NCBI RefSeq assembly: GCF_020923495.1
Contig: NZ_CP064048.1
Location: 3,783,001-3,847,000 of the forward strand
Direction: 5' to 3'
Origin: Brevibacillus sedimenti
GTDB taxonomy: Bacteria; Bacillota; Bacilli; Brevibacillales; Brevibacillaceae
DNA length: 64,000 nt
In this document: positions 1 to 64,000 of the stretch, one piece after another
How positions within the stretch are numbered: position 1 is the stretch's first letter
Layout of the letters: each line of letters begins with the position of its first letter
Made by a program: the position numbers and the translations under genes
The notes under the pieces: model-generated
Database searches by the model: none
The model's input: the letters and a program-made list of their open reading frames with translations, nothing else
Told to the model about the DNA's origin: nothing

Positions 1-870
1 GGCCAACGGGATCGGATTGAGACCGATCAGCACCTTCCTGGCAAGGTAGCGGGCGCCATTTTGCACGACAATTACTTCGTCCGGCTTGACGGCGAGCAGA
101 AAATCCATCCCTCGGGACACGCTGCGGTAGGGAATCAGCCGCAGCCGCGACTGCCATTCGGCGGGCACCTGCTCGAAGACCCCGTCCAGGTTTTCCCATG
201 CCGTTGGGCTGCCGATCCGCTGACGAAGCGAAGCCGGCAGGATATGGGCAACCAGTTCGCTCTCCACAATCATCACCGGCTGGCGGGTAATCGGTTCGTG
301 GAGTTGGTTGCCGGTGTCCACCAGTCCGCGACAGACGACGCTTTCCCCTGCGATCGTCACCGTCACCTCGGCGAGGAACGCCTCGATCCGTCGCGGCTCT
401 TGAACGGCATGGTAGCTCTTCCGGCTGAGGACAAAGACGAGGGAAAACCCCATGGCGAGAACGCCCAGCGTCGGTTTGAACCCGACACCGAAGCCGTCAC
501 TGTGGAGAGTCACCAACCCGTTCAAGATCTCGTTGTGTGAGGCAAGGAAATACTGCAGGCCAAACACCCCGCCGCCGAAGATGAAGGCCACGAAGTAGAA
601 AATGGCGAGATTGTGCAGAAAGGCTCGCAGTCTTCGATTGCCAAACGCGATCCACAGCATGAGAACGGAAAACAACAGCTTCACGGTCCACTGGTACATC
701 GAGGCGAAGGAAGGGAGAAAGAAAAACGCCAGGTACATCGACCCGAACAGAGAAGCAAGCAGGATCCTCCACCATATAACCCGCTCTTTGCGAAAATAGG
801 CCGTAAACCAGAGCAGCAAGGTATCAATGGCCACATTCAGGAGTAAAATGATATCAAGATAGACGATCAT
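1..870 (-). CDS. spoIIGA: SpoIIGA, pro-sigma-E processing peptidase (3' end cut by window)
   Basis: Membrane-bound aspartic protease that cleaves pro-sigma-E in the mother cell after the signal from SpoIIR. I translated 290 codons from ATG at 870; the family is about 300 residues, so only the last few lie outside the window. The N-terminal ~150 residues form several hydrophobic segments, followed by a soluble domain. The catalytic motif VDTGN places the active aspartate at residue 185, close to Asp183 of B. subtilis. A good ribosome binding site (GGGGGTGAAGG) precedes the start. sigE would be expected next, beyond base 1. In B. subtilis spoIIGA also follows ftsZ closely; here B12 genes and an IS lie between them. 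Confidence 0.93.
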   Translation of the reverse strand, partial: MIVYLDIILLLNVAIDTLLLWFTAYFRKERVIWWRILLASLFGSMYLAFFFLPSFASMYQWTVKLLFSVLMLWIAFGNRRLRAFLHNLAIFYFVAFIFGGGVFGLQYFLASHNEILNGLVTLHSDGFGVGFKPTLGVLAMGFSLVFVLSRKSYHAVQEPRRIEAFLAEVTVTIAGESVVCRGLVDTGNQLHEPITRQPVMIVESELVAHILPASLRQRIGSPTAWENLDGVFEQVPAEWQSRLRLIPYRSVSRGMDFLLAVKPDEVIVVQNGARYLARKVLIGLNPIPLA

Positions 871-897
871 CTGCCTTCACCCCCGCCCGGCAAAGAC

Positions 898-930
898 AGT
901 ATATATCAATGTGTATGTAAAGTCTGTCAA
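898..930 (-). promoter_or_regulatory. spoIIGA promoter with a 21-bp spacer
   Basis: On the minus strand a perfect -35 TTGACA (930-925) and a -10 TATACT (903-898) are separated by 21 bp. B. subtilis spoIIG is known for an over-long sigma-A spacer that needs Spo0A to be used. A TGTAGAA sequence at 957-963 is one base off a Spo0A box, but in the opposite orientation, so that part is weak. Confidence 0.6.
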
Positions 931-1009
931 TTCTTGACCGTGTTTTTTCGGATTTTTTGTAGAAGGGACCAGGCGGGGGCTGAGGGCAATTTCGTGCGGG
1001 GCACAACCC

Positions 1010-1058
1010 CTAAAATAAAACGAAAGGGCTGTCGTCACGATGTGTACGACAGCCCTTT
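1010..1058 (-). terminator. cobU intrinsic terminator
   Basis: Perfect 13-bp inverted repeat AAAGGGCTGTCGT / ACGACAGCCCTTT (1023-1035 and 1046-1058), followed on the minus strand by CGTTTTATTTT. It ends the btuFCD-cobU transcript and insulates spoIIGA. Confidence 0.85.
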
Positions 1059-1071
1059 ATTGTTTTGATCG

Positions 1072-1638
1072 TCACGGGCGAAAGGCGCGCGATTTCAGCT
1101 CCACCGGAATGCCTGCTGTCACCAGAAACACCTGGTCGCTCGCTTCCGCCACCCGCTGATTCATGATGCCGGCCGCATCCCGGAACATCCTGCCAAGCGG
1201 ATTGTCGGGAACGATGCCGTACCCCACTTCGTTGGAGACCAGCATGATCGTCCCCGGAAACGACCGCAGCACGTCCACCAGTTCGTCCACCTTTTCCAGC
1301 GTACGCTCCATCGGCTGCTCCTGTTCAAATTTCAAGAGCCAATTGGACAGCCAGAGTGTCAGGCAATCGACCAGGACCACGCGCTCGCCCGAGCCGATCG
1401 CCGGTTCAAAGGAGAGCCCGCGCAAAAAGCCGGCAAGGTCGTACGGTATCTCATGCGTCTCCCACGAAAAGGGCGACTGCTCGCGGCGCTGACGATGGCG
1501 GCGTACCCGCTCCCGCAGTTCCTCGTCAAAAACGGGGGATGTGGCGATGTACACGCCTTGTACCCCGAGACGGGCCGCGTACGTTTCCGCAAACGTGCTC
1601 TTGCCGCTCCGCGCACCGCCTGTAACCAGCACGATCAT
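1072..1638 (-). CDS. cobU: CobU/CobP adenosylcobinamide kinase / guanylyltransferase
   Basis: Bifunctional enzyme of cobinamide salvage: it phosphorylates adenosylcobinamide and then makes adenosylcobinamide-GDP. The P-loop GGARSGKS is near the N-terminus, and the family motif VSNEVGYGIVP lies in the C-terminal half. The start is ambiguous between ATG 1644 and ATG 1638; 1638 is preferred because AGGAGG then sits 8 bases upstream (188 aa). It is last in a four-gene uptake operon, 43 bases after btuD. The usual partners cobS, cobC and cobT are not in the window, so the cobalamin salvage set is incomplete here. Confidence 0.9.
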   Translation of the reverse strand: MIVLVTGGARSGKSTFAETYAARLGVQGVYIATSPVFDEELRERVRRHRQRREQSPFSWETHEIPYDLAGFLRGLSFEPAIGSGERVVLVDCLTLWLSNWLLKFEQEQPMERTLEKVDELVDVLRSFPGTIMLVSNEVGYGIVPDNPLGRMFRDAAGIMNQRVAEASDQVFLVTAGIPVELKSRAFRP

Positions 1639-1681
1639 GCCCATTTCCTCCTCTCGTATCCGACACGCCGACGACACACTG

Positions 1682-2461
1682 CTAGCTGCATCCCGATTGC
1701 AGCAGGATTTGCGGCGATTGGCGCACCGGGTGTTCAATCACGATCGGCTGGGTGCCGTACACCTCCCGAATCACATCGGCATGCAATATCTCCCGAGGGG
1801 CCCCGATCCGACACGGCTGCCCCTTTTGCAGCAAAAGGAGCCGGTCGCAGTACAGCGATGCCAGATTCAGATCGTGCAGGACGGCGATTACGGTCACACC
1901 CTCCTGTCTCTGCCAGGCGCGGACCATATCCATGAGCTGCACCTGATAGCCGATGTCCAGGTATGTCGTCGGCTCGTCCAGGAGCAGAAGCCGGGGCTGT
2001 TGGACCATCGCCTTGGCCAAGGCCACCCGCTGCTTCTCCCCCCCGCTCAGCCATTCCAACGTGCGGTGCTCGAGGTCGCCCAACCCGAGCATCCGGATGA
2101 TTGCGTCAACCAGCGAAGCGGCGTTCTCCCGCTCTTCCCCGAGCCAATTTTGATACGGATACCGCCCCATCTCCACCACGTCCCTGACGGTAAACCCGAC
2201 CGCCGGCAGGGGCTCCTGCTGCAGCACGGCAATCCGGCGGGCCCGCTCCTTGCGCGAGTACGCTTCGAGCGGTCGGCCATCCAGCCAGATGTGCCCCTCA
2301 TCGGGGGATTCGACGCCGGACAAAAGCTTCAACAAAGTGGATTTTCCGCTGCCGTTGGGGCCGATGATGCCGAAACACTCCCCGCTTTCCACGGAAAAAT
2401 GAACGTCTCGCAGAATTGGCATGCCGTCGTACGCCTTACCCACTCCGTCAACCCGTACCAT
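1682..2461 (-). CDS. btuD: ABC transporter ATPase, BtuD/FecE type
   Basis: Cytoplasmic ATPase that drives import of a B12 or siderophore-type ligand. Visible motifs are Walker A GPNGSGKS (residues 34-41), signature LSGGE (138-142), Walker B LLLLDEPT (158-165) and H-loop His196. The start codon lies 4 bases after the btuC stop, and its ribosome binding site is inside the last codons of btuC, so the two are translationally coupled. The B12 assignment rests on the adjacent cobU; the ATPase alone cannot separate corrinoid from iron-chelate transport. Confidence 0.88.
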   Translation of the reverse strand: MVRVDGVGKAYDGMPILRDVHFSVESGECFGIIGPNGSGKSTLLKLLSGVESPDEGHIWLDGRPLEAYSRKERARRIAVLQQEPLPAVGFTVRDVVEMGRYPYQNWLGEERENAASLVDAIIRMLGLGDLEHRTLEWLSGGEKQRVALAKAMVQQPRLLLLDEPTTYLDIGYQVQLMDMVRAWQRQEGVTVIAVLHDLNLASLYCDRLLLLQKGQPCRIGAPREILHADVIREVYGTQPIVIEHPVRQSPQILLQSGCS

Positions 2462-2465
2462 CCGT

Positions 2466-3506
2466 CTACCTCCTCGCCAGCCGTTTGTTTTTCTTCAGCA
2501 AATAGGCAAAGAACGGCGCGCCCAGAAAGGCGGTGACCACCCCAAGCGGAATCTCCGTCGGGGCCAGAATCGTGCGTGCCAGCGTGTCCGCCCACAGCAC
2601 ATACGCGGCACCGTATATCACCGACAGCGGCAGCAGCAGGCGGTAGTCCGGGCCTACCAGCAGGCGGACCAGATGGGGCACCACCAAGCCGACAAAGCCG
2701 ACGACCCCGGCAATGGAAACGGCGGCGGCGGTCAGCAGGGCGGACACACACAGCACCACCAGTTTTGTCCGTTCCACATGAACCCCCAGGTGAGCGGCCT
2801 GTCTTTCACCCAGTGCAAACAGGTTTAACGTTCGGCTGTAAGCAGCCAGCACAATCAGTCCGCCACCAAGGTAGGGCACCAGCACGGACGAAAACGCCCA
2901 GCCCCGGTACGCCAGACTGCCCATCAGCCAGAAGACGATTTCGTTCACTACCTGATCGGAGAGCGAGACCATGAACGACACCAGCGATCCCAGGAATGCC
3001 TGAATGACGACGCCCGACAGCAGCAGGGTTTCGACGTGAAACATGCCGTTCGTGTTGGCCAGCCTAAGGACTGCCCACAGACTGACCAGGCCGGTCAGAA
3101 AAGCAGCGATGGGAACGGTCCATTGGCCGAGCAGGACAAACTGGAAGCCGAACAAGATGAAGAAAGCGGCACCGACGGCAGACCCCGAAGCCACTCCCAG
3201 GGTGTAAGGATCGGCCAGCGGATTGCGCAGCACGCCTTGGAAACCGGCGCCGGCCAGCGACAGACAAGCCCCGACGAGAACAGCCAGCATGATTCGGGGA
3301 AACCGCACTTTCATCACGATCTGCTCAGACGACGCCGGCCAGTCGGCAGGGACGTGCTGCCCGATCACTGGAAGTTGATGAAGCAGGATAGCCCACACCT
3401 GGGAGATAGGCAGGTGGGCCGCTCCCAGTGACAAGCTGACTACGACCGAGAAGAAAAGGAGCAGGCAGCCTGCTCCTCCCCAGAGAAACAATCGCGTTCT
3501 CATCAT
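2466..3506 (-). CDS. btuC: ABC transporter permease, BtuC/FecCD family
   Basis: Integral membrane permease of a BtuCD-type importer, 346 aa with about ten hydrophobic segments. The FecCD-family stretches around GACLSLAGAGFQGVLRNPLA and GFVGLVVPHLVRLLVG are clear. Its start overlaps the btuF stop by ATGA (3503-3506), a sign of coupled translation. The substrate is inferred as a corrinoid from the downstream cobU gene. Confidence 0.9.
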   Translation of the reverse strand: MMRTRLFLWGGAGCLLLFFSVVVSLSLGAAHLPISQVWAILLHQLPVIGQHVPADWPASSEQIVMKVRFPRIMLAVLVGACLSLAGAGFQGVLRNPLADPYTLGVASGSAVGAAFFILFGFQFVLLGQWTVPIAAFLTGLVSLWAVLRLANTNGMFHVETLLLSGVVIQAFLGSLVSFMVSLSDQVVNEIVFWLMGSLAYRGWAFSSVLVPYLGGGLIVLAAYSRTLNLFALGERQAAHLGVHVERTKLVVLCVSALLTAAAVSIAGVVGFVGLVVPHLVRLLVGPDYRLLLPLSVIYGAAYVLWADTLARTILAPTEIPLGVVTAFLGAPFFAYLLKKNKRLARR

Positions 3507-4507
3507 TTCACCCGATCCGGGTAAATCGCTTTGGCCACCTCATACAGCCCTTGGGTGATCCGGGGGCCCGGGCGGTTCAGCACATTCTGGTCAACACCGA
3601 CGATCCGCTGATCGCGGACGGCTGTTATCTTGTCCCAACCGCTCCGCTTGCGGATGATCTGCTCCAGGGTCTGGCCGCTTTTATCATCTGTCACGCCGCT
3701 CGCATACAGGATCACGTCCGGGTCTTCGTTTAGCACCTTCTCCTCGCTGATCGGGTTCCAGCCTTCCATGTCGTTGGCGATGTTTACGCCTCCTGCCAGT
3801 GTGATCAGCTCGTCCATGAATTCACCCTTTCCGACGGTCCAACCGGGTGCGAATTCCACATACACCTTCTTCCGTTCGTTCGGCTTGACGTCCTGCACGG
3901 CGTTTTTCACCCGCTGGATGTCTTCCTTCATCTGTGCGACGAGCGTCTCCGCCTGTTCCTGCCGGTTGGTAATCTGACCGAACAGCAGGATGTTGTTCAG
4001 GATGTCCTCCGTCGTGCGGGGGTTGGTCTTCCAGACGACCAGGCCAAGCGAACGCAGTTTTTCCGCCACTTGATCCTGCATGGAAATACCCGTAATCACC
4101 AGGTCGGGCTGCTGGGCAATGATCGCCTCCTCATTGGGATTGACGATGCCCCCTACTTTCGGCTTGGCTTTGGCTTCCTCCGGGTAATCGTCATAATCAG
4201 AGACGGCCACCACACGGTCGCCCAACCCCAATGCAAACAAGATTTCCGTTTCAGCCGGGGACGTGGAGACAATCCGCTCCGGCGCCTTGGCAAACGTATA
4301 GGCGGTGCCGGTCGCATCTTTCAGCGTGAGGGGATAACTCGTCTGTTTGGTGCCGGCAGTCGTTTTCTGGCCTGTATTCTGATCTGTGCCGACCGTCGCC
4401 GGCGCAGGCGCCTGGTCCGAACCGCCCGTGGTCGGTCCGCTGCCGCCGCAGCCGCCAAGCAGCGCCACGACCAGCGCACCCGTTACAAGCCACAGGGATC
4501 GTTTCAT
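3503..4507 (-). CDS. btuF: Corrinoid-binding lipoprotein, BtuF-like
   Basis: Extracellular solute-binding lipoprotein of the importer. It starts with a lipoprotein signal peptide (lipobox LLGGC) and a Thr/Gly-rich linker of about 40 residues. A periplasmic-binding-protein fold typical of BtuF/FhuD follows, with the recognisable opening PERIVSTSPAETEILFALG. The ribosome binding site GGAAAGGAAGAG precedes ATG 4507. It is the first gene of the operon, behind a leader that carries an intrinsic terminator. Confidence 0.88.
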   Translation of the reverse strand: MKRSLWLVTGALVVALLGGCGGSGPTTGGSDQAPAPATVGTDQNTGQKTTAGTKQTSYPLTLKDATGTAYTFAKAPERIVSTSPAETEILFALGLGDRVVAVSDYDDYPEEAKAKPKVGGIVNPNEEAIIAQQPDLVITGISMQDQVAEKLRSLGLVVWKTNPRTTEDILNNILLFGQITNRQEQAETLVAQMKEDIQRVKNAVQDVKPNERKKVYVEFAPGWTVGKGEFMDELITLAGGVNIANDMEGWNPISEEKVLNEDPDVILYASGVTDDKSGQTLEQIIRKRSGWDKITAVRDQRIVGVDQNVLNRPGPRITQGLYEVAKAIYPDRVK

Positions 4508-4571
4508 CGTTCACTCTTCCTTTCCATATGTATAAATGTATAAAAACTTTCTGGCAGCCCACCGTAAAGCG

Positions 4572-4672
4572 AAAAAACCCTTTGCATCCGCCGGGAAACA
4601 AAGGGTCAGCAAGCACCCGCTGCCGGAATACGATTCGATAGGTATGCGTCAAACCCGTCTGTCATTATATCA
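4572..4672 (-). promoter_or_regulatory. btuF leader with internal terminator (attenuator); class not recognised
   Basis: A -10 TATAAT (4669-4664) is followed about 60 bases later by a strong intrinsic terminator: ACCCTTTG / CAAAGGGT (4606-4599, 4584-4577) and six T. The segment between can form GGGTT with GACCC, which would compete with the terminator, plus two short internal stems. The terminator lies 65 bases before the btuF start, so it looks like transcription attenuation. The conserved cores of cobalamin riboswitches were not found. The competing fold is my inference. Confidence 0.55.
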
Positions 4673-4682
4673 TTGAGGCGGC

Positions 4683-4720
4683 AAAAAAAGAAGATACACG
4701 GCAAGGGAAAAGCTGCCGTG
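4683..4720 (-). terminator. Intrinsic terminator upstream of the btu operon
   Basis: CACGGCA / TGCCGTG (4720-4714, 4703-4697) followed on the minus strand by TATCTTCTTTTTTT. It would stop minus-strand transcription coming from the ftsZ side. Its T-tract overlaps the -35 region of the btuF leader promoter. Confidence 0.7.
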
Positions 4721-4851
4721 ATCCCTCCCGGAGACGAGATTCCGTACGTTCTCGCAGAATTTGTCGTGATGCGATAGGCATCTACCGTTTCCAGATTTCC
4801 CCGGATGGCATGTTATGTAGAAACGTCATTCTTTTGAAAGGCGGTATTCTC

Positions 4852-5205
4852 TTGCGAAAAAAACGGTCCGATCAGCACACCCATGCCATCGATTTCATTC
4901 GCTTCTCCGACACTCCGGGACACATTCATGCGTATTCGACCCGCACCAGCTTCAACCACGGTCATCGCCACCAGGTGCGGGGACGAACGTCGGGGCCCTA
5001 CCCGGTCCCGGGCAGGGGTCACGTCCACTACTACGAAGGCGTCACCTCGTTTGACGACGGTCACGTTCACTATTTTCGCGGATGGACCAGTCCGCCCATT
5101 CCGCTTCCCGGCGGCGGCCATTATCACACAATTGCTGGTGAAACGACGCTCAACGATCGGCATATCCATTCTTACCGGGGACGCACCAGCGAAGGCTACC
5201 GCTGA
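4852..5205 (+). CDS. ymaF: YmaF-like histidine-rich repeat protein
   Basis: Small protein (117 aa) built of short repeats with the pattern GHxH or DxHxH (TPGHIHAY, NHGHRHQ, GRGHVHYY, DDGHVHYF, GGGHYHT, NDRHIHSY), each followed by an RTS- or VTS-like turn. This matches the YmaF family; its function is unknown, and the regular HxH pairs suggest metal binding (inference). TTG 4852 is chosen because GAAAGGCGG sits 7 bases upstream; the in-frame ATG 4810 has no such site. It reads toward ftsZ and shared the bidirectional terminator that the IS has split. Confidence 0.75.
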   Translation: MRKKRSDQHTHAIDFIRFSDTPGHIHAYSTRTSFNHGHRHQVRGRTSGPYPVPGRGHVHYYEGVTSFDDGHVHYFRGWTSPPIPLPGGGHYHTIAGETTLNDRHIHSYRGRTSEGYR

Positions 5206-5284
5206 CACATCGACGAAGGCTGCCACTGACCCGTCTGCCGTCCGGCGCAGACAATCAAAAAAACCTTGTTCCCCAAGTAGAGTG

Positions 5285-5345
5285 CACCCCTTAAAGTAGA
5301 CATTGGAAAAACCCCTTGGGATAACCGATGTTACTTTAAGGGGTG
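5285..5345 (+). promoter_or_regulatory. IS left-end hairpin that would hide the transposase ribosome binding site
   Basis: CACCCCTTAAAGTA (5285-5298) is perfectly complementary to TACTTTAAGGGGTG (5332-5345), and ACATTGG / CCGATGT extends the stem by seven more pairs inside. The 3' arm contains the orfA ribosome binding site AAGGGGTGA. A transcript that enters from outside would carry both arms and be poorly translated; one starting inside the element would lack the 5' arm. The same sequence is in copy 2 (47240-47300). Confidence 0.7.
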
Positions 5346-5353
5346 AATTTTTT

Positions 5354-5650
5354 ATGGCTATCAAAGGTCAAAAGTTCAAGCATTATCCTTTGTCGTTGAA
5401 AATGGAGGCAATACGATTGCATGTAGAGGAGAAGTGGACATACAGACGTATCACTGAGCATTTAGGAATCCAGGATAAGGATCGAGTAAAAAAATGGATG
5501 CGGAAATACAAACAACTTGGGGAGTTCGGTCTTTTGGATCAGCGTGGACGACGTCCAGAGTACATCGATCAAGATCGACATGTGAAAAAATTGAAACGGG
5601 AGAACGAAATTCTAAAAAAGTGTTTGGAAATCTGGATGCGGGAGGTGTAA
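5354..5650 (+). CDS. IS3-family OrfA (helix-turn-helix subunit)
   Basis: 98-aa DNA-binding part of the transposase. It has a helix-turn-helix (EKWTYRRITEHLGIQDKDRVKKWM) and a C-terminal heptad region (HVKKLKRENEILKKCLEIW) typical of IS3 OrfA multimerisation. ATG 5354 has AAGGGGTGA eight bases upstream; an upstream in-frame ATG at 5303 lies inside the end hairpin and is not preferred. Near its end the A AAA AAG signal moves ribosomes into orfB. Confidence 0.92.
   Translation: MAIKGQKFKHYPLSLKMEAIRLHVEEKWTYRRITEHLGIQDKDRVKKWMRKYKQLGEFGLLDQRGRRPEYIDQDRHVKKLKRENEILKKCLEIWMREV
5614..5620 (+). promoter_or_regulatory. Programmed -1 frameshift site A AAA AAG
   Basis: In the orfA frame the codons read CTA AAA AAG. 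Slipping back one base joins ...NEILKK to VFGNLDAGG... and continues through orfB. This is the standard IS3-family signal for making the OrfAB transposase. Confidence 0.85.
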
Positions 5651-5667
5651 GAAAAAAGTATCGTGTG

Positions 5668-6513
5668 ATGGAGAATGTGGCAGCATTGTACCCGATTACC
5701 GAACTCTCCAAACTTCTTGGTGTATCGAGGAGTGGGTATTATCGATATCTTGCACAGAAGGAGTGGGATAGAGACGGAGAACTGAAACAGCAGATTCAAA
5801 CCATCTATGATGAACGAAAAGGAATATATGGGTATCGAAGAATTCAAGCGGAACTCCTTCGTCAATACGGCAAGGTTGTGAATCATAAGAAGGTGTTACG
5901 GCTCATGCAAATTCTTGGGCTGAAAGCCATTATTCGTGGCAAACGAGCGTATCGGAGCACGTATCGAGCGGCTGAATCAGATGGTCGTGTTGCCGAAAAT
6001 TTGTTGAAGCGTGACTTCACAGCCGAGAAACCGAACCAGAAGTGGGTCACCGATGTTACCCAGTTTCGTGTAGGAGATCAACGTATCTTCTTATCTGCGA
6101 TTAAAGACTTGTTTCACAACGAAATCGTGGCGCACCATGTGAGCTTACACAATGACAATGTCCTTGTCCTAGAGACGTTTCGGAAAGCATTTGAAAAGCA
6201 TAAGGACGTGACTGGACTGATCGTACACAGCGATCAAGGCTTCCAGTACACGTCCCATGCATACCACGACATGCTGCAAAAGGTTGGCGCCCGAATCAGC
6301 ATGTCCCGAAGGGGCAATTGTTTAGACAATTCCCCTATGGAGAGTTTCTTCTCGCACTTAAAGGCAGAAGCTCTCTATCCTTATGATATTCGAAGTTTGG
6401 ATGAGGCGCAAAGACGAATTGAGGAGTACATTCGTTTTTACAATGAGGAGCGTTTGCAAATCAAATTAAATAAGCTGACGCCAGTCGAGTACAGGCGTCA
6501 GCATGCGGCCTAA
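5668..6513 (+). CDS. IS3-family OrfB (DDE catalytic domain)
   Basis: Catalytic half of the transposase, made mainly as the OrfAB fusion through the frameshift at 5614-5620. The first internal ATG at 5668 would give 281 aa. The catalytic triad is Asp129 (VTDVTQF), Asp189 (HSDQG) and Glu225 (SPMESFF), with 35 residues between the last two. The HTH_21 segment GYRRIQAELLRQYG and the C-terminal YNEERLQ are typical. All key residues are present, so this copy should be functional. Confidence 0.93.
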   Translation: MENVAALYPITELSKLLGVSRSGYYRYLAQKEWDRDGELKQQIQTIYDERKGIYGYRRIQAELLRQYGKVVNHKKVLRLMQILGLKAIIRGKRAYRSTYRAAESDGRVAENLLKRDFTAEKPNQKWVTDVTQFRVGDQRIFLSAIKDLFHNEIVAHHVSLHNDNVLVLETFRKAFEKHKDVTGLIVHSDQGFQYTSHAYHDMLQKVGARISMSRRGNCLDNSPMESFFSHLKAEALYPYDIRSLDEAQRRIEEYIRFYNEERLQIKLNKLTPVEYRRQHAA

Positions 6514-6587
6514 CGGCCGGGGGTTTTTTAAGTGTCTACAAAATGGGGTCTTGACCAAAGAGGAACAAGGTTTTTTTACGTCCGTCC

Positions 6588-7733
6588 CTATTTTTTGTTG
6601 CGACGGCGGTTGCGCAGAAACGCCGGGATGTCCAGGTTGTCCAGATTGCTCATGGAGAAGAACGATTTTTCTTCTTCCTCCTCCTTGCTGCGGACCGTAT
6701 TGGTATTGGAGATCGGCGTCGGACGGTTGGTCGCAATCGGCTGCTGTTGCGTACGACGGGCTGCAGCCGCCTGTTTTTGGTTGTCTTCAAAACCGGTGGC
6801 GATAACCGTCACGACAATCTCGTTCTTCAATTCCTCGTTGATGACGGCACCGAAGATCATGTTGACGTCCGGATCGGCAGCGGACGACACGATGTCGGCA
6901 GCTTCGTTCACCTCATACAGGCTGAGATTGGTACCGCCCGTAATGTTCATCAGCACGCCGCGAGCACCATCGATTGACGTTTCCAGCAGCGGGCTGGAAA
7001 TGGCACGGCGAGCTGCCTCGGCCGCACGATTTTCTCCGCTACCCACCCCGATGCCCATCAGGGCGGAGCCGCGTTCGGTCATGATCGTCTTCACGTCGGC
7101 AAAGTCCAGGTTGATCAGACCGGGCACCGCAATCAGGTCGGAAATGCCCTGCACACCTTGGCGCAAAATGTTGTCCGCCTCGCGGAACGCTTCCAGCATC
7201 GGTGTGTTTTTATCCACGATTTCCAACAAACGGTCGTTCGGAATCACGATCAGCGTGTCCACTTTTTCCTTCAGTGCGGCAATCCCCATTTCGCCCTGCA
7301 TGGCACGCTTGCGCCCTTCAAACGAGAACGGACGGGTAACCACGCCGACAGTCAATGCGCCAAGTTCCTTCGCGATTTCAGCAACGACGGGAGCGGCACC
7401 GGTACCGGTACCGCCGCCCATCCCTGCGGTCACAAACACCATGTCTGCGCCGCGCAAGGCGTTCTCGATCATCTCGCGGCTCTCTTCTGCCGCTTTTTTA
7501 CCGATTTCCGGGTTGGCCCCGGCACCCAGGCCGCGCGTCAGCTTCTCCCCGATCTGCAGTTTGATTTCTGCATTGGACAGTTGAAGCGCTTGCGCATCCG
7601 TATTCAGGGTGATGAATTCCACTCCTTTGACGCCGCCAGCAATCATACGGTTCACCGCGTTGCTTCCGCCACCGCCGCAACCGATTACTTTAATTCGCGC
7701 AAAGGATTCCATCTCCATATCAAATTCCAGCAT
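6588..7733 (-). CDS. ftsZ: Cell division GTPase FtsZ
   Basis: Tubulin homologue that polymerises into the Z ring at midcell. It has the GTP-binding signature GGGTGTG (residues 106-112), the T7-loop region LINLDFADV, and the C-terminal peptide [12 protein letters not shown] that binds FtsA and SepF. At 381 aa from ATG 7733 it matches the family length. GGGGAGGA lies 8 bases upstream of this start; longer in-frame extensions have no ribosome binding site. Its stop is only 30 bases from the IS, whose insertion split the terminator behind it. Confidence 0.97.
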
Positions 7734-7885
7734 CTTGCTAGTCCTCCCCAATTCAACATGAGAAAAGCTTTGGCTGATGAAGCCTGCGGGGAATGCGGCA
7801 GACGGCCGTATTAGTTGGCCGCAGCGGGACATTGTCAATCCTCTGCCGATTCGCCCGATTTAAAATGTTTTGCGGTTGCAGTCGG

Positions 7886-9136
7886 TTAGATAAACTCGCT
7901 GAACCAGTTTTTCACTTTCTCCATGAAGCCGCCGCCTTCCTTCGGCTTGGAAACGGCCTGCTTCTGCACCGCTTTAATCGGAGCGGTGTTGTTTACGTTG
8001 CGCCGCTCCAACTGCTGCAGGGCGTACTGAATCAGACCCACGCCGGTGGTATAGGCGGGGTCCCGCACCCCGATGTAATCCGGGATGGCGATGCGAACCG
8101 GCGCGTCCAGTTCTTCCTTGGCCAGCTCCAGCATGCCCGGCATCGCCACGGTCCCCCCCGTAAGCACGTATCCGCCGGCGATTTGATCACGAAAGCCCAG
8201 CTTGTACACGGCCTCATCCACGAGGTTGAAAATCTCCGCCGCACGCGGTTCGATGATTGTGGCCAGATCCACCTGGGTAAACTGTTTTTCCACATCGCTG
8301 CCGATGCGGGTCACTTTAAAGGTGACGTCGTCGGAAGCTTCATCAATCAGGGCACAGCCGTGCTTCATCTTGACGCGGTCTGCCACGTCGGTATGCGTGC
8401 GCAGGCCAAGCGCAATGTCATGGGTGATATGGTCTCCACCGATGCCAATGACGGTGGTGGCCGCCAGTTTCCCATGTTTGAAGACACCGATGGTTGTGGA
8501 ACCGGCACCGATGTCGACGAGGACGACACCCATGTTCTTGTCGTCCTTGGAAAGCGCCACGGTGCTGGAAGCAAGCGGCTGCAGGAAAATTCCCGCCACA
8601 CGCAGGTTGGTGCGTTCGGCGCAGCGCACAATGTTATGTACGACCGTTTTCAGGCCGGTTACAATTGTTCCTTCCATTTCCAGCCGGACGCCGATCATGC
8701 CGCGCGGGTCCTTGATGCTGCCTTGTCCGTCCACGATGTATTCATTCGGTACGACCTCGATTATTTCTCGGTCAGGCGGAATGGCAACAACTTTCGCTGC
8801 CTGAATGACGCGTTGAATGTCTTCCTCTCGTATTTCACGGTCCTCGCTGGAAACAGCGACAACCCCTTGAGTTTCATGCAGCTCAATGTGGTTCCCGGTT
8901 ATACCGACATACACTTCGTCTATCGATACTCCTACCATGCGTTCTGCATGGTCAACAGCTTCCCGGATGGCATGCACGGTTTGGTCGATGTCGACGATCA
9001 CGCCCTTTTTGATTCCTTCGGAGTGGGCCTGGCCGACACCGATGATGTTGATGGAACCGTTGTTGACCTCGCCAATCATGACGCGAACTTTGGACGTTCC
9101 TATATCTAGGCTGACGATAAGTTCATTACTTACCAA
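7886..9136 (-). CDS. ftsA: Cell division protein FtsA
   Basis: Actin-like protein that tethers FtsZ to the membrane. The N-terminal phosphate-1 motif SLDIGTSKV, the VVDIGAGST-type phosphate-2 stretch (VLVDIGAGSTTIGVF) and the adenosine motif VLTGGTVAMPGM are visible. The C-terminus ends in an amphipathic helix (GFMEKVKNWFSEFI) that binds membrane. TTG 9136 is the chosen start, with GGGGAGGTG 8 bases upstream (416 aa); the ATG 17 codons earlier has no ribosome binding site. Confidence 0.96.
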   Translation of the reverse strand: MVSNELIVSLDIGTSKVRVMIGEVNNGSINIIGVGQAHSEGIKKGVIVDIDQTVHAIREAVDHAERMVGVSIDEVYVGITGNHIELHETQGVVAVSSEDREIREEDIQRVIQAAKVVAIPPDREIIEVVPNEYIVDGQGSIKDPRGMIGVRLEMEGTIVTGLKTVVHNIVRCAERTNLRVAGIFLQPLASSTVALSKDDKNMGVVLVDIGAGSTTIGVFKHGKLAATTVIGIGGDHITHDIALGLRTHTDVADRVKMKHGCALIDEASDDVTFKVTRIGSDVEKQFTQVDLATIIEPRAAEIFNLVDEAVYKLGFRDQIAGGYVLTGGTVAMPGMLELAKEELDAPVRIAIPDYIGVRDPAYTTGVGLIQYALQQLERRNVNNTAPIKAVQKQAVSKPKEGGGFMEKVKNWFSEFI

Positions 9137-9275
9137 ACCTGTGACACCTCCCCTGCTACGACTTTCGTCATCGAGTAGTGAATCCATCTGCGTAATTTAT
9201 TCCACACAGGACTACCATTCCCTTTTTTTCATCATGAATTTTTGTAAAAATATGACCTTCCTCCCAAGAACCACC

Positions 9276-9623
9276 CTACTCCTGCTCGTTGATCCAGCGA
9301 GACAATACGATCCGGCGGATGACCGCCAGATTGTTGAACAAGCGGACCCCAAACGCAACGATGGCTGCCAGGTACAGGTCAATGCCGAGAAAACCGCCCA
9401 TAAAGGCCAGCCCGGCCGCAAACAGCGTGTTGAAAAAGAAACCGGACATGAAGATGCGCACGTTGAACGTACGTTCCAGATACGAGCGGATGCCGCCGAA
9501 AATCGTGTCCAATCCGGCCAGGAGGGCGATGGAGAGGTAGCTAGAGTATTCCTGCGGCACGCGCCAATCCAGCAGCAAGCCGACAGCGATGCCGACAATC
9601 AAACCGACGAGCGGGAGCCACAT
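9276..9623 (-). CDS. sbp: Small basic protein Sbp (DUF1290)
   Basis: 115-aa membrane protein with three to four hydrophobic segments, starting MWLPLVGLIVGIAVGLLLDW. It belongs to the DUF1290/Sbp family found between the DUF881 genes and ftsA in sporulating Firmicutes. The exact role is unknown. It starts one base after the neighbouring DUF881 gene ends. Confidence 0.88.
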   Translation of the reverse strand: MWLPLVGLIVGIAVGLLLDWRVPQEYSSYLSIALLAGLDTIFGGIRSYLERTFNVRIFMSGFFFNTLFAAGLAFMGGFLGIDLYLAAIVAFGVRLFNNLAVIRRIVLSRWINEQE

Positions 9624-9624
9624 G

Positions 9625-10374
9625 TTACGAATCTCCTTTTTCTTTGACAGGTTTCATGTATTGGATGACGTGCGGCTCACGATTGGCGGGAATGACAAGC
9701 TTGTCCCGCTTCTCGGCCACAATGGTCTTGTTGGCGAGCTTGAAATTCTCTTCCACGCCCTCCAGCTTCAAGGCGGACAGGAGCACATCCGGCTCCCCCA
9801 GCGCCTTCAATTCATACGGCGGCTGAATCGTCTTCGTGTCGACCTGAATGGCGTCGCCGACCAAGCGGATGGACGTTGTGGCGATCAGACGGTGTCCGTT
9901 GATGGAAACCGCTTGAGCGCCGTTGGCAAAAAGGATGTTGACAAGCCAGCGCAAATCCTCGTCGTCGACCGTATAGCCGCCTGCAACCGCTTCGTGAGAG
10001 GACATGTCCACCGCCGGATCGGCCGGCGGCTGCTCTGCTTCCACGATACGCAGCTCAATCCCTTCTCCCTCCACGCTGACCATGCCCGCCATGCGGCGGT
10101 TGCGTTCCAACTCTTCCTTCATGACGGAGATGCTTTCGTTTTCGTTGAGAGCCGTCTCGTACTGATAGTAGAGCTGATTGTATTTGGAAATATCGGCCAG
10201 CAGATTCTTGTGTCTTTCTAGCTCTTTTTGCAGCGTCGTGCGCAGTTCTGCGATGCTGCGGGACTCCTTCTGCACCGGATGCAGGTTGCTGCGAAGCTGT
10301 ACCGTCAACATAACACCTATGATAGCACTAATAAAGGCGAGAATAAACGTGATTTTACGGTTTTTTTGCGACAT
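9625..10374 (-). CDS. DUF881-family membrane-anchored protein (YlxX/YlxW type)
   Basis: 249 aa: one N-terminal membrane anchor (residues ~9-27), a coiled-coil stretch (SIAELRTTLQKELERHKNLLADISKYNQ) and a DUF881 domain with GAQAVSINGHRLIATTSIR. The family is linked to the division cluster in Firmicutes, but the molecular function is not known. It is one of two neighbouring paralogues. GGGGGAAG precedes ATG 10374. Confidence 0.87.
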   Translation of the reverse strand: MSQKNRKITFILAFISAIIGVMLTVQLRSNLHPVQKESRSIAELRTTLQKELERHKNLLADISKYNQLYYQYETALNENESISVMKEELERNRRMAGMVSVEGEGIELRIVEAEQPPADPAVDMSSHEAVAGGYTVDDEDLRWLVNILFANGAQAVSINGHRLIATTSIRLVGDAIQVDTKTIQPPYELKALGEPDVLLSALKLEGVEENFKLANKTIVAEKRDKLVIPANREPHVIQYMKPVKEKGDS

Positions 10375-10391
10375 GGAAAATGCTTCCCCCG

Positions 10392-11099
10392 TCAGGAGTG
10401 TTTGGTTTTGGCGTCACCGACAAAGGCAGGCAGGACCACCTTGTCCTTTTTTGCCACCTCGATCTGCACGAAATCCCGCAAGGTGCTGAGGACGCCGCCC
10501 GGCAGATTAAGTGCGCTTTCCAGCGTGTTCGGATCGCCAATGGCGGTAATGACGAACGGAGCGGCTGACTTGATGCCGTTGACGATGATCGTGGGGCCGA
10601 CACAGCGGATGGACGAGTTGCTGACCAGTCGCTGGCCGTTGATGCTGATTGCTTCGGCTCCGGCAGCGCGCAGTTCGTTGACCACCAGGCGCACATCCTG
10701 CTCGTGGACGATGTAATTGGTCACATCAGCGCTGCTGGCCGCATTTTGACTGTCCTGCATCGTCACGACGACGCCCGGTCCCTCGACCGGCACGACGCCG
10801 GCCATCATCCGCGCCGCTTCCAACTCGCTGAGAATCGCCGCCGCTTCCGACTTGCGCTGAGCCATCGCCTCCTCCACCTTGCCCACCTGACGCTGCAGGT
10901 CCAAGAGCTGGTCCTCAAGCTGGCGGTTCTGCTCCTTCTCCGCCAGGATGCGCTCGTTGAGCTGTGTCTCCTGCTGAAACTGCTGGTCGTTCATGCGTTC
11001 CGTCCGCAGCAGTTTGGTCGTTTCGATCGAAGTGGCGATGAGAAACCCGGTACAGAACGTGACGATGGTTAAATACAACTGAAACTTGTGACGACCCAT
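10392..11099 (-). CDS. DUF881-family membrane-anchored protein, second paralogue
   Basis: 235 aa with the same architecture as its neighbour: N-terminal anchor (LYLTIVTFCTGFLIATSI), a long coiled coil (residues ~35-85) and a DUF881 domain containing GAEAISINGQRLVSNSSIRC. The shared NGxRL-x6-IR motif shows common ancestry with the downstream copy, probably by tandem duplication. It lies between divIB and sbp, as ylxW and ylxX do in B. subtilis. Confidence 0.87.
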   Translation of the reverse strand: MGRHKFQLYLTIVTFCTGFLIATSIETTKLLRTERMNDQQFQQETQLNERILAEKEQNRQLEDQLLDLQRQVGKVEEAMAQRKSEAAAILSELEAARMMAGVVPVEGPGVVVTMQDSQNAASSADVTNYIVHEQDVRLVVNELRAAGAEAISINGQRLVSNSSIRCVGPTIIVNGIKSAAPFVITAIGDPNTLESALNLPGGVLSTLRDFVQIEVAKKDKVVLPAFVGDAKTKHS

Positions 11100-11132
11100 T
11101 GGCTGCTTCCCCTTTTATACAGTACTAAGACA

Positions 11133-11924
11133 CTACGACTGTGGAGGCTGTGTATCACCGGACTGCAGCGGGATGGGCGCATCCGGCGTTCCGTACGGCA
11201 CAAACCACGGCTGCTCAAACAGCGAGAGCACTCCCTTGACGCCCTGCGGCAGTTCCTTGGCAATCGTCGGATACCAGTTGAGCATGGAGTCCAGTTTGTG
11301 CAGCACGCTGCGCACTTCGTTGCCGTCGCGCATGTAGAGCGTCACGCGCTGCTTGTCGTACGCCGTGGGCGTCAGCGTGATGTCGGAGATTTCACCAAGC
11401 ACACCCGGCGACAACTTGGCCAGCGCCTTCGCGAGCTGCGGGAGCAGTTCCGGTGCCGACCAGGAGCTGATCAGCGGCCTGTCCACCACGCGATTGGCAA
11501 AATTGACCTGCTTGAGCACCCGCCCGTTTTCCAGCAGCGGATAACGGCTGCCGTCCGGTCCGTTCCAGAATGCCACACGCCGATACTCCTCAACATGCAG
11601 TCGAATCACGCCGGGAAAGGAACGCTCGACGGACACGTCCTTGATTCCCTCCAGCGGCTTCAGGCTTGTCCGCACATCGGATTCCCACACGTTGAGAAAC
11701 TGCATCCCGATGACCAGACCGGAGTTCTTCACAACTTGCTCGGCAGGGTAGATATCGTTTCCGTACACTTGAATCTGCTGAACCTTGCTGTATGGTGAGC
11801 GAATAAACACGATGACAAGGATGATCAGAAAAAACAAGCCGAGCAGAAACACCAGCTTGCGGTTGACTCTGCGCTTGGGGCGCTGTTCCTTGACATGCGG
11901 AATGCGTTCTTCGTATACCGCCAT
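11133..11924 (-). CDS. divIB: Division protein DivIB/FtsQ
   Basis: Bitopic divisome protein that works with FtsL and DivIC at the septum. It has a basic cytoplasmic tail (KEQRPKRRVNRK), a single membrane helix (~residues 23-41), a POTRA domain (KVQQIQVYGNDIYPAEQVVKNSGL) and a beta domain ending in a Pro/Gln-rich tail. ATG 11924 has AGGAAGGG upstream; a TTG six codons earlier overlaps that site and is not preferred (263 aa). Confidence 0.93.
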   Translation of the reverse strand: MAVYEERIPHVKEQRPKRRVNRKLVFLLGLFFLIILVIVFIRSPYSKVQQIQVYGNDIYPAEQVVKNSGLVIGMQFLNVWESDVRTSLKPLEGIKDVSVERSFPGVIRLHVEEYRRVAFWNGPDGSRYPLLENGRVLKQVNFANRVVDRPLISSWSAPELLPQLAKALAKLSPGVLGEISDITLTPTAYDKQRVTLYMRDGNEVRSVLHKLDSMLNWYPTIAKELPQGVKGVLSLFEQPWFVPYGTPDAPIPLQSGDTQPPQS

Positions 11925-12048
11925 GAGCCTACCCTTCCTCAATAAGCTGTCGCACGCGCAAGAACATGAAATGCGCGGCGACTGCGTACATATGGTTTAC
12001 ACAAAAAATGGATGTTCATGGATTATCTGACACCGTACAAAACAGGGA

Positions 12049-12072
12049 AAGCGGCATATCCTTATGCCGCTT
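12049..12072 (-). terminator. Weak hairpin between murA and divIB
   Basis: AAGCGGCAT / ATGCCGCTT stem followed on the minus strand by TTCCCTGTTTTG. The T-tract is interrupted, so it probably only reduces transcription into divIB. Confidence 0.45.
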
Positions 12073-12093
12073 GTCACTCTACAACCACCTGAA

Positions 12094-13350
12094 CTATGTC
12101 GACGTGCGGGTAATCTCTGCCCCAAGCTGGCGAAGCTGCAATTCCAGCCGTTCGTACCCGCGGTCGATGTGATGAATCTGCGTTACCGTTGTGGTGCCTT
12201 CCGCGGCCAAGCCGGCGAGCACAAGTGCGGCACCTGCCCGTAAATCGGTTGCTTCCACGTTCGCAGCCGTCAGTTTGTTGACGCCGCGAATGATCGCAGA
12301 ACCCAGGTCGACGTATACGGAGGCGCCCATTCGCGCCAATTCGTTTACATGTTTGAACCTTCCCTCAAATATGGTTTCCTTGATGACGCTCGTTCCCCTG
12401 GCCTGCGCCAAAAACACCATCAATTGCGCCTGCAAATCCGTCGGAAACCCCGGGAAGGGAGAGGTGATGATCCGTTCGTAAGCGCGGGGTCGAGTCGTAC
12501 TCTTGATTTCCATTATATCATGGTGGGTCTTGATTTCAACACCACAGCTACGGGCTACCTCGATCAGGGCGGTGAGGTGTTCGGGAATGGTGTTGGTCAG
12601 CTCGATATGACCCTGGGCGATACCTGCCGCCAGCAGAAAGGTGCCCGTCACAATCCGGTCCGGAATGATCCGGTAGCTGACCGAACGCAGACGCGTAACG
12701 CCGGTGATCTCGATCGTATCGGTGCCGGCGCCGCGAATCCGCGCTCCCATGGCGTTCAGGAAATTCTGCAGGTCAACAATCTCCGGTTCACGCGCCGCGT
12801 TGCAGATGCGCGTCGTCCCCTTGGCGAGCACTGCCGCCATCATGATGTTTTCCGTCGCTCCCACGCTGGGGAAGGACAGAAAGATGTTGGTCCCGCGCAA
12901 CTGCTCCGCCCGAAACGTGATGTAGCCTTCCGCTTCTTCGATTTTTGCACCCAGTGCGGACAATCCCGCGAGGTGCAGATCAATCCGGCGCTCCCCGATA
13001 TCGCATCCGCCCGGTCTGGATATGGTTACCTCGCCCAGGCGAGCGAGGAGCGGCCCCGCCAGAAATATGGAAGAACGCATCTGGCCCATCAGCTCATCTG
13101 GCACGTGCGGTACAGAGACAGACGTTGTATCCAGATCAACACATCCGTCCGCATGCTTCGCCTTGGCCCCCAAGGCCGTCAGGATCTTCAACATCACCTC
13201 GATGTCTTTGAGATGGGGAACGTCGTAGATATAAAATTGCCCTTCCGTCAAAACGGATGCGGCAAGGATGGGTAGGGCAGCGTTCTTTGCTCCTTGGATC
13301 CGAAGCGTGCCGGACAGAGGTCTTCCGCCATCGATCGTAAAAGTCTCCAA
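12094..13350 (-). CDS. murA: UDP-N-acetylglucosamine 1-carboxyvinyltransferase MurA
   Basis: Transfers enolpyruvate from PEP to UDP-GlcNAc, the first committed step of peptidoglycan synthesis; target of fosfomycin. Lys22-Asn23 (GAKNAALP) and the active-site Cys116 in SRPGGCDIGERRIDLHL are present, so the enzyme should be fosfomycin-sensitive at that residue. 418 aa is full length. The AT-rich gap after it separates it from divIB; murB is 15 bases upstream. Confidence 0.96.
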   Translation of the reverse strand: METFTIDGGRPLSGTLRIQGAKNAALPILAASVLTEGQFYIYDVPHLKDIEVMLKILTALGAKAKHADGCVDLDTTSVSVPHVPDELMGQMRSSIFLAGPLLARLGEVTISRPGGCDIGERRIDLHLAGLSALGAKIEEAEGYITFRAEQLRGTNIFLSFPSVGATENIMMAAVLAKGTTRICNAAREPEIVDLQNFLNAMGARIRGAGTDTIEITGVTRLRSVSYRIIPDRIVTGTFLLAAGIAQGHIELTNTIPEHLTALIEVARSCGVEIKTHHDIMEIKSTTRPRAYERIITSPFPGFPTDLQAQLMVFLAQARGTSVIKETIFEGRFKHVNELARMGASVYVDLGSAIIRGVNKLTAANVEATDLRAGAALVLAGLAAEGTTTVTQIHHIDRGYERLELQLRQLGAEITRTST

Positions 13351-13365
13351 ACTTTCACCTCCGTG

Positions 13366-14271
13366 TTACCCCTCGCCCACCACCAACACTTCCGGATGCA
13401 TCTCGACGCCGAATTTTTCTTTGATCGTACATCTGATGTGATCCATCAGGGTGAGGACGTCGGCAGCCGTGGCCCCTCCGCGATTGACGATAAAGTTGGC
13501 GTGTATCTCAGAGACCTGAGCTCCTCCAATCTGAAAGCCTTTTAATCCGGCCGCTTCGATCAGCCGTCCGGCGTGATCTCCCGGCGGATTGCGGAACACG
13601 CTGCCGGCGCACGGCATCTGCAGGGGCTGCGTCTGCCGGCGGCGATCCTTGTACGCAGCCAGTGTGGCCGCAATCTCCTTGCGGTCGCCCTTGCGCAGAC
13701 GGAAGCGCGCCTCAAGCACGATTCCCTTGCGCTTTTGCAGAAGAGACGTACGATAGCTGAAGCTCAGCTCTTCATTGCTCAACACCTTTACCTCGCCATT
13801 TTCGAAGAGTATCTCGGCTTCTAGTAGAATACGTGAAAGATCAGATCCGTGAGCCCCCGCATTCATGTAGACGGCTCCGCCTACTGTACCAGGAATGCCT
13901 CCCGCAAACTCCATGCCTGTTAACCCCATCTTGCCTGCCTCCACCGCTAGGCGGATCATGGAATATCCGGCACCCACACACACCTCTTCGCCCCTGAACT
14001 CGCAGTGACTCAAGCCCTCAGCCACCTTGAGCACGGCTCCGCGAATCCCTCCGTCCCTCACCAGAAGGTTGGAACCGCGCCCAATAACACTCCAAGGAAT
14101 TTCGTGACGATGGATGATTTGCAAGGCTTTCTGCAAGGATGCTTTATCCTTGGGTTGGATTAACAAGTCAGCAGGACCCCCGATCCGCCACGTCGTATGG
14201 TTGGCGAGAGGTTCATTGGTCCACACTTTTCCAATACCTGCTTGCCTCAACTCATCTGCGATTTGTTTCAT
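13366..14271 (-). CDS. murB: UDP-N-acetylenolpyruvoylglucosamine reductase MurB
   Basis: FAD-dependent reduction of UDP-GlcNAc-enolpyruvate to UDP-MurNAc. The FAD-binding segments GRGSNLLVRDGG and GIPGTVGGAVYMNAGAHG are present, and CAGSVFRNPPGDHAG carries the catalytic serine of the type II enzymes. ATG 14271 has a strong AGGAGGTT 7 bases upstream; an ORF extension of 16 codons has none. 301 aa. Confidence 0.95.
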   Translation of the reverse strand: MKQIADELRQAGIGKVWTNEPLANHTTWRIGGPADLLIQPKDKASLQKALQIIHRHEIPWSVIGRGSNLLVRDGGIRGAVLKVAEGLSHCEFRGEEVCVGAGYSMIRLAVEAGKMGLTGMEFAGGIPGTVGGAVYMNAGAHGSDLSRILLEAEILFENGEVKVLSNEELSFSYRTSLLQKRKGIVLEARFRLRKGDRKEIAATLAAYKDRRRQTQPLQMPCAGSVFRNPPGDHAGRLIEAAGLKGFQIGGAQVSEIHANFIVNRGGATAADVLTLMDHIRCTIKEKFGVEMHPEVLVVGEG

Positions 14272-14387
14272 CTGTGAACCTCCTGATACACATGCTAGGT
14301 CGGACCTATGTCTTATCACGTGTTTGCTTCATCCTATGCGATCGCCCATAACGGCGTGACAATCGCCCAGACGTCCGTTTTTTGCCT

Positions 14388-15478
14388 CTAAAGGCTTTTC
14401 ATCAACCGATAGATTTCCGTTGCCGCCTGCGGCATCCCCAACTTGAGCGAGGCCTCCCGCATGGACGCCCAGCGCTTCCGGTCGCTCAACAGTCTGGTTA
14501 GCGACTGACGCAGCCGCTCGCCGGTCAGCTCCCGCTCCAGGATGACTTCAGCCGCTCCCTCCTTCTCCAGTCCGCGTGCGTTTTTCTCCTGATGGTTGTT
14601 GGTCACGTACGGGGACGGGATGAGAATGGCGGGGATGCCCAAGGCAGTGATTTCCGCCAACGTGGATGCGCCTGCCCGGCTGACCAGCACATGCGTAGCC
14701 GCCAGAACATCCGGCATATTGTGGACGAACGGCAGGAGGGAAATGTTGCGCGGCAGGTCTCCCTTTTCCCGCAGAGCGGCGGTAATTGCCTCGTAGTGAA
14801 CTTCGCCGGTCACGTAGACAAAGTGGGTATCTTCAAATTGTTCCAACTCCGGCACGATGGACAGCACCGCTTCGTTGATCGCTTTCGCCCCGCGGCTGCC
14901 GCCAAACATGAGGACGATACGCTTGTCCCCGCCGATGCCCAAAAACGAACGGCCCGCCCGCTCGTCTCCGTGCATCACTTCCGTCGCCCGGGGATTGCCG
15001 GTCAGCACGCTTTTTGACCGGGGAAAAACGACAGGGACTCGGGAAACGACACCGCCACCTTGTCGACGAACCGGGTAAGAAATTTGTTGGTCAGGCCGGG
15101 CACCACGTTTTGCTCGTGGATGATGGTGGGAATCCCCAGCCGGGCCGCCGCGTAGACCACCGGGCCGCAGACGTACCCTCCCGTGCCGATGACCACGTCC
15201 GGCCGAAAACGCTGCAGCATCTGTTTCGACGCGGAGACGGCGCGGAAAAACTTCCACAGGGTCTTGACGTTGTCCAGGGTGAGCTTCCGCTTCAAGCCGA
15301 CAATTTCCACCGATTCAAACGGAATCCCGGCCCGCGGCACAATCTGGGCCTCCAGGCCGTGCTTGCTGCCGATATACAAAAAGGCCGCCTGCGGTTCCTG
15401 GCGGGACACTTCTTTCGCCACCGCAAGCGCCGGGTATATATGTCCACCTGTGCCTCCACCTGTGAGGACGACACGCAT
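14388..15478 (-). CDS. murG: MurG lipid II synthase, with a -1 frame break as given
   Basis: Membrane-associated glycosyltransferase that adds GlcNAc to lipid I. The N-terminal part ([24 protein letters not shown]) is in one frame and stops at 15002 as a 158-aa product. The C-terminal part ([38 protein letters not shown]) continues in the -1 frame. Joining the frames at 15020-15026 restores a normal 363-residue MurG. The break lies exactly on T TTC CCC, a canonical slippery heptamer, within T5C4. MurG is essential, so this is either a one-base sequence error or a real -1 frameshift; a true null is unlikely. Confidence 0.85.
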
Positions 15479-15494
15479 ACGATCACCTTCTATT

Positions 15495-16583
15495 CTATCT
15501 GGAAAAACGCGAAATGTTTAACAGCACACCGACCCCGGTCAGCATCAGCGTCAGCGACGAGCCGCCGTAGCTTAAAAACGGCAGGGTGATTCCGGTAACC
15601 GGAAACATGCCGGTCACCACACCGACGTTGATGACCACCTGGATCGCAATCATTCCGATGATGCCCAGCGCCAGCAGACTGCCGAACAGATCCGGCGCTG
15701 TAATCGCCGTGCGCATGCCCCGCCACAACAGCAACAGGAACAGCAGGAGCACCAGTGATCCGCCGACAAAGCCAAGCTCCTCGGCAATCACCGAGAAAAT
15801 AAAGTCGTTGTAGGGCTCCGGCAGGTAGAAGTGCTTCTGCCGGCTCTGCCCCAGCCCCAGGCCAAACAGCCCGCCGGGACCGATGGCGTACAGGGACTGG
15901 ATGATCTGGTACCCGGTGTTCAGCGGGTCCTGCCATGGGTCGAGGAACGAGGTGATCCGCTTGATCCGGTACGGTGCGGACAGAATCAGTCCGACAAACC
16001 CGGCCAGGCCAAGCACGCCCAAGCCGATGAAGTGGCTGATCTTTGCCCCGGCGGCGAAAATCATCACCAGCGCGGTACCCATCAGCACGGTACCCGTCCC
16101 CAGATCAGGCTGCAGCATGATCAGGGCGAAACATACGGTCGGGATCGCCAGAGCGGGCACCAGCCCTTTGCGAAACTGCACGATCAGCTTTTGATTGTCG
16201 GAGAGCCAGCGGGCCAAAAAGGCGACGACTCCCAGCTTGGCGAATTCACCCGGCTGAATCCCGAACGCGCCGATGCCCAGCCAGCTCTTGGAGCCGTTCA
16301 CCTCGATGCCGATGACCAGCACCAGGATCAAGAGGCCGATGCTGGCGTAAAACGCGACTTTGGCCCACCGCTTCCAGATCCAGTAGTCCATGTTCATCGT
16401 CAGGTACATGGAGGTGATCCCCAGCAGGGCAAAAATCAACTGCCGCTTGGCAAAGAAAAACGGGTCGTTGAACTTCTGCGCCACGATCGCGCTGGCGCTG
16501 TACACCATCACGATGCCTATTCCCAATAAAAAAAGTGTTGCAAAAATAATTACGAAGTCGGGAGCGGAGCGGGACTTGCTCAT
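15495..16583 (-). CDS. spoVE: SEDS glycosyltransferase SpoVE/FtsW
   Basis: Polytopic peptidoglycan polymerase of the SEDS family, about ten membrane segments, 362 aa. Signatures include [28 protein letters not shown] and [17 protein letters not shown]. Placement between murD and murG, as in B. subtilis, suggests the sporulation enzyme SpoVE, which partners SpoVD; no other SEDS gene is in the window, so it could also serve as FtsW. Confidence 0.92.
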
Positions 16584-16650
16584 TGTGACAGGTCATCCTT
16601 TCTCGCGCCGTCCTTCGCTGATGCAGCACTCCTGCTGTACGGGACGGACG

Positions 16651-18015
16651 TTATGCTAGGCTTGTTTTAAGTCTATGCACAGCGTCCTTAAACATGCTCC
16701 CCCGCACTTCGAACGACGGGAACATGTCCCAGCTTGCGCACGCCGGACTGAGCAGCACCACGTCGCCCGGCGCAGCCTCGCCGCTGGCGGCAAGGACGGC
16801 TTTTTCCACAGTATCGACATGGATGAGCCTGCTAATTCCTGCTTCTTTTGCCCGCTCCAGCAAAATCGGGGCAGTCTGCCCGAGCGCGACCACCGCTTTT
16901 ACCCGCGGCCCGATGACAGGCACCAGCTCGCGAAAATCCACGCCCCGATCCAGTCCGCCGCAAATCCAGACGATCGGTTCGTCCAGCGCCTGCAGCGCCC
17001 GCGAAGCCGCTTCCGGGTTGGTCGCCTTGGAGTCGTTGTAGTATTTGACACCGTCAATCGTCGCCACGTACTCCATGCGGTGCTCCACGCCCGGAAAGGT
17101 GGAGAGCACCTTGGCGATGGACTGCTTGTCCGCGCCTGCCAGCCTGGTCACCAGCGCGGCTGCCAGGGCGTTGTCCAGATGGGCGACGGACAGATCGGCC
17201 ACAGCCATGAGCACATCCCGCTCCCCCTGCGGCCCGACGAAGACGATGTCACCGCCGTCCACATAGACGCCCTGCGGCACCGACTGCCACTTGCTGAAGT
17301 AGTAGGTGGCCGCCTTCAGTTCCCCGCATTTGGCCAGCACGTCCGGCTGGTCGTACGGCAGGATGGCGATGTCGTCAGCCGTCTGGTTGGCAAACAGCTT
17401 CAGCTTGGCTGCCAAATACTCGTCCATTGTGTGATGGTAGTCGAGATGGGCCGGATACAGGTTGAGCAGCACGCCGATTTGCGGCCTGAACGCCTGCGTC
17501 CCCAGCAGTTGAAAGCTGCTCAATTCCGCCACCAGGCGCTGGTCGGGCCGGGCCGTTTCCGCAAGCGAACACAGCACCGTGCCGATATTGCCTCCTACCA
17601 GGGCATCCATGCCCGCTTCCTTGAGGATCAGACCGACCAGCGTGGTCGTGGTCGTTTTGCCGTTGGAGCCGGTGATGCCGATGATCGGCGCCTGCGAGAT
17701 GAGGTAGGCCAGCTCCACCTCCGTCACCACCGGGATGCCGAGCGCCAGCGCTTTGGCCACCGGCGCCGCTTCGTAAGGGATGCCCGGGTTTTTCACCACC
17801 AGGGTCACGCCTTCATGGATCAGGTAATCGGGGTGATGCCCGCAGATGACCGGAATGCCGAGCGCTTCCAGTTCGTCGGCGCCAGCCGTTTCCTCGCGCG
17901 GCTTCTTGTCGTTGACGACAACATGCGCACCAAAGCGGTGCAGCAGTTTTGCCACTGCCACACCGCTTTTTGCCATGCCCAACACGACTACGTGCTGATT
18001 GTGATAACGTTTCAT
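16651..18015 (-). CDS. murD: UDP-N-acetylmuramoylalanine-D-glutamate ligase MurD
   Basis: ATP-dependent Mur ligase that adds D-Glu to UDP-MurNAc-Ala. The N-terminal Rossmann motif [12 protein letters not shown] is followed by the P-loop GSNGKTTT (residues 116-123) and the C-terminal [15 protein letters not shown] 18015 overlaps the mraY stop by ATGA, which fixes the start (454 aa). Confidence 0.96.
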
Positions 18016-18983
18016 CGCATTGCCACCACCTCTAGGTACACGCCCAATCCGGCAAAGATGATGCCCACCAGCCAGAAGGTGACGACAACGCGCCACTCCG
18101 ACCATCCGGTCAGTTCAAAGTGATGGTGAAGCGGACTCATCCGGAAAATGCGCTTCCCTCTCGTTTTAAAGGAGACAACCTGCAGAATGACGGAGAGCGT
18201 CTCGACGACAAACACGCCGCCGATGACGGCCAACAGCAGCTCTGTCTTGGTCATGATCGCGATTCCCGCCAGGGCACCGCCGAGTGCCAGCGACCCGGTG
18301 TCCCCCATAAAGACGCGGGCGGGATGCGCGTTGAAGACGAGAAAGCCGAGCACAGCCCCGACGACGGCTGCGCTGAAGATGGCCGTGTCATAGTCCTGGC
18401 TGATCCAGGCGATGATGGCGTACGCCCCGAAGGCGATCGCGCCCGTCCCGGCGAGCAGGCCGTCCAAACCGTCGGTGATGTTGACGGCATTGGTCGTGCC
18501 TACCAGGAGAAACAGCAGAAACGGGAAGTACAAGAGGCCGAGCTCCAGCTTCCACGGTGTCCCCGGCAGGTGCAGCGTCGTATCGTGTCCCATTTGCACT
18601 AATAGGTAATACGCGCCGACGGCCAGAAGGAGTTGGCCGGTAAATTTCTGCTTGGCCGTCAGGCCGAGATTCCGCTTCCGGATGATTTTGATGTAGTCAT
18701 CCAAAAATCCGATCAATCCGTAGCCAAGTGTCACCAGCATCAAAAACAGGATTTCTGCATTGATGTTGGCAAACTTCAGCACGGTAAAAATAAGTGCCAT
18801 CAGGATGATTGTCCCACCCATGGTGGGAGTTCCTGCCTTTTTTTGGTGAGATTGCGGCCCTTCCTCCCGGATCGCCTGCCCGAATTTCAGGCGGCGCAGC
18901 ACGGGGATGAACAGGGGACCGATTAGTACGGCAATGAGAAACGCGGCGACGATCGTGACGAGTAGTACATTGTCAGCGAACAT
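18012..18983 (-). CDS. mraY: Phospho-MurNAc-pentapeptide translocase MraY
   Basis: Integral membrane enzyme that makes lipid I from UDP-MurNAc-pentapeptide and undecaprenyl phosphate. About ten membrane helices; catalytic motifs FLDDYIKI and [12 protein letters not shown] and the C-terminal PLHHHFE are intact. 323 aa is full length. Translationally coupled to murD through ATGA. Confidence 0.96.
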
Positions 18984-19026
18984 GCCCGACCCTCCTTTCT
19001 CTGATGCTATTCACGGACGCGTGCCT

Positions 19027-20505
19027 CTATTCGTTCCGCCGTTCGGCGATGGCCTCCCGGGCCACTTCACGGTCGTCAAACGGCAGCACCTGTCCCTTGA
19101 TGATTTGATAGGTTTCGTGTCCCTTTCCGGCGATCAGGATGACGTCATCCTGCTTGGCCTGCGCCACGGCGTAGCGGATCGCTTCCCTTCTGTCCACGAT
19201 GGAGACGTATCGCTCCGCAGCCACTTCCGTGAGGCCCGCCAACATGTCGTCAATGATCGCCTGCGGATCCTCGGAGCGAGGGTTATCAGACGTTAAGACG
19301 GTCAGGTCAGCGTATTTTGTTGCAATCCGCGCCATAATTGGGCGCTTTGTCCTGTCTCGGTCTCCGCCGCAGCCGACCACACAGAAAATCCGTCCCTTGG
19401 CAAACTCCTTGACGGTCGCCAGCGCGTTTTCCAGGCTGTCCGGCGTATGCGAGTAGTCAACCAGCACGGCAAACGGCTGGCCCGCGTCGACCGGTTCAAA
19501 CCGGCCGTTTACGCCCGGCACGGCTTCCAGGCTCGCCTTGATCTCATCAAGCGGCACACCTTCGGCCAGCGCGACGGCAATGGCGGCCAACGCGTTGTAG
19601 ACGTTGAATTTGCCCATCAGCTTCAGATTGAGCCGGATGGAACCGGCGAAGGTGTGGGCAGTAAACGACGTGCCGCGGCTGGTGATCTCAATCTCGGCGG
19701 CCCGCACGTCGGCCGGATTGTCGATGCCGTACGTGATCACCCGGGCGGGCGTGACTTTGGCGTACAGGTTCGACGCCTCGTCGTCGGCATTGAGCACGGC
19801 CGTTTTCAACCTGTCGGGATCGTAGCTGTTTCCCAGTTGGGAGAACAGGAGCGACTTGGCGTCACGGTAATTCTCCATCGTCTCGTGGTAATCCAGATGA
19901 TCCTGCGTCAGGTTGGTAAAGACTGCGGTATGTACATCGCAGCCGCGTACGCGCCCCTGCTCCAGAGCGTGGGAAGACACCTCGATGATCGCGTATTCCG
20001 TGTCGACGTCGCGCATCCGGCGAAACGCGTGCTGCAGTTCCAGCGCGTCCGGCGTGGTGTTTTTCACCTCTTCGGTGACATCGCCGATCCGCATGTGAAT
20101 GGTGCCAATCAGCCCCGTGCGCTTGTTCTGGTCGCGCAAAATCTTGTCAATCAGATGGGTGGTGGTCGTCTTGCCGTTGGTTCCGGTCACCCCGATCAGC
20201 TTCAATTCCCGCGTAGGCGACCCGTAAAAACGGTCAGCCAGCATTGCCATTGCCCGGCGGGTATCCGGCACCCGGACAACGGTCGCTGGCACGTCCACAT
20301 CCTGCTCCGCAAGCACGGCGACGGCTCCGTTTTCCACCGCCTGTGCCGCGAAGGCATGACCATCCACGGTGAAGCCTGTCAGACAGACAAACAAGCAGCC
20401 GGGCTGAACTTTGCGTGAGTCTGCCGTCAATCCTGTAATCTCCAAGCTGTCATCTCCCGTTACCTGCACCGGCAACAGAGGAGCAAGCAGATCTCGTAAC
20501 AGCAT
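19027..20505 (-). CDS. murE: UDP-MurNAc-tripeptide synthetase MurE (meso-DAP type)
   Basis: Mur ligase that adds the third stem-peptide residue. P-loop GVTGTNGKTTTT (residues 105-116). The motif DNPRSEDP is the known signature for meso-diaminopimelate, so the cell wall should be of the A1-gamma DAP type. ATG 20505 has GGGGTG 9 bases upstream; the 31-codon in-frame extension has no ribosome binding site. 492 aa. Confidence 0.95.
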   Translation of the reverse strand: MLLRDLLAPLLPVQVTGDDSLEITGLTADSRKVQPGCLFVCLTGFTVDGHAFAAQAVENGAVAVLAEQDVDVPATVVRVPDTRRAMAMLADRFYGSPTRELKLIGVTGTNGKTTTTHLIDKILRDQNKRTGLIGTIHMRIGDVTEEVKNTTPDALELQHAFRRMRDVDTEYAIIEVSSHALEQGRVRGCDVHTAVFTNLTQDHLDYHETMENYRDAKSLLFSQLGNSYDPDRLKTAVLNADDEASNLYAKVTPARVITYGIDNPADVRAAEIEITSRGTSFTAHTFAGSIRLNLKLMGKFNVYNALAAIAVALAEGVPLDEIKASLEAVPGVNGRFEPVDAGQPFAVLVDYSHTPDSLENALATVKEFAKGRIFCVVGCGGDRDRTKRPIMARIATKYADLTVLTSDNPRSEDPQAIIDDMLAGLTEVAAERYVSIVDRREAIRYAVAQAKQDDVILIAGKGHETYQIIKGQVLPFDDREVAREAIAERRNE

Positions 20506-20624
20506 AAAACAGGCACCCCATTCTCTCCCTATTATAGACAAATGCGTTGCGATTTCTACAAAACGCGGCGGGTGAGGCTTTCGATCAAGCCTCCCCACCC
20601 CGCTTCCGAAATCTCATTGTATAG

Positions 20625-22550
20625 CTAATCGGCTGATTTGTCACCCAGATGGATACGAATTTTTGATCCTTCCTCGATTTTGACTCCCGGGGCAGGCGAC
20701 TGGCTGATGACGTGAGTGCCCTTGCCGGAGACGACCAACGGCAGCGTGTCGTACGTAGTGACTATTTCCCGCATCGAAAGCCCCACCATGTTGGGCACTT
20801 CCACGTAACGCGTCTGGCCGAGGGCGGGATTGTACTCCCGCGGGATGCCGTCCTTTCGTTTCGGCACGCCCATGTACTGCAGGGACGATTCGATGATGTT
20901 TTTGACGCTCGGCGCGGCGATCAGCCCCCCGAAGGCCAGCGCCTTGGGGTTGTCGACGGCGAAGTAGACCAGTATCTGCGGGTCGTCTGCCGGCGCGAAA
21001 CCGATAAAGGAGACGATGTACTCCCCGTTTACGTACCTGCCGTTTTTTACCTTCTGGGCCGTACCGGTCTTGCCGCCGACGCGGTAGCCCTCGATGTACG
21101 CCTTGTTCCCCGTTCCGCGCGCCACGACACTCTCCAGTGCGTAGCGAACCTTGGCGGACGTCTCCGGCGTAATCACCTGACGCACTTCGGTGGGAAGCGC
21201 CCTGCCCACCACGTCATGGGTTACGCTGTCACGCCACTCTTTGGCTACATACGGCTTCATCAGCTTTCCGCCGTTGATCGCCGCAGCCACGGCGGCCATC
21301 TGCTGGATCGGCGTGACCGACACCCCCTGGCCGAACGACGTGGTGCCCAATTCCACCGGTCCCACCCGGTCCAAGTTGAACAATAGGCCGTTTTCCTCAC
21401 CAATCAGATCAATGCCTGTCTTTTGTCCAAAGCCAAACTTTTTGATGTAGTCAAACAGCCGCTCCTTTTGCAGCCGCTGCCCCATCGTCACAAACCCCGG
21501 GTTGCAGGAGTTTTCCACCACTTCCAGCATCGTTTCCTGGCCGTGTCCCTGCCGTTTCCAGCAGCGCAGCCGCTTGCCGGCGACGAGGATGTAACCCGGA
21601 TCGTAAAACCCTTCGTCCAGGCTGACCACGCCTTCGTTCAGCGCAGCGGCCAGGGTCACGATCTTAAACGTCGAACCGGGCTCGTACGTCTTCCAGATTG
21701 GCAGGTTGCGGTTGTACACCTCTTCGGGGTAGTCCCGGTAGCGGTCAGGCTGAAAGGTGGGGCGACTGCCCATGCCGAGAATCTCGCCCGTCTTCGGGTT
21801 CATGGCTATCGCCAGCACGTCGTCAGGCTGATACGCCACCATCGCCTGATCCAGTTCCCGCTCGATAAACGACTGAATCGTGCTGTCGATGGTCAGGTAC
21901 ATGTCCATCCCGTCGATTGGTGCGACATATTGCTCTCCTCCGCCGGGCATCGACTTTCCCCGCGCGTCGGCCAGGTACGAAACGTAACCGGGCTGCCCTT
22001 TGAGATAGTCGTCGTACAAGCGTTCCAGACCGGTCAGCCCCTGGTTGTCGATCCCGGTAAAACCGAGCAGATGGGCGGCCATCGTACCATGCGGATAGAA
22101 TCGCTGGGTGTCTTCCACCACCTCGATGCCGGGCAGGTTCAGCTCCTGAATCTGCTTGGCTTTCTCCGCAGAGATTTTCCGTCCGCCCGGCACGCGGTTA
22201 ATCATCGCTCGTTTGGTAATGCCCTGGTAGACCGTTTCTTCGTCCTGCTCCAGTATGACCGCCAGCTTCCGCGCCGTCTCACGCGCATCTTCCAGCTGCA
22301 CCGGAATCGCCATGACCGAGGGAACGCTGATGTTGGTGACCAGTTCGTTGCCGTTGCGGTCGAGAATGCGCCCTCGCTTGGCTTCGAACGGAATGTTGCG
22401 GTTCCACAACTTCAACGCCTTGTCCTGCAGCCAGTGCCCCTGCACCAGTTGAACGTATCCGAGACGGGTGATCAGTGCGGTGTACAGGACGATGCCGATC
22501 ACCAAGGCGACAAAAATGCGGCGCCGCACAGTTACATTGGATACCCGCAA
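20625..22550 (-). CDS. spoVD: Stage V sporulation penicillin-binding protein SpoVD
   Basis: Class B transpeptidase for spore cortex synthesis, partner of SpoVE. An N-terminal membrane anchor and dimerisation domain lead to the transpeptidase with catalytic Ser293 (STFK), SCN at 348-350 and KTGT at 494-497. A single PASTA domain follows at the C-terminus (EVPNMVGLSMREIV onward). Start is TTG 22550 with GAGGGGGG upstream. 641 aa, length as in B. subtilis. Confidence 0.95.
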   Translation of the reverse strand: MRVSNVTVRRRIFVALVIGIVLYTALITRLGYVQLVQGHWLQDKALKLWNRNIPFEAKRGRILDRNGNELVTNISVPSVMAIPVQLEDARETARKLAVILEQDEETVYQGITKRAMINRVPGGRKISAEKAKQIQELNLPGIEVVEDTQRFYPHGTMAAHLLGFTGIDNQGLTGLERLYDDYLKGQPGYVSYLADARGKSMPGGGEQYVAPIDGMDMYLTIDSTIQSFIERELDQAMVAYQPDDVLAIAMNPKTGEILGMGSRPTFQPDRYRDYPEEVYNRNLPIWKTYEPGSTFKIVTLAAALNEGVVSLDEGFYDPGYILVAGKRLRCWKRQGHGQETMLEVVENSCNPGFVTMGQRLQKERLFDYIKKFGFGQKTGIDLIGEENGLLFNLDRVGPVELGTTSFGQGVSVTPIQQMAAVAAAINGGKLMKPYVAKEWRDSVTHDVVGRALPTEVRQVITPETSAKVRYALESVVARGTGNKAYIEGYRVGGKTGTAQKVKNGRYVNGEYIVSFIGFAPADDPQILVYFAVDNPKALAFGGLIAAPSVKNIIESSLQYMGVPKRKDGIPREYNPALGQTRYVEVPNMVGLSMREIVTTYDTLPLVVSGKGTHVISQSPAPGVKIEEGSKIRIHLGDKSAD

Positions 22551-22617
22551 AGCGAGTCCCCCCTCACGGAGTAGGTTGTCTCTTTCCTACCCTATTCGCG
22601 GGGGGACGGGTTAGAAC

Positions 22618-24984
22618 TTACGGTGTTGACGGCGGCTGATTCGCCGATCCTGCTGTGCCCGCTTCCGCGGAACCCTGCGCTGTTGTCTCGGATCCCGATG
22701 TAGCGCCGGGAGGGGCGCCTCCTGTCGTCGGATTGGTCTCGTCAGACGCCTGCGGCAGCTTGGACGCAGGCTGAAGCGTTACCTGCAGCTTTTCGCCTCC
22801 ATTGAGCACGGTGCCCGGCTTGATGCTTTGCTGGGTGACAAAACCGGTCCCGACCTGCGCAACCTGGATGTTCAACAGCGAGGCGAATTCCATTACGTCA
22901 CGCAGCGACCTGCCGGTAAAGTCCGGCATTTTCGCCCCTTTGACCCGATCCGTCACGAGGATCACGCGGGTGCCGGAGGGCACTGTCTCATTCGCGGCCG
23001 GAATCTGGCTGACGATCTTTGTGCCGGTTCCGACCACGTTCACGTTCAACTGCTCCTGCTGGGCCCGAAGTTGCGCGGTCGTCGTGGACATGCCGACCAG
23101 CTTGGGCACCGTCACTTCCTTGTCGGTCATAACCGGCTTCTGGGATGTGGCTGTGTTTGCCTTGTACGACGCCTGCTGCACCTGCTGCATGTCGGGTTTT
23201 AGCTGCAGGTACTGCAGGCTGCGCCCCATGACGGACGTAAAGATCGGCGCCACTACCTTTCTGCCCCATGTCTGATACGACTCGCCCACCTGCGGGTCAT
23301 CCACCACCACGTAGACGAGCAGACGCGGATTGTCCTTGGGCGCAAAACCGATGAAAGAGACGATGTAGTGGCCCTTCATGACTTCACCGTTTTCCGGGTT
23401 GTACTTCTGCGCCGTCCCGGTCTTGCCGGCAACGTGATAGCCGTCGATCCTGTACGCTTTCCCCGTACCTTCTTCGTCTGTGACCACCGTCTCCAGTATG
23501 TCACGCACCTGCTTGGCGGTCGATTCCTTGACCACCCGGCGAACCACTTCCCGCTCGTTGCGCTTGACCACCTCACTGGTATTGGGATCGCGCATTTCCT
23601 TGACGATGTGCGGTTTCAAAAGCTCGCCGCCGTTGGCAATCGCTCCTACCGCCATCACCTGCTGGATCGCCGTCACGGTCACCCCTTGGCCAAACGTGGT
23701 AACGGCGATATCGCGTGGCGAACGCGGATTATCCAGGTTGTTCAGGTTGCCGGCCTTTTCGTAGGGCAGCTCGATGCCGGTAAGCTGGCCCATCCCGAAG
23801 TCCTTGAAGTACTTTTTCAGCCGGTCCTGCTTCAGCCGGTCGTACCCCAGGATGACGAAGGCGACGTTGCTGGAGCGCTGCACGCCTTTGAGAAAGGTGA
23901 TCCTGCCCCAGCCGACCCCGTTGTTGTGGTCGCGAATCGCCGGACCGGGAATTTTCGTGTATGTACCCGACTGGTAGGTCTCATTCGGGTTGAACAACCC
24001 CTCTTCGATGGAGGCCGCCAACGTGATGATCTTGAACGTGGAGCCCGGTTCAAACATGCTCGTGACCGCGTGGTTGGTGTAGTTGGAAATCCCCTTGTAG
24101 TACTCGTTGGGGTTGAACTGGGACCGGTTGCCCATGGCCAGGATTTCGCCCGTGTTGGGATCGCTTACGACCACAGTCATGGCCTTGGGCTTGAATTCCT
24201 GCTCCGCCTGTTCCAGCGCCTGCTCCACATAGCCCTGGATCGTCCGGTCGATCGTCAGGTAGACGTTGAGACCGTCCTTGGCCGGTTTGTACTTGCGCTC
24301 CCCGTCCGGGAGCTGATACCCCAGCCTGTCCGTCAGAATCTGCATCTCACCTTTTTCGCCGCGCAGCTCCTTGTCCAACTGCAGTTCGATCCCCATGCGC
24401 GGCGTGCCCTCGTAGTCCACATAGCCGAGGACGTGGGTGGCAAAGCTGCCGTTGGGGTAATAGCGGCGGGTTGTTTCGATCAGCGTGATGCCGGGAAGCT
24501 GGTTATCCTCCACCTTCTGCCCGTTTGGCAGCGTCGGATGCTGCAGCTCGAGAATGCGGTTGCGCTGTTCTTCCGTAATCTTGTTGCCCCAGCGTCCCAA
24601 TTCCACCACTTTGGCGGTAGGATTCGTCAGGTATTTATACAGTTTGTCCACCGGCGCGTTCAAAATGGGTGCCAGTTTGGTGGCCGTGTAGTATGGGTCT
24701 TTGACGTAATCCTGGTCCTTGTCGTCCATGGGCTTCAGCCTGGCGTTTACCGTGTACGCCTTGGCTTCGAAGGCCAGCTTCTCGCCGTTGCGGTCGAGAA
24801 TCTCTCCCCGCTTGGGCTGCAGCGTTTTTTCCATGTCGTCCCATTGGATTTTGGCGTAGTCCATGAGCTTTGCCGCTTCTACGGTCTGAAGCCACCAGAG
24901 TCGCACCGTCAGGCCGGAAAACAGCACGATGGTGCAAAGCGCCAGAATCAGGATCCGCCAGTTGACGCGTCGTTTCGTGTCCAT
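22618..24984 (-). CDS. pbpB: Division-specific penicillin-binding protein 2B
   Basis: Class B septal transpeptidase. Membrane anchor at residues ~11-30, then dimerisation domain, transpeptidase with Ser315 (STFK), SSN at 371-373 and KTGT at 521-524, two PASTA domains and a Thr/Ser/Gly/Pro-rich tail of about 40 residues that is probably disordered. ATG 24984 has GGAGGGAAG upstream (788 aa). Lies between ftsL and spoVD, the normal order. Confidence 0.95.
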   Translation of the reverse strand: MDTKRRVNWRILILALCTIVLFSGLTVRLWWLQTVEAAKLMDYAKIQWDDMEKTLQPKRGEILDRNGEKLAFEAKAYTVNARLKPMDDKDQDYVKDPYYTATKLAPILNAPVDKLYKYLTNPTAKVVELGRWGNKITEEQRNRILELQHPTLPNGQKVEDNQLPGITLIETTRRYYPNGSFATHVLGYVDYEGTPRMGIELQLDKELRGEKGEMQILTDRLGYQLPDGERKYKPAKDGLNVYLTIDRTIQGYVEQALEQAEQEFKPKAMTVVVSDPNTGEILAMGNRSQFNPNEYYKGISNYTNHAVTSMFEPGSTFKIITLAASIEEGLFNPNETYQSGTYTKIPGPAIRDHNNGVGWGRITFLKGVQRSSNVAFVILGYDRLKQDRLKKYFKDFGMGQLTGIELPYEKAGNLNNLDNPRSPRDIAVTTFGQGVTVTAIQQVMAVGAIANGGELLKPHIVKEMRDPNTSEVVKRNEREVVRRVVKESTAKQVRDILETVVTDEEGTGKAYRIDGYHVAGKTGTAQKYNPENGEVMKGHYIVSFIGFAPKDNPRLLVYVVVDDPQVGESYQTWGRKVVAPIFTSVMGRSLQYLQLKPDMQQVQQASYKANTATSQKPVMTDKEVTVPKLVGMSTTTAQLRAQQEQLNVNVVGTGTKIVSQIPAANETVPSGTRVILVTDRVKGAKMPDFTGRSLRDVMEFASLLNIQVAQVGTGFVTQQSIKPGTVLNGGEKLQVTLQPASKLPQASDETNPTTGGAPPGATSGSETTAQGSAEAGTAGSANQPPSTP

Positions 24985-25123
24985 GCCCTCTTCCCTCCAA
25001 CTCGACGGATGATGACCGCCCCCGTGCAGAGACGGCAAAAAAGAAAAGCTTCTCCGATCCCTGTCGGTGAAGCTGATGTCAGCATGTTGAACCTGTGATT
25101 ACGGCAATATCCGCAAGTTCCCG

Positions 25124-25603
25124 TCAGGAATTCGTTTTCGACTGAGCGGGCTGTTTCGTCTTGGCATTGTTGTCATTTTGATTTTGCTTGGGAGTTTTCG
25201 CCGGATTCGTCTGCGCCGATCCCTGTGACGCGGATTTCCCCTTGGGTTGACCGATGAAGTGTACCGCTTCCGGATTGTAAACCATCCCCATGTTTTGCGC
25301 TTCTCTGAGAATCCGGTCGCTGTTGCTCAACTGCTCGACTTGCAGCAGCAGCGAGGCGTTTTGCTCCTTCGTCTCCTTGATCTCTTTTTTCAGGCGCTGG
25401 ATTTCGTAGTTGTACTGTGAAATTTGCGAGTAACGGACGCCGACCAGACCCACTCCCGTCACGATCAGCGAGATCAACAGCAGGTACAGCAGCTTTTCCT
25501 TGGTTGGAATGGACGGTTTGATGCGAATGGTGCGCTTGGTTTTGGTCACGGTGTGCGACTTTTCCAGTTCCACCGCAAGATTTCCCCGGTAGTAGTAGCT
25601 CAA
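25124..25603 (-). CDS. ftsL: Division protein FtsL
   Basis: Small bitopic divisome protein: a basic cytoplasmic part, one membrane helix (residues ~37-57) and a coiled coil (SQYNYEIQRLKKEIKETKEQNASLLLQVEQL). The C-terminal ~40 residues are Gln/Asn/Lys-rich low complexity, longer than in B. subtilis. TTG 25603 is the start, with AAAGGAGGG upstream. Confidence 0.9.
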   Translation of the reverse strand: MSYYYRGNLAVELEKSHTVTKTKRTIRIKPSIPTKEKLLYLLLISLIVTGVGLVGVRYSQISQYNYEIQRLKKEIKETKEQNASLLLQVEQLSNSDRILREAQNMGMVYNPEAVHFIGQPKGKSASQGSAQTNPAKTPKQNQNDNNAKTKQPAQSKTNS

Positions 25604-25640
25604 CTCGGTCTCCCTCCTTTGCGTGCAGGCTCGCGGGGCC

Positions 25641-26576
25641 TTACAGTTTTTCCGCCACCCGCAGCTTGGCCGAACGGGCGCGCGGGTTGGCCGTCAATTC
25701 CGCTTCCGAAGGCAAAATCGGCTTTCTCGTGATGATTTTGACAGACGCCTGGTTCCCGCACGTGCAGACGGGAAACGACGGCGGACAAGTGCAGCCTTTG
25801 GCAAAATCCTGAAATACCTGCTTGCAGATCCGGTCCTCCAGCGAATGAAACGTGATGACGCTCACTCTACCCTGGGGACGGAGCAGATCGATCGCGTCCA
25901 CGACCGCCTCGCGGAATGCATCCAGCTCGTCGTTGACTGCGATCCGAATGGCCTGAAACGTGCGTTTCGCCGGGTGCGGGCCGCTCCGGCGGGCCGCCGC
26001 CGGAATCGCTTCCTTGATCAGCTCCACCAGCTCCCCGGTCGTCCGCACAGGTGCATGCCGGCGCCGCTGTACGATTTGACGGGCAATCCGCCGAGAAAAC
26101 TTTTCCTCACCATACTCCCAGATGATCCGGGCCAGCTCTTCCTCATCCCACTCGTTTACGATGTCGTAGGCGGTCAACGGTGCATCCTGATCCATCCGCA
26201 TGTCCAGCGGCGCATCGGCGTTGTAGCTGAAGCCGCGCTCCCCCTCGTCCAACTGTGGGGAGGAGACTCCCAGGTCAAACAGCACGCCGTCCACACCGTC
26301 CAGACCGAGATCGCTTGCAATGTCACGGATTCGGCGAAAATTGCTCTTGACCAGCGTCACCTTATTCATGTAGGGAGCCAGCCGTTCGCGGGCGTTGTCC
26401 AGCGCCCAGTCGTCCTGGTCAATGGCGATCAGGCGTCCGCCTGCGCCCAACCGGGACGCGATCAAGCTGCTGTGCCCCGCGCCGCCCAGCGTACAGTCCA
26501 CATAGACGCCATCCGGCCGGATATTCAGCCCGTCTACGGCTTCTTCCCTGAGTACGGTCACATGATGAAACGACAA
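25641..26576 (-). CDS. rsmH: 16S rRNA (cytosine-1402-N4)-methyltransferase RsmH (MraW)
   Basis: SAM-dependent methyltransferase acting on C1402 of 16S rRNA in the P site. SAM-binding motif [14 protein letters not shown], family motif [25 protein letters not shown], and C-terminal [20 protein letters not shown] 26576 is the likely start (GGGAGTGA upstream). 311 aa, full length, second in the dcw cluster. Confidence 0.95.
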
Positions 26577-26662
26577 AGGTTGTCACTCCCGATTCAAACG
26601 CGTAAGAAAAGGGTTGTCTGCCTTTTCAAACCGGATATTTTGCGCTGCCTGGACTCATGCAG

Positions 26663-27088
26663 TTACAAGTTGAAATCCACCAGCTTTTCGGCAATGTCCC
26701 CAAACGAACCCTCCGACTGAGCGAAGTACTCTTCCCAGCGCTCTTTGCTCCAGATCTCCACGCGGTTGGAGACGCCGATGCAGACGCACTCCTTTTGGAT
26801 GTCAGCGTACTGGCGCAAAGTGGGCGGTATGTTTACCCTGCCCTGCTTGTCCCATTCGCATTCGGTCGCGCCGGAAAAGAAGAACCGCGTGAAGGCGCGG
26901 GCGTCAGCCTTGGTAAAGGGGAGCGTCTTCAGCCGCTCCTCCAGCACTTTCCACTCTTCCATCGGGTAGACAAACAAACATTGATCGAGGCCGCGGGTTA
27001 TAACAAAGGACGAGCCGAGCCCTTCGCGGAATTTGGCAGGGATGGTCAGTCGGCCTTTTTCATCGATGCTGTGCTGATATTCACCCAT
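26663..27088 (-). CDS. mraZ: MraZ transcriptional regulator of the division cluster
   Basis: Ring-forming DNA-binding protein with two AbrB-like halves ([21 protein letters not shown] and [22 protein letters not shown]). The paired DxKGR/DxQGR loops contact DNA. 141 aa from ATG 27088. It opens the dcw cluster and probably controls it through the box array just upstream. Confidence 0.95.
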
Positions 27089-27100
27089 GAACACGGCCGT

Positions 27101-27150
27101 TTCCCCCACTTTCCTTCCACTAGACTCCACTTCCCCCCACTTTTCCCCAC
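27101..27150 (-). promoter_or_regulatory. MraZ box array, five repeats at 10-bp spacing
   Basis: Reading the minus strand from 27150 there are five successive 10-base units: GTGGGGAAAA, GTGGGGGGAA, GTGGAGTCTA, GTGGAAGGAA, AGTGGGGGAA. Known MraZ operators are TGGGN repeats separated by 5 bases, i.e. a 10-bp period. They lie between the -10 box and the mraZ start, so MraZ should repress its own operon. Confidence 0.8.
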
Positions 27151-27166
27151 TCGCTGCCTAGTTGTT

Positions 27167-27195
27167 ATTATAAAAAAAAATCCTGCTTTTGTAAG
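27167..27195 (-). promoter_or_regulatory. Candidate mraZ/dcw promoter
   Basis: TATAAT (27172-27167) with a 17-bp spacer from CTTACA (27195-27190), four of six matches to the -35 consensus. The -35 lies inside the ahcY terminator hairpin and the -10 touches its T-tract, so the terminator and promoter overlap. Confidence 0.5.
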
Positions 27196-27206
27196 CAGGA
27201 TTTTTT
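27172..27206. terminator. ahcY terminator
   Basis: ATCCTGCTT / AAGCAGGAT stem (27180-27188, 27193-27201) with A9 on one side and T6 on the other, so it can act in both directions. On the minus strand it ends ahcY transcription before mraZ. Confidence 0.85.
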
Positions 27207-27244
27207 CGCTGATTTTCTCGCCGGACTTGGACGGGTTTCGCCGC

Positions 27245-28504
27245 TTATTCGACCCAGCTGTCCAGATACGCTTTTTGTTCGTCGGTCAATTTGTCGATGC
27301 CGATGCCCAGCGCCTCCAGCTTGTAGCGCGCCACCATTTCGTCCAGCTCGTACGGCACGTTCAGCACGCGCTTGCCGATCGACTGGTAGTGTTTGTTGAC
27401 GTATTCCAGAGAGACTGCCTGGAGGGCAAACGTCATGTCCATGATTTCCGCCGGGTGGCCGTCGCCCGCCGCCAGGTTGACGAGGCGGCCTTCCGCCAGA
27501 AGGTACAGTTTTCGACCGTCCGCCATGACAAATTCCTCGATGTCCTTGCGAACCGTGCGCTTCGATTTCGACAGTGCTTCCAGCTCCACCTTGTTCACTT
27601 CGACATCAAAGTGGCCGGCATTGGAGAGGATCGCTCCGTCTTTCATCACTTCAAAGTGCTCTTTGCGGATCACGTCGCGGTTGCCGGTAACGGTGACGAA
27701 GTAGTCGCCGTGTTTGGCCGCTTCGCTCATCGGCATCACTTCAAAGCCGTCCATGTACGCTTCGACCGCCTTGATCGCGTCCACTTCGGTCACGATCACT
27801 TTCGCCCCGAGGCCTTTGGCGCGCATCGCCACGCCTTTGCCGCACCAGCCGTAGCCGACCACGACCACGGTTTTTCCGGCGACGACCAGGTTCGTCGTGC
27901 GGTTGATGCCGTCCCAGACGGACTGCCCGGTGCCGTAGCGGTTGTCAAACAGGTATTTGCAGAACGCGTCGTTGACCGCCACCATCGGGAACTCCAGCTT
28001 GCCCTCTTTTTCCAGCGCTTTCAGGCGCAGAATCCCGGTGGTCGTCTCTTCCGCGCCGCCGCGAATCTGGCCGAGCAGATCGCGACGTTCGCTGTGCAGG
28101 ATGGACACCAGGTCGCCGCCATCGTCAATGATCAGGTCCGGACGGGTCTCCAGCGTTTTGATCAGGTGCTCCTTGTACTCCGCCGGATCCGGATTGTACT
28201 TGGCAAATACGCGGATGCCGTCTTCCACCAGGGCCGCGCAGACGTCGTCCTGCGTGGAGAGCGGGTTGGAACCGGTAATCGTCACTTCGGCGCCGCCTGC
28301 TTGAATCACTTTTGCCAGGTATGCCGTTTTTGCTTCCAGGTGCAGGGAAATCGCCACTTTCAGGCCGGCAAACGGTTTTTCCCGTTCAAAGCGCTCCCGG
28401 ATCCGGTTCAACACGGGCATATGTTCTTTCACCCAGTCGATCTTCAAGTGACCGTTGGGTGCCAATGACATGTCTTTTACAATGCTTTCCGAAACCATGT
28501 TCAT
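27245..28504 (-). CDS. ahcY: S-adenosylhomocysteine hydrolase (adenosylhomocysteinase)
   Basis: NAD-dependent hydrolysis of S-adenosylhomocysteine to homocysteine and adenosine. NAD site VVVVGYGWCGKGVA, substrate-region NRTTNLVVAG and FVMADGRKLYLLAEGRLVNLAAGDGHP. The 419-aa length is the short bacterial type. ATG 28504 has AAGGAGGTT upstream; a second ATG two codons on is possible. B. subtilis uses the Pfs/LuxS route instead, so this is a metabolic difference; it fits with speD and metI-metC in the same window. Confidence 0.94.
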   Translation of the reverse strand: MNMVSESIVKDMSLAPNGHLKIDWVKEHMPVLNRIRERFEREKPFAGLKVAISLHLEAKTAYLAKVIQAGGAEVTITGSNPLSTQDDVCAALVEDGIRVFAKYNPDPAEYKEHLIKTLETRPDLIIDDGGDLVSILHSERRDLLGQIRGGAEETTTGILRLKALEKEGKLEFPMVAVNDAFCKYLFDNRYGTGQSVWDGINRTTNLVVAGKTVVVVGYGWCGKGVAMRAKGLGAKVIVTEVDAIKAVEAYMDGFEVMPMSEAAKHGDYFVTVTGNRDVIRKEHFEVMKDGAILSNAGHFDVEVNKVELEALSKSKRTVRKDIEEFVMADGRKLYLLAEGRLVNLAAGDGHPAEIMDMTFALQAVSLEYVNKHYQSIGKRVLNVPYELDEMVARYKLEALGIGIDKLTDEQKAYLDSWVE

Positions 28505-28756
28505 GGGTTTGACGAACCTCCTTCTTCTCTGCAACACCATCATTATCTTATCATACGCATTCGCAGGCTTCATCCTTTTTTCCTGTTCAAACCAAAAATG
28601 GTCTTGCGCGGACAGGAGCGGACGCTCGTGGTTCAGCGTGGCTCAGTCAACACTGACAAAGAAGCCTGGAAACATGTGTCTCGTTCGCTGCAATCGATTG
28701 GCCATCAGTCAGAAGCACTGCTGCGGGTGCTTGTATCTTAGAGGAAATTGTATGAT
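28505..28756. other. ahcY-bshC intergenic region, nothing recognised
   Basis: 252 bases that would form the ahcY leader. There is a short hairpin TCAGT / ACTGA near 28660, but no T-tract, T-box motif or riboswitch core that I recognise, and no clear promoter. Confidence 0.4.
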
Positions 28757-30379
28757 TTACAGATAGATGACGTGATGCCTGCCGTCGTGGGCAAGCGGCG
28801 CTTCGATCAGACGGTCGACCAGATCGAGTCCGTGCTTGTTGGCAAAGGAAACATACGACAGCTTCCGCTCCTGCCATGCTCCCTCGGGAGCAAGCGCAGC
28901 CTCCAGCCGCTGCACCCGCACCCGGCCCACATCTTCCCGCTGGTCCAGCAAGCGGAGCAGCCGCTTCTCCAAAAAGTCCACCTGGGCCATCAGCATGCCC
29001 ACATTTTTTTCGGCCAATTTACGCATGCCCGGTTCCAGGCGGATGACCTCGTCCACGAGCGGACGGTAGATGTCGAGCAAACCTTCCCGCACCTCCGTGA
29101 AGCGCCCGGCCAGGGGGTGCGGTGCCCGCCGCGCCTCCCATTCGGCTTTCCACCCGGCAAAATCCCTTAACATCTGCTCAATGGTAATGCCGCACTCGCG
29201 CATCAGCCGCTCCATCGCCCCTTCGACCAGGGTGACCGACAGGCGGGGCAGCACGATCGGCAGGCGAAGCCCAAAGAGTTCAAACACTTCTTTTAAATAC
29301 GCCCAGTACGCCACTTCACCCGGTCCGGCCACAAAGGCCAGCGTGGGGAACAGATACTCCTGCATCAGCGGGCGAGTCACTACATTGGCGCTGAAGCGCT
29401 CCGGTTCCATCTCCGCCAGCCGCAGCAACTCCTCACGAGTGTAGCTGCGACGCCGCGTCACGAACCGTTCGCCGTGGCGCTCCAGGAGCAAACGGTCTTG
29501 GTCCTCGTAGAGAAACAGGTTGGCTTGATGCGCCTTCACCTGAAGCTGCTGCGGGTATCCGGCGGCTTCGATCCGTTCGGCGGCATCCATCAGCAGGCCG
29601 GCCAGCTGTTCGTTTTGTTCGAGGATCGCGCGGAACATCGGCTGTTCCAGTTTGCGCACAAACGGCAGGCTGGACTCCACCAGCACCAGACCGTGCTTGC
29701 CGAACAGGCGGGCCATCAGGCGGGCAAACCAGTCCGCCAACGTCTTGGAGGAAGCCAGCGTTTCTTCCAACAGATCCCGAATCACGGCCGTATACTCCGT
29801 TTCCGTCTGGTCGGCAAAAAAATCGGCCAGAAAGCGGCGGCACTCATCCGGGTCGAAGGGCAGCATGCTGGCCGACGGGCGCCCTTTGCGCGGCAGCGCC
29901 AGCCGTCCTTTGCGCAGAGCCGTTCCCCCTTCCGCCAGCCAGTAGAGGTGGTCGATTTCGTCAATATCGTGATCTTCACCGGCAATCCAAAACACCGGAA
30001 CGACTTCCGTCTGGAGTTCCTTTGACAGCCGTTTTGCTGCCTGTACCAGGTGGACAGCCTTGTAGATCGTATACAGCGGTCCTGTCAGCACTCCGGCCTG
30101 CTGGCCGCCAACGACGACCAGCGTCTGCGTACATCGCAGCCGTTCAATCTGCGCCAGCGCCTCCGGATGATTGCCGATCTGACTGTTGTAGGCATACAAT
30201 CCGTCCGCCAGTTCATTCCGGTGCGGGATGGGCCGTTCTGTGAGCCACGCGATCCGCTCCCGGTACGAATCGGAACGGTAGGGATGGTACGCAAAGAATT
30301 GCAGCGCATCGGCTTTTCCCTGCTGGTACGCATTGGACAGCGGGTTCGCCAAAGGAAGCGCAACGCATTCAATTTTCAT
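28757..30379 (-). CDS. bshC: BshC, cysteine-adding enzyme of bacillithiol synthesis
   Basis: Last step of bacillithiol synthesis, adding cysteine to GlcN-malate. The family segments VVGGQQAGVLTGPLYTIYKAV and PVFWIAGEDHDIDEIDHLYWL are conserved, and the C-terminal half has the long coiled coil of the family. 540 aa, full length. bshC (yllA) also sits just upstream of mraZ in B. subtilis. Confidence 0.94.
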   Translation of the reverse strand: MKIECVALPLANPLSNAYQQGKADALQFFAYHPYRSDSYRERIAWLTERPIPHRNELADGLYAYNSQIGNHPEALAQIERLRCTQTLVVVGGQQAGVLTGPLYTIYKAVHLVQAAKRLSKELQTEVVPVFWIAGEDHDIDEIDHLYWLAEGGTALRKGRLALPRKGRPSASMLPFDPDECRRFLADFFADQTETEYTAVIRDLLEETLASSKTLADWFARLMARLFGKHGLVLVESSLPFVRKLEQPMFRAILEQNEQLAGLLMDAAERIEAAGYPQQLQVKAHQANLFLYEDQDRLLLERHGERFVTRRRSYTREELLRLAEMEPERFSANVVTRPLMQEYLFPTLAFVAGPGEVAYWAYLKEVFELFGLRLPIVLPRLSVTLVEGAMERLMRECGITIEQMLRDFAGWKAEWEARRAPHPLAGRFTEVREGLLDIYRPLVDEVIRLEPGMRKLAEKNVGMLMAQVDFLEKRLLRLLDQREDVGRVRVQRLEAALAPEGAWQERKLSYVSFANKHGLDLVDRLIEAPLAHDGRHHVIYL

Positions 30380-30436
30380 TAATGCTCACCTTTCTTACGC
30401 CATGTCACTGCAAATTATACCATGCCCCCTTTCCGT

Positions 30437-30470
30437 AAAAAAACAAGACAACCCGCTGAATGGGTTGTCT
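30437..30470 (-). terminator. Terminator after the HTH-cupin gene
   Basis: AGACAACCC / GGGTTGTCT perfect 9-bp stem, followed on the minus strand by TGTTTTTTT. It separates the regulator gene from bshC. Confidence 0.88.
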
Positions 30471-30492
30471 AAGTGCAGTCAAATGTGCTGTC

Positions 30493-31053
30493 TTAAAATT
30501 GCGACGGTGTCATCGACCAAATCAGCACGGCCTCGCCGTCGCCAGTATTTTCAATGGTGTGGGGTTTGGAACAGTCAAACGAAATGCTGTCACCCGCTTC
30601 CAGTTCATGCTCCTCGTCATGAAAACGCGCCGTCACGCGTCCCTGGATGACGACAAAACACTCTTCGCCCTCTGCCTGCACAAACCGGTCTGCCGCCATC
30701 TGTCCCGGCTGCAGCCTGACTTCCAGCATGCCCAATTTGCCGCTGCCGCCGGTGGAAAGCAGACTGTACGTGCCGGTCGATTCAGGGAAGATCATCTGTC
30801 TGCGCTTCTCTTTGCGGGTGACGTGTACCTGCTTCTGGTCGATGTCCTCGAAAAAGTGAATGATCGACGATTCAAGCGCTTTCGTAATTTTCCACAGCGA
30901 ATCCAGCGAGGGCTGGGAAATGCCGCGCTCCACCTGGCTGAGCAAGCCCTTGCTCAGTCCTGTCTTGTTGGCCATGACTTCGAGCGTGAAGCCGCGTTCT
31001 TTCCGAATCGTTCGAATCTTGTGTCCGATCGACTCGATGGGAAGCCGCATCAT
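30493..31053 (-). CDS. XRE-family regulator with C-terminal cupin
   Basis: 186 aa. An N-terminal XRE helix-turn-helix (RTIRKERGFTLEVMANKTGLSKGLLSQVERGISQPSLDSL) is joined to a cupin_2 sensor domain (GEECFVVIQGRVTARFHDEEHELEAGDSISFDCSKPHTIENTG). Regulators of this build often control amino acid, polyamine or osmolyte genes in response to a small ligand; the target is unknown. It is a single-gene unit with its own terminator. AAGGTAGG precedes the start. Confidence 0.88.
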   Translation of the reverse strand: MMRLPIESIGHKIRTIRKERGFTLEVMANKTGLSKGLLSQVERGISQPSLDSLWKITKALESSIIHFFEDIDQKQVHVTRKEKRRQMIFPESTGTYSLLSTGGSGKLGMLEVRLQPGQMAADRFVQAEGEECFVVIQGRVTARFHDEEHELEAGDSISFDCSKPHTIENTGDGEAVLIWSMTPSQF

Positions 31054-31102
31054 TGTCCTACCTTCTTTCTTTTCAGGATATGTATTGATACCGCCGGTGG
31101 AT

Positions 31103-31522
31103 TCAGACGACGCTCATCGTCTTGACGATCCCCATCGCAAAGAGCACCACGTAAACCAGTCCAAACAGGGGAAACGACAACCGCCACGCGGAAAAACCGG
31201 CCTTCCGCAGGGAGAGTTTTCTCTTCCACTTCACCTGCAGCCAACTCAGCAAGCCTACAGTCACGAGGAAAAACACGATCACCCACCACCAAGCGGAAAG
31301 CGCATCCGGCCAGATCACGCCATAGGCGGCCACGACAGCGCGAATGAACAAAAAATTCGTGATATTAACCGCCCAGCGGCCGGCCAGCCGCCGGTCCCGT
31401 TTCCACGCGTGCACGATCAGATACGCCAGCGGAAACCCGAGAAATGGAAAAACGGTCAACAGAGCCCACACATGGGTCAGCACTGCCCAAACAAACGACC
31501 AGAGATTACCCAAAACGGTCAT
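31103..31522 (-). CDS. DUF3397-family membrane protein
   Basis: 139-aa protein with four predicted membrane helices; belongs to the DUF3397 family that often accompanies panE and bshC in Bacillales. Function unknown. ATG 31522 has AAGGAGAGG upstream; the gene overlaps the end of panE by 17 bases, so the two are coupled. Confidence 0.8.
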   Translation of the reverse strand: MTVLGNLWSFVWAVLTHVWALLTVFPFLGFPLAYLIVHAWKRDRRLAGRWAVNITNFLFIRAVVAAYGVIWPDALSAWWWVIVFFLVTVGLLSWLQVKWKRKLSLRKAGFSAWRLSFPLFGLVYVVLFAMGIVKTMSVV

Positions 31523-32480
31523 GTGCCGCCTCTCCTTTCGCGGTTTCCATGCCTGATTTGAGATGTACGGCGCGCAACAGCGTTTCGTGCAGCGGAACGG
31601 GCGTGCCGGTCCGTTTTCCCGTGTCCACGAGGTACCCGTTGATCGCGTCCACTTCCGTCCGGTGGTGCCGTCTGATATCCTGCAGCATGGAGGAAAGATT
31701 CCGGGAAGTATTTCGGCAAATGGATACAATTTCCTGCCAATCTGCTTCATCAATTTTTTGACCGCAGCGGTTGGCCACGGCGGCCGCTTCGTCAAACAAT
31801 TCCCGCATCAGCCTAAGCGTGTGCGGTGAATCGAGCAGCATGCCGTTGGGAATCTCGAACAACGCGGTCAAGGGATTAATCAGCGCGTTGGCCAGCAGTT
31901 TGCGCCAGGCGTAAGGCTCGACAGCGTCCACGTATTCGGCGCGGATGCCGCAGCGGTTGGCCCAGGCGACAAACGCGGCAATCAGCGGATCGCGCACAGG
32001 CTCAGCCGTCCAGGGTCCGACGCGCAGCAGGCCGGTGCCGGTGTGTTCCACCTCGAACGGCGACAGGCGGCGCGCCCCCTCTGTATTGATCGCGTAAAAA
32101 TGCTGCCCAGGCTCCAGCCCTTCCGCCAATTGTTCGTGATGACCCATGCCGTTTTGCAGGGCCAGCACCCGCGCCGAGCGGGGGAGTTGGCGCAGCAGCG
32201 GCAGCAGCTCGGCGATGGCAGTCTGCTTCACGGCCAACAGGTAGAGATCGCCCTCCGGCAATCCGTCGTCTATCGGAGAAGCGTTGACCGCGACTGTTTC
32301 CCGTCGGCCGTCCAGCGTGTACAGGGACAGCCCCCGGTCGCCGATCAGCGCGGCCTGCTCACGGGTGCGGGTAACCAACTCGACCGACTGGCCGTTCAGC
32401 AAAAAACGGGCCGCGTACAGCAATCCTACGGAACCGCCGCCGATTACCACCGGGTGGAACGTTATCGCTTCCGACTGCAT
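31506..32480 (-). CDS. panE: 2-dehydropantoate 2-reductase (PanE family)
   Basis: NADPH-dependent ketopantoate reductase of pantothenate and CoA synthesis. N-terminal Rossmann motif VVIGGGSVGLLYAARF, catalytic-region lysine in PYAWRKLLANALINPLTALF, and C-terminal EVDAINGYLVDTGK. 324 aa from ATG 32480, which has AGGTG 5 bases upstream. B. subtilis panE (ylbQ) occupies the same place next to bshC. Confidence 0.9.
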   Translation of the reverse strand: MQSEAITFHPVVIGGGSVGLLYAARFLLNGQSVELVTRTREQAALIGDRGLSLYTLDGRRETVAVNASPIDDGLPEGDLYLLAVKQTAIAELLPLLRQLPRSARVLALQNGMGHHEQLAEGLEPGQHFYAINTEGARRLSPFEVEHTGTGLLRVGPWTAEPVRDPLIAAFVAWANRCGIRAEYVDAVEPYAWRKLLANALINPLTALFEIPNGMLLDSPHTLRLMRELFDEAAAVANRCGQKIDEADWQEIVSICRNTSRNLSSMLQDIRRHHRTEVDAINGYLVDTGKRTGTPVPLHETLLRAVHLKSGMETAKGEAAHDRFG

Positions 32481-32730
32481 TTGTTCACCTACATTAATCA
32501 ATACTTATTTCAAGAATAGCAGGTTTGCGATCAATGTTCAATGAAATGTGCGCAAAAGGTCGAAATTATCGAAACATTTTCCGCCCGAGCGGTCCGTCAG
32601 CACACGTGCCGACAGCAGCGGTCAATCTGAGTGAACAAAACGCAACGCCATCGCTTCAGGTTAAACCTTCTTATTTGTAAAGGCATACCTCCCGTTGGCT
32701 GCCAAGCAGCGCCACAGCCTGTTTTTCACA
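32481..32730. other. Intergenic region between panE and the yng operon
   Basis: 250 bases in front of panE without a convincing gene. Reading frames here are short and Lys/Arg-rich with no ribosome binding site. The panE promoter should lie here, but no clear -35/-10 pair was found. Confidence 0.4.
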
Positions 32731-32776
32731 AAAAAAAAAAAAAAAACAGACTGCCTCCTCACCGAAGACAGTCTGT
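32731..32776 (-). terminator. yng operon terminator with T16
   Basis: ACAGACTG / CAGTCTGT stem (32746-32753, 32769-32776) followed on the minus strand by sixteen T. It ends the yngHXGFE operon. Confidence 0.9.
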
Positions 32777-32785
32777 CTGGCACAT

Positions 32786-34324
32786 CTACACCGGGTATAC
32801 CGGGTGCTTGCGCTCCGAGAAGATTTGCTGCTTGCTCTTGTAAATCTCGAAACGGCGGATCAGCTCGCCGCGCAGTTCGCTCGGCGGCACGATCGCATCC
32901 ACGATCAGGTTGGAGGCGAGCAGGTAGATGTCGATATCCTGCTGGTACTCACGTCGTTTTTCCATAATAAACGCTTGCCGCTCCTGCGGGTCTTCAATCG
33001 CCTGAATCTTGTTGCTGTAGACGGCGTTAACCGCCGCTTCCGGCCCCATCACGGCGATCTGCGCGCCGGGCAGTGCCAGGCAGGCGTCGGGTTCAAACGC
33101 CGAGCTGGCCATCGCATACAGGCCGGCGCCGTACGCCTTGCGCACGATCACGGAGATTTTCGGCACAGTCGCCTCCGCCATGGCCGCGATCATTTTCGCG
33201 CCGTGCCGGATGATGCCGGCCCGCTCTACGGCGGTGCCAATCATGAAGCCCGGGACATCAGCGAGAAACAGCAGCGGGATGCGAAACGCGTCGCACAAGG
33301 TAATGAAGCGGGCCGCCTTGTCGGCCGAATCGACGAACAGCACGCCTCCTTTCACCCGAGGCTGGTTGGCAACAATGCCGACCGGTTTTCCTTCCAGCCG
33401 GGCAAAACCGGTGATCAGTTCCTGGGCGAACAGCTTCTTGATCTCAAAGAACGAACCCTCGTCCACCAGTGCATCAATCAAGTCGTACATGTTAAAGGGC
33501 GTGTTCTGGTTTTCCGGCACGATCTCGTTGATGTCCCGCGCATCCGGTTTGGGTGGCCGGGCCGCTTCCACAGGGAGCTCTTTCGTGTAGTCGTCCGGCA
33601 AATAGCTGAGGTAGCGACGGGCTGCCTGAATCGCTTCCTCTTCATTGGCCGCCAGAATGTCGCCGCAGCCGCTCACCGAGCAGTGCATGCGCGCGCCGCC
33701 CAGTTCCTCCAGCGTCACCTTTTCGCCGATTACCATTTCCGCCATGCGGGGAGACCCGAGGTACATGCTGGCGTTTTTGTCCACCATGATGACCACGTCG
33801 CAAAACGCCGGAATGTACGCTCCTCCAGCGGCGGAAGGGCCAAACAGGACGCACACCTGCGGAATTTTGCCGGAGAGCTTCACCTGGTTGTAAAAGATCC
33901 GGCCCGCTCCCCGCCTGCCGGGGAACATCTCCAGTTGATCGGTGATGCGTGCGCCGGCGGAATCAACCAGGTAGATCAGCGGCACGCGCATTTTATCCGC
34001 CGTCTCCTGGATGCGGATGATCTTTTCCACCGTCCGCGCTCCCCACGAACCGGCCTTGACCGTCGCGTCGTTGGCCATCACGCAGACGGTCCGCCCATTC
34101 ACTTTGCCGATGGCGGTCACGACCCCGTCTGCCGGCAGGTCACCCGCGGTGAAATTGGCAAACAAGCCGTCTTCCACCATGAACTCATCGTCAAACAACA
34201 GCTTCAATCTGTCGCGGACGAACAGCTTGTTCTGCTCCTTCAGCTTGGCGTGGTACTTTTCCTCTCCTCCCTGCTTCACCTTGGCAATCCGTTCTTTCAG
34301 CGTCTGTTCCAACTGCTTGCTCAT
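32786..34324 (-). CDS. yngE: Acyl-CoA carboxylase carboxyltransferase, YngE type (methylcrotonyl-CoA)
   Basis: Carboxyltransferase subunit that moves CO2 from biotin to a branched acyl-CoA, 512 aa. Two crotonase-like halves with oxyanion Gly-Gly pairs in GPSAAGGAYIPAFCD and in KAYGAGLYAMA. Neighbouring genes for HMG-CoA lyase and a methylglutaconyl-CoA hydratase-like crotonase point to 3-methylcrotonyl-CoA in leucine breakdown; propionyl-CoA is less likely. In B. subtilis the yng operon is active in the mother cell. GGGAGG precedes ATG 34324. Confidence 0.9.
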   Translation of the reverse strand: MSKQLEQTLKERIAKVKQGGEEKYHAKLKEQNKLFVRDRLKLLFDDEFMVEDGLFANFTAGDLPADGVVTAIGKVNGRTVCVMANDATVKAGSWGARTVEKIIRIQETADKMRVPLIYLVDSAGARITDQLEMFPGRRGAGRIFYNQVKLSGKIPQVCVLFGPSAAGGAYIPAFCDVVIMVDKNASMYLGSPRMAEMVIGEKVTLEELGGARMHCSVSGCGDILAANEEEAIQAARRYLSYLPDDYTKELPVEAARPPKPDARDINEIVPENQNTPFNMYDLIDALVDEGSFFEIKKLFAQELITGFARLEGKPVGIVANQPRVKGGVLFVDSADKAARFITLCDAFRIPLLFLADVPGFMIGTAVERAGIIRHGAKMIAAMAEATVPKISVIVRKAYGAGLYAMASSAFEPDACLALPGAQIAVMGPEAAVNAVYSNKIQAIEDPQERQAFIMEKRREYQQDIDIYLLASNLIVDAIVPPSELRGELIRRFEIYKSKQQIFSERKHPVYPV

Positions 34325-34339
34325 CTGCCGTTCCTCCCG

Positions 34340-35113
34340 TCATTCTCCGCGATATACCGGTTTTCGCTTTTCCCTGAACGCTTCCAGCCCTTCCAGCCGG
34401 TCGCGGGTGGGGATTAGCACCTGGTAGGCGCTGCTCTCGATCGCCAACCCCGTCGCCAGATCGGCCTCCATCCCGTAATCAATGGCGAACTTCGCCTGGG
34501 CCAGCGCAAGCGGCGCGTTGGCGGCAATCTCCTCAGCCAGCTGAAGCGCGGACGTCATCACCTGATCGCGCGGAACCGTGCGGTTGACCAGCCCGATCGC
34601 CAGCGCCTCCTCGGCGTTGACGCGGCGGGCGGTAAAAATCAGCTCCTTGGCCTTCCCCTTGCCGATCAAGCGCGGCAGCCGCTGCGTCCCGCCCGCTCCG
34701 GGAATGATGCCAAGCGACGTCTCCGTCAGCCCCATCTGGGCCGTCTCGCTCATCACCCTAAGATCGCAGGCCAGGGCCAGCTCCGTTCCGCCGCCCAGCG
34801 CAACGCCGTTGATCGCGGCGATGACCGGCTTGGGCAGACGCTCCAGCTCACTGAACGTATCCCGGATGGTGCGGATGTAGAGCTGCACTTGAAGCTCCGT
34901 CATCGTCCGCCGCTCCTTTAAGTCGGCGCCGGAGCAGAACGCCTTCTCCCCCACACCGGTCACTACGACGGCGCGAATTTCCCTGTCCGCGTCGATCTCG
35001 GCAATCAGCCGACGCAGCGTGAACAGCGTCTCCAGGTTCAGACAGTTGTACACCTCGGGCCGATTCAGCGTCAGCACGCCGACGGCCCCCTCTTTTCGCA
35101 GCAGTACGCTCAT
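34340..35113 (-). CDS. yngF: Enoyl-CoA hydratase, YngF type (methylglutaconyl-CoA hydratase)
   Basis: 257-aa crotonase. Both catalytic glutamates of hydratases are present: Glu111 (GGGTELALACD) and Glu131 (GLTETSLGIIPGAGGTQRL). In this operon it should hydrate 3-methylglutaconyl-CoA to HMG-CoA. The start overlaps the yngG stop by ATGA (35110-35113). Confidence 0.9.
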   Translation of the reverse strand: MSVLLRKEGAVGVLTLNRPEVYNCLNLETLFTLRRLIAEIDADREIRAVVVTGVGEKAFCSGADLKERRTMTELQVQLYIRTIRDTFSELERLPKPVIAAINGVALGGGTELALACDLRVMSETAQMGLTETSLGIIPGAGGTQRLPRLIGKGKAKELIFTARRVNAEEALAIGLVNRTVPRDQVMTSALQLAEEIAANAPLALAQAKFAIDYGMEADLATGLAIESSAYQVLIPTRDRLEGLEAFREKRKPVYRGE

Positions 35114-36048
35114 GCCGTATCCCCTTCCGCCTCATTCTTTGCGCAGGTTTCCGCCTGCGCCAGACTGGCCGCAAGCACCTTGGACGGCAGAGGGCGCCCC
35201 AACTGCCGCTGAATGTAACTGCCCGCCTCGATCAGCTTCTGCAGATCCACGCCAGTCTCATAGCCCATGCCGTGCAGCATGTAAACCAAATCTTCGCTGG
35301 AAATGTTACCGCTCGCCCCCGGCGCGTACGGGCATCCCCCCAAACCGCCGATCGAGCTGTCAAATGTGCGGATTCCTTCGGCCAGGGCAGCCGCCACGTT
35401 GGCCAGGCCCGTTCCACGGGTATCGTGAAAATGACCGGCCAAGCGCTCGCTCGTAACATCGTTCACAAGCACTGAAAACGTCTCCTGCACCTGACGGGGC
35501 GTGGCCACCCCGATGGTGTCGCCGATGGAGACTTCGTAGACGCCCATTTTGAGCAGTTCGTCCGTCACCCGCCGGCTGTTGTCCAGCGGGACGGCCCCTT
35601 CATACGGGCAGCCGAACACGGTGGAGACGTATCCCCGCACGCGCATGCCCAGCGTCAGCGCCTCTTGGACTACTTCCCTGAGAACGGGGAAGGTTTCGCT
35701 GATGCTTTTGTTGATGTTTTTGCGGTTGTGCGTCTCCGAGGCGGACATGAATACCGCCACCTCCGTCACCCCGCACTCCCTGGCTCGCTCCAGCCCGCGC
35801 AGATTGGGCACGAGCGCGCTGTACGTCACGTCCGGGTTGCGCGGCAGTTGGCGAAAGACGTCCGCCGTGTCGGCCAATTGGGGAATCCAGCGCGGATGGA
35901 CGAATGAGCCGGCTTCGATCCGGCGCAGTCCCGCCTCGGCCAGCAGGCCGATCAGCCGGATTTTCGCCTCGGTCGGCACCATTTGAGATTCGTTTTGCAG
36001 GCCGTCACGCGGCCCTACTTCTACAATCTGCACCTGCATGCAGGCCAC
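35110..36048 (-). CDS. yngG: Hydroxymethylglutaryl-CoA lyase
   Basis: Splits HMG-CoA into acetyl-CoA and acetoacetate, the last step of leucine degradation. TIM-barrel motifs VEVGPRDGLQNE (N-terminal), GDTIGVATP, HFHDTRGTGLAN and the active-site loop GGLGGCPYAPGASGN with the catalytic Cys. The start is GTG 36048 or ATG 36039; AGGAAAGG lies close to the GTG. 312 aa. Confidence 0.93.
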   Translation of the reverse strand: MACMQVQIVEVGPRDGLQNESQMVPTEAKIRLIGLLAEAGLRRIEAGSFVHPRWIPQLADTADVFRQLPRNPDVTYSALVPNLRGLERARECGVTEVAVFMSASETHNRKNINKSISETFPVLREVVQEALTLGMRVRGYVSTVFGCPYEGAVPLDNSRRVTDELLKMGVYEVSIGDTIGVATPRQVQETFSVLVNDVTSERLAGHFHDTRGTGLANVAAALAEGIRTFDSSIGGLGGCPYAPGASGNISSEDLVYMLHGMGYETGVDLQKLIEAGSYIQRQLGRPLPSKVLAASLAQAETCAKNEAEGDTA

Positions 36049-36091
36049 CTGCCTTTCCTAGCGGGCGCTCAGTTTGGAATCATTCTAAAAA

Positions 36092-36310
36092 CTACTCCAG
36101 TACGAGGATGACATCTCCGTCATTGACGAAGTCCCCGACATTTACTTTTACTTCAACCACTTTGCCGTCCGCTTCCGCCTGGATCGGCACTTCCATCTTC
36201 ATCGACTCCAGCACGACCACGTCCTGACCTTGGTTCACCTGGTCGCCTGCCTGCACCAGCACGTTGATAACGGTTCCTGCCATGGATGCTGTCACGTTTT
36301 TCATCATCAT
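36092..36310 (-). CDS. yngHB: Biotin carboxyl carrier protein (YngXX/YngHB type)
   Basis: 72-aa single-domain carrier. The biotin-accepting lysine is in ESMKME, flanked by the usual Gly hairpins (AGTVINVLVQAGD and VGDFVNDGDVILVLE). It shuttles carboxybiotin between YngH and YngE. Three ATG codons in a row begin the frame; the second or third fits the AAGGAG spacing better than the first. Confidence 0.93.
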   Translation of the reverse strand: MMMKNVTASMAGTVINVLVQAGDQVNQGQDVVVLESMKMEVPIQAEADGKVVEVKVNVGDFVNDGDVILVLE

Positions 36311-36317
36311 GCTCTCC

Positions 36318-37661
36318 TTACGTTGTTTTTTCTTTTCGCTCTTCTACAAAGCGCGTGGTGTACACGCCTCGCCGGAATGCCTCGTCGCCCAAGACCTCCA
36401 GCAAAAACGGAATGTTGGTCTTGATCCCGGTAACCTCAAACTGCCGCATCGCTTCCCGTGCCCGCTGTATCGCTTCTTCGCGGGTTGTGCCGGAGGCGAT
36501 CACCTTGGCAATCATCGGGTCGTAGAACGGCGTTACCTGCGTGCCGGTCTCCACGCCGTCGTCCACCCGTACCCCGTCCATTTGCGGCGGCCGGTAGTAC
36601 GTAATCGTTCCGGGAGACGGCAAAAAGGTGACGGGATCCTCGGCGTACACCCGCAGCTCGATCGCATGGCGCAGCGCCTTGACATCCCCCTGCGCGACGG
36701 GCAGAGCGTTGCCGCGGGCGATCTCCAACTGCAGCGCGACCAGGTCGAGACCGGTCATCTCTTCAGTGACAGGATGCTCTACCTGCAGCCGGGTATTCAT
36801 TTCCAGGAAATAGAAATTCTTGTTCCCGTCCATGATAAACTCCACCGTGCCGACGCCGGTATACCCGACCGCCCTGGCAGCCGTCACCGCAGCTTCGCAA
36901 AGCCGCTGTCTCGCAAGCTCGTCGAGGAACGGGGACGGGCTTTCTTCCAGCACCTTCTGGTGGCGGCGCTGGATGGAGCACTCCCGCTCCAGCAGGTGAA
37001 TGACGGTGCCATGCGCGTCTCCCGCGATCTGCACCTCGATGTGGCGAGGGCTGTCCACATACGCTTCCACGTACATGGCGTCGCTACCAAAATACGCCTT
37101 GGCCCTGCCCCTGGCCGACTGGAACGCCTGGCGCAGCTCCGCTTCGTCGCGGCATATCTGCATGCCGATGCCGCCGCCGCCCGCGCTGGCCTTGAGCATG
37201 ACTGGATAGCCAATCTCGGCCGCCACCCTGGCCGCTTCATCCGGCGTGTTCACCGGTTCCTCGCAGCCGGGCACCACGGGTACACCTGCTTCCCGCATCA
37301 CGCGGCGGGCCGTCAATTTATCCCCCATCTGCGCAATCACCTCCGGCGACGGCCCGATGAAGACCAGTCCTTCGTCGCGGCAGCGCCGTGCAAACGCGGC
37401 GTTTTCCGACAACAGGCCGTAGCCCGGATGGACGGCATCCGCTCCGGTCTCTTTGGCGGCCGCGATGATCGCCTCCACGTTGAGATAGCTGTGCGGCACA
37501 GGGGGAGGTCCGATGTGGACGGCCTCGTCCGCTTCCCTGACAAACGGCAGGTTGCGATCCGCCTCCGAATATACGGCCACTGTCGCCACTCCCTGGGCTT
37601 TGCAGGTGCGGATGATCCGCCGCGCGATTTCCCCGCGATTGGCAATCAGTACTTTGCGCAT
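36318..37661 (-). CDS. yngH: Biotin carboxylase subunit (YngH, AccC-like)
   Basis: ATP-dependent carboxylation of biotin. N-terminal KVLIANRGEIARRII, ATP-grasp loop KASAGGGGIGMQ, and VEHPVTEEMTGLDLV with the catalytic region EMNTRLQ. ATG 37661 has AAAGGAG upstream; a 17-codon extension has none. 447 aa. First gene of the operon. No acyl-CoA synthetase (yngI) or dehydrogenase (yngJ) accompanies it here. Confidence 0.92.
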   Translation of the reverse strand: MRKVLIANRGEIARRIIRTCKAQGVATVAVYSEADRNLPFVREADEAVHIGPPPVPHSYLNVEAIIAAAKETGADAVHPGYGLLSENAAFARRCRDEGLVFIGPSPEVIAQMGDKLTARRVMREAGVPVVPGCEEPVNTPDEAARVAAEIGYPVMLKASAGGGGIGMQICRDEAELRQAFQSARGRAKAYFGSDAMYVEAYVDSPRHIEVQIAGDAHGTVIHLLERECSIQRRHQKVLEESPSPFLDELARQRLCEAAVTAARAVGYTGVGTVEFIMDGNKNFYFLEMNTRLQVEHPVTEEMTGLDLVALQLEIARGNALPVAQGDVKALRHAIELRVYAEDPVTFLPSPGTITYYRPPQMDGVRVDDGVETGTQVTPFYDPMIAKVIASGTTREEAIQRAREAMRQFEVTGIKTNIPFLLEVLGDEAFRRGVYTTRFVEERKEKTT

Positions 37662-37785
37662 GGCAACGCTCCTTTCGGCGATCAATCGTCCGCTGCTCGA
37701 AAACGCTTTCATTGCATGCGGTGCGATTGTTCGAAATTGTTTTGCTACTCTCTATTTTGCCATGAGACCGTCCATAGTTCTAGTT

Positions 37786-37799
37786 GAAATTTAAATTTC
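37786..37799. promoter_or_regulatory. Perfect 14-bp palindrome upstream of yngH
   Basis: GAAATTTAAATTTC in the divergent yngH/ylbP intergenic region. It looks like an operator for a dimeric repressor; the protein is unknown. Confidence 0.45.
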
Positions 37800-37818
37800 T
37801 TCCATGATAGCCTATCCA

Positions 37819-37840
37819 ATTTCTGGGATACCCAAGAAAT
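37819..37840. promoter_or_regulatory. Imperfect inverted repeat in the yngH/ylbP intergenic region
   Basis: ATTTC-TGGG and CCCAAGAAAT around ATA, with one unpaired base. There is no T-tract on either side, so an operator is more likely than a terminator. Confidence 0.4.
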
Positions 37841-37878
37841 CAACACGAGAAAATCGCTCGGGAAGGAGGTTTTTGGTG

Positions 37879-37884
37879 TATAAT
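37879..37884 (+). promoter_or_regulatory. Candidate -10 box for ylbP
   Basis: Perfect TATAAT 50 bases before the ylbP start. The region 17 bases upstream (GCTCGG) is a poor -35, so this is a partial match only. Confidence 0.35.
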
Positions 37885-37934
37885 GTAGGTAGCCCATGAA
37901 GGTTAGGCAATGCGCGTGAGAGGAGTGGCAAGCG

Positions 37935-38402
37935 ATGTATGAAGTAAAACGTTTACGGATCAATTACAAGACTCTGGAGGAGTTTCAAAAATTCCGCGAA
38001 TTTGGCCTGGAGGAGCTTTCCATGAAGGAAGACCTGGAGGCGAACATCGTGGAAAACGATTCGGAATCTCCTTTTTACGGAATCTACGACAACGGCCTGC
38101 TGGTGGCACGGATGAGCCTGTACAAAATCGACGGCAAGTACGACCGCTACTTCAAACCGGCTCAAGATTATTACGAATTGTGGAAACTGGAAGTGCTGCC
38201 CGATTACCGCGGCAAGGATTACGGCACGGCTCTGGTCAACCACGCCAAGAGCTTTGGTGCCCCCATCAAGACCAACTCCCGCTGTCGCGCTGACCAATTC
38301 TGGCTGAAGATGGGCTTCACTCCGGTCAAGTACAACCCGATTCGCGACCGCGGCGAGAACCCGTACGTCTGGCTGCCCGAAGGTGTCGGCCTGCAGGACT
38401 GA
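37935..38402 (+). CDS. ylbP: YlbP-type N-acetyltransferase (GNAT)
   Basis: 155 aa, clearly the YlbP family: RINYKTLEEFQKFREFGLEELSM near the start and ELWKLEVLPDYRGKDYGTALV at the acetyl-CoA loop. Substrate unknown. AGAGGAGTGG precedes ATG 37935. Neighbour of the gerR-like gene, as ylbO-ylbP in B. subtilis, but here convergent with it. Confidence 0.9.
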   Translation: MYEVKRLRINYKTLEEFQKFREFGLEELSMKEDLEANIVENDSESPFYGIYDNGLLVARMSLYKIDGKYDRYFKPAQDYYELWKLEVLPDYRGKDYGTALVNHAKSFGAPIKTNSRCRADQFWLKMGFTPVKYNPIRDRGENPYVWLPEGVGLQD

Positions 38403-38426
38403 GGGATTTTGCACCATCCACGCGTC

Positions 38427-38459
38427 AAAAAAAGAAGCGGTTTTGTCCGCTTCTTTTTT
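38427..38459. terminator. Bidirectional terminator between ylbP and the gerR-like gene
   Basis: AAAAGAAGCGG / CCGCTTCTTTT stem with A and T runs on both sides, placed between two converging genes. Confidence 0.9.
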
Positions 38460-38477
38460 GTTGGCACGTTTGCACGC

Positions 38478-39107
38478 TCACTTTTCCACGCGCTCCAGGT
38501 TGCCGTTTTCATCCATCCTGAAAATCGCCTTGGGCGCCTCCTCTTCCTGCAAGAAAGCGAGTTTGCGGGCGCGGTCCATAATCTGCACGAGTGCCTTGTA
38601 GTCCTCATTGACCCCGCGCACCTGCTCCAGCTCTTGTTTCATCCGTTCGTTGGCCTCTTTCAACTCTTTTATCTCCGCATTCTTTCCTTCCAATTCTTGT
38701 TCCAGCTGCTTCAAGCGGCGCACGATCTCCTTCTGGTTGGTCAACAGCCTTATGACGGCCTCGATGTGCTGCTCGTCGTCTGCCGCAGCTGCGCCCTCTC
38801 CCAGCAGGAGCTGGCCTCCCGACTTGGCAGTGTTGGCCGAGTCAAGCGCGTTGTTTCGCGCGTTCAACCGCCCCATTTTTTTCAACTGCTGGCGTTGGCT
38901 CTTGGCGATCTGAATCGCCGCGTCATACCGCTTGCGCACGCAGCTGTTCCAACGAAACCCGCAGGCGGCGGCAGTTCGGCCCAGCCGCTGTCCCACTTCT
39001 TCAAATGCGGCGAGTTGTGTCCCGCCCTCGCGAATATGGCGTAAGGTGACTTCCGCCAGCACCAGATCGTCGTCTTCCGTCCATGCATCTTGTCTGGAAG
39101 CTGCCAT
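38478..39107 (-). CDS. gerR: RsfA/GerR-family sporulation regulator
   Basis: 209 aa. N-terminal Myb/SANT-like DNA-binding domain (DAWTEDDDLVLAEVTLRHIREGG...FRWNSCVRKRY) and a C-terminal coiled coil (QKEIVRRLKQLEQELEGKNAEIKELKEANERMKQELEQV). Synteny with ylbP argues for YlbO (GerR), a mother-cell regulator, rather than prespore RsfA; the two are paralogous, so the choice is inferred. GGGAGGG is 9 bases before ATG 39107 and is complementary to a segment upstream. Confidence 0.82.
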   Translation of the reverse strand: MAASRQDAWTEDDDLVLAEVTLRHIREGGTQLAAFEEVGQRLGRTAAACGFRWNSCVRKRYDAAIQIAKSQRQQLKKMGRLNARNNALDSANTAKSGGQLLLGEGAAAADDEQHIEAVIRLLTNQKEIVRRLKQLEQELEGKNAEIKELKEANERMKQELEQVRGVNEDYKALVQIMDRARKLAFLQEEEAPKAIFRMDENGNLERVEK

Positions 39108-39116
39108 AAAAAATGT

Positions 39117-39235
39117 CCCTCCCGTTACCTTGATAGGATGATGATGTAATTCATCCTATGCTTTTCCCTACTCTGGTAGAATCGCTTTCTACTAGAAAAA
39201 GTATGTCCAGACACAAAAGGGTTTAAACGGGAGGG
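39117..39235 (-). promoter_or_regulatory. gerR-like leader: anti-Shine-Dalgarno pairing and two small palindromes
   Basis: In the minus-strand RNA, CCCTCCCGTT (39235-39226) is perfectly complementary over 10 bases to AACGGGAGGG (39126-39117), which is the ribosome binding site. Between them are ATAGGATGA / TCATCCTAT (39133-39159) and GTAGAA / TTCTAC (39176-39192). If the RNA starts upstream of 39235 or is read through from the crotonase, translation could be restrained. Confidence 0.5.
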
Positions 39236-39253
39236 ATTTGCTTGGTCAAACCG

Positions 39254-40012
39254 CTAGTTTTTTCGCAGAACCCGCTGCACCGCGGAAACGTGATCGTCGC
39301 TGCCCCACAACTCGGCGCACTGGCTGACCTCGCGGCGGATGCGCTCGTCCAGGCTCAACCCGTCCCGCTTCCAGCGCAACAGCTGCATGTACGCCCGGAT
39401 ACCGGAAAGCGGCTGCGCGGCGATCTCGGCGGCAAAGCGTTCCGTCTCCTCACGCAGGCGATCTGCGGGATACACCGCATCCACCAGCCCATAGCGCTCC
39501 GCCTCTTGCGCACTAACCCGCTTACCCGTCAGCAAAAGCGCCAGCGCCTTGGACTCCGGCAGCTTGTCCAGCAAGCGCGACCCTCCGCCCCATCCGGTCG
39601 TGATCGAGAGGCCAATCTGGACAAAGCCGAGCACGGCCGTCTCGGCGGCGAAGCGAAAGTGACAGGAGATCGCAAACTCGCAGCCGCCCCCGATGGCGTG
39701 TCCGTTGATCATCGCAATGGTCGGTTTGCTGCAGTTGTCGATCGCGCGGAGCAGCCCGGCCACGCGGTCGAGAATCGGCTGCGCCTGTTCCCTCCCCCTT
39801 GCCTGCATGAACTGCCGCAGGTCGCCGCCGGAGATGAAACTGTCGCCCATGCCGGTAAATACCAGCACCTTGACCGCGTCGTCCTCCTCGCACGCGCTCA
39901 CCGTCTGGCGCAGTTCCTCCGCCATCTCCAGGCTGATCGCGTTGCGGACGTGGGGCCTGTTCAGCGTGATGCAGGCCACCCCCGCCCGTTTTTCCACCAA
40001 GATTGTGTCCAT
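39254..40012 (-). CDS. Crotonase-family enzyme lacking the second catalytic Glu
   Basis: 252 aa with the crotonase oxyanion-hole motif (INGHAIGGGCEFAISC, Glu112) but Gln132 where hydratases have the second catalytic glutamate (LGFVQIGLSITTGWGGGSRL). It is therefore unlikely to be a normal enoyl-CoA hydratase; an isomerase, decarboxylase or thioesterase of the superfamily is more likely. The substrate is not deducible. GGAGAAGA precedes ATG 40012. Confidence 0.85.
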   Translation of the reverse strand: MDTILVEKRAGVACITLNRPHVRNAISLEMAEELRQTVSACEEDDAVKVLVFTGMGDSFISGGDLRQFMQARGREQAQPILDRVAGLLRAIDNCSKPTIAMINGHAIGGGCEFAISCHFRFAAETAVLGFVQIGLSITTGWGGGSRLLDKLPESKALALLLTGKRVSAQEAERYGLVDAVYPADRLREETERFAAEIAAQPLSGIRAYMQLLRWKRDGLSLDERIRREVSQCAELWGSDDHVSAVQRVLRKN

Positions 40013-40175
40013 TCTTCTCCAACCCTTTCGCTGATATTCCAGAGCACAGCAGTACCCATGGTGAACGCCCGTCCAGGCAGGTCAACGCCATCGAAGCAGC
40101 CCGCTTGTTCTAATCAGACTTCGCGAATCAGACTTCACGAACCGCTTTCCTACATTGTAAACGGGCCCGCCAAAC

Positions 40176-40203
40176 GAAAAAAGAGGAGGGATATCCCCTC
40201 CTC
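40176..40203 (-). terminator. Strong terminator hairpin upstream of the crotonase
   Basis: GAGGAGGG / CCCTCCTC perfect 8-bp stem followed on the minus strand by TTTTTTCG. Lies 164 bases before the crotonase start, so it ends a transcript coming from the mgsR side or acts as a leader attenuator. Confidence 0.75.
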
Positions 40204-40354
40204 GCAGACAGAAGACAAACTGTACTTTTTCATTGAGGTTCCGCAAGGAAACGATCTTTCCATCGTTGTCAGGCCGAAAGGCCTGAACACCGATCAACCG
40301 AAGGTGGAGATAAAGGACATGGCATGGAGTGATGGGCCAAGCGAGCTCCTTTGA
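40200..40354 (+). pseudogene. Possible gene remnant with protein-like frame and no start
   Basis: The plus strand encodes a coherent peptide ending SELL-stop at 40354 (LYFFIEVPQGNDLSIVV..., DMAWSDGPSEL) with natural-looking codon use. No ATG, GTG or TTG with a ribosome binding site starts it; further upstream the frame merges into the antisense of the crotonase. I do not recognise the family. It may be the end of a decayed gene, or chance. Confidence 0.3.
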
Positions 40355-40359
40355 CGACC

Positions 40360-40449
40360 GGCTCAGCGGAAAAACGAAAGACGCGGGGAAAACAGGGGCA
40401 CAAGTCTCACTTCCTCCAAACACCCAGATGTTTGCCCCCTGCCCGCGTC
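40360..40449 (-). other. Large hairpin downstream of mgsR, possible terminator
   Basis: GACGCGGG (40449-40442) pairs with CCCGCGTC (40387-40380); inside, CAGGGGGCA pairs with TGCCCCTG with one bulge. On the minus strand it is followed by TTTCGTTTTT. It may terminate mgsR or belong to a structured RNA. The rest of 40450-40572 holds only a second imperfect repeat at 40547-40566. Confidence 0.45.
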
Positions 40450-40572
40450 GCGTTTTGGAGCGTACGCTATCTACTTCTTTGCTGGTCGTCAAGCGAGCGA
40501 GCAGGCCCGATCACCCATGCGCCTCGGACTTTGTCTACACGCTGAGAGGCGGAATATTCCCTCCTCGTTCGC

Positions 40573-40950
40573 TTAGGCCAGCAGTTTTTGCATCGCCGAT
40601 TGGTTATACCCGATGATGATGTTTTCCCCGTCGGTCAGAATCGGTCGCTTCAGGAGCTGCGGCTCTTCGCTCAGCATCTCCAACAGCTGGCTGACGGTCA
40701 TTTCATTGATGTCCACCTCCAGGTTTTTGAAACGCTGGCTGCGCGTGGACAGGATTTCGTCCAAGCCGTTGGTGGTCTTTTTGATGATCTCCATCAGTTC
40801 TTCCGGCGTCGGCGGATTTTTGAACAGGTGCCGCTCCTCGTATTTTACTCCGTGTTCCGCCAGCCACGCCTTGGCCTTGCGACAGGATGTACAGCTCGGA
40901 TAGGTGAAAAACGTCAATGTTTGTGGACGAGTACGTTCAGCGACCGCCAT
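40573..40950 (-). CDS. mgsR: Spx/MgsR-like ArsC-family regulator (YqgZ)
   Basis: 125-aa thioredoxin-fold protein of the ArsC/Spx family with a redox CxxC (CTSC) near the N-terminus and RPILTDGENIIIGY near the C-terminus. Proteins of this group bind the RNA polymerase alpha subunit and respond to thiol stress. Closeness to yqgY and yqgX supports MgsR over Spx, a synteny inference. ATG 40950 has GGAGGGG upstream; the ATG five codons earlier has no site. Confidence 0.85.
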   Translation of the reverse strand: MAVAERTRPQTLTFFTYPSCTSCRKAKAWLAEHGVKYEERHLFKNPPTPEELMEIIKKTTNGLDEILSTRSQRFKNLEVDINEMTVSQLLEMLSEEPQLLKRPILTDGENIIIGYNQSAMQKLLA

Positions 40951-41029
40951 CGTGTTCCCCTCCATCTTGCTCTATTTTCTTATTTAACTATACAAAAGTT
41001 AGGTAATAAAAAATCCTTTTCTACTCTGG

Positions 41030-41059
41030 ATTATAAATGCGGTGTTAACACTATGTCAA
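41030..41059 (-). promoter_or_regulatory. mgsR promoter
   Basis: TTGACA (41059-41054) and TATAAT (41035-41030), both perfect, with an 18-bp spacer. Housekeeping sigma-A type; no sigma-B signature was seen. Confidence 0.75.
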
Positions 41060-41106
41060 TAGTATTAAATATATAAAATACGACGAATGCCTGGCACACT
41101 CCAACC

Positions 41107-41135
41107 TTAACAACGGCGCGAAAATCGGCTAAACT
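41107..41135 (+). promoter_or_regulatory. Promoter of the ArsR-like regulator
   Basis: TTAACA (41107-41112) and TAAACT (41130-41135) separated by 17 bp, 35 bases before the GTG start. Confidence 0.6.
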
Positions 41136-41169
41136 AATGGTGATTTGTACTGAGAAAGGGGGGACCAGC

Positions 41170-41874
41170 GTGGATTGCGACGCTCAAAAGTTAACAAGCG
41201 CCTTGGCTGATTCCACCCGTTTTTCCATTTACCAGTTTGTCTCCAACAGCAAAGAGCCTGTGACCGTGCAAGAGGTGGCCGAGCAGTTTTCCATCCATCC
41301 AAACGTGGCGCGGCTGCATTTGACCAAGCTGGAAGACGTCCATTTGCTTACCTCTTTCTCCGACAAAAGCGGCAAGGGGGGGCGTCCCTGCCGTCTGTAC
41401 GCCCTTTCCGATCAGGTAGTCAGCCTGCAGTTTCCTCCTCGTGATTACCGGCTGTTGGCCGACATCGCCATCGAAAGTCTGCTGTCCTTGGGAGAGATGG
41501 GGGAAGTTGCCCTCGTCAAAATGGGACACCGCATGGGAACGGAAATGGCCAAACGGGCGCTGGCGGAAGTGCCGATCGACATGAATAACGCAACGTTGGA
41601 CGCAAAGTTGTCCCACATCCACCGGCTCTTGGTGGCGCAAGGACTCAAACCGGAGATCGAACCCCTTTCGGACGGAAGTTTGCGCTTTCGAGTGAACAAC
41701 TGCACGTTTTCCGAGACAGCCAAGCGTTTCCCCGACGCCATTTGCAAGATGCACAACGCTCTGTTGTCGGGGATATTTGAGACTTACTTTGGACACATTG
41801 AATTACAAGAAGACGAGTCCATGATCAAAGGTTGCAGGTCCTGCAACTATACCGTGGCGCGTATCCCTCGTTGA
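41170..41874 (+). CDS. ArsR/winged-helix regulator with Cys-rich C-terminus
   Basis: 234 aa from GTG 41170 (AAAGGGGGG upstream). N-terminal winged helix (LADSTRFSIYQFVS...VQEVAEQFSIHPNVARLHLTKLED), a basic wing (GKGGRPCRLYAL) and a C-terminal domain with cysteines spaced C-x13-C-x29-C-x2-C (NNC, AIC, GCRSC). The arrangement resembles SufR-type Fe-S sensing regulators but the spacing differs. Function and targets unknown; a metal or Fe-S cofactor is inferred. Confidence 0.82.
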   Translation: MDCDAQKLTSALADSTRFSIYQFVSNSKEPVTVQEVAEQFSIHPNVARLHLTKLEDVHLLTSFSDKSGKGGRPCRLYALSDQVVSLQFPPRDYRLLADIAIESLLSLGEMGEVALVKMGHRMGTEMAKRALAEVPIDMNNATLDAKLSHIHRLLVAQGLKPEIEPLSDGSLRFRVNNCTFSETAKRFPDAICKMHNALLSGIFETYFGHIELQEDESMIKGCRSCNYTVARIPR

Positions 41875-42087
41875 CGTCGACGTTTCGCCCAACGGCGCGG
41901 TCGGCAGCGGTACAACCCGAATCTCCCCCATCCGGCTGGATGGTATGCCGGGAGCGATTCGGATGCGTGGGAACGGCTGCGTCAAAAAACCGTCATACCT
42001 TCCCGTTTACAGGCCTCTTCCAGTCCTTTATAATGGGGGAGGAATCTTGTAAATCTTGCCGACTTGCTGGAAAAAGGAGGGAAACAG

Positions 42088-42354
42088 ATGGATCGCATGT
42101 ATCGCGTACTCGGCTTCTGGACGCTGGCGATCGCGCTGATGGCGTTCTGGGGGCACCTGTACCCGATGGCTCTCTTGTTTTTCGGACTGACCGCCTTCTT
42201 CGTATCTCTCAGCTACATGAATCTGACAGAACGGGCGTACTTGAACATTTTCTTCTGTTTTATGTTTGTCTCTTTCGTGGGCTTCACCTATTACACGTTC
42301 TTCGTCATGCCGGTGGGTCCGCAAGAGCACTCCATGCTGAACTTGATCATGTAA
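42088..42354 (+). CDS. yqgY: DUF2626 membrane protein (YqgY)
   Basis: 88-aa protein with three hydrophobic helices (YRVLGFWTLAIALMAF..., MALLFFGLTAFFVSLSY, NIFFCFMFVSFVGFTYYTFF). Belongs to the DUF2626/YqgY family found next to mgsR (yqgZ) and yqgX. Function unknown. AAAGGAGGG precedes ATG 42088. Confidence 0.85.
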   Translation: MDRMYRVLGFWTLAIALMAFWGHLYPMALLFFGLTAFFVSLSYMNLTERAYLNIFFCFMFVSFVGFTYYTFFVMPVGPQEHSMLNLIM

Positions 42355-42387
42355 AAAAAGATGCTCTGGGTGAGCATCTTTTTTTAT
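42353..42387. terminator. Bidirectional terminator between yqgY and the MidA-like gene
   Basis: AAAAAAAGATGCTC / GAGCATCTTTTTTT around a short GGGT loop; serves two converging genes. Confidence 0.92.
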
Positions 42388-42398
42388 TTCCTGTAGAG

Positions 42399-43517
42399 CT
42401 AGCGCAAAAAGCTGAGCGGCACTCCGTCCGGCATCGCTTTTGCCTGGACCAGCACGCGAAAGAGGCCGCCCAGGCCGCCCGGGTAGATCAGCTGTTGAAT
42501 CGCCCGGTTCCGCTTCATCGCTTCACTTGTGAACGGGTCCGTGTCCGCATGGGCGACCGCCTTTTCCAACAGGCCGCATTTGATCAAAAAACGGTCCTGT
42601 CGCATGTAGGCAAGCGTCTTCAGCCCAGTCCGCTCGCCCGCGCGTATCCATGCAGAAAAATTGACGTGCGCCGTGATGTCCTGTTCCCCCACGTGCACAT
42701 AGGGATTGTCGTGCGCCTGATGGCGGTGGTAGCACATCAGCGTCCCCCGCTTCCGGGCGGGATGGTACAGCTCCTCCTGCACGTCACCGTAATCCACGGT
42801 CAGGACATACCCCTGCCTCAGCAGGCGGGACAGGTCGGCGGCTGTCTCCTCCATCGCCGTATTGACCTCGATCCGCATCCCCCGCGGCAGCGACTCGTCC
42901 ATCTCTTGCAGATTATCCTCCAGGGCAAACGTCAATTCGCCGAGCACTTCGGCAAAACCGCCGTCTGTCTCCGTCACCCACACCTCCCGCCAGCCGTCAG
43001 CCGTCTTCTCCACCACATGCACGGGAAAGGCATCGAGCCATTCGTTGGAGAGGATCACCCCTTCGACGCCTTCTGCTGCTGCCTCCCGCAGACTGGAATA
43101 CCAACGCGTCTCCACCTCAGCATCGCGCAGCACCTCCTGCTGAAGCTGCCGATGATACGGGCTTGTCTCGATCAATACGAGGCGCATGTCCCGATACAGC
43201 TCGGGCACCGTCTCGCGCAGCCGGCGAAGCATGCTGCCCGAAAGCGCGCCCGTACCTCCGCCGATCTCCACCAGCGCCGGGGCGGTCCAGCCACCCGACT
43301 GCCACATCTCGGCCACCACGTCAGCCAACGTCTCGGCAAAGACGGGATGAACCGTCGCACTGGTAAAAAAATCACCGTCTCTGCCCACCTTGGGGCGCGC
43401 CGACATGTAGTACCCGCCTTCCGGATGGTAGAGTGCCAGCTCCATGAACCGCGCAAACGGAATCGCCCGCCGCGGATGATTGCGTATTTGGTCCCGAATG
43501 ATGGATGTAATCGTCAT
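42399..43517 (-). CDS. MidA/NDUFAF7-like SAM-dependent methyltransferase (DUF185)
   Basis: 372 aa. Family features are YYMSARPKVGRDGDFFTSATVHPVFAETLA, the SAM-binding VEIGGGTGALSGSMLR, and SNEWLDAFPVHVVEK. The eukaryotic homologue methylates an arginine of mitochondrial complex I; the bacterial substrate is unknown. ATG 43517 has GGGAG 8 bases upstream. Confidence 0.88.
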   Translation of the reverse strand: MTITSIIRDQIRNHPRRAIPFARFMELALYHPEGGYYMSARPKVGRDGDFFTSATVHPVFAETLADVVAEMWQSGGWTAPALVEIGGGTGALSGSMLRRLRETVPELYRDMRLVLIETSPYHRQLQQEVLRDAEVETRWYSSLREAAAEGVEGVILSNEWLDAFPVHVVEKTADGWREVWVTETDGGFAEVLGELTFALEDNLQEMDESLPRGMRIEVNTAMEETAADLSRLLRQGYVLTVDYGDVQEELYHPARKRGTLMCYHRHQAHDNPYVHVGEQDITAHVNFSAWIRAGERTGLKTLAYMRQDRFLIKCGLLEKAVAHADTDPFTSEAMKRNRAIQQLIYPGGLGGLFRVLVQAKAMPDGVPLSFLR

Positions 43518-43639
43518 TTCTGTTCTCCCGCTATCCAAATTTAACCGTATAAGGCTATAATACGAAAAGAAGTCATAGAATGTGGAGAGAAATTGTTTTT
43601 TACGTATTTCTCCACCTCACAAAAACAAAAGGTGAAGCC

Positions 43640-44710
43640 ATGCGTACACTCATGCTTTGCTTGCTGCTGCTGGCGCTGCCGTTGACCGCGACAGCCCTGG
43701 CCCAAGAGCAGCTGCCCCTGGAACAGCTGATCTTGCAGCAGCACTTTACCCAAAAAGAACTGGAGCGCACACTGACGCTGATCAAGCAGGAAGAAAACCG
43801 GCTGCACGGGGAGATCGCCCAGCTGGATCTGGATCTGCAGCGTAAGAAACTGGTGATGGACGCGATGCGCCGCCACGCAGGAGAGGTTGCCAAAGCGTAC
43901 TACACGGGAGAGCGGGCCAACCTGCTGACGCTGCTGTTTGATACGAAAAATTTCAATGATTTTCTGTTGTTGTTTGATTTTCTGCAAATCCTCTACGAAC
44001 GGGATCTGACGAAGCTGGAAGCATACCAGAAGGAACGTGCCGCGATGAGGTCGATGCAGGCGGAGCGGCAAAACCGGCTGACGTTGCTGCAGAATTTGCG
44101 GCAGCAGTACGAGAAGCAGTTGGCGGACATGCTGGCAATCCAGGCGGAAAAGGAGAAAAACGTGCAGATGCTGAGCGACCCGACCAGCGTTCAGGCACTG
44201 ATGGACCACCTCATCACCGATTGGCGGGAACGGGGACTGCCCGCTTTTCAAACGTTTTTCAACGAGCTGTCCAATGTAATGTTCCAGATCTCCGAGTTGG
44301 CGACGCCGGATCGCATCCAATCCAACGGGCTGTTCACGCACACGCTGACGATCCGGCAGGATGAGTTTAACCGCTTCCTGGTCTCCAAGGACGAATTGTT
44401 CAAACATACGCAATTTTCCTTTGACAACAACCAATTGATTGTGGAAGGCTCGTACGACCAGGTACACATGCGGCTGGTCGGCACGTACGAGCTGGTTTCG
44501 ACGAAAGCCTTGAAATTTCACATCAACGAGCTGTACTATGACGGATTCGCCCTGCCTGCCTCGACGATTGAAGAGTTGCAGAAAACGTACGACCTCGGTT
44601 TTTACCCGGAGCTGATCTCCTCCAACATCCAGGTGGAGGGGATCACGCTGGCCAACCAGGAATTAAAGCTGCAGTTGAAGATCAACCTGCCGTTTGGGTT
44701 CAAAAAATAG
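43640..44710 (+). CDS. Secreted coiled-coil protein of unknown function
   Basis: 356 aa from ATG 43640 (AAAGGTGAAG upstream). A clear signal peptide (MRTLMLCLLLLALPLTATALAQ), then two long coiled coils (~residues 23-70 and 115-160) resembling the N-terminal domain of CwlO/FtsX-linked peptidoglycan hydrolases, then a C-terminal beta-rich domain with repeated VEGSYD/VEGITL-type strands. No NlpC/P60 or other hydrolase domain was seen. A cell-wall regulator role is possible but unproven. Confidence 0.8.
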   Translation: MRTLMLCLLLLALPLTATALAQEQLPLEQLILQQHFTQKELERTLTLIKQEENRLHGEIAQLDLDLQRKKLVMDAMRRHAGEVAKAYYTGERANLLTLLFDTKNFNDFLLLFDFLQILYERDLTKLEAYQKERAAMRSMQAERQNRLTLLQNLRQQYEKQLADMLAIQAEKEKNVQMLSDPTSVQALMDHLITDWRERGLPAFQTFFNELSNVMFQISELATPDRIQSNGLFTHTLTIRQDEFNRFLVSKDELFKHTQFSFDNNQLIVEGSYDQVHMRLVGTYELVSTKALKFHINELYYDGFALPASTIEELQKTYDLGFYPELISSNIQVEGITLANQELKLQLKINLPFGFKK

Positions 44711-44775
44711 GGATGGCCGCCGGGACGCCCTGTTCCAAACACGCTTTCGTCTATTTGGGCCGCATTTGGCAGATG

Positions 44776-44804
44776 AAAAAGCCAGCGTTTTGCACTGGCT
44801 TTTT
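44776..44804. terminator. Bidirectional terminator
   Basis: AAAAAGCCAG / CTGGCTTTTT stem between the secreted coiled-coil gene and yqgX, which converge. Confidence 0.9.
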
Positions 44805-44858
44805 CCTTATTCGGCCGCTCGTCCGCTGGGGATGCGGATGACAGCCGGCGACGCTCGG

Positions 44859-45506
44859 TTACCGCAGCAAGCCCGTCACAAACGGGTTGTACAGCTTTTC
44901 CGCTTCGATCGTGGTTTTCGGACCGTGCCCCGGGTAGACGATCGTGTCGTCATCCAGCTCAAACAGTTTGTCCTGAATGCTGATCATCAGTGTCTCGAAA
45001 TTTCCTCCCGGCAGGTCTGTCCGCCCGATGCTTTGGGCAAACAGGACGTCGCCGCCGAAGCAATGCTGTCCCACCACAAACGAGCAGCTCCCCGGCGAGT
45101 GTCCGGGCGTGTGCAGGACGCGGATGGTCAGTCCGGCCAGCTCCAGCGTTTGCCCGTCGGCCAGCTCGTGCTCGGCCGGCTCGCAGACAATGGGTTCTGA
45201 CAAGTGCCAGCGGGTCGAGCCGTTCAGATCGGGATCGGTCAGCCAGCTCTGCTCCAGCGGATGGATGTAGACCGGTGCGCCGGTCAGGGCACGCACCTGA
45301 TTCAGCCCGCCGATGTGGTCCAGATGCGCATGGGTCAGCAGGATGGCGACGATGTTTTTTCCCTTCAGAGCGCGAAGGAGCGCCGCCGGTTCCATCCCCG
45401 GGTCGATCACGATGCTCTGCCCGGTTTCCGGGTTGGTCAAAATGTAGGCGTTGGTTTGAAACGGCCCCAGTACGTATTTCTCAATGGTCAATTGTGGTTC
45501 GTTCAT
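44859..45506 (-). CDS. yqgX: Metallo-beta-lactamase fold hydrolase YqgX (glyoxalase II-like)
   Basis: 215 aa. The metal-binding motif THAHLDHIGG (His59, His61, Asp63, His64), HTPGHSPGS, GGDVLF and YPGHGP are all present. Family members hydrolyse thioesters; given bshC in this genome a bacillithiol or other thiol adduct is a plausible substrate (inference). ATG 45506 is preceded by AAGGAGGTT. Confidence 0.9.
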   Translation of the reverse strand: MNEPQLTIEKYVLGPFQTNAYILTNPETGQSIVIDPGMEPAALLRALKGKNIVAILLTHAHLDHIGGLNQVRALTGAPVYIHPLEQSWLTDPDLNGSTRWHLSEPIVCEPAEHELADGQTLELAGLTIRVLHTPGHSPGSCSFVVGQHCFGGDVLFAQSIGRTDLPGGNFETLMISIQDKLFELDDDTIVYPGHGPKTTIEAEKLYNPFVTGLLR

Positions 45507-45570
45507 GGGTGAACCTCCTTTTTTTATGATACGATATGGATAATACTCAACGTGAAACGGAGTGAGACTG

Positions 45571-46068
45571 TTGAAGCGCATGTACGGTGTGGACATGCAG
45601 GTGCCGGACGGCAAACGGCCCGGCTTCTATGCTCAAGTCATACATAAAATTGGGGATCATGTCAATGTGTTTGACCGCGACGGCCGACTGTTTATTGTAG
45701 AAAGCCCGCACGATCGGGACACCTTGCGGGACATCTTGCAAAAGGCGGGAATGCTGGGCGAAGAATTTACGCTCTGGCTGCTCCCCGAGGGAGCGGACAT
45801 CGCCCACCTGGACGACGTCGGATTCGTCAGTCAAAACGAACACGTGTATCTCTACGCTGACCGCGTCGCCGCGTTTTCAATGGACGCTGCCGCCGGCGAG
45901 GAACGCGACCGCTGGGCCGCTCTGGAGCAGTGCCGGGAACACGTGATCGGAACGCTGCACGCATCGTCATCCCGCCCCACGCTGTACCTCGTGGACGCCA
46001 ACCAGACTGACCTGATCGAAGGAATTGCCCGCGCCTACCGGACGGCCGTCACGTGGTGGAACGAGTGA
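45571..46068 (+). CDS. Uncharacterised acidic soluble protein
   Basis: 165 aa from TTG 45571, with GGAGTG 6 bases upstream (GTG 45562 is an alternative). No membrane segment or signal. The sequence (VIHKIGDHVNVFDRDGRLFIVESPHDRDTLRDILQKAG; TLHASSSRPTLYLVDANQTDLIEGIARAYRTAV) shows no family I recognise. It is divergent from yqgX. Confidence 0.75.
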   Translation: MKRMYGVDMQVPDGKRPGFYAQVIHKIGDHVNVFDRDGRLFIVESPHDRDTLRDILQKAGMLGEEFTLWLLPEGADIAHLDDVGFVSQNEHVYLYADRVAAFSMDAAAGEERDRWAALEQCREHVIGTLHASSSRPTLYLVDANQTDLIEGIARAYRTAVTWWNE

Positions 46069-46085
46069 GACAAGCCCATCTCATG

Positions 46086-46124
46086 AAAAAACCATGCGGC
46101 TTTCCACTCGAGTGAAAGCCGCAT
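46086..46124 (-). terminator. Terminator after the membrane protein at 46136
   Basis: ATGCGGCTTTC / GAAAGCCGCAT stem followed on the minus strand by GGTTTTTTC. Confidence 0.9.
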
Positions 46125-46135
46125 GAATCGCCTCG

Positions 46136-46582
46136 TCAGTTTCTTGGTCCTCTGACCTTTTGTCTTGGCTTGTGCGGAAAGTTGTCGCCGTTGACGTTTT
46201 GTTTCCACCCTTCCAGAATCTTCAAGACGGAGGCAAACAACGGCGATCCAAAGACAGCGACAATCCCCCAGATCCAGGTGCCCACTTTCCACGGATTGTC
46301 GACAAAGGCGGATGGCGCCCCGACGAGAATCAGCGCGGGATCAAGGCCGAGCAGTGCGAAAATGACGCCTGCGGACACGACGGAGATGATCAGATTGCAA
46401 AACTTTTTGTAATGTGTCAGCCGAGCGGCGTGGTTGTGGTCTTCCAACCGGTCTTGTTCGGCCTCGTAATCAGTGGCGAGGAAGGGTACCACCGACTTGA
46501 CTGCTTCCGTCACCCCGGCGGCCGCGCTGGACACCGCCGTGATGTAAATCATAAAGGAAATGGATGAATCCAGACTGACCAT
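46136..46582 (-). CDS. Hypothetical membrane protein
   Basis: 148 aa from ATG 46582 (GGGGGGAG 7 bases upstream). Three hydrophobic segments (SFMIYITAVSSAAAGV, LIISVVSAGVIFALLGL, GTWIWGIVAVFGSPLFASVL) with an acidic middle part (ATDYEAEQDRLEDHNH) and a basic C-terminus. I do not recognise the family; the size and topology recall small phage-type holins, which is only a resemblance. Confidence 0.7.
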   Translation of the reverse strand: MVSLDSSISFMIYITAVSSAAAGVTEAVKSVVPFLATDYEAEQDRLEDHNHAARLTHYKKFCNLIISVVSAGVIFALLGLDPALILVGAPSAFVDNPWKVGTWIWGIVAVFGSPLFASVLKILEGWKQNVNGDNFPHKPRQKVRGPRN

Positions 46583-46736
46583 GTCTACTCCCCCCTCATT
46601 CATGTGTATGGGGGATAAGCCCGACGCATGACCTTCGATGAAACCGTCTCGATGTGCCATCATTGGCAGGTGTTTGCCCGCCGAAAGCGAATACAATCAC
46701 ACGTATGGCAAATTTAGGGAAAGGTGGTAGTCACCC

Positions 46737-47213
46737 GTGCACGATTACGCATTTGTCTGGAAGCAGTACGATCTGGTTCGCGGCATCACTCTGGCGGTAT
46801 TGAAGGATCTGCCCACAGAGCAGGCGGATATCGTTCCGGAAGGCTTTTCCAACAACATCCGCTGGAATCTGGGACATATTCTGACCGTTCAGGAAAGCTG
46901 TATGTACGGTCTCGAATTTACACACCTGCCTGCCTCGTACAAAACGCTGTTCGGACCGGGCACGAAACCGGCGGACTGGCAGGGAGAGGTGCCATCCCTG
47001 TCCACGTTGGCCGAACAGTTGGAAGAGCAAAAGGAGCGAATCAAGCGAACCTTCCGTGAACGGCTCAACCAGGAATTGCCGCAGCCGTTCGTCTTGCGAA
47101 ACACGCAGATGACCACACTGGGCGAGATGTTCGTTTTTTCGCTCTTTCACGAGGGGATGCACATCAGTACAATCAACACACTGAAAAAGGCGCTGGCCAT
47201 AACGCATTCATAA
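46737..47213 (+). CDS. DinB-family protein
   Basis: 158-aa four-helix-bundle protein of the DinB_2 type. The three metal-ligand histidines are recognisable (NLGH, and HEGMH in the last third). Members include thiol-dependent transferases; the substrate is unknown. GTG 46737 is the start, AAGGTGG upstream. Its own terminator is interrupted by IS copy 2, so its transcript should now run into the element. Confidence 0.85.
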   Translation: MHDYAFVWKQYDLVRGITLAVLKDLPTEQADIVPEGFSNNIRWNLGHILTVQESCMYGLEFTHLPASYKTLFGPGTKPADWQGEVPSLSTLAEQLEEQKERIKRTFRERLNQELPQPFVLRNTQMTTLGEMFVFSLFHEGMHISTINTLKKALAITHS

Positions 47214-47308
47214 ACCCCTTTTGCCCGGCTCTTAGAGTGCACCCCTTAAAGTAGACATTGGAAAAACCCCTTGGGATAACCGATGTTACTTTAAGGGGTG
47301 AATTTTTT

Positions 47309-47605
47309 ATGGCTATCAAAGGTCAAAAGTTCAAGCATTATCCTTTGTCGTTGAAAATGGAGGCAATACGATTGCATGTAGAGGAGAAGTGGACATACAG
47401 ACGTATCACTGAGCATTTAGGAATCCAGGATAAGGATCGAGTAAAAAAATGGATGCGGAAATACAAACAACTTGGGGAGTTCGGTCTTTTGGATCAGCGT
47501 GGACGACGTCCAGAGTACATCGATCAAGATCGACATGTGAAAAAATTGAAACGGGAGAACGAAATTCTAAAAAAGTGTTTGGAAATCTGGATGCGGGAGG
47601 TGTAA
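47309..47605 (+). CDS. IS3-family OrfA, copy 2
   Basis: Identical to the copy 1 OrfA: 98 aa, helix-turn-helix and leucine-zipper-like C-terminus, with the A AAA AAG frameshift site at 47569-47575. Free OrfA can act as a repressor in some IS3 elements, so this copy may still have an effect. Confidence 0.9.
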   Translation: MAIKGQKFKHYPLSLKMEAIRLHVEEKWTYRRITEHLGIQDKDRVKKWMRKYKQLGEFGLLDQRGRRPEYIDQDRHVKKLKRENEILKKCLEIWMREV

Positions 47606-47622
47606 GAAAAAAGTATCGTGTG

Positions 47623-48468
47623 ATGGAGAATGTGGCAGCATTGTACCCGATTACCGAACTCTCCAAACTTCTTGGTGTATCGAGGAGTGGGTATTATCGA
47701 TATCTTGCACAGAAGGAGTGGGATAGAGACGGAGAACTGAAACAGCAGATTCAAACCATCTATGATGAACGAAAAGGAATATATGGGTATCGAAGAATTC
47801 AAGCGGAACTCCTTCGTCAATACGGCAAGGTTGTGAATCATAAGAAGGTGTTACGGCTCATGCAAATTCTTGGGCTGAAAGCCATTATTCGTGGCAAACG
47901 AGCGTATCGGAGCACGTATCGAGCGGCTGAATCAGATGGTCGTGTTGCCGAAAATTTGTTGAAGCGTGACTTCACAGCCGAGAAACCGAACCAGAAGTGA
48001 GTCACCGATGTTACCCAGTTTCGTGTAGGAGATCAACGTATCTTCTTATCTGCGATTAAAGACTTGTTTCACAACGAAATCGTGGCGCACCATGTGAGCT
48101 TACACAATGACAATGTCCTTGTCCTAGAGACGTTTCGGAAAGCATTTGAAAAGCATAAGGACGTGACTGGACTGATCGTACACAGCGATCAAGGCTTCCA
48201 GTACACGTCCCATGCATACCACGACATGCTGCAAAAGGTTGGCGCCCGAATCAGCATGTCCCGAAGGAGCAATTGTTTAGACAATTCCCCTATGGAGAGT
48301 TTCTTCTCGCACTTAAAGGCAGAAGCTCTCTATCCTTATGATATTCGAAGTTTGGATGAGGCGCAAAGACGAATTGAGGAGTACATTCGTTTTTACAATG
48401 AGGAGCGTTTGCAAATCAAATTAAATAAGCTGACGCCAGTCGAGTACAGGCGTCAGCATGCGGCCTAA
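47623..48468 (+). pseudogene. IS3-family OrfB, copy 2, nonsense mutation
   Basis: TGG (Trp126) is changed to TGA at 47998-48000, three residues before catalytic Asp129. A second change turns the conserved Gly216 of the RRGNCLDNS motif into Ser. The truncated product keeps the N-terminal part but no catalytic triad. Confidence 0.95.
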
Positions 48469-48599
48469 CGGCCGGGGGTTTTTTAAGTGTCTACAAAATG
48501 GGGTCTTGACCATCTTTCAGCCCGGGCTTTTTTCTTTTCCCGAAGTTCCCCTTCTCAAATCATCCGCCCCGTCCAATCGGCCGCTGTAAGCTGAAAAAT

Positions 48600-48775
48600 G
48601 AAAAACCGCTCCAACAAGGAGCGGTTGTGTCGAGCCCTTCTGCTCTGGGGTACTACCGGTTATTCTCTTTGGCACGTCAGCCTCCATCCATAGAGTCTGT
48701 TACCTAAAGAGCTCGGGTTCCGCCACTTTGACCAAGATCGACTGCATGATCATAAATAACCACGCTTTTTCGCCT
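48600..48775 (-). ncRNA. Candidate structured small RNA downstream of ylaK
   Basis: On the minus strand: GGTTATT (48761-48755) pairs with AATAACC (48664-48658); inside, CTCTTTAGG (48711-48703) pairs with CCAAAGAG (48672-48665); then GAGC / GCTC (48645-48632) and a terminator AACCGCTCC / GGAGCGGTT (48626-48604) followed by TTTTTCATTTTT. No ORF is present apart from a 17-codon frame with no good ribosome binding site. It is either a small RNA or the structured 3' end of ylaK. I recognise no known RNA family. Confidence 0.4.
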
Positions 48776-48860
48776 CCCAAGAAGGCTTGTCGCCGTTGAT
48801 CCATCAATCATCGGGCTCGACGTTTTACAGTATGCGCTGATTTTTGGTTTCTATGCATCC

Positions 48861-50192
48861 CTACAGCAGATCGGCCGCCAACTGCGCCAGCACGCTGCGT
48901 TCCCCTTTTTCAAGCTTGATATGGCCCGCCAGCTTTTGCGTCTTGAACATCTCCACCACGTAGGTCAGTCCGTTGTTGCTCTCGTCCAGATAGGGGTGGT
49001 CGATCTGCTCCGGGTCTCCCATGAGCACAATTTTTGACCCTTCGCCGACCCGGGTCAGGATCGTCTTCACCTCGTGTTTGGTCAGGTTCTGCGCCTCGTC
49101 GATAATGATAAACTGACCGGGAATGGAGCGTCCGCGAATGTACGTCAGTGCCTCCACCTGGGTGCTTCCCATGCCGGCGAGGATCTTGTCCAGATCACCC
49201 GGGTGCTTGGTATTAAACAAATATTCCAAATTATCGTAAATCGGCTGCATCCACGGCCGCAGTTTCTCTTCCTTTTCCCCGGGGAGAAAGCCAATATCTT
49301 TTCCCAGGGGGACAATGGGTCTGGCCACCAGCAGCTTCTTGTACGTCTGCAGGTCCTCGATCTGCAACAGCCCCGCCGCCAACGCCAGGAGTGTTTTGCC
49401 GGTACCAGCCTTGCCCGTCATGGTGACAAGCGGAATCTCCTCCCGCAGCAGCAGTTCCATGGCCATGCGCTGCTGCACGTTGCGGGCGCGAATGCCCCAG
49501 ACCGGATCGTCGCTCGTCACCAACATCTCCAGCGTCCTGCCTTCTGCGTCCACTTTGCCGATCGCGGAGATCGAGGGATTGATCTCGTCTTTTAAAATCA
49601 GGAACTGGTGCGGAAAAAACCGGGTATTGGGAAAACAGGCTGACAGGTTCAGCTTGCGGGAGGCGTAGTACGTTTGAATGATGTGGGAAGCCACTGTCAG
49701 CTTTTCGCAACCAGCATAAATACTGGAGTGCTCGACGACGCGGTCGGACAGGAAATCTTCCGCTTTCAGGCCGAGCGCGTCCGCCTTTACCCGCATCAGG
49801 GCATCTTTGCTGACGAGAATGACGGGACGAGGGCTTGGGGACAGGTTTTCCTCTTCCTGCAAATTTAGCGCTACGGCCAAAATCCGGTTGTCGTTTGTAA
49901 ATTCTGTAAATTGCTTCTGCAGTTTGTGAAGCGATGAGTGATTCAACTCTACGCGAAACAGACCGCCTGTCTCCAGCGTAATGCCCTGATGCAGATGGCC
50001 CAGTTCGCGAAAACTGTCCAACAATCTCGACACGTAACGGGCATTACGGCCAATTTCATCCATATAGCGCTTTTTGGAATCAATTTCTTCCAATACCACG
50101 GCGGGTAGGACGATCTCATTGTCCGCAAAGGAGAACATCGCCCGCGGATCTTGCAGGAGTACGTTGGTGTCCAGTACGTAGATTTTCTTCAA
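48861..50192 (-). CDS. ylaK: YlaK, PIN-PhoH2 NTPase
   Basis: 443 aa. N-terminal PIN nuclease domain (VLDTNVLLQDP, acidic residues at Asp8 and in NDNRILA) and a C-terminal PhoH helicase-like domain with Walker A GKAGTGKT (residues 260-267) and Walker B IIIDEAQN. PhoH2 proteins unwind and cut RNA. TTG 50192 is the start (AGGAGGCG upstream). Next to ylaJ, as in B. subtilis. Confidence 0.93.
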   Translation of the reverse strand: MKKIYVLDTNVLLQDPRAMFSFADNEIVLPAVVLEEIDSKKRYMDEIGRNARYVSRLLDSFRELGHLHQGITLETGGLFRVELNHSSLHKLQKQFTEFTNDNRILAVALNLQEEENLSPSPRPVILVSKDALMRVKADALGLKAEDFLSDRVVEHSSIYAGCEKLTVASHIIQTYYASRKLNLSACFPNTRFFPHQFLILKDEINPSISAIGKVDAEGRTLEMLVTSDDPVWGIRARNVQQRMAMELLLREEIPLVTMTGKAGTGKTLLALAAGLLQIEDLQTYKKLLVARPIVPLGKDIGFLPGEKEEKLRPWMQPIYDNLEYLFNTKHPGDLDKILAGMGSTQVEALTYIRGRSIPGQFIIIDEAQNLTKHEVKTILTRVGEGSKIVLMGDPEQIDHPYLDESNNGLTYVVEMFKTQKLAGHIKLEKGERSVLAQLAADLL

Positions 50193-50387
50193 AGTCTCGC
50201 CTCCTATTACCCATCTTCTCTATTATATGCAGTTGGGGACCGGATGCTCTGCTGTCCGAACGCGATGTATTACAGTGTATGACAAGGGGTGGACGGATAG
50301 ACGAGAGGTAGAAGAATGAAAACGGGGCAGGCAGAACACAATACGACTAACCATCACCTGTACCGCAGCAATCCAGGGAAAGGAAGT

Positions 50388-50996
50388 ATGACCGTGAAAC
50401 GGACAGCGATCTATGTACTGAGCGTCAGCCTGCTCCTCTCCGCCTGCATGACGAACAACAAGCCTCCGGCCAACCAGGCGGCTCCGCAGCCCGGCCAAAC
50501 TGTGCCGGAAACGCAGCGCGTCCAGCAAACCGCCCCGTCCCCAACCTACAACCAGTCGCCGCAGGCAACCGCTGAACGGCTGGTGCGCCTGGCCACGCGG
50601 GTGAAAAACGTCAATGACGCGACGGCGGTGGTCCTGGGCAAGTGGGCGGTCGTCGGCATTGATGTCAACGCCCATCTGGATCGGCCGGAAGTGGGCGTGA
50701 TCAAATACTCGGTGGCGGAAGCGCTGAAAGAAGACCCCCAAGGGGCGAACGCCATCGTCACGGCCGACCCCGATATCGTGCAGCGGCTGCGGGAAATGGC
50801 TGCTGACATCCAACGCGGTCGTCCCGTGACCGGCTTGGCCGAAGAACTGGCGGACATCGTCGGGAGGCTCATGCCGCAGCTGCCGCGCGACGTGCAAAAA
50901 CGGGAAGAGACGCCTACCAGGGAAAACGAACAGCGGATCAACAAAAGCGGCAACTCCAAACCGCAGGGAAATGAAAAAATCCCGGTGAACCGCTGA
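50388..50996 (+). CDS. ylaJ: YhcN/YlaJ-family sporulation lipoprotein
   Basis: 202 aa with a lipoprotein signal (lipobox LLSAC) followed by a Pro/Gln-rich linker and a YhcN_YlaJ domain (ERLVRLATRVKNVNDATAVVLGKWAVVGIDVN). These proteins are found in the forespore membrane and affect germination. The start is ATG 50388 or GTG 50394; AAAGGA fits the GTG spacing better, but either gives the same lipoprotein. Confidence 0.9.
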   Translation: MTVKRTAIYVLSVSLLLSACMTNNKPPANQAAPQPGQTVPETQRVQQTAPSPTYNQSPQATAERLVRLATRVKNVNDATAVVLGKWAVVGIDVNAHLDRPEVGVIKYSVAEALKEDPQGANAIVTADPDIVQRLREMAADIQRGRPVTGLAEELADIVGRLMPQLPRDVQKREETPTRENEQRINKSGNSKPQGNEKIPVNR

Positions 50997-51013
50997 CCAT
51001 CGTCCGAAACAAT

Positions 51014-51052
51014 ACAGGCATTTTCCGGGCTTACGCCCAGGAAAATGCCTGT
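51014..51052. terminator. Hairpin overlapping the metC stop codon
   Basis: Perfect 13-bp stem ACAGGCATTTTCC / GGAAAATGCCTGT. Both sides have only short T runs (TGTATTGTTTC on the minus strand), but it lies between converging ylaJ and metC. Confidence 0.65.
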
Positions 51053-52218
51053 TTGTCGTCTGCCACCTGCTCTGCGGGTCCAAGCGCGTCCAATGCCTGC
51101 TCCAGGTCTTGAAGCAGGTCGACAGCGTCCTCCAGGCCCGCGGAGAGACGGATCAGTCCGTCCGTAATTCCACGCCGCTTACGCTCTGCGGGCGGCATGG
51201 CGGCATGGGACATCATCGCCGGATAGGAAAGAATCGTTTCGACCGCCCCCAGACTGACGGCGACAATCGGAAGCTTGACGCGGTCAAACAGCGCTTTGGC
51301 CCGCTCGCGGCTTCCCACGTCAAAGGAGAGTACCGCCCCGTGTCCGCTCGCCTGCCGATTTTGCAGGTCATGACCGTCGTGTTCCGGCAATCCGGTGTAG
51401 TAGACGCGGCTGACCGCCGGGTGTGTGGAAAGCCAGCGGGCCAGCTTTTCCGCCGTCTGCGTGCTGACGTCCAGACGCGCTTTCAAGGACTTCAAGCCGC
51501 GCAGCACCAGCCAGGAATCCTGCACGCCGAGGATCGCTCCCATGCCGTTTTGGATCATGTAGAGCTGCTCACCCAATGCCGCCTCCTTGGTCACGGCCAA
51601 CCCGGCCACGACGTCACTGTGGCCGCCGATGAACTTGGTCGCGCTGTGGATCACCACGTCCGCGCCCAGCTCCAGAGGCCGCTGATAGTACGGCGTCATA
51701 AACGTATTGTCCACGATCACCAGCAGTCCCCGCTGTTTCGCCAGCGCGCAGACAGCGGCGATGTCCGTCACTTTCAGCGTCGGGTTGGACGGAGTTTCCA
51801 GGTAGATGCCCTTGGTCTCGGGACGGATGGCTGCTTCCACCTGCTCCAACGACGTGGTATCGACAAAGCTGACGGCGATCCCCATGCGGGACAGAACATT
51901 GGTCAAGAAGCGGTAGGTGCCGCCGTATACGTCCTCCGCCACCACGACGTGATCTCCGGCGGAGAACAGCATGAACACACTGGAGATGGCCGCCATACCG
52001 GAAGCAAAGGCGAATCCGCGCTCGCCTCCCTCCAAAACGGCGATTGCCTCTTCCAACGCATGCCGTGTGGGATTGCCCGAACGGGCGTAATCGTAAACGA
52101 CGGGCCGGTCCAGATCAGCCTGGTGAAAGGTGGACGCCTGATAAATGGGCACTGAGGCCGCCCCTGTCACCGGGTCGATACAACTGGTGCCGTGCAGCAG
52201 TTTGGTGGCAAACTTCAT
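51031..52218 (-). CDS. metC: Cystathionine beta-lyase MetC (PLP)
   Basis: Cys/Met-metabolism PLP enzyme, 395 aa; the PLP lysine is Lys195 in SATKFIGGH. It should convert cystathionine to homocysteine. The metI-metC order and the shared SAM riboswitch match B. subtilis metIC; a cystathionine gamma-lyase activity cannot be excluded from sequence alone. ATG 52218 has GGGAGGGAG upstream and overlaps the metI stop (ATGA, 52215-52218). Confidence 0.88.
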   Translation of the reverse strand: MKFATKLLHGTSCIDPVTGAASVPIYQASTFHQADLDRPVVYDYARSGNPTRHALEEAIAVLEGGERGFAFASGMAAISSVFMLFSAGDHVVVAEDVYGGTYRFLTNVLSRMGIAVSFVDTTSLEQVEAAIRPETKGIYLETPSNPTLKVTDIAAVCALAKQRGLLVIVDNTFMTPYYQRPLELGADVVIHSATKFIGGHSDVVAGLAVTKEAALGEQLYMIQNGMGAILGVQDSWLVLRGLKSLKARLDVSTQTAEKLARWLSTHPAVSRVYYTGLPEHDGHDLQNRQASGHGAVLSFDVGSRERAKALFDRVKLPIVAVSLGAVETILSYPAMMSHAAMPPAERKRRGITDGLIRLSAGLEDAVDLLQDLEQALDALGPAEQVADDKQAFSWA

Positions 52219-53381
52219 CGTACGCTCCCTCCCGTCAGTGAGAGACTTGCATCCAGAGCCTGACACACGTCAGCGATCAGGTCGTCGGGATGTTCGATCC
52301 CGACCGACAGCCGCAGCAGCCGGTCGCACACACCCACGTACTCGCGAATCTCTTGCGGGATGTCGGCATGCGTCTGCGTCGCCGGATAGGTGCACAGCGA
52401 CTCCACGCCGCCCAGGCTTTCCGCAAACGATATGATCCGTAAGCTCTCCAGAAACGGCGCCACCTGTTCAGCCGAGCGCAGGCGGAACGAAACCATCCCG
52501 CTGAACCCGCTGGCCTGCCTGCACTGCACCTCATAACCGGGATGCTCCGGCAAACCGGGATAATAAACGTCCGTCACGGCAGGGTGTTCCCGCAATGTCT
52601 TTACAATCGCCAAGGCATTTGCCTGATGGCGTTCCATTCGCAGAGCCAGCGTCTTCATCCCCCGCAGCAGCAGCCAACAGTCCTGCGGCCCCAGCACCGC
52701 TCCGATCGAATTGTGCAAAAACCGGATTTTTTCGGACAACTCTTCACCCTTTGTGACGATCAATCCAGCGAGGACGTCGTTGTGGCCGCCGAGGTATTTG
52801 GTCGCGCTGTGCAGCACCAGGTCAGCCCCCAACTCCAGCGGCCGCTGACAGTACGGCGTCATGAACGTGTTGTCCACAATGGTCAACAGCCCGTTTCGCT
52901 TGGCCACCTCTGCCACCGCCGCGATGTCGGTGATCTGCATCAGGGGATTGGTCGGCGTTTCCACAAAAACAGCCCGCGTCTCCGGGCGGATTGCTTCTTC
53001 CAGATTCTTCACGTCACGCAGGTCGACATAGCTGAAGCGAAGTCCGTAACGTGAGAGCACCTGCTCGAACAACCGGTACGTCCCGCCGTACAGATCGAGC
53101 GATACGACCAGGTGATCTCCCTGGGAGAACAGTCCCATGACCGTATGTATCGCGGCCATGCCGGAAGCACAGGCAAACCCGGCGTCTCCCCCTTCCGCTT
53201 CGGCAATCGTCTGCTCCAGCACGGTCCGGGTCGGGTTGGCTGTGCGCGTGTAATCGTACCCCGTGCTCTGCCCGAGGGCGGGATGGCGATACGCGGTGGC
53301 GTTGTAAACGGGAAAGCTGATTGCGCCGGTCCGCTCGTCTTTGGCGACGCCCGCCTGCACCAATTTTGTCTCCAGATGCAT
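52215..53381 (-). CDS. metI: MetI, cystathionine gamma-synthase / O-acetylhomoserine thiolyase (PLP)
   Basis: 388 aa PLP enzyme of the same family as MetC, with Lys195 in SATKYLGGH. In B. subtilis MetI forms cystathionine or homocysteine from O-acetylhomoserine. First gene behind the SAM-I riboswitch. ATG 53381 has GGAGGGAGAG upstream; an extension of 12 codons reaches into the terminator region and is not preferred. Confidence 0.9.
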   Translation of the reverse strand: MHLETKLVQAGVAKDERTGAISFPVYNATAYRHPALGQSTGYDYTRTANPTRTVLEQTIAEAEGGDAGFACASGMAAIHTVMGLFSQGDHLVVSLDLYGGTYRLFEQVLSRYGLRFSYVDLRDVKNLEEAIRPETRAVFVETPTNPLMQITDIAAVAEVAKRNGLLTIVDNTFMTPYCQRPLELGADLVLHSATKYLGGHNDVLAGLIVTKGEELSEKIRFLHNSIGAVLGPQDCWLLLRGMKTLALRMERHQANALAIVKTLREHPAVTDVYYPGLPEHPGYEVQCRQASGFSGMVSFRLRSAEQVAPFLESLRIISFAESLGGVESLCTYPATQTHADIPQEIREYVGVCDRLLRLSVGIEHPDDLIADVCQALDASLSLTGGSVR

Positions 53382-53418
53382 ATGGATCTCTCCCTCCAAC
53401 AAAATGACCGAGGGCATT

Positions 53419-53453
53419 AAAAAAAGCCCTCTTTTCTCTGAAAAGAAGGCTTT
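53419..53453 (-). terminator. SAM riboswitch expression-platform terminator
   Basis: AAAGCC-TTCTTTTC / GAAAAGA-GGGCTTT stem followed by a T run on the minus strand, between the aptamer and metI. It forms when SAM is bound. Confidence 0.9.
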
Positions 53454-53476
53454 GTTTACGCGTACGTAAGCAAATC

Positions 53477-53591
53477 CTTCTCATCTTTCAGAGCGTTACA
53501 CTCTGCAGGAATTAGCACCAGTATCCCCTTGTACAGGTGATTGGTTGCCGGGCATCATCGGGCCAGTCCCTCCGCCTCTCTGGATAAGAAG
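53477..53591 (-). promoter_or_regulatory. SAM-I riboswitch (S-box) aptamer
   Basis: P1 arms CTTCTTATC (53591-53583) and GATGAGAAG (53485-53477). The conserved core is present in order: CCAGAGAGGCGGAGGGACTGG, GATGCCCGGCAACC, GGTGCTAATTCC and GAAAGATGAG. It turns off metI-metC when SAM is plentiful. Confidence 0.97.
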
Positions 53592-53622
53592 TTTGCTATG
53601 CAATTTGCAATTGGTTGACCTT

Positions 53623-53651
53623 ATACTACCGAAATCGGCAGTACCTGTCAA
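53623..53651 (-). promoter_or_regulatory. metI-metC promoter
   Basis: TTGACA (53651-53646) and TAGTAT (53628-53623) separated by 17 bp, about 30 bases upstream of the S-box. Confidence 0.85.
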
Positions 53652-53679
53652 CCTGTTTTTCATTATGCTGGTAACCCGA

Positions 53680-54138
53680 TCACGTTGCGTTTTTCAATGC
53701 GGTCATCACCTGGTTGTCCAGTTTGCTGGCCGCATTTTTGTCGTACGTCTTTTCATATTGGGGCTCGACCGAGATGCGGGAGCCGTAGAACATCACGTCG
53801 CGAACGGCCTCGATGGCCACTTCCACCATCGCCAGCTTCAGCGGGACATTCTCCATCCGTTCCGTCTTGATCGTCGCCCTGCCGTTGATGGCATAGGAGG
53901 AACCGGCCCCGATCAAGTGCAGCACGACCTGCGGTTCCTTGGCAATGTTGGCCAAAATACGAGAGCGGTTGTCTACGGCGAAACGGATCAACTGCGGCGT
54001 CGGCGCAAACGTCCAGGAAAGGGAACTGAGCGACGGAGCGCCGGACTCGTGGTCAATCGTTCCGAGTGTGACAAAACGCTCCTGCTGCAAAAGCGCGAAC
54101 AGTTCCTCCGAAAGCGTTTGGGAAACGGTTTCAGCCAT
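53680..54138 (-). CDS. Pyridoxamine 5'-phosphate oxidase-family protein
   Basis: 152-aa split-barrel flavin-binding type protein (FVTLGTIDHESGAPSLSSLSWTFAP; LIRFAVDNRSRILANIAKEPQVVLHLIG). Small members bind FMN, F420 or heme; the substrate is unknown. AAGGAGGC precedes ATG 54138. Confidence 0.85.
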   Translation of the reverse strand: MAETVSQTLSEELFALLQQERFVTLGTIDHESGAPSLSSLSWTFAPTPQLIRFAVDNRSRILANIAKEPQVVLHLIGAGSSYAINGRATIKTERMENVPLKLAMVEVAIEAVRDVMFYGSRISVEPQYEKTYDKNAASKLDNQVMTALKNAT

Positions 54139-54288
54139 TCCGATGCCTCCTTGAAAAGGGAATGTACGTCTATTGTACCTACCCGCCTGGCGATAGGCAA
54201 ACCTTTCCGTCCAACACCTTGCTTCTCACCCGTTTTTTTCCTACACTGATACGTAACGGGAACGAATGCAAGACAGGAGGAGAGCCGC

Positions 54289-54621
54289 ATGCCCCCATCC
54301 CCCACCGACCGCTTGCTGGCCAAGATCGACAAGCTGCTGGCAGAGCTGCAGGAAGTGCGCAAACTGAACGAACGGATGGACAAAATCGCCCTCTTTCTGG
54401 AGGATATCCGCCTCGCCGACGTGATTCAAAATTATACAGCCCCGAGCAAGCTGCTGTGGATCAACTTCCTCGCAGGTCTTGCCCGAGGCCTGGGATTGAC
54501 GATCGGTACGGCCATCGTCCTGGTGCTGCTCGGCTCTTTTCTCAGCCAGTTCCTGTCAGTCCCGATTATCGGCGATTACATCCGCCAATTGATCGATTAC
54601 GTGCAGGCCTATCGACAGTAA
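54289..54621 (+). CDS. DUF5665 membrane protein
   Basis: 110 aa: an N-terminal coiled-coil helix (LLAKIDKLLAELQEVRKLNERMDKIALFLEDIRLADVI), the family stretch PSKLLWINFLAGLARGLGLTIG, and a single membrane region of ~25 residues. Function unknown. AGGAGGAGAG precedes ATG 54289. Confidence 0.82.
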   Translation: MPPSPTDRLLAKIDKLLAELQEVRKLNERMDKIALFLEDIRLADVIQNYTAPSKLLWINFLAGLARGLGLTIGTAIVLVLLGSFLSQFLSVPIIGDYIRQLIDYVQAYRQ

Positions 54622-54624
54622 GCC

Positions 54625-55923
54625 TTATTTGTGATCGTCGTCATCACCGTGCTTTTTCCCATTGCCGTTGCCTTTCGGTCCCTTATCCTTGTCTTTCCCC
54701 TTGTCTTTGCCTTTTTCATCGTCATCGCCGTTGACCGGCTTGTTGTGCGGGATGTCGGCTTTGGCCACAAGTTTGCCGTCCAGGTACAGCTCGAGGTGGA
54801 CTGCTTTCGCGCTGTACGAGCGATCGTGGTACTTCAGCTTCGCCTCAAACCGGCCGTCTTTCACTTTCACCTCGTGCTTTTTGCCGTCCGGCGCCACGAC
54901 GTACAGCTTCACCTTGCCCTTGCCGTTCAGGCCGTCAATGCTTCCTTTCACGCGAACCTGTTTTTCCTTGGCATTGATCGTTGCGGTTCCCTCGATGCGG
55001 TAGCTGTGCGGCTTGTCAGCGTCGTTGATTACCTTCAGCTCCACGGATTCGGAATCGATTTTCTTGCCGTCTTTGTAAGCTGCGATCAACACCTTGCCTT
55101 TGCCGGCCTGTACGTCCTTCAGGCTGACAGAGAAAGAGCCGACGCCTTGCCACAGTTTTTTCACGTTCGCTTCTTTGGATTTGCCGTTGTACGTGACGAT
55201 CACCTTGTCCGCTTCCTGGCTGATGATGCCGTTTACTTTCAGTTCCTGTTTCTTCTCATCCAACAGAGCCAAGGTGTGAATCAGCACGTCGGCCTGCACG
55301 ACAGTTCCCGTGTTTACCTGCACCTTGCGGGTGTCCACCAGCTTGTCGTCCACGTACGCCTTGACTGTCGCGTACTGCGGCGTGGCGCTTACGATCGCCG
55401 TAAAGCTGACCGTGAAGGTATCCTCCGCGGTGGGAATCACTTCGATCGTGCCGCCGTTTGGCTTTTCGACGACTACTTTGGTCACATGTTCCGACACTTT
55501 CCCTTTCAGGTACGTAATTGTGTCGCGGGTCTCCGGTTTCACGCTGATGAAACCTTGTTCATCGACGTCAAAACGGACTTCCAGGTAGATGTCGGCGTAG
55601 TGTTCGCGGTAGACGCGCTCCCACTCTTCCGGATGTTCCTCGATGTACGTCCGCAATTTGGCGTCCAGCCCGATCTCTTTTACGACCAGATACAGGTGGT
55701 CGGCCTGCGTTTTCAACAGCATGTTCAGCGTCGCCGGATCGTTTGCCGCCAACTCTTTCAGATTGTATCGGGTGACGTGTTTGCTTTCATCGTTCATGAC
55801 AACTTTGGTGCTGTTTGTTGCGGGTACGGGGGTGCTCGCATCTGCCAGGAGCGGAGTCACTCCCCCGATGATCGCCGCGGCAGTCACGACTGCCAATACG
55901 GGCTTGGTTCCTATTTTCTTCAT
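54625..55923 (-). CDS. Secreted multidomain protein with charged low-complexity tail
   Basis: 432 aa. Signal peptide (MKKIGTKPVLAVVTAAAIIGG), a helical region (~30-110), two or three Ig-like beta domains (residues ~110-390) that contain alternating Lys/Val strands such as KVVVEKPNGGTIEVIP, and a C-terminal Asp/Lys/Gly tail of ~40 residues. No catalytic motif or sortase signal seen. A surface or spore-coat-associated role is possible. Confidence 0.78.
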   Translation of the reverse strand: MKKIGTKPVLAVVTAAAIIGGVTPLLADASTPVPATNSTKVVMNDESKHVTRYNLKELAANDPATLNMLLKTQADHLYLVVKEIGLDAKLRTYIEEHPEEWERVYREHYADIYLEVRFDVDEQGFISVKPETRDTITYLKGKVSEHVTKVVVEKPNGGTIEVIPTAEDTFTVSFTAIVSATPQYATVKAYVDDKLVDTRKVQVNTGTVVQADVLIHTLALLDEKKQELKVNGIISQEADKVIVTYNGKSKEANVKKLWQGVGSFSVSLKDVQAGKGKVLIAAYKDGKKIDSESVELKVINDADKPHSYRIEGTATINAKEKQVRVKGSIDGLNGKGKVKLYVVAPDGKKHEVKVKDGRFEAKLKYHDRSYSAKAVHLELYLDGKLVAKADIPHNKPVNGDDDEKGKDKGKDKDKGPKGNGNGKKHGDDDDHK

Positions 55924-56046
55924 GCTGCCTTCTCCTCTCTATGTAGTTCCTGCCCTGGACACCCTAACAGACGACAGGTTTCCTGCAAAGGTTGCAGTTA
56001 CGACCAAAAACGGGGGATGCCGAGACCAGATTGGGACAAACGACAC

Positions 56047-56076
56047 AAAAAAACCCCGCCTCTGGCGGAGACGGGG
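56047..56076 (-). terminator. Terminator after the 90-aa gene
   Basis: CCCCGTCTC / GAGGCGGGG stem (one G-U pair) followed on the minus strand by TTTTTTT. Confidence 0.88.
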
Positions 56077-56128
56077 ATAATGCCGAAGTCCCAACCGTTC
56101 TTTCGTTCGGCGGAGCCTCATGCCGGTT

Positions 56129-56401
56129 CTACTCGTTATACCGGGGTTCGTTTTCGATTGCAGCCAAAAGCGATTCCGCTTCCTCCGAGGGATAGCGGCG
56201 TTCCCAGACTTCGTCGGGGAAGACGCAGCGAACCACGTACCAGTCCCCTTCGCGGCGATACTCGCATTCCGATGCCTGGTGGTCCTCTCTCAAGATGTCC
56301 GCGAAAAATGCTGCCGTATCCAGAGCGGACCGGTCATCCGGCCGGGCGTCGGCGACGATTTGAATCTGCAGCCAGTTGTAGAGCGCATCCTCCCGCTTCA
56401 C
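56129..56401 (-). CDS. Small hypothetical protein
   Basis: 90 aa from GTG 56401 (GAGGGAAC 6 bases upstream). Acidic and soluble, with two predicted helices and a short strand pair (CEYRREGDWYVVRCVFPDEVWERRYPSEEAE). No family recognised. Sits directly downstream of ylaH, 10 bases apart, so probably in one operon with nfo and ylaH. Confidence 0.72.
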   Translation of the reverse strand: MKREDALYNWLQIQIVADARPDDRSALDTAAFFADILREDHQASECEYRREGDWYVVRCVFPDEVWERRYPSEEAESLLAAIENEPRYNE

Positions 56402-56411
56402 GACGGTTCCC

Positions 56412-56738
56412 TCACTTCCCGCTGCGTTCTCCCGGCTTGTTCCGCACCTTGACGATCACCAGAATGGCAACGGCGACCAAAAGTGCGCTTTTCACCGGGA
56501 GCTGCACGTCCAGAATGGCGAAAATCAATGCGCCGATAAAGAGCAGCACATACAACAGGAGCGTTTTCAGAATCGGCATGCGCCAGCGAGTGGCAAACCC
56601 GAGATAGTACACGATGATCAACTCGACAAAAATGATCCAGGTGCGGTAGTGGTCCGCCCACAAGCGGAAGCTGTCGTACGCCGACAGCTGGTCCGGTGCG
56701 GCTGGCGAATAGGTGGAGGCAAGCTCAAGCCACTCCAT
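56412..56738 (-). CDS. ylaH: YlaH-like membrane protein
   Basis: 108 aa with three membrane helices (WIIFVELIIVYYLGF, LKTLLLYVLLFIGALIFAIL, SALLVAVAILVIVKV). The LGFATRWRMPILKTLLLYVLLFIGA stretch matches the YlaH family. Function unknown. GGAGGGGTGA precedes ATG 56738. Confidence 0.82.
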   Translation of the reverse strand: MEWLELASTYSPAAPDQLSAYDSFRLWADHYRTWIIFVELIIVYYLGFATRWRMPILKTLLLYVLLFIGALIFAILDVQLPVKSALLVAVAILVIVKVRNKPGERSGK

Positions 56739-56741
56739 GCG

Positions 56742-57602
56742 TCACCCCTCCTGCCCCGCAGCGTCCAGGCCCTCGCGGCGCAGTTCGTGCAGGTACACCA
56801 TCTCGTCTGCGTACTCCCGTTCGTCTTCCACTGGGGTTTCCAATACAACAGGCAGGTGCTGGAGTTTGTCGCTCACCAGGAATTTGGCCAGCGCTTCACT
56901 GCCAATCTCCCCTTTGCCGATTTTTTCGTGGCGGTCTTTCCGGCTGGCAAAAGGGGCCTTGCTGTCGTTGAAGTGGATCGCCACCAGGTGCTCCAGATAG
57001 CCTGTCCGCTCCATCTCTTCCAGCAGGTCGTCAAACGTCTCTCCTCTCCACTGCCCGGCGGCAAAGGCGTGGCACGTGTCAAAGCAGAACCCGATTTTCT
57101 CGGGGAAACGGGTGGCGGCGCGAATCTCCATCAGATCCCGGATCGTCAGTCCCAGTTCGGAGCCTTGGCCAGCCGTGTTTTCCAGCAGGAGCTTGACCGG
57201 ACCGTCGTACTGCTCCAGAATCAGGTCCAACGTCTCTACCATTCGTTTTGTCCCGTATTCTTCCCCTTCGCCGACGTGCTTGCCGCAGTGCACCACGGCG
57301 CCGACCGCCCCGTAGGCTTCGGCAATATGCAAATCTTCCAAAATCGAGCGAATCGTCACTTCCTGCAGATCCGGCTTGGGCGTAGACAGGTTGGTGATGT
57401 AGGGGGTGTGGCAGACCAGGGTGAGATCGTGCTTTTGCAGCAGGTCCACCCCTTTGGTCGCGTCCCGGTAGTCAATTTTTTTCGGGCGCAGACCGCGCGG
57501 GTTCTTCGTAAACACCTGCAGCGATTCCGCCCCCAGCTCAATGGCGCGCAGGACTGCTTGTTCCAGTCCCTTGCCAACGCTGATATGGCATCCGATTTTC
57601 AA
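56742..57602 (-). CDS. nfo: Endonuclease IV (Nfo)
   Basis: Zn-dependent AP endonuclease of base excision repair, TIM barrel, 286 aa. Recognisable blocks: IGCHISVGKGLEQA, VVHCGKHVG, LLLENTAGQGSELG, GFCFDTCHAFAAG and HFNDSKAPFASRKDRHEKIGKGEIG. TTG 57602 has GGAGTGA 7 bases upstream; the ATG 11 codons earlier has no ribosome binding site. Three bases separate it from ylaH. Confidence 0.94.
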   Translation of the reverse strand: MKIGCHISVGKGLEQAVLRAIELGAESLQVFTKNPRGLRPKKIDYRDATKGVDLLQKHDLTLVCHTPYITNLSTPKPDLQEVTIRSILEDLHIAEAYGAVGAVVHCGKHVGEGEEYGTKRMVETLDLILEQYDGPVKLLLENTAGQGSELGLTIRDLMEIRAATRFPEKIGFCFDTCHAFAAGQWRGETFDDLLEEMERTGYLEHLVAIHFNDSKAPFASRKDRHEKIGKGEIGSEALAKFLVSDKLQHLPVVLETPVEDEREYADEMVYLHELRREGLDAAGQEG

Positions 57603-57761
57603 TCTGGTTTCACTCCCACGATAAAATCTGTCCATTTAACTTTATCAGTTGGCCCGTGCCCTGTCAAAATGAGAACCCTGCGCATGCAGCAGTATCATAA
57701 AACCCGATCCGTCCGCTTACCTATGAAGTAGTGACCATTCAGCAGAGCGGGAGGGAAACGG

Positions 57762-57992
57762 GTGAAACATGCACAAGCGATGGCCAGCGTACAATTTTTG
57801 CAGGAGCGGTTCGCCTACCGCACCATGTACGACTCGGTGAGAAAAAGCGGACTTGGCCAAGTGCGAACGATTGTGGTGCAAAACCAGGACGGCGTAGTCC
57901 GTGTCCTGCAAAGCACCGTGCGAAACGGAACAGAATCGCTGCAGCAGATCATCCTCGCCGAGGAAGAACTAAACATCCTGAAACAGCTGTAG
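57762..57992 (+). CDS. Small conserved hypothetical protein
   Basis: 76 aa from GTG 57762 (GGGAGGG upstream). Soluble, two helices around a beta pair (RTIVVQNQDGVVRVLQSTVRNGTESLQQIILAEEEL). No family recognised. It occupies the place of a small gene next to typA. Confidence 0.7.
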   Translation: MKHAQAMASVQFLQERFAYRTMYDSVRKSGLGQVRTIVVQNQDGVVRVLQSTVRNGTESLQQIILAEEELNILKQL

Positions 57993-58021
57993 CCAATCCC
58001 ACGAACAAACCGCATGACGGA

Positions 58022-58061
58022 AAAAAGAAAAGCCGTGCTGCCTGTATAGACAGTACGGCTT
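58022..58061 (-). terminator. typA terminator
   Basis: AGCCGT-CTG / CAG-ACGGCT stem with one mismatch, followed on the minus strand by TTTTCTTTTTT. Confidence 0.85.
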
Positions 58062-58073
58062 CTTCCGTTGTCG

Positions 58074-59915
58074 TTACGCCTGTGCCTGCGCTTCCCAGCG
58101 TTTTTGCTTTTCGTAGCGCTCCCGCTCCGACTTGGTCAGGAACTTCTTGCGCAGGCGGACAGACTGCGGCGTCACTTCGCACAGTTCGTCGTCGTTCAGA
58201 TACTCCAGCGCTTCCTCCAGCGTCAGCAGACGGGGGGTTTTCATCTTCACCGTCTCTTCCTTGGTCGCCGAGCGGACGTTGGTGGCGTGCTTTTCCTTGC
58301 AGACGTTGACGGTCAGGTCGTTGTCCCGGTTGTGCTCGCCTACGATCATCCCCTCGTACACCTCTGTCCCCGGGGTGATAAACATCACGCCGCGGTCTTC
58401 GACGGACATCAGACCGTACGTGGTCGCTGTGCCCGTCTCGTTGGAGATCAGCACGCCGGCACGGCGGCCGCCCACGCTGCCGGGAACGTACGGACGGTAG
58501 CTGTCAAACGAATGGTTCATGATGCCGTATCCGCGGGTAATGGTCAAAAACTCGGTGCGGTAGCCGATCAACCCGCGGGAGGGAATGATGAACTCCATCC
58601 GCACCTGGCCGAAGCCGTTGTTGATCATGTTGACCATCTCTGCCTTGCGCTGGCCCAGCGTCTCCATGACGGCACCCGTGTACTCCTCCGGCACATCGAT
58701 AATCAGGCGCTCCGCCGGCTCCATTTTTTGGCCGTCGATTTCCCGCACGATCACTTCCGGTTTGGAGACGGCAAGCTCAAACCCTTCCCGGCGCATGTTT
58801 TCCACCAGGATGGAGAGATGAAGTTCGCCCCGGCCGGATACGATAAACGCGTCGGGCGAATCGGTCTCCTCCACACGCAGCGACACGTCTGTCTCCAGCT
58901 CCGCCATCAACCGGTCGCGCAGTTTGCGGGAGGTGACGTGCTTGCCCTCCCGTCCGGCAAACGGACTGTTGTTGACGAGGAAGGTCATCTGCAGCGTCGG
59001 CTCGTCAATTTTCAACAGGGGCAGCGGGTCGGGATGATCGACGTGGCAGACGGTCTCGCCGACGTTGATGTCCTCCAGTCCGGCGATCGCCACAATGTCC
59101 CCCGCTTTGGCCATCTTTTGCTCCACGCGCTGCAGGCCGGAAAAGCCGAACAGCTTCTGCACGCGCATCCGCTTGATCGAGCCGTCCCGTTTGACGACAG
59201 CCACCATGTCGTTGACGTTGATCGTCCCGCGGTAAATCCGGCCGATGCCGATGCGGCCCAAAAAGTCGTTGTAATCCAGCATCGTGACCTGCATCTGCAG
59301 CGGAGACGCTTCATCCGCTTCCGGCGCCGGAATGTGCTTGACGATCGTTTCAAACAGCGGGCCCAGGTCGCCCTGCAATTGATCCGGCTCCATCCCCGCA
59401 ATGCCCTGCAGACCGGATGCGTATACAATCGGAAACTCCAGCTGCTCTTCCGTCGCGTCCAGGTCGATGAACAGATCGTACACCTCGTTGATCACTTCCT
59501 GGGGACGGGCGTTTTCCCGGTCCACCTTGTTCACGACGACGATCGGCGTCACCTTCGCTTCCAGCGCCTTCTTCAGCACGAAACGGGTCTGCGGCATACA
59601 GCCTTCAAATGCGTCGACGATAAGCAGCACACCGTCCACCATGCTCATGATCCGCTCCACCTCACCGCCGAAGTCGGCGTGGCCGGGCGTGTCCAGGATG
59701 TTGATGGTATACTCCTTGTATTTGACGGACGTCGTTTTCGCCAGGATGGTAATGCCTCGCTCCCGCTCCAGATCGTTGGAGTCCATCATCCGCTCCTCCA
59801 CCTGCTGGTTGCTGCGGAACGTCCCCGATTGGATCAGCAATTTGTCAACCAGCGTCGTTTTCCCGTGGTCGACGTGGGCAATAATCGCAATGTTGCGGAT
59901 GTCAAGACGCTTCAT
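58074..59915 (-). CDS. typA: Translational GTPase TypA/BipA
   Basis: Ribosome-associated GTPase involved in ribosome assembly and stress adaptation. G motifs HVDHGKTTL, RERGITILAK, DTPGHADFGGE and NKVDRENARP, followed by the EF-G-like domains III and V and the BipA-specific C-terminus (PRLLTLEEALEYLNDDELCEVTPQSVRLRKKFL). 613 aa is full length. AGAGGAGGTAC precedes ATG 59915. Confidence 0.97.
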   Translation of the reverse strand: MKRLDIRNIAIIAHVDHGKTTLVDKLLIQSGTFRSNQQVEERMMDSNDLERERGITILAKTTSVKYKEYTINILDTPGHADFGGEVERIMSMVDGVLLIVDAFEGCMPQTRFVLKKALEAKVTPIVVVNKVDRENARPQEVINEVYDLFIDLDATEEQLEFPIVYASGLQGIAGMEPDQLQGDLGPLFETIVKHIPAPEADEASPLQMQVTMLDYNDFLGRIGIGRIYRGTINVNDMVAVVKRDGSIKRMRVQKLFGFSGLQRVEQKMAKAGDIVAIAGLEDINVGETVCHVDHPDPLPLLKIDEPTLQMTFLVNNSPFAGREGKHVTSRKLRDRLMAELETDVSLRVEETDSPDAFIVSGRGELHLSILVENMRREGFELAVSKPEVIVREIDGQKMEPAERLIIDVPEEYTGAVMETLGQRKAEMVNMINNGFGQVRMEFIIPSRGLIGYRTEFLTITRGYGIMNHSFDSYRPYVPGSVGGRRAGVLISNETGTATTYGLMSVEDRGVMFITPGTEVYEGMIVGEHNRDNDLTVNVCKEKHATNVRSATKEETVKMKTPRLLTLEEALEYLNDDELCEVTPQSVRLRKKFLTKSERERYEKQKRWEAQAQA

Positions 59916-60038
59916 GTGTACCTCCTCTAGGTATGCGTACCTTTCATATTATCAGGTTGTGAAAAACGGCACAATGGACACCTGCGATGAACGACGATTG
60001 GATGTCACTCAGCCGCCAATCCCGGAGCAGGATTGACG

Positions 60039-60069
60039 TAAAAGAGGTGCGGATGATTCCGCACCTCTT
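60039..60069 (-). terminator. speD terminator
   Basis: AAGAGGTGCGG / CCGCACCTCTT perfect 11-bp stem followed on the minus strand by TTACG. Short T-tract but a strong stem. Confidence 0.75.
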
Positions 60070-60086
60070 GGCTTTGCTGGCGATTG

Positions 60087-60491
60087 TTACTTGCTTGCTA
60101 CTTCAAACGTCTTGATTTCCGGTTCGGAAACTTGCAGTTCGCCGGTGCCGCGTACCAGTTTCTTCGCGTACACTTTTTCCGGCTTCAGCACGGAAATCAG
60201 GTAGTCGATCGCCACTTGCGGATCGACAGTTTCGCCACAGGTGTAGCAGTCCAGAGCGGCAAATCCGCGCTCGGGATAGGTGTGAATGGACAGGTGGCTT
60301 TCCGAGAGGAGAACCAGAACGGTAGCCCCTTGAGGAGAAAACTGCTTGGCTTGCACGCCCAATACGGTGGCGCCACACGCTTCGGCAGCCTCAATCATTT
60401 CTTTCTTCAAATATTCGGCGTCGTTCAACAAATCAAACTGAACTCCCCATGTGTCAACGGCAACGTGTCTTCCGAAAGTCGAGTATTCCAT
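60087..60491 (-). CDS. speD: S-adenosylmethionine decarboxylase proenzyme (SpeD/SpeH)
   Basis: 134-aa pyruvoyl enzyme that makes decarboxylated SAM for spermidine synthesis. Self-cleavage is expected between Glu64 and Ser65 in LLSESHLSIHTYPE; catalytic Cys in CYTCGE. Small prokaryotic class 1B type. GGAAGGGGG precedes ATG 60491. Its product and AhcY connect SAM use with the metI-metC operon. Confidence 0.96.
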   Translation of the reverse strand: MEYSTFGRHVAVDTWGVQFDLLNDAEYLKKEMIEAAEACGATVLGVQAKQFSPQGATVLVLLSESHLSIHTYPERGFAALDCYTCGETVDPQVAIDYLISVLKPEKVYAKKLVRGTGELQVSEPEIKTFEVASK

Positions 60492-60689
60492 CTTTCGGTT
60501 TCCCCCTTCCTAGCAAGTGTAATGTTAAACATCGCTAGGACCTGCGTCATTCACTAACGGGGGCGGTTTTCCTCATGTAATCCACCCTTTAAAGTGAATC
60601 CTGGTTCCTAATCTTGTTTCCAACGAAAACAAACATACCATGCTTCTGCCCAAATGACAATACTTTTTTTGGAGAAAAACCAGGAAAAC

Positions 60690-60717
60690 AAAAAATGGGC
60701 GGATGCGCCCATTTTTT
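60690..60717. terminator. Bidirectional terminator after the gene at 60726
   Basis: AAAAAATGGGCG / CGCCCATTTTTT perfect 12-bp stem with a GATG loop. Confidence 0.93.
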
Positions 60718-60725
60718 GCTTGCTC

Positions 60726-61322
60726 TTATGCTTCCAATTGAAACAAACGGCGTGACAACGCGGCCAGTCGAAGATCAATCGCATTGACCTTTTCCGGGGC
60801 CGTTCTCTTTGCCCAATTACGCAAATCAAGCCATCGATCCGTCTCTTGCCGAATCGATTCGATCTCCTGTTCGCTGCCCATCTGCCGGAACAGGGATTCC
60901 AGTTCCCGTGCAACGTTTCCGTTGGTGTTCTCGAAGATGGACACCTCTTCGTCGCCGGAGACTTCCTGAATGCTTACGACAGAGCCTTCGTCGTAATGGT
61001 AGACGATTGTAAATCCGTCGTAGATTCGGTGCACGATTCCGTGACCGCGAAATGTTTTCATGGCTTTTCGCATCGCGTTGGCCAACTGCATGTCTCGGAT
61101 GAGGTAGGAACTTTCACACGAATAACGGTTGCCAGTCCGGTGGAAGGTCAGTTGGATCTCCCCGTTCTGATCCGTCAGCAACACGTCACGATCACCGTTG
61201 TCGCATACTTTAACATCGACTGAAATGTGTTCATTGGCGAAGAGAGCGACAAATCGGTCCAGCTCTTCTTCATTCATCGTGAAATAGGCCTTGGCGTAAT
61301 TGGTTGCTAAACGCTGTGCCAT
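60726..61322 (-). CDS. Uncharacterised protein behind an RBS-hiding leader
   Basis: 198 aa, soluble. The N-terminal part (ATNYAKAYFTMNEEELDRFVALFANEHISVDVKVCDNGDRDVLLTD) reads like a small alpha/beta domain; the middle has repeated RIYDGFTIVYHYDEG strands and the end is helical and charged (EIESIRQETDRWLDLRNWAKRTAPEKVNAIDLRLAALSRRLFQLEA). No family recognised with confidence. GAGGAG precedes ATG 61322 and is part of a perfect 13-bp inverted repeat. Confidence 0.75.
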   Translation of the reverse strand: MAQRLATNYAKAYFTMNEEELDRFVALFANEHISVDVKVCDNGDRDVLLTDQNGEIQLTFHRTGNRYSCESSYLIRDMQLANAMRKAMKTFRGHGIVHRIYDGFTIVYHYDEGSVVSIQEVSGDEEVSIFENTNGNVARELESLFRQMGSEQEIESIRQETDRWLDLRNWAKRTAPEKVNAIDLRLAALSRRLFQLEA

Positions 61323-61324
61323 AC

Positions 61325-61389
61325 TATCTCCTCAATTCTTGTAAATTCCTGGCTCGTTCAGACAATAACGACTGCCAATTGAGGAGATA
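61325..61389 (-). promoter_or_regulatory. Leader stem sequestering the ribosome binding site
   Basis: In the minus-strand RNA, TATCTCCTCAATT (61389-61377) is perfectly complementary over 13 bases to AATTGAGGAGATA (61337-61325), which contains the Shine-Dalgarno GAGGAG just before ATG 61322. The loop is 39 bases. Translation should need this stem to open: by a protein, small RNA, temperature or ligand. Confidence 0.7.
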
Positions 61390-61437
61390 CGCTACGTGTC
61401 AACAAAGGAACGTTGTAGAATCTGGCCTTGCCCCGTG

Positions 61438-61515
61438 AATCGATAATCGATTTGGGTAATGAAGGCGGATCACCTACTTTTTGTAATTAAACCGTCCTTG
61501 ACACTTTTATTATAC
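61438..61515 (-). promoter_or_regulatory. Candidate promoter and palindrome for the gene at 61322
   Basis: TATAAT at 61514-61509 without a good -35, giving a leader of about 180 bases. Downstream lies AATCGATAATCGATT, a perfect odd palindrome (61439-61453) that could be an operator. The rest of 61390-61646 holds no gene. Confidence 0.45.
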
Positions 61516-61646
61516 ACGATGTGCAGGCAAAAGTCTTGAGCGAAAAGCGGATGAATTTTCGCAAAAAGCTCAAATATCCCCAAGAAATGGCGAGGAGGGA
61601 AAAAGAACTCCCTGAATCTGTGCAATGCGTGCCATTCCTGTAGGAT

Positions 61647-62171
61647 TTACCGGCTTTTCTCATCCAGTCGGCCAGCACTGTTGTTCATCGCTTTGCGAAT
61701 GGCGGTACGTTCTTCCTCGGAGAGCTGATAAGGAGATTCGCCGCCCTGCACCGGTTTGGCATACATGCGCGATTCATCCCGTCCGTAGATGCTGGTGATG
61801 ACCACGCCGTTCTGCGCGTCGTCCACGATGGCAAGCGAAAAGCTCAAGTCGCTGCCCAGTTCGGCGAACGCATTGTAGCGGACGAGCGCCACGTTGGCAC
61901 ACTGGCTTCCAACGCGCTGCGCCAGGCGGTTCAGCGTAAACTGCTGGTCATCCTGCCGCTTTTTCACCTCGACCACTTCGTCCATGAGCCGGTGCATGCC
62001 CTCTTCCAGGTTGGCCCCGCCCGTCCCCGACAGCAGCCGGTTGAGCGATTTGCGCAGCCGTTTGATCCGCACGGACTGCATGATGATGAGCACGAGCAGG
62101 AGGAGGTTAAACGCGAGCACGGTCAACAGCAAGATTGGCGTGTCGGCCGTCAATGATAGGAGTGGTTCCAT
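61647..62171 (-). CDS. DUF4446 membrane protein
   Basis: 174 aa from ATG 62171. One N-terminal membrane helix (ILLLTVLAFNLLLLVLIIMQ), a short coiled coil (MHRLMDEVVEVKKRQDDQQFTLNRLAQRVG), and the DUF4446 domain with VALVRYNAFAELGSDLSFSLAIVDDAQNGVVITSIYGRDESRMYAKPV. Often near spo0J/parB in Bacillales; function unknown. Confidence 0.85.
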   Translation of the reverse strand: MEPLLSLTADTPILLLTVLAFNLLLLVLIIMQSVRIKRLRKSLNRLLSGTGGANLEEGMHRLMDEVVEVKKRQDDQQFTLNRLAQRVGSQCANVALVRYNAFAELGSDLSFSLAIVDDAQNGVVITSIYGRDESRMYAKPVQGGESPYQLSEEERTAIRKAMNNSAGRLDEKSR

Positions 62172-62247
62172 GCGATGTTTTCTTCCTTTCTGGTGGTGCG
62201 TAAATGCCAAAATCCTCTACTATTGTACCTCCGTCCGGTCGGGCAAT

Positions 62248-62901
62248 TCAAATGGAATCATGCAAATATCGGCAATCGTCTGCAAACAAACAGGCCGAAC
62301 AGCGGGGAAGGCGCTTTGCGCAAATCGCCTTGCCGTGCTCCACGATCAAACCGTGCAGCCGGCGCAGATCTTCCGCCTCCGTCAGCTCCGCCAGAATGGC
62401 CCGCCGCACCTGTTCGTAGGAAAGCACTTCGCCGGTGAGCCGCTGCCACAATCGACGGGTATAGGCGTCCCCGGAAATGGTCGGCCGGGTCAATGCGTAG
62501 GCCAGGATCGTGTCCGCCGTCTCCGGCCCGATTCCTTTCAGGAGCAGAAGCTGTCGGCGCAGCTCGTCCGTGCTGTCTGTCAACCGGCGAAGCCTGTCCA
62601 CTCCGCCATGCTCCACGACCCACCCGGCCAGCCGCAGCAGCGCAGCGCTTTTCGCCCGCTGAAATCCGGCCGGACGAATCACCTCCGCCAGTCGTTCGGC
62701 CGTCTCGCCAGCCAGTGCCGCCGGTTCAAGCAATCCCGCCTCTTCCAGTCTGTCAAGCGCTTTGCTTGCATTGATCCAGGTCGTATTCTGCACCAGTACG
62801 CTCCCCGCCATGCGGGCGAACGGCTCGGTCACCCCCCACCACTCATCCACGGTAAACGACGGGAATGTCCGCTCCAACGTGTGGTATATGCGCTTCCACA
62901 T
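62248..62901 (-). CDS. Endonuclease III-like DNA glycosylase (COG2231, MagIII type)
   Basis: 217 aa helix-hairpin-helix glycosylase with an Fe-S cluster. HhH motif LLKGIGPETADTILAYAL, catalytic Asp146 (SGDAYTRR), and C-terminal C-x6-C-x2-C-x5-C (Cys194, 201, 204, 210). Residue 128 is Glu where endonuclease III has its lyase lysine, so it should act as a monofunctional glycosylase such as 3-methyladenine MagIII. ATG 62901 has GGGAGGG upstream; upstream in-frame ATGs have none. Confidence 0.85.
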   Translation of the reverse strand: MWKRIYHTLERTFPSFTVDEWWGVTEPFARMAGSVLVQNTTWINASKALDRLEEAGLLEPAALAGETAERLAEVIRPAGFQRAKSAALLRLAGWVVEHGGVDRLRRLTDSTDELRRQLLLLKGIGPETADTILAYALTRPTISGDAYTRRLWQRLTGEVLSYEQVRRAILAELTEAEDLRRLHGLIVEHGKAICAKRLPRCSACLFADDCRYLHDSI

Positions 62902-62991
62902 GCGCTCATCCCTCCCGCAGACGCGTTTCCCTTTCATTGTAGCAGATACACCGCGAGCAAAAAGACGCCTTCCGCGCCCCATTCCGAGACC

Positions 62992-63032
62992 AAAAAAAGC
63001 GACACCTACCATGACGAGATGTCGCTTTTTTT
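62992..63032. terminator. Bidirectional terminator after the 72-aa gene
   Basis: AAAAAAAGCGACA / TGTCGCTTTTTTT perfect 13-bp stem, on the minus strand downstream of the gene at 63088. Confidence 0.92.
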
Positions 63033-63087
63033 ATTCTCTATGCACATGTTCGAGACTCATCTTCCTGTACGTTCCTCCAGTCGTTCG

Positions 63088-63306
63088 TTACGCTTCCAGC
63101 AGCAGCATTTCACGGCTGAGCTGCTTTAACCGTTCGGTTGATTTGCGAATTTGCACCTTGTCATTCTCCTGCAGCGCATCGTACAGCGTGGCCAGTTCGT
63201 AGTCCAGTTCCAGGCGCAGGACGGGTATGCGTTCTTCGGCGTCGCGTCGTTTCAGAGCGGCAATCACCTGATCCATGGTTACATTGCAAGCCTTTTCGTG
63301 GATCAT
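63088..63306 (-). CDS. Small helical hypothetical protein
   Basis: 72 aa, almost entirely helical and charged ([60 protein letters not shown]). No family recognised. AAAGGAG precedes ATG 63306; an internal ATG at codon 11 is an alternative start. Confidence 0.7.
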
Positions 63307-63774
63307 TGTTTTCTCAGCTCCTTTTGTTTCGACTGTTCTGACGGCCTCTTCCTGCCGAATGCGCTTTACCGACGAGGTGCCGGTACGTTCATTCGGCCAT
63401 GCCGTCGGGGGTGTTCGCGCGGAAAAGAAACTGCCTGTAGGACTCCCTTCACGAGACGCTGCTCCCGCTTTCGAGTGTGTGCGGCATCGCGTGCCGGTGG
63501 TCCGGCCAAGCCAACCTGCCAGCTCCCCAAACTCCAGATTCCTTGTCGTAGTTCATCCACCCCCATTCACAGAATACTCAGACAATGTTGCTGCAGACGG
63601 GAGCGAGTGGTATATCATATTATTCTGCGGCTTGGATTGCTATTCATTTCCCGACATGTATTTTTTTCCGGCTTGTTATGTTATCATATGGGGGATTACA
63701 AGCTCCCTTGACGGGGACGCCTGCCCGTTTCTCGCGGGCAACTTGCGAGACAGTCTGAAGCGAGGTGTCCGTTT
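63307..63774. other. 468-bp region without a recognised gene
   Basis: Open frames here (including a 66-codon one on the minus strand) lack coding character. No tRNA or known RNA motif seen. Near the end, GCCCG / CGGGC (63723-63738) forms a small stem in the yktB leader; a yktB promoter with a -10 near 63680 is possible. Confidence 0.4.
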
Positions 63775-64000
63775 CATGAAAACGTTTTCAGGTTTTCGTC
63801 AGGAAGACTTTGACGTATTTGCCATTGACGGCTTGGATAACCGGATGGAGGCGATCAAAACCGTCATCCGCCCGAAACTGGAGGCGCTCGGCCATCATTT
63901 CGCCCCGACGCTCTCCACGGCGTGCGGCAGCGAAATGTTTTACCATGTGGCCAAACACGCCCGCCGGACCGTCAATCCGCCAAACGATACATGGGTGGCC
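63775..64000 (+). CDS. yktB: YktB (DUF1054/UPF0637), 5' part only
   Basis: 75 codons run to the window edge; the family is about 210 aa. The N-terminal segment [33 protein letters not shown] and the block [22 protein letters not shown] match YktB closely. Function unknown. GAGGTG is 8 bases before ATG 63775. Confidence 0.9.

Follow-up and report, generated by a model that had tools for sequence, protein, structure and literature searches.

Why does an insertion sequence (IS) sit in the very loop of the ftsZ terminator of Brevibacillus sedimenti, and does this position reflect a targeting rule? Most descriptions of target choice in the IS3 family call it loose or treat each element separately. 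A preliminary description of the 64,000-nucleotide stretch analysed herein (“the window”) had placed an IS3-family element exactly in the ftsZ terminator loop, between the arms of a perfect 16-bp stem, and both the coordinates and the stem proved exact to the base. The locus comprises the following features:

4810–5205, forward strand: YmaF-family gene, convergent with ftsZ and sharing its bidirectional terminator (Pfam YmaF, E = 2.7e-21)
5257–5272, forward strand: 5' arm (AAAAAAACCTTGTTCC) of the split bidirectional terminator stem (read from sequence)
5275–5277, unstranded: left copy of the target-site duplication (TSD) AAG, within the former loop CCAAGA (read from sequence)
5278–6557, forward strand: IS copy 1, 1280 bp, with imperfect terminal inverted repeats TAGAGTGCACCCC.. 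/ ..GGGGTCTTGACCA
6558–6560, unstranded: right copy of the TSD AAG (read from sequence)
6562–6577, forward strand: 3' arm (GGAACAAGGTTTTTTT) of the split terminator (read from sequence)
6588–7838, reverse strand: ftsZ, owner of the split terminator (Pfam Tubulin/FtsZ, E = 5e-50)

Read directly, the arms AAAAAAACCTTGTTCC and GGAACAAGGTTTTTTT are perfectly complementary over 16 bp, and removal of the 1280-bp element together with one AAG rejoins the loop as CCAAGA. Only 11 bp separate the ftsZ stop (6588) from the start of the split hairpin, and since ftsZ ends at 6588 and the YmaF-family gene at 5205, the hairpin serves two convergent genes as a bidirectional terminator. The element itself encodes:

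5354–5650, forward strand: orfA, helix-turn-helix transposase subunit
5614–5620, forward strand: slippery heptamer A AAA AAG, in the orfA frame (read from sequence)
5668–6513, forward strand: orfB, DDE (rve) integrase core (Pfam rve, E = 8e-22; HTH_21, E = 1e-20)

OrfB was recognised by NCBIfam as an IS3-family transposase (311 bits against a cut-off of 160), and the element has the layout of that family, i.e., an orfA (helix-turn-helix) and an orfB (DDE core) whose frames overlap, together with a −1 frameshift signal, orfB lying in the −1 frame relative to orfA after A AAA AAG. The ends are likewise those of the IS3 family, with a GACCA right end (CA-3') and TSDs of 3–4 bp in all nine complete host copies; the left end is TA and not TG in the host copy set, and TG in most relatives. 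No sequence relative of OrfB was found in the PDB.

A second copy within the window had been described as showing the same arrangement behind another gene, which holds:

47223–47232, forward strand: terminator interrupted by copy 2, 5' arm with left TSD (TCT)
47233–48512, forward strand: IS copy 2, 1280 bp, with an in-frame TGA interrupting orfB
48513–48533, forward strand: right TSD (TCT), remaining loop, 3' arm AGCCCGGGC and T6 run of the copy 2 terminator

The TSD TCT falls inside GCCCGGCTCTTTCAGCCCGGGC-TTTTTT, and the neighbours, DinB-like and PhoH-like genes, are convergent as at copy 1. Copy 2 is probably not autonomous, due to the in-frame TGA that breaks its orfB reading frame at about 48000.

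From these two insertions it had been proposed that the element recognises terminator hairpins, an idea that a majority of copies outside hairpins would have refuted. We therefore scored the joined flanks of all copies, and no such majority was seen. The host contig (3.93 Mb) carries nine complete copies, one copy split by an IS21-type element and one 5'-truncated copy. Of the nine complete copies, eight, each with a 3-bp TSD, occupy the loop of a terminator-like hairpin, while the ninth (L003), with a 4-bp TSD (GAAA), lies at the base of a 13-bp hairpin. For the copy split by the IS21-type element, joining the flanks (CGCTCCCGGCAGGAA / GAAGCCGGGGCGTTTTTTTTT) likewise yields a terminator, once the three bases CCA at its right end are set aside. 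The host copies share ancestry; their insertion sites are distinct. Predicted terminator loops make up 1.06% of the window as a whole, or 2.25% when only its intergenic DNA is counted, and at 2.25% per copy the binomial probability of eight hits in nine is about 6e-13. The IS21-type element of the same genome served as a control and was found in a terminator loop at none of 14 TSD-supported copies (Fisher p 1.8e-5). This control element (istA/istB-like genes) is present as 14 near-identical host copies (L242–L255), and at L102 (G000:C1:1564920-1567090) an IS21-type copy sits inside a copy of the IS3-family element.

The relatives of OrfB were gathered from the genus, the order, the class, named genomes of all bacteria and four proteobacterial genomes. 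Element ends were set blind to hairpins, by terminal-repeat consensus or by inverted-repeat similarity plus a 3–6 bp duplication, and the joined flanks were scanned with a terminator caller that was ignorant of the insertion point and used a simple TransTerm-like score. Two earlier scores were dropped for this insertion-blind caller, one based on duplex energy with the register left free, the other on a strict axis window combined with strict counting of tracts. Both gave weak or misleading contrasts owing to a high null in GC-rich DNA. Group labels denote the nearest query and not a formal classification, group a being 57–100% identical to the host OrfB. Exact loop hits among TSD-supported insertions numbered 42/58 in group a, 6/7 in group b, 33/43 in group c and 9/10 for IS150-like elements outside E. 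coli, i.e., 90 of 118 in the pooled relatives from six phyla, against 0.4–0.8% for the remaining positions of these flanks, taken as the local background. When group d was included and a 5-nt margin allowed, 108 of 129 sites were at a terminator loop, ten at other hairpins, several of which are Pseudomonas REP palindromes, and 11 at no hairpin, so that under this looser test 118 of the 129 lay at a terminator or other hairpin. Sites without a TSD scored lower than those with one, as recombination or misplaced ends would lead one to expect.

In a tree of 89 OrfB rows, 43 of the 51 elements with testable sites were terminator-targeting; these were spread over the tree and came from Bacillota, Pseudomonadota, Bacteroidota, Spirochaetota, Fibrobacterota and Actinomycetota. 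IS150 and the group c elements group together (support 100/99), with groups a, b and d outside that branch; the tree is unrooted, as the IS2 and IS3 rows were too long-branched for rooting. In other Bacilli, none of seven IS3-subgroup elements with a duplication was at a terminator loop, whilst TGATATTATCCC-ended elements from the same search were at terminators in six of ten cases and at another hairpin in one. The data thus support the view that the terminator-loop trait belongs to a broad clade and not to the host IS alone. The type of palindrome used varies by host or element, given that related elements in Pseudomonas bharatica (L193, L208, L212, L216, L219, L121) lie in or beside REP-type palindromes (GCTGGCAAGCCAGCTCCCACA).

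The insertions are placed with respect to symmetry. Whether the loop has 4, 5, 7 or 9 nt, the 3–4 bp TSD keeps its centre on the dyad axis, leaving mostly 1+1 nt on either side in 5-nt loops, 2+2 (or 3+1) in 7-nt loops and 3+3 in 9-nt loops, and 4-nt loops are often the whole of a 4-bp duplication. Targeted terminators are stronger than other terminators in the same flanks (median score −15 vs −7.7) and far more often bidirectional (75/108 vs 15/191), also when only strong terminators are considered (74/103 vs 12/47). Convergent genes flank 51 of 100 classifiable sites, compared to 10 of 60 gene pairs in the window, as judged by crude ORF calling. The preferred target is thereby supported as a symmetric, bidirectional terminator. 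The first host copies had suggested a rule by which the T run lies at the right end of the IS; this was rejected, since element orientation and the side of the T run are uncorrelated and split evenly across all sites. G.U pairs were equally frequent in targeted and other terminators, which gives no support to a selection of DNA-perfect stems, and their content did not help to tell DNA pairing from RNA pairing. Bidirectional targets with a dyad-centred cut imply that the direction of transcription is not what is read, and the centring, the bidirectionality and the lack of orientation bias together fit recognition of a two-fold-symmetric palindrome.

For one relative the target can be seen before insertion. 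ISEcB1 of E. coli lies in the loop of the nuoN terminator (AAAAAAAACCGCCGAGCATG^TCGGCGGCTTT, TSD CATG), and the rejoined 193-bp site is found uninterrupted and identical in E. coli E308, a natural empty site which means that the terminator predates ISEcB1; in 4168 genomes, one place covers at least 80% of the rejoined site. ISEcB1 is about 92% identical in DNA to a Kluyvera element that belongs to group c in the OrfB tree. An ISEcB1-like copy in Klebsiella aerogenes occupies the orthologous nuoN terminator with a different TSD, AAAA, and the differing duplications at this terminator (L234, L240) point to independent insertions.

What we observe directly, then, is the position, precision and symmetry of the insertions, their breadth among relatives and natural empty sites for the E. 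coli relative. We consider it very probable that this IS3-family element selects strong two-fold-symmetric palindromes, mostly bidirectional intrinsic terminators, with strand transfer centred on the dyad. In the proposed mechanism, the transposition complex would select such a palindrome and carry out a 3–4 bp staggered strand transfer about its axis, i.e., in the hairpin loop; that the transposase itself reads the palindrome, whether as an extruded hairpin or cruciform or as a duplex inverted repeat, is inferred. In the IS3 family, both 3' ends of the circle junction join the target symmetrically (PMC3299598); here, the attacked target would itself be palindromic, and the strand transfers would be placed symmetrically about its centre.

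How the palindrome might be read is a matter on which another account deserves weight. A transposase dimer could read inverted motifs (G-rich, then a T tract outward) in double-stranded DNA, the hairpin being irrelevant, which rivals the hairpin mechanism only and not targeting itself. The targets do share A-tract/C-rich and G-rich/T-tract arms, are mostly bidirectional and are cut symmetrically about the dyad, all as this account would have it, but the Pseudomonas relatives (L193, L208, L212, L219) use REP palindromes without A/T tracts, some target palindromes lack a called T tail (L138, L194), and arm sequences vary widely while complementarity is kept. We regard such duplex reading as possible, if rather doubtful. 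Natural sites cannot separate an extruded cruciform from an ordinary duplex with two inverted half-sites, and this question remains unresolved: the REP and tail-less targets favour structure recognition, and the common A/T-tract arms allow half-sites.

Intrinsic terminators being most of the targets, a paused polymerase, the nascent RNA hairpin or a termination factor might instead recruit the transposase; we find this improbable, because the insertions have no orientation bias relative to the T tract, unidirectional terminators are under-used, and relatives also go to REP or tail-less palindromes. Intergenic sites between convergent genes are likely harmless, so that random insertion followed by purifying selection could be imagined to spare only these. 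Yet loops account for only about 2% of intergenic DNA, the IS3-subgroup elements of other Bacilli show no such pattern (0/7), and centring to about one base cannot stem from selection on genes; loop precision and the IS21-type control (0/14) exclude this explanation and leave it hardly any credence. Least credible of all is that the mobile element itself contributed the hairpin arms or that they reflect an assembly artefact, for which no supporting evidence was found: the flanks differ among copies, the TSDs match and ISEcB1 has a natural empty site.

The ends of the element carry two predicted features:

5279–5353, forward strand: IS left-end hairpin (by folding), whose 5' arm is the left inverted repeat (IRL) and which ends in a T6 run directly ahead of orfA
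6474–6502, reverse strand: predicted terminator against transcription from the ftsZ side (score −16.6, T-rich tail)

The left-end window 5279–5353 folds at −35.4 kcal/mol (z −6.5), and a hairpin at this end recurs in nearly all groups, with z mostly −4 to −8 and a T run in most. On the basis of folding, the left-end hairpin is predicted to act as an inward-facing terminator and to shield the ribosome site. We infer that, where it splits one bidirectional terminator, the element provides a terminator on either side; termination by these hairpins is a prediction. With terminator-like hairpins in both ends, the element may replace the function that it destroyed, and if these hairpins stop transcription from both neighbours, as we infer, insertion would be near-neutral for the host.

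Targeting of intergenic palindromes has precedents. IS1397, ISKpn1 and ISPsy8 are IS3-family elements that target REP/PU palindromes, a specificity reported as transposase-determined for the first two (PMC1525189). The precedent invoked in the preliminary description, insertion of IS1397 into BIME palindrome loops, is apt as a likeness of behaviour only, i.e., insertion at the centre of an intergenic palindrome. However, these elements each use one repeated sequence family per host (enterobacterial palindromic units/BIME for IS1397 and ISKpn1, Pseudomonas syringae REP for ISPsy8), whereas the clade of the host IS uses diverse terminators without a common sequence and covers many elements in at least six phyla. 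IS1272/TnSha1 of staphylococci (IS1182 family) also targets hairpins, many of them terminators, without primary sequence specificity (PMC4923244), but it makes a blunt cut within the stem, removes the stem-loop or replaces it, and leaves no target duplication (PMC4923244, PMC5678879); the element studied here cuts in the loop, leaves the stems intact and duplicates 3–4 bp. IS1447 of Clostridium thermocellum resembles our element as a Bacillota IS annotated to the IS150 subgroup with a 5'-TA left end and 3–4 bp direct repeats, and differs in its frameshift mode, which depends on seven or more consecutive A and on +1 transcriptional slippage (PMC6211511). The A7–A9 run of the IS1447 group is absent here (A6G, with orfB in the −1 frame). 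The passages on IS1447 considered here do not mention terminator targeting (PMC6211511). ISEcB1 of E. coli B shares terminator-loop insertion and has a more distant transposase, whilst E. coli IS150, with a related transposase and the same architecture, differs in its sites (see below). We found no description of a terminator-loop rule for the IS150-like group in the open literature; prior notice is possible, as the main IS reviews and key IS1397 papers were not covered.

We tentatively propose, as an idea that may well hold but that we stop short of expecting, that a large old branch of the IS3 family, found in six phyla or more, is made up of terminator-loop integrases. These would read the extruded or palindromic hairpin of bidirectional terminators and carry replacement terminators in their own ends. 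If true, every insertion trades one terminator for two, a general gene-sparing strategy that would be the main target rule of the group. One simple rule, insertion at the midpoint of a symmetric terminator, covers roughly nine in ten insertions by many elements in distant bacteria, and the element spreads without breaking genes while probably supplying its own stop signals for the split terminator. A bidirectional terminator lying between convergent genes is a hot spot for insertion and, once divided by such an element, a terminator can escape genome annotation. Target recognition is directly testable in E. coli with ISEcB1 vs IS150, and a possible safe-harbour insertion tool is suggested.

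The rule has exceptions, namely the 11 of 129 TSD-supported sites without a hairpin and the one host copy at a hairpin foot. IS1447 was caught inserting into a coding gene under counter-selection (PMC6211511), so hairpin preference need not be absolute. E. coli IS150 was in a terminator loop at none of six TSD-supported sites; three were within 5 nt of a called loop, yet 7–8 nt off its axis. Few of these sites are independent, since most are hok loci. The sampled E. coli IS150 copies (L221–L232, L188) cluster at hok-type toxin loci on the chromosome and plasmids, with a TGAGGCT/TGGGGCT-like sequence at the right junction. At another locus (L079), two IS left ends lie 47 bp apart with a common duplication, CAG. 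Finally, another genus of the family harbours an OrfB with 92% identity (L066, G034:C1:3188254-3188958), while same-genus relatives reach at most about 72% identity, which suggests horizontal transfer.
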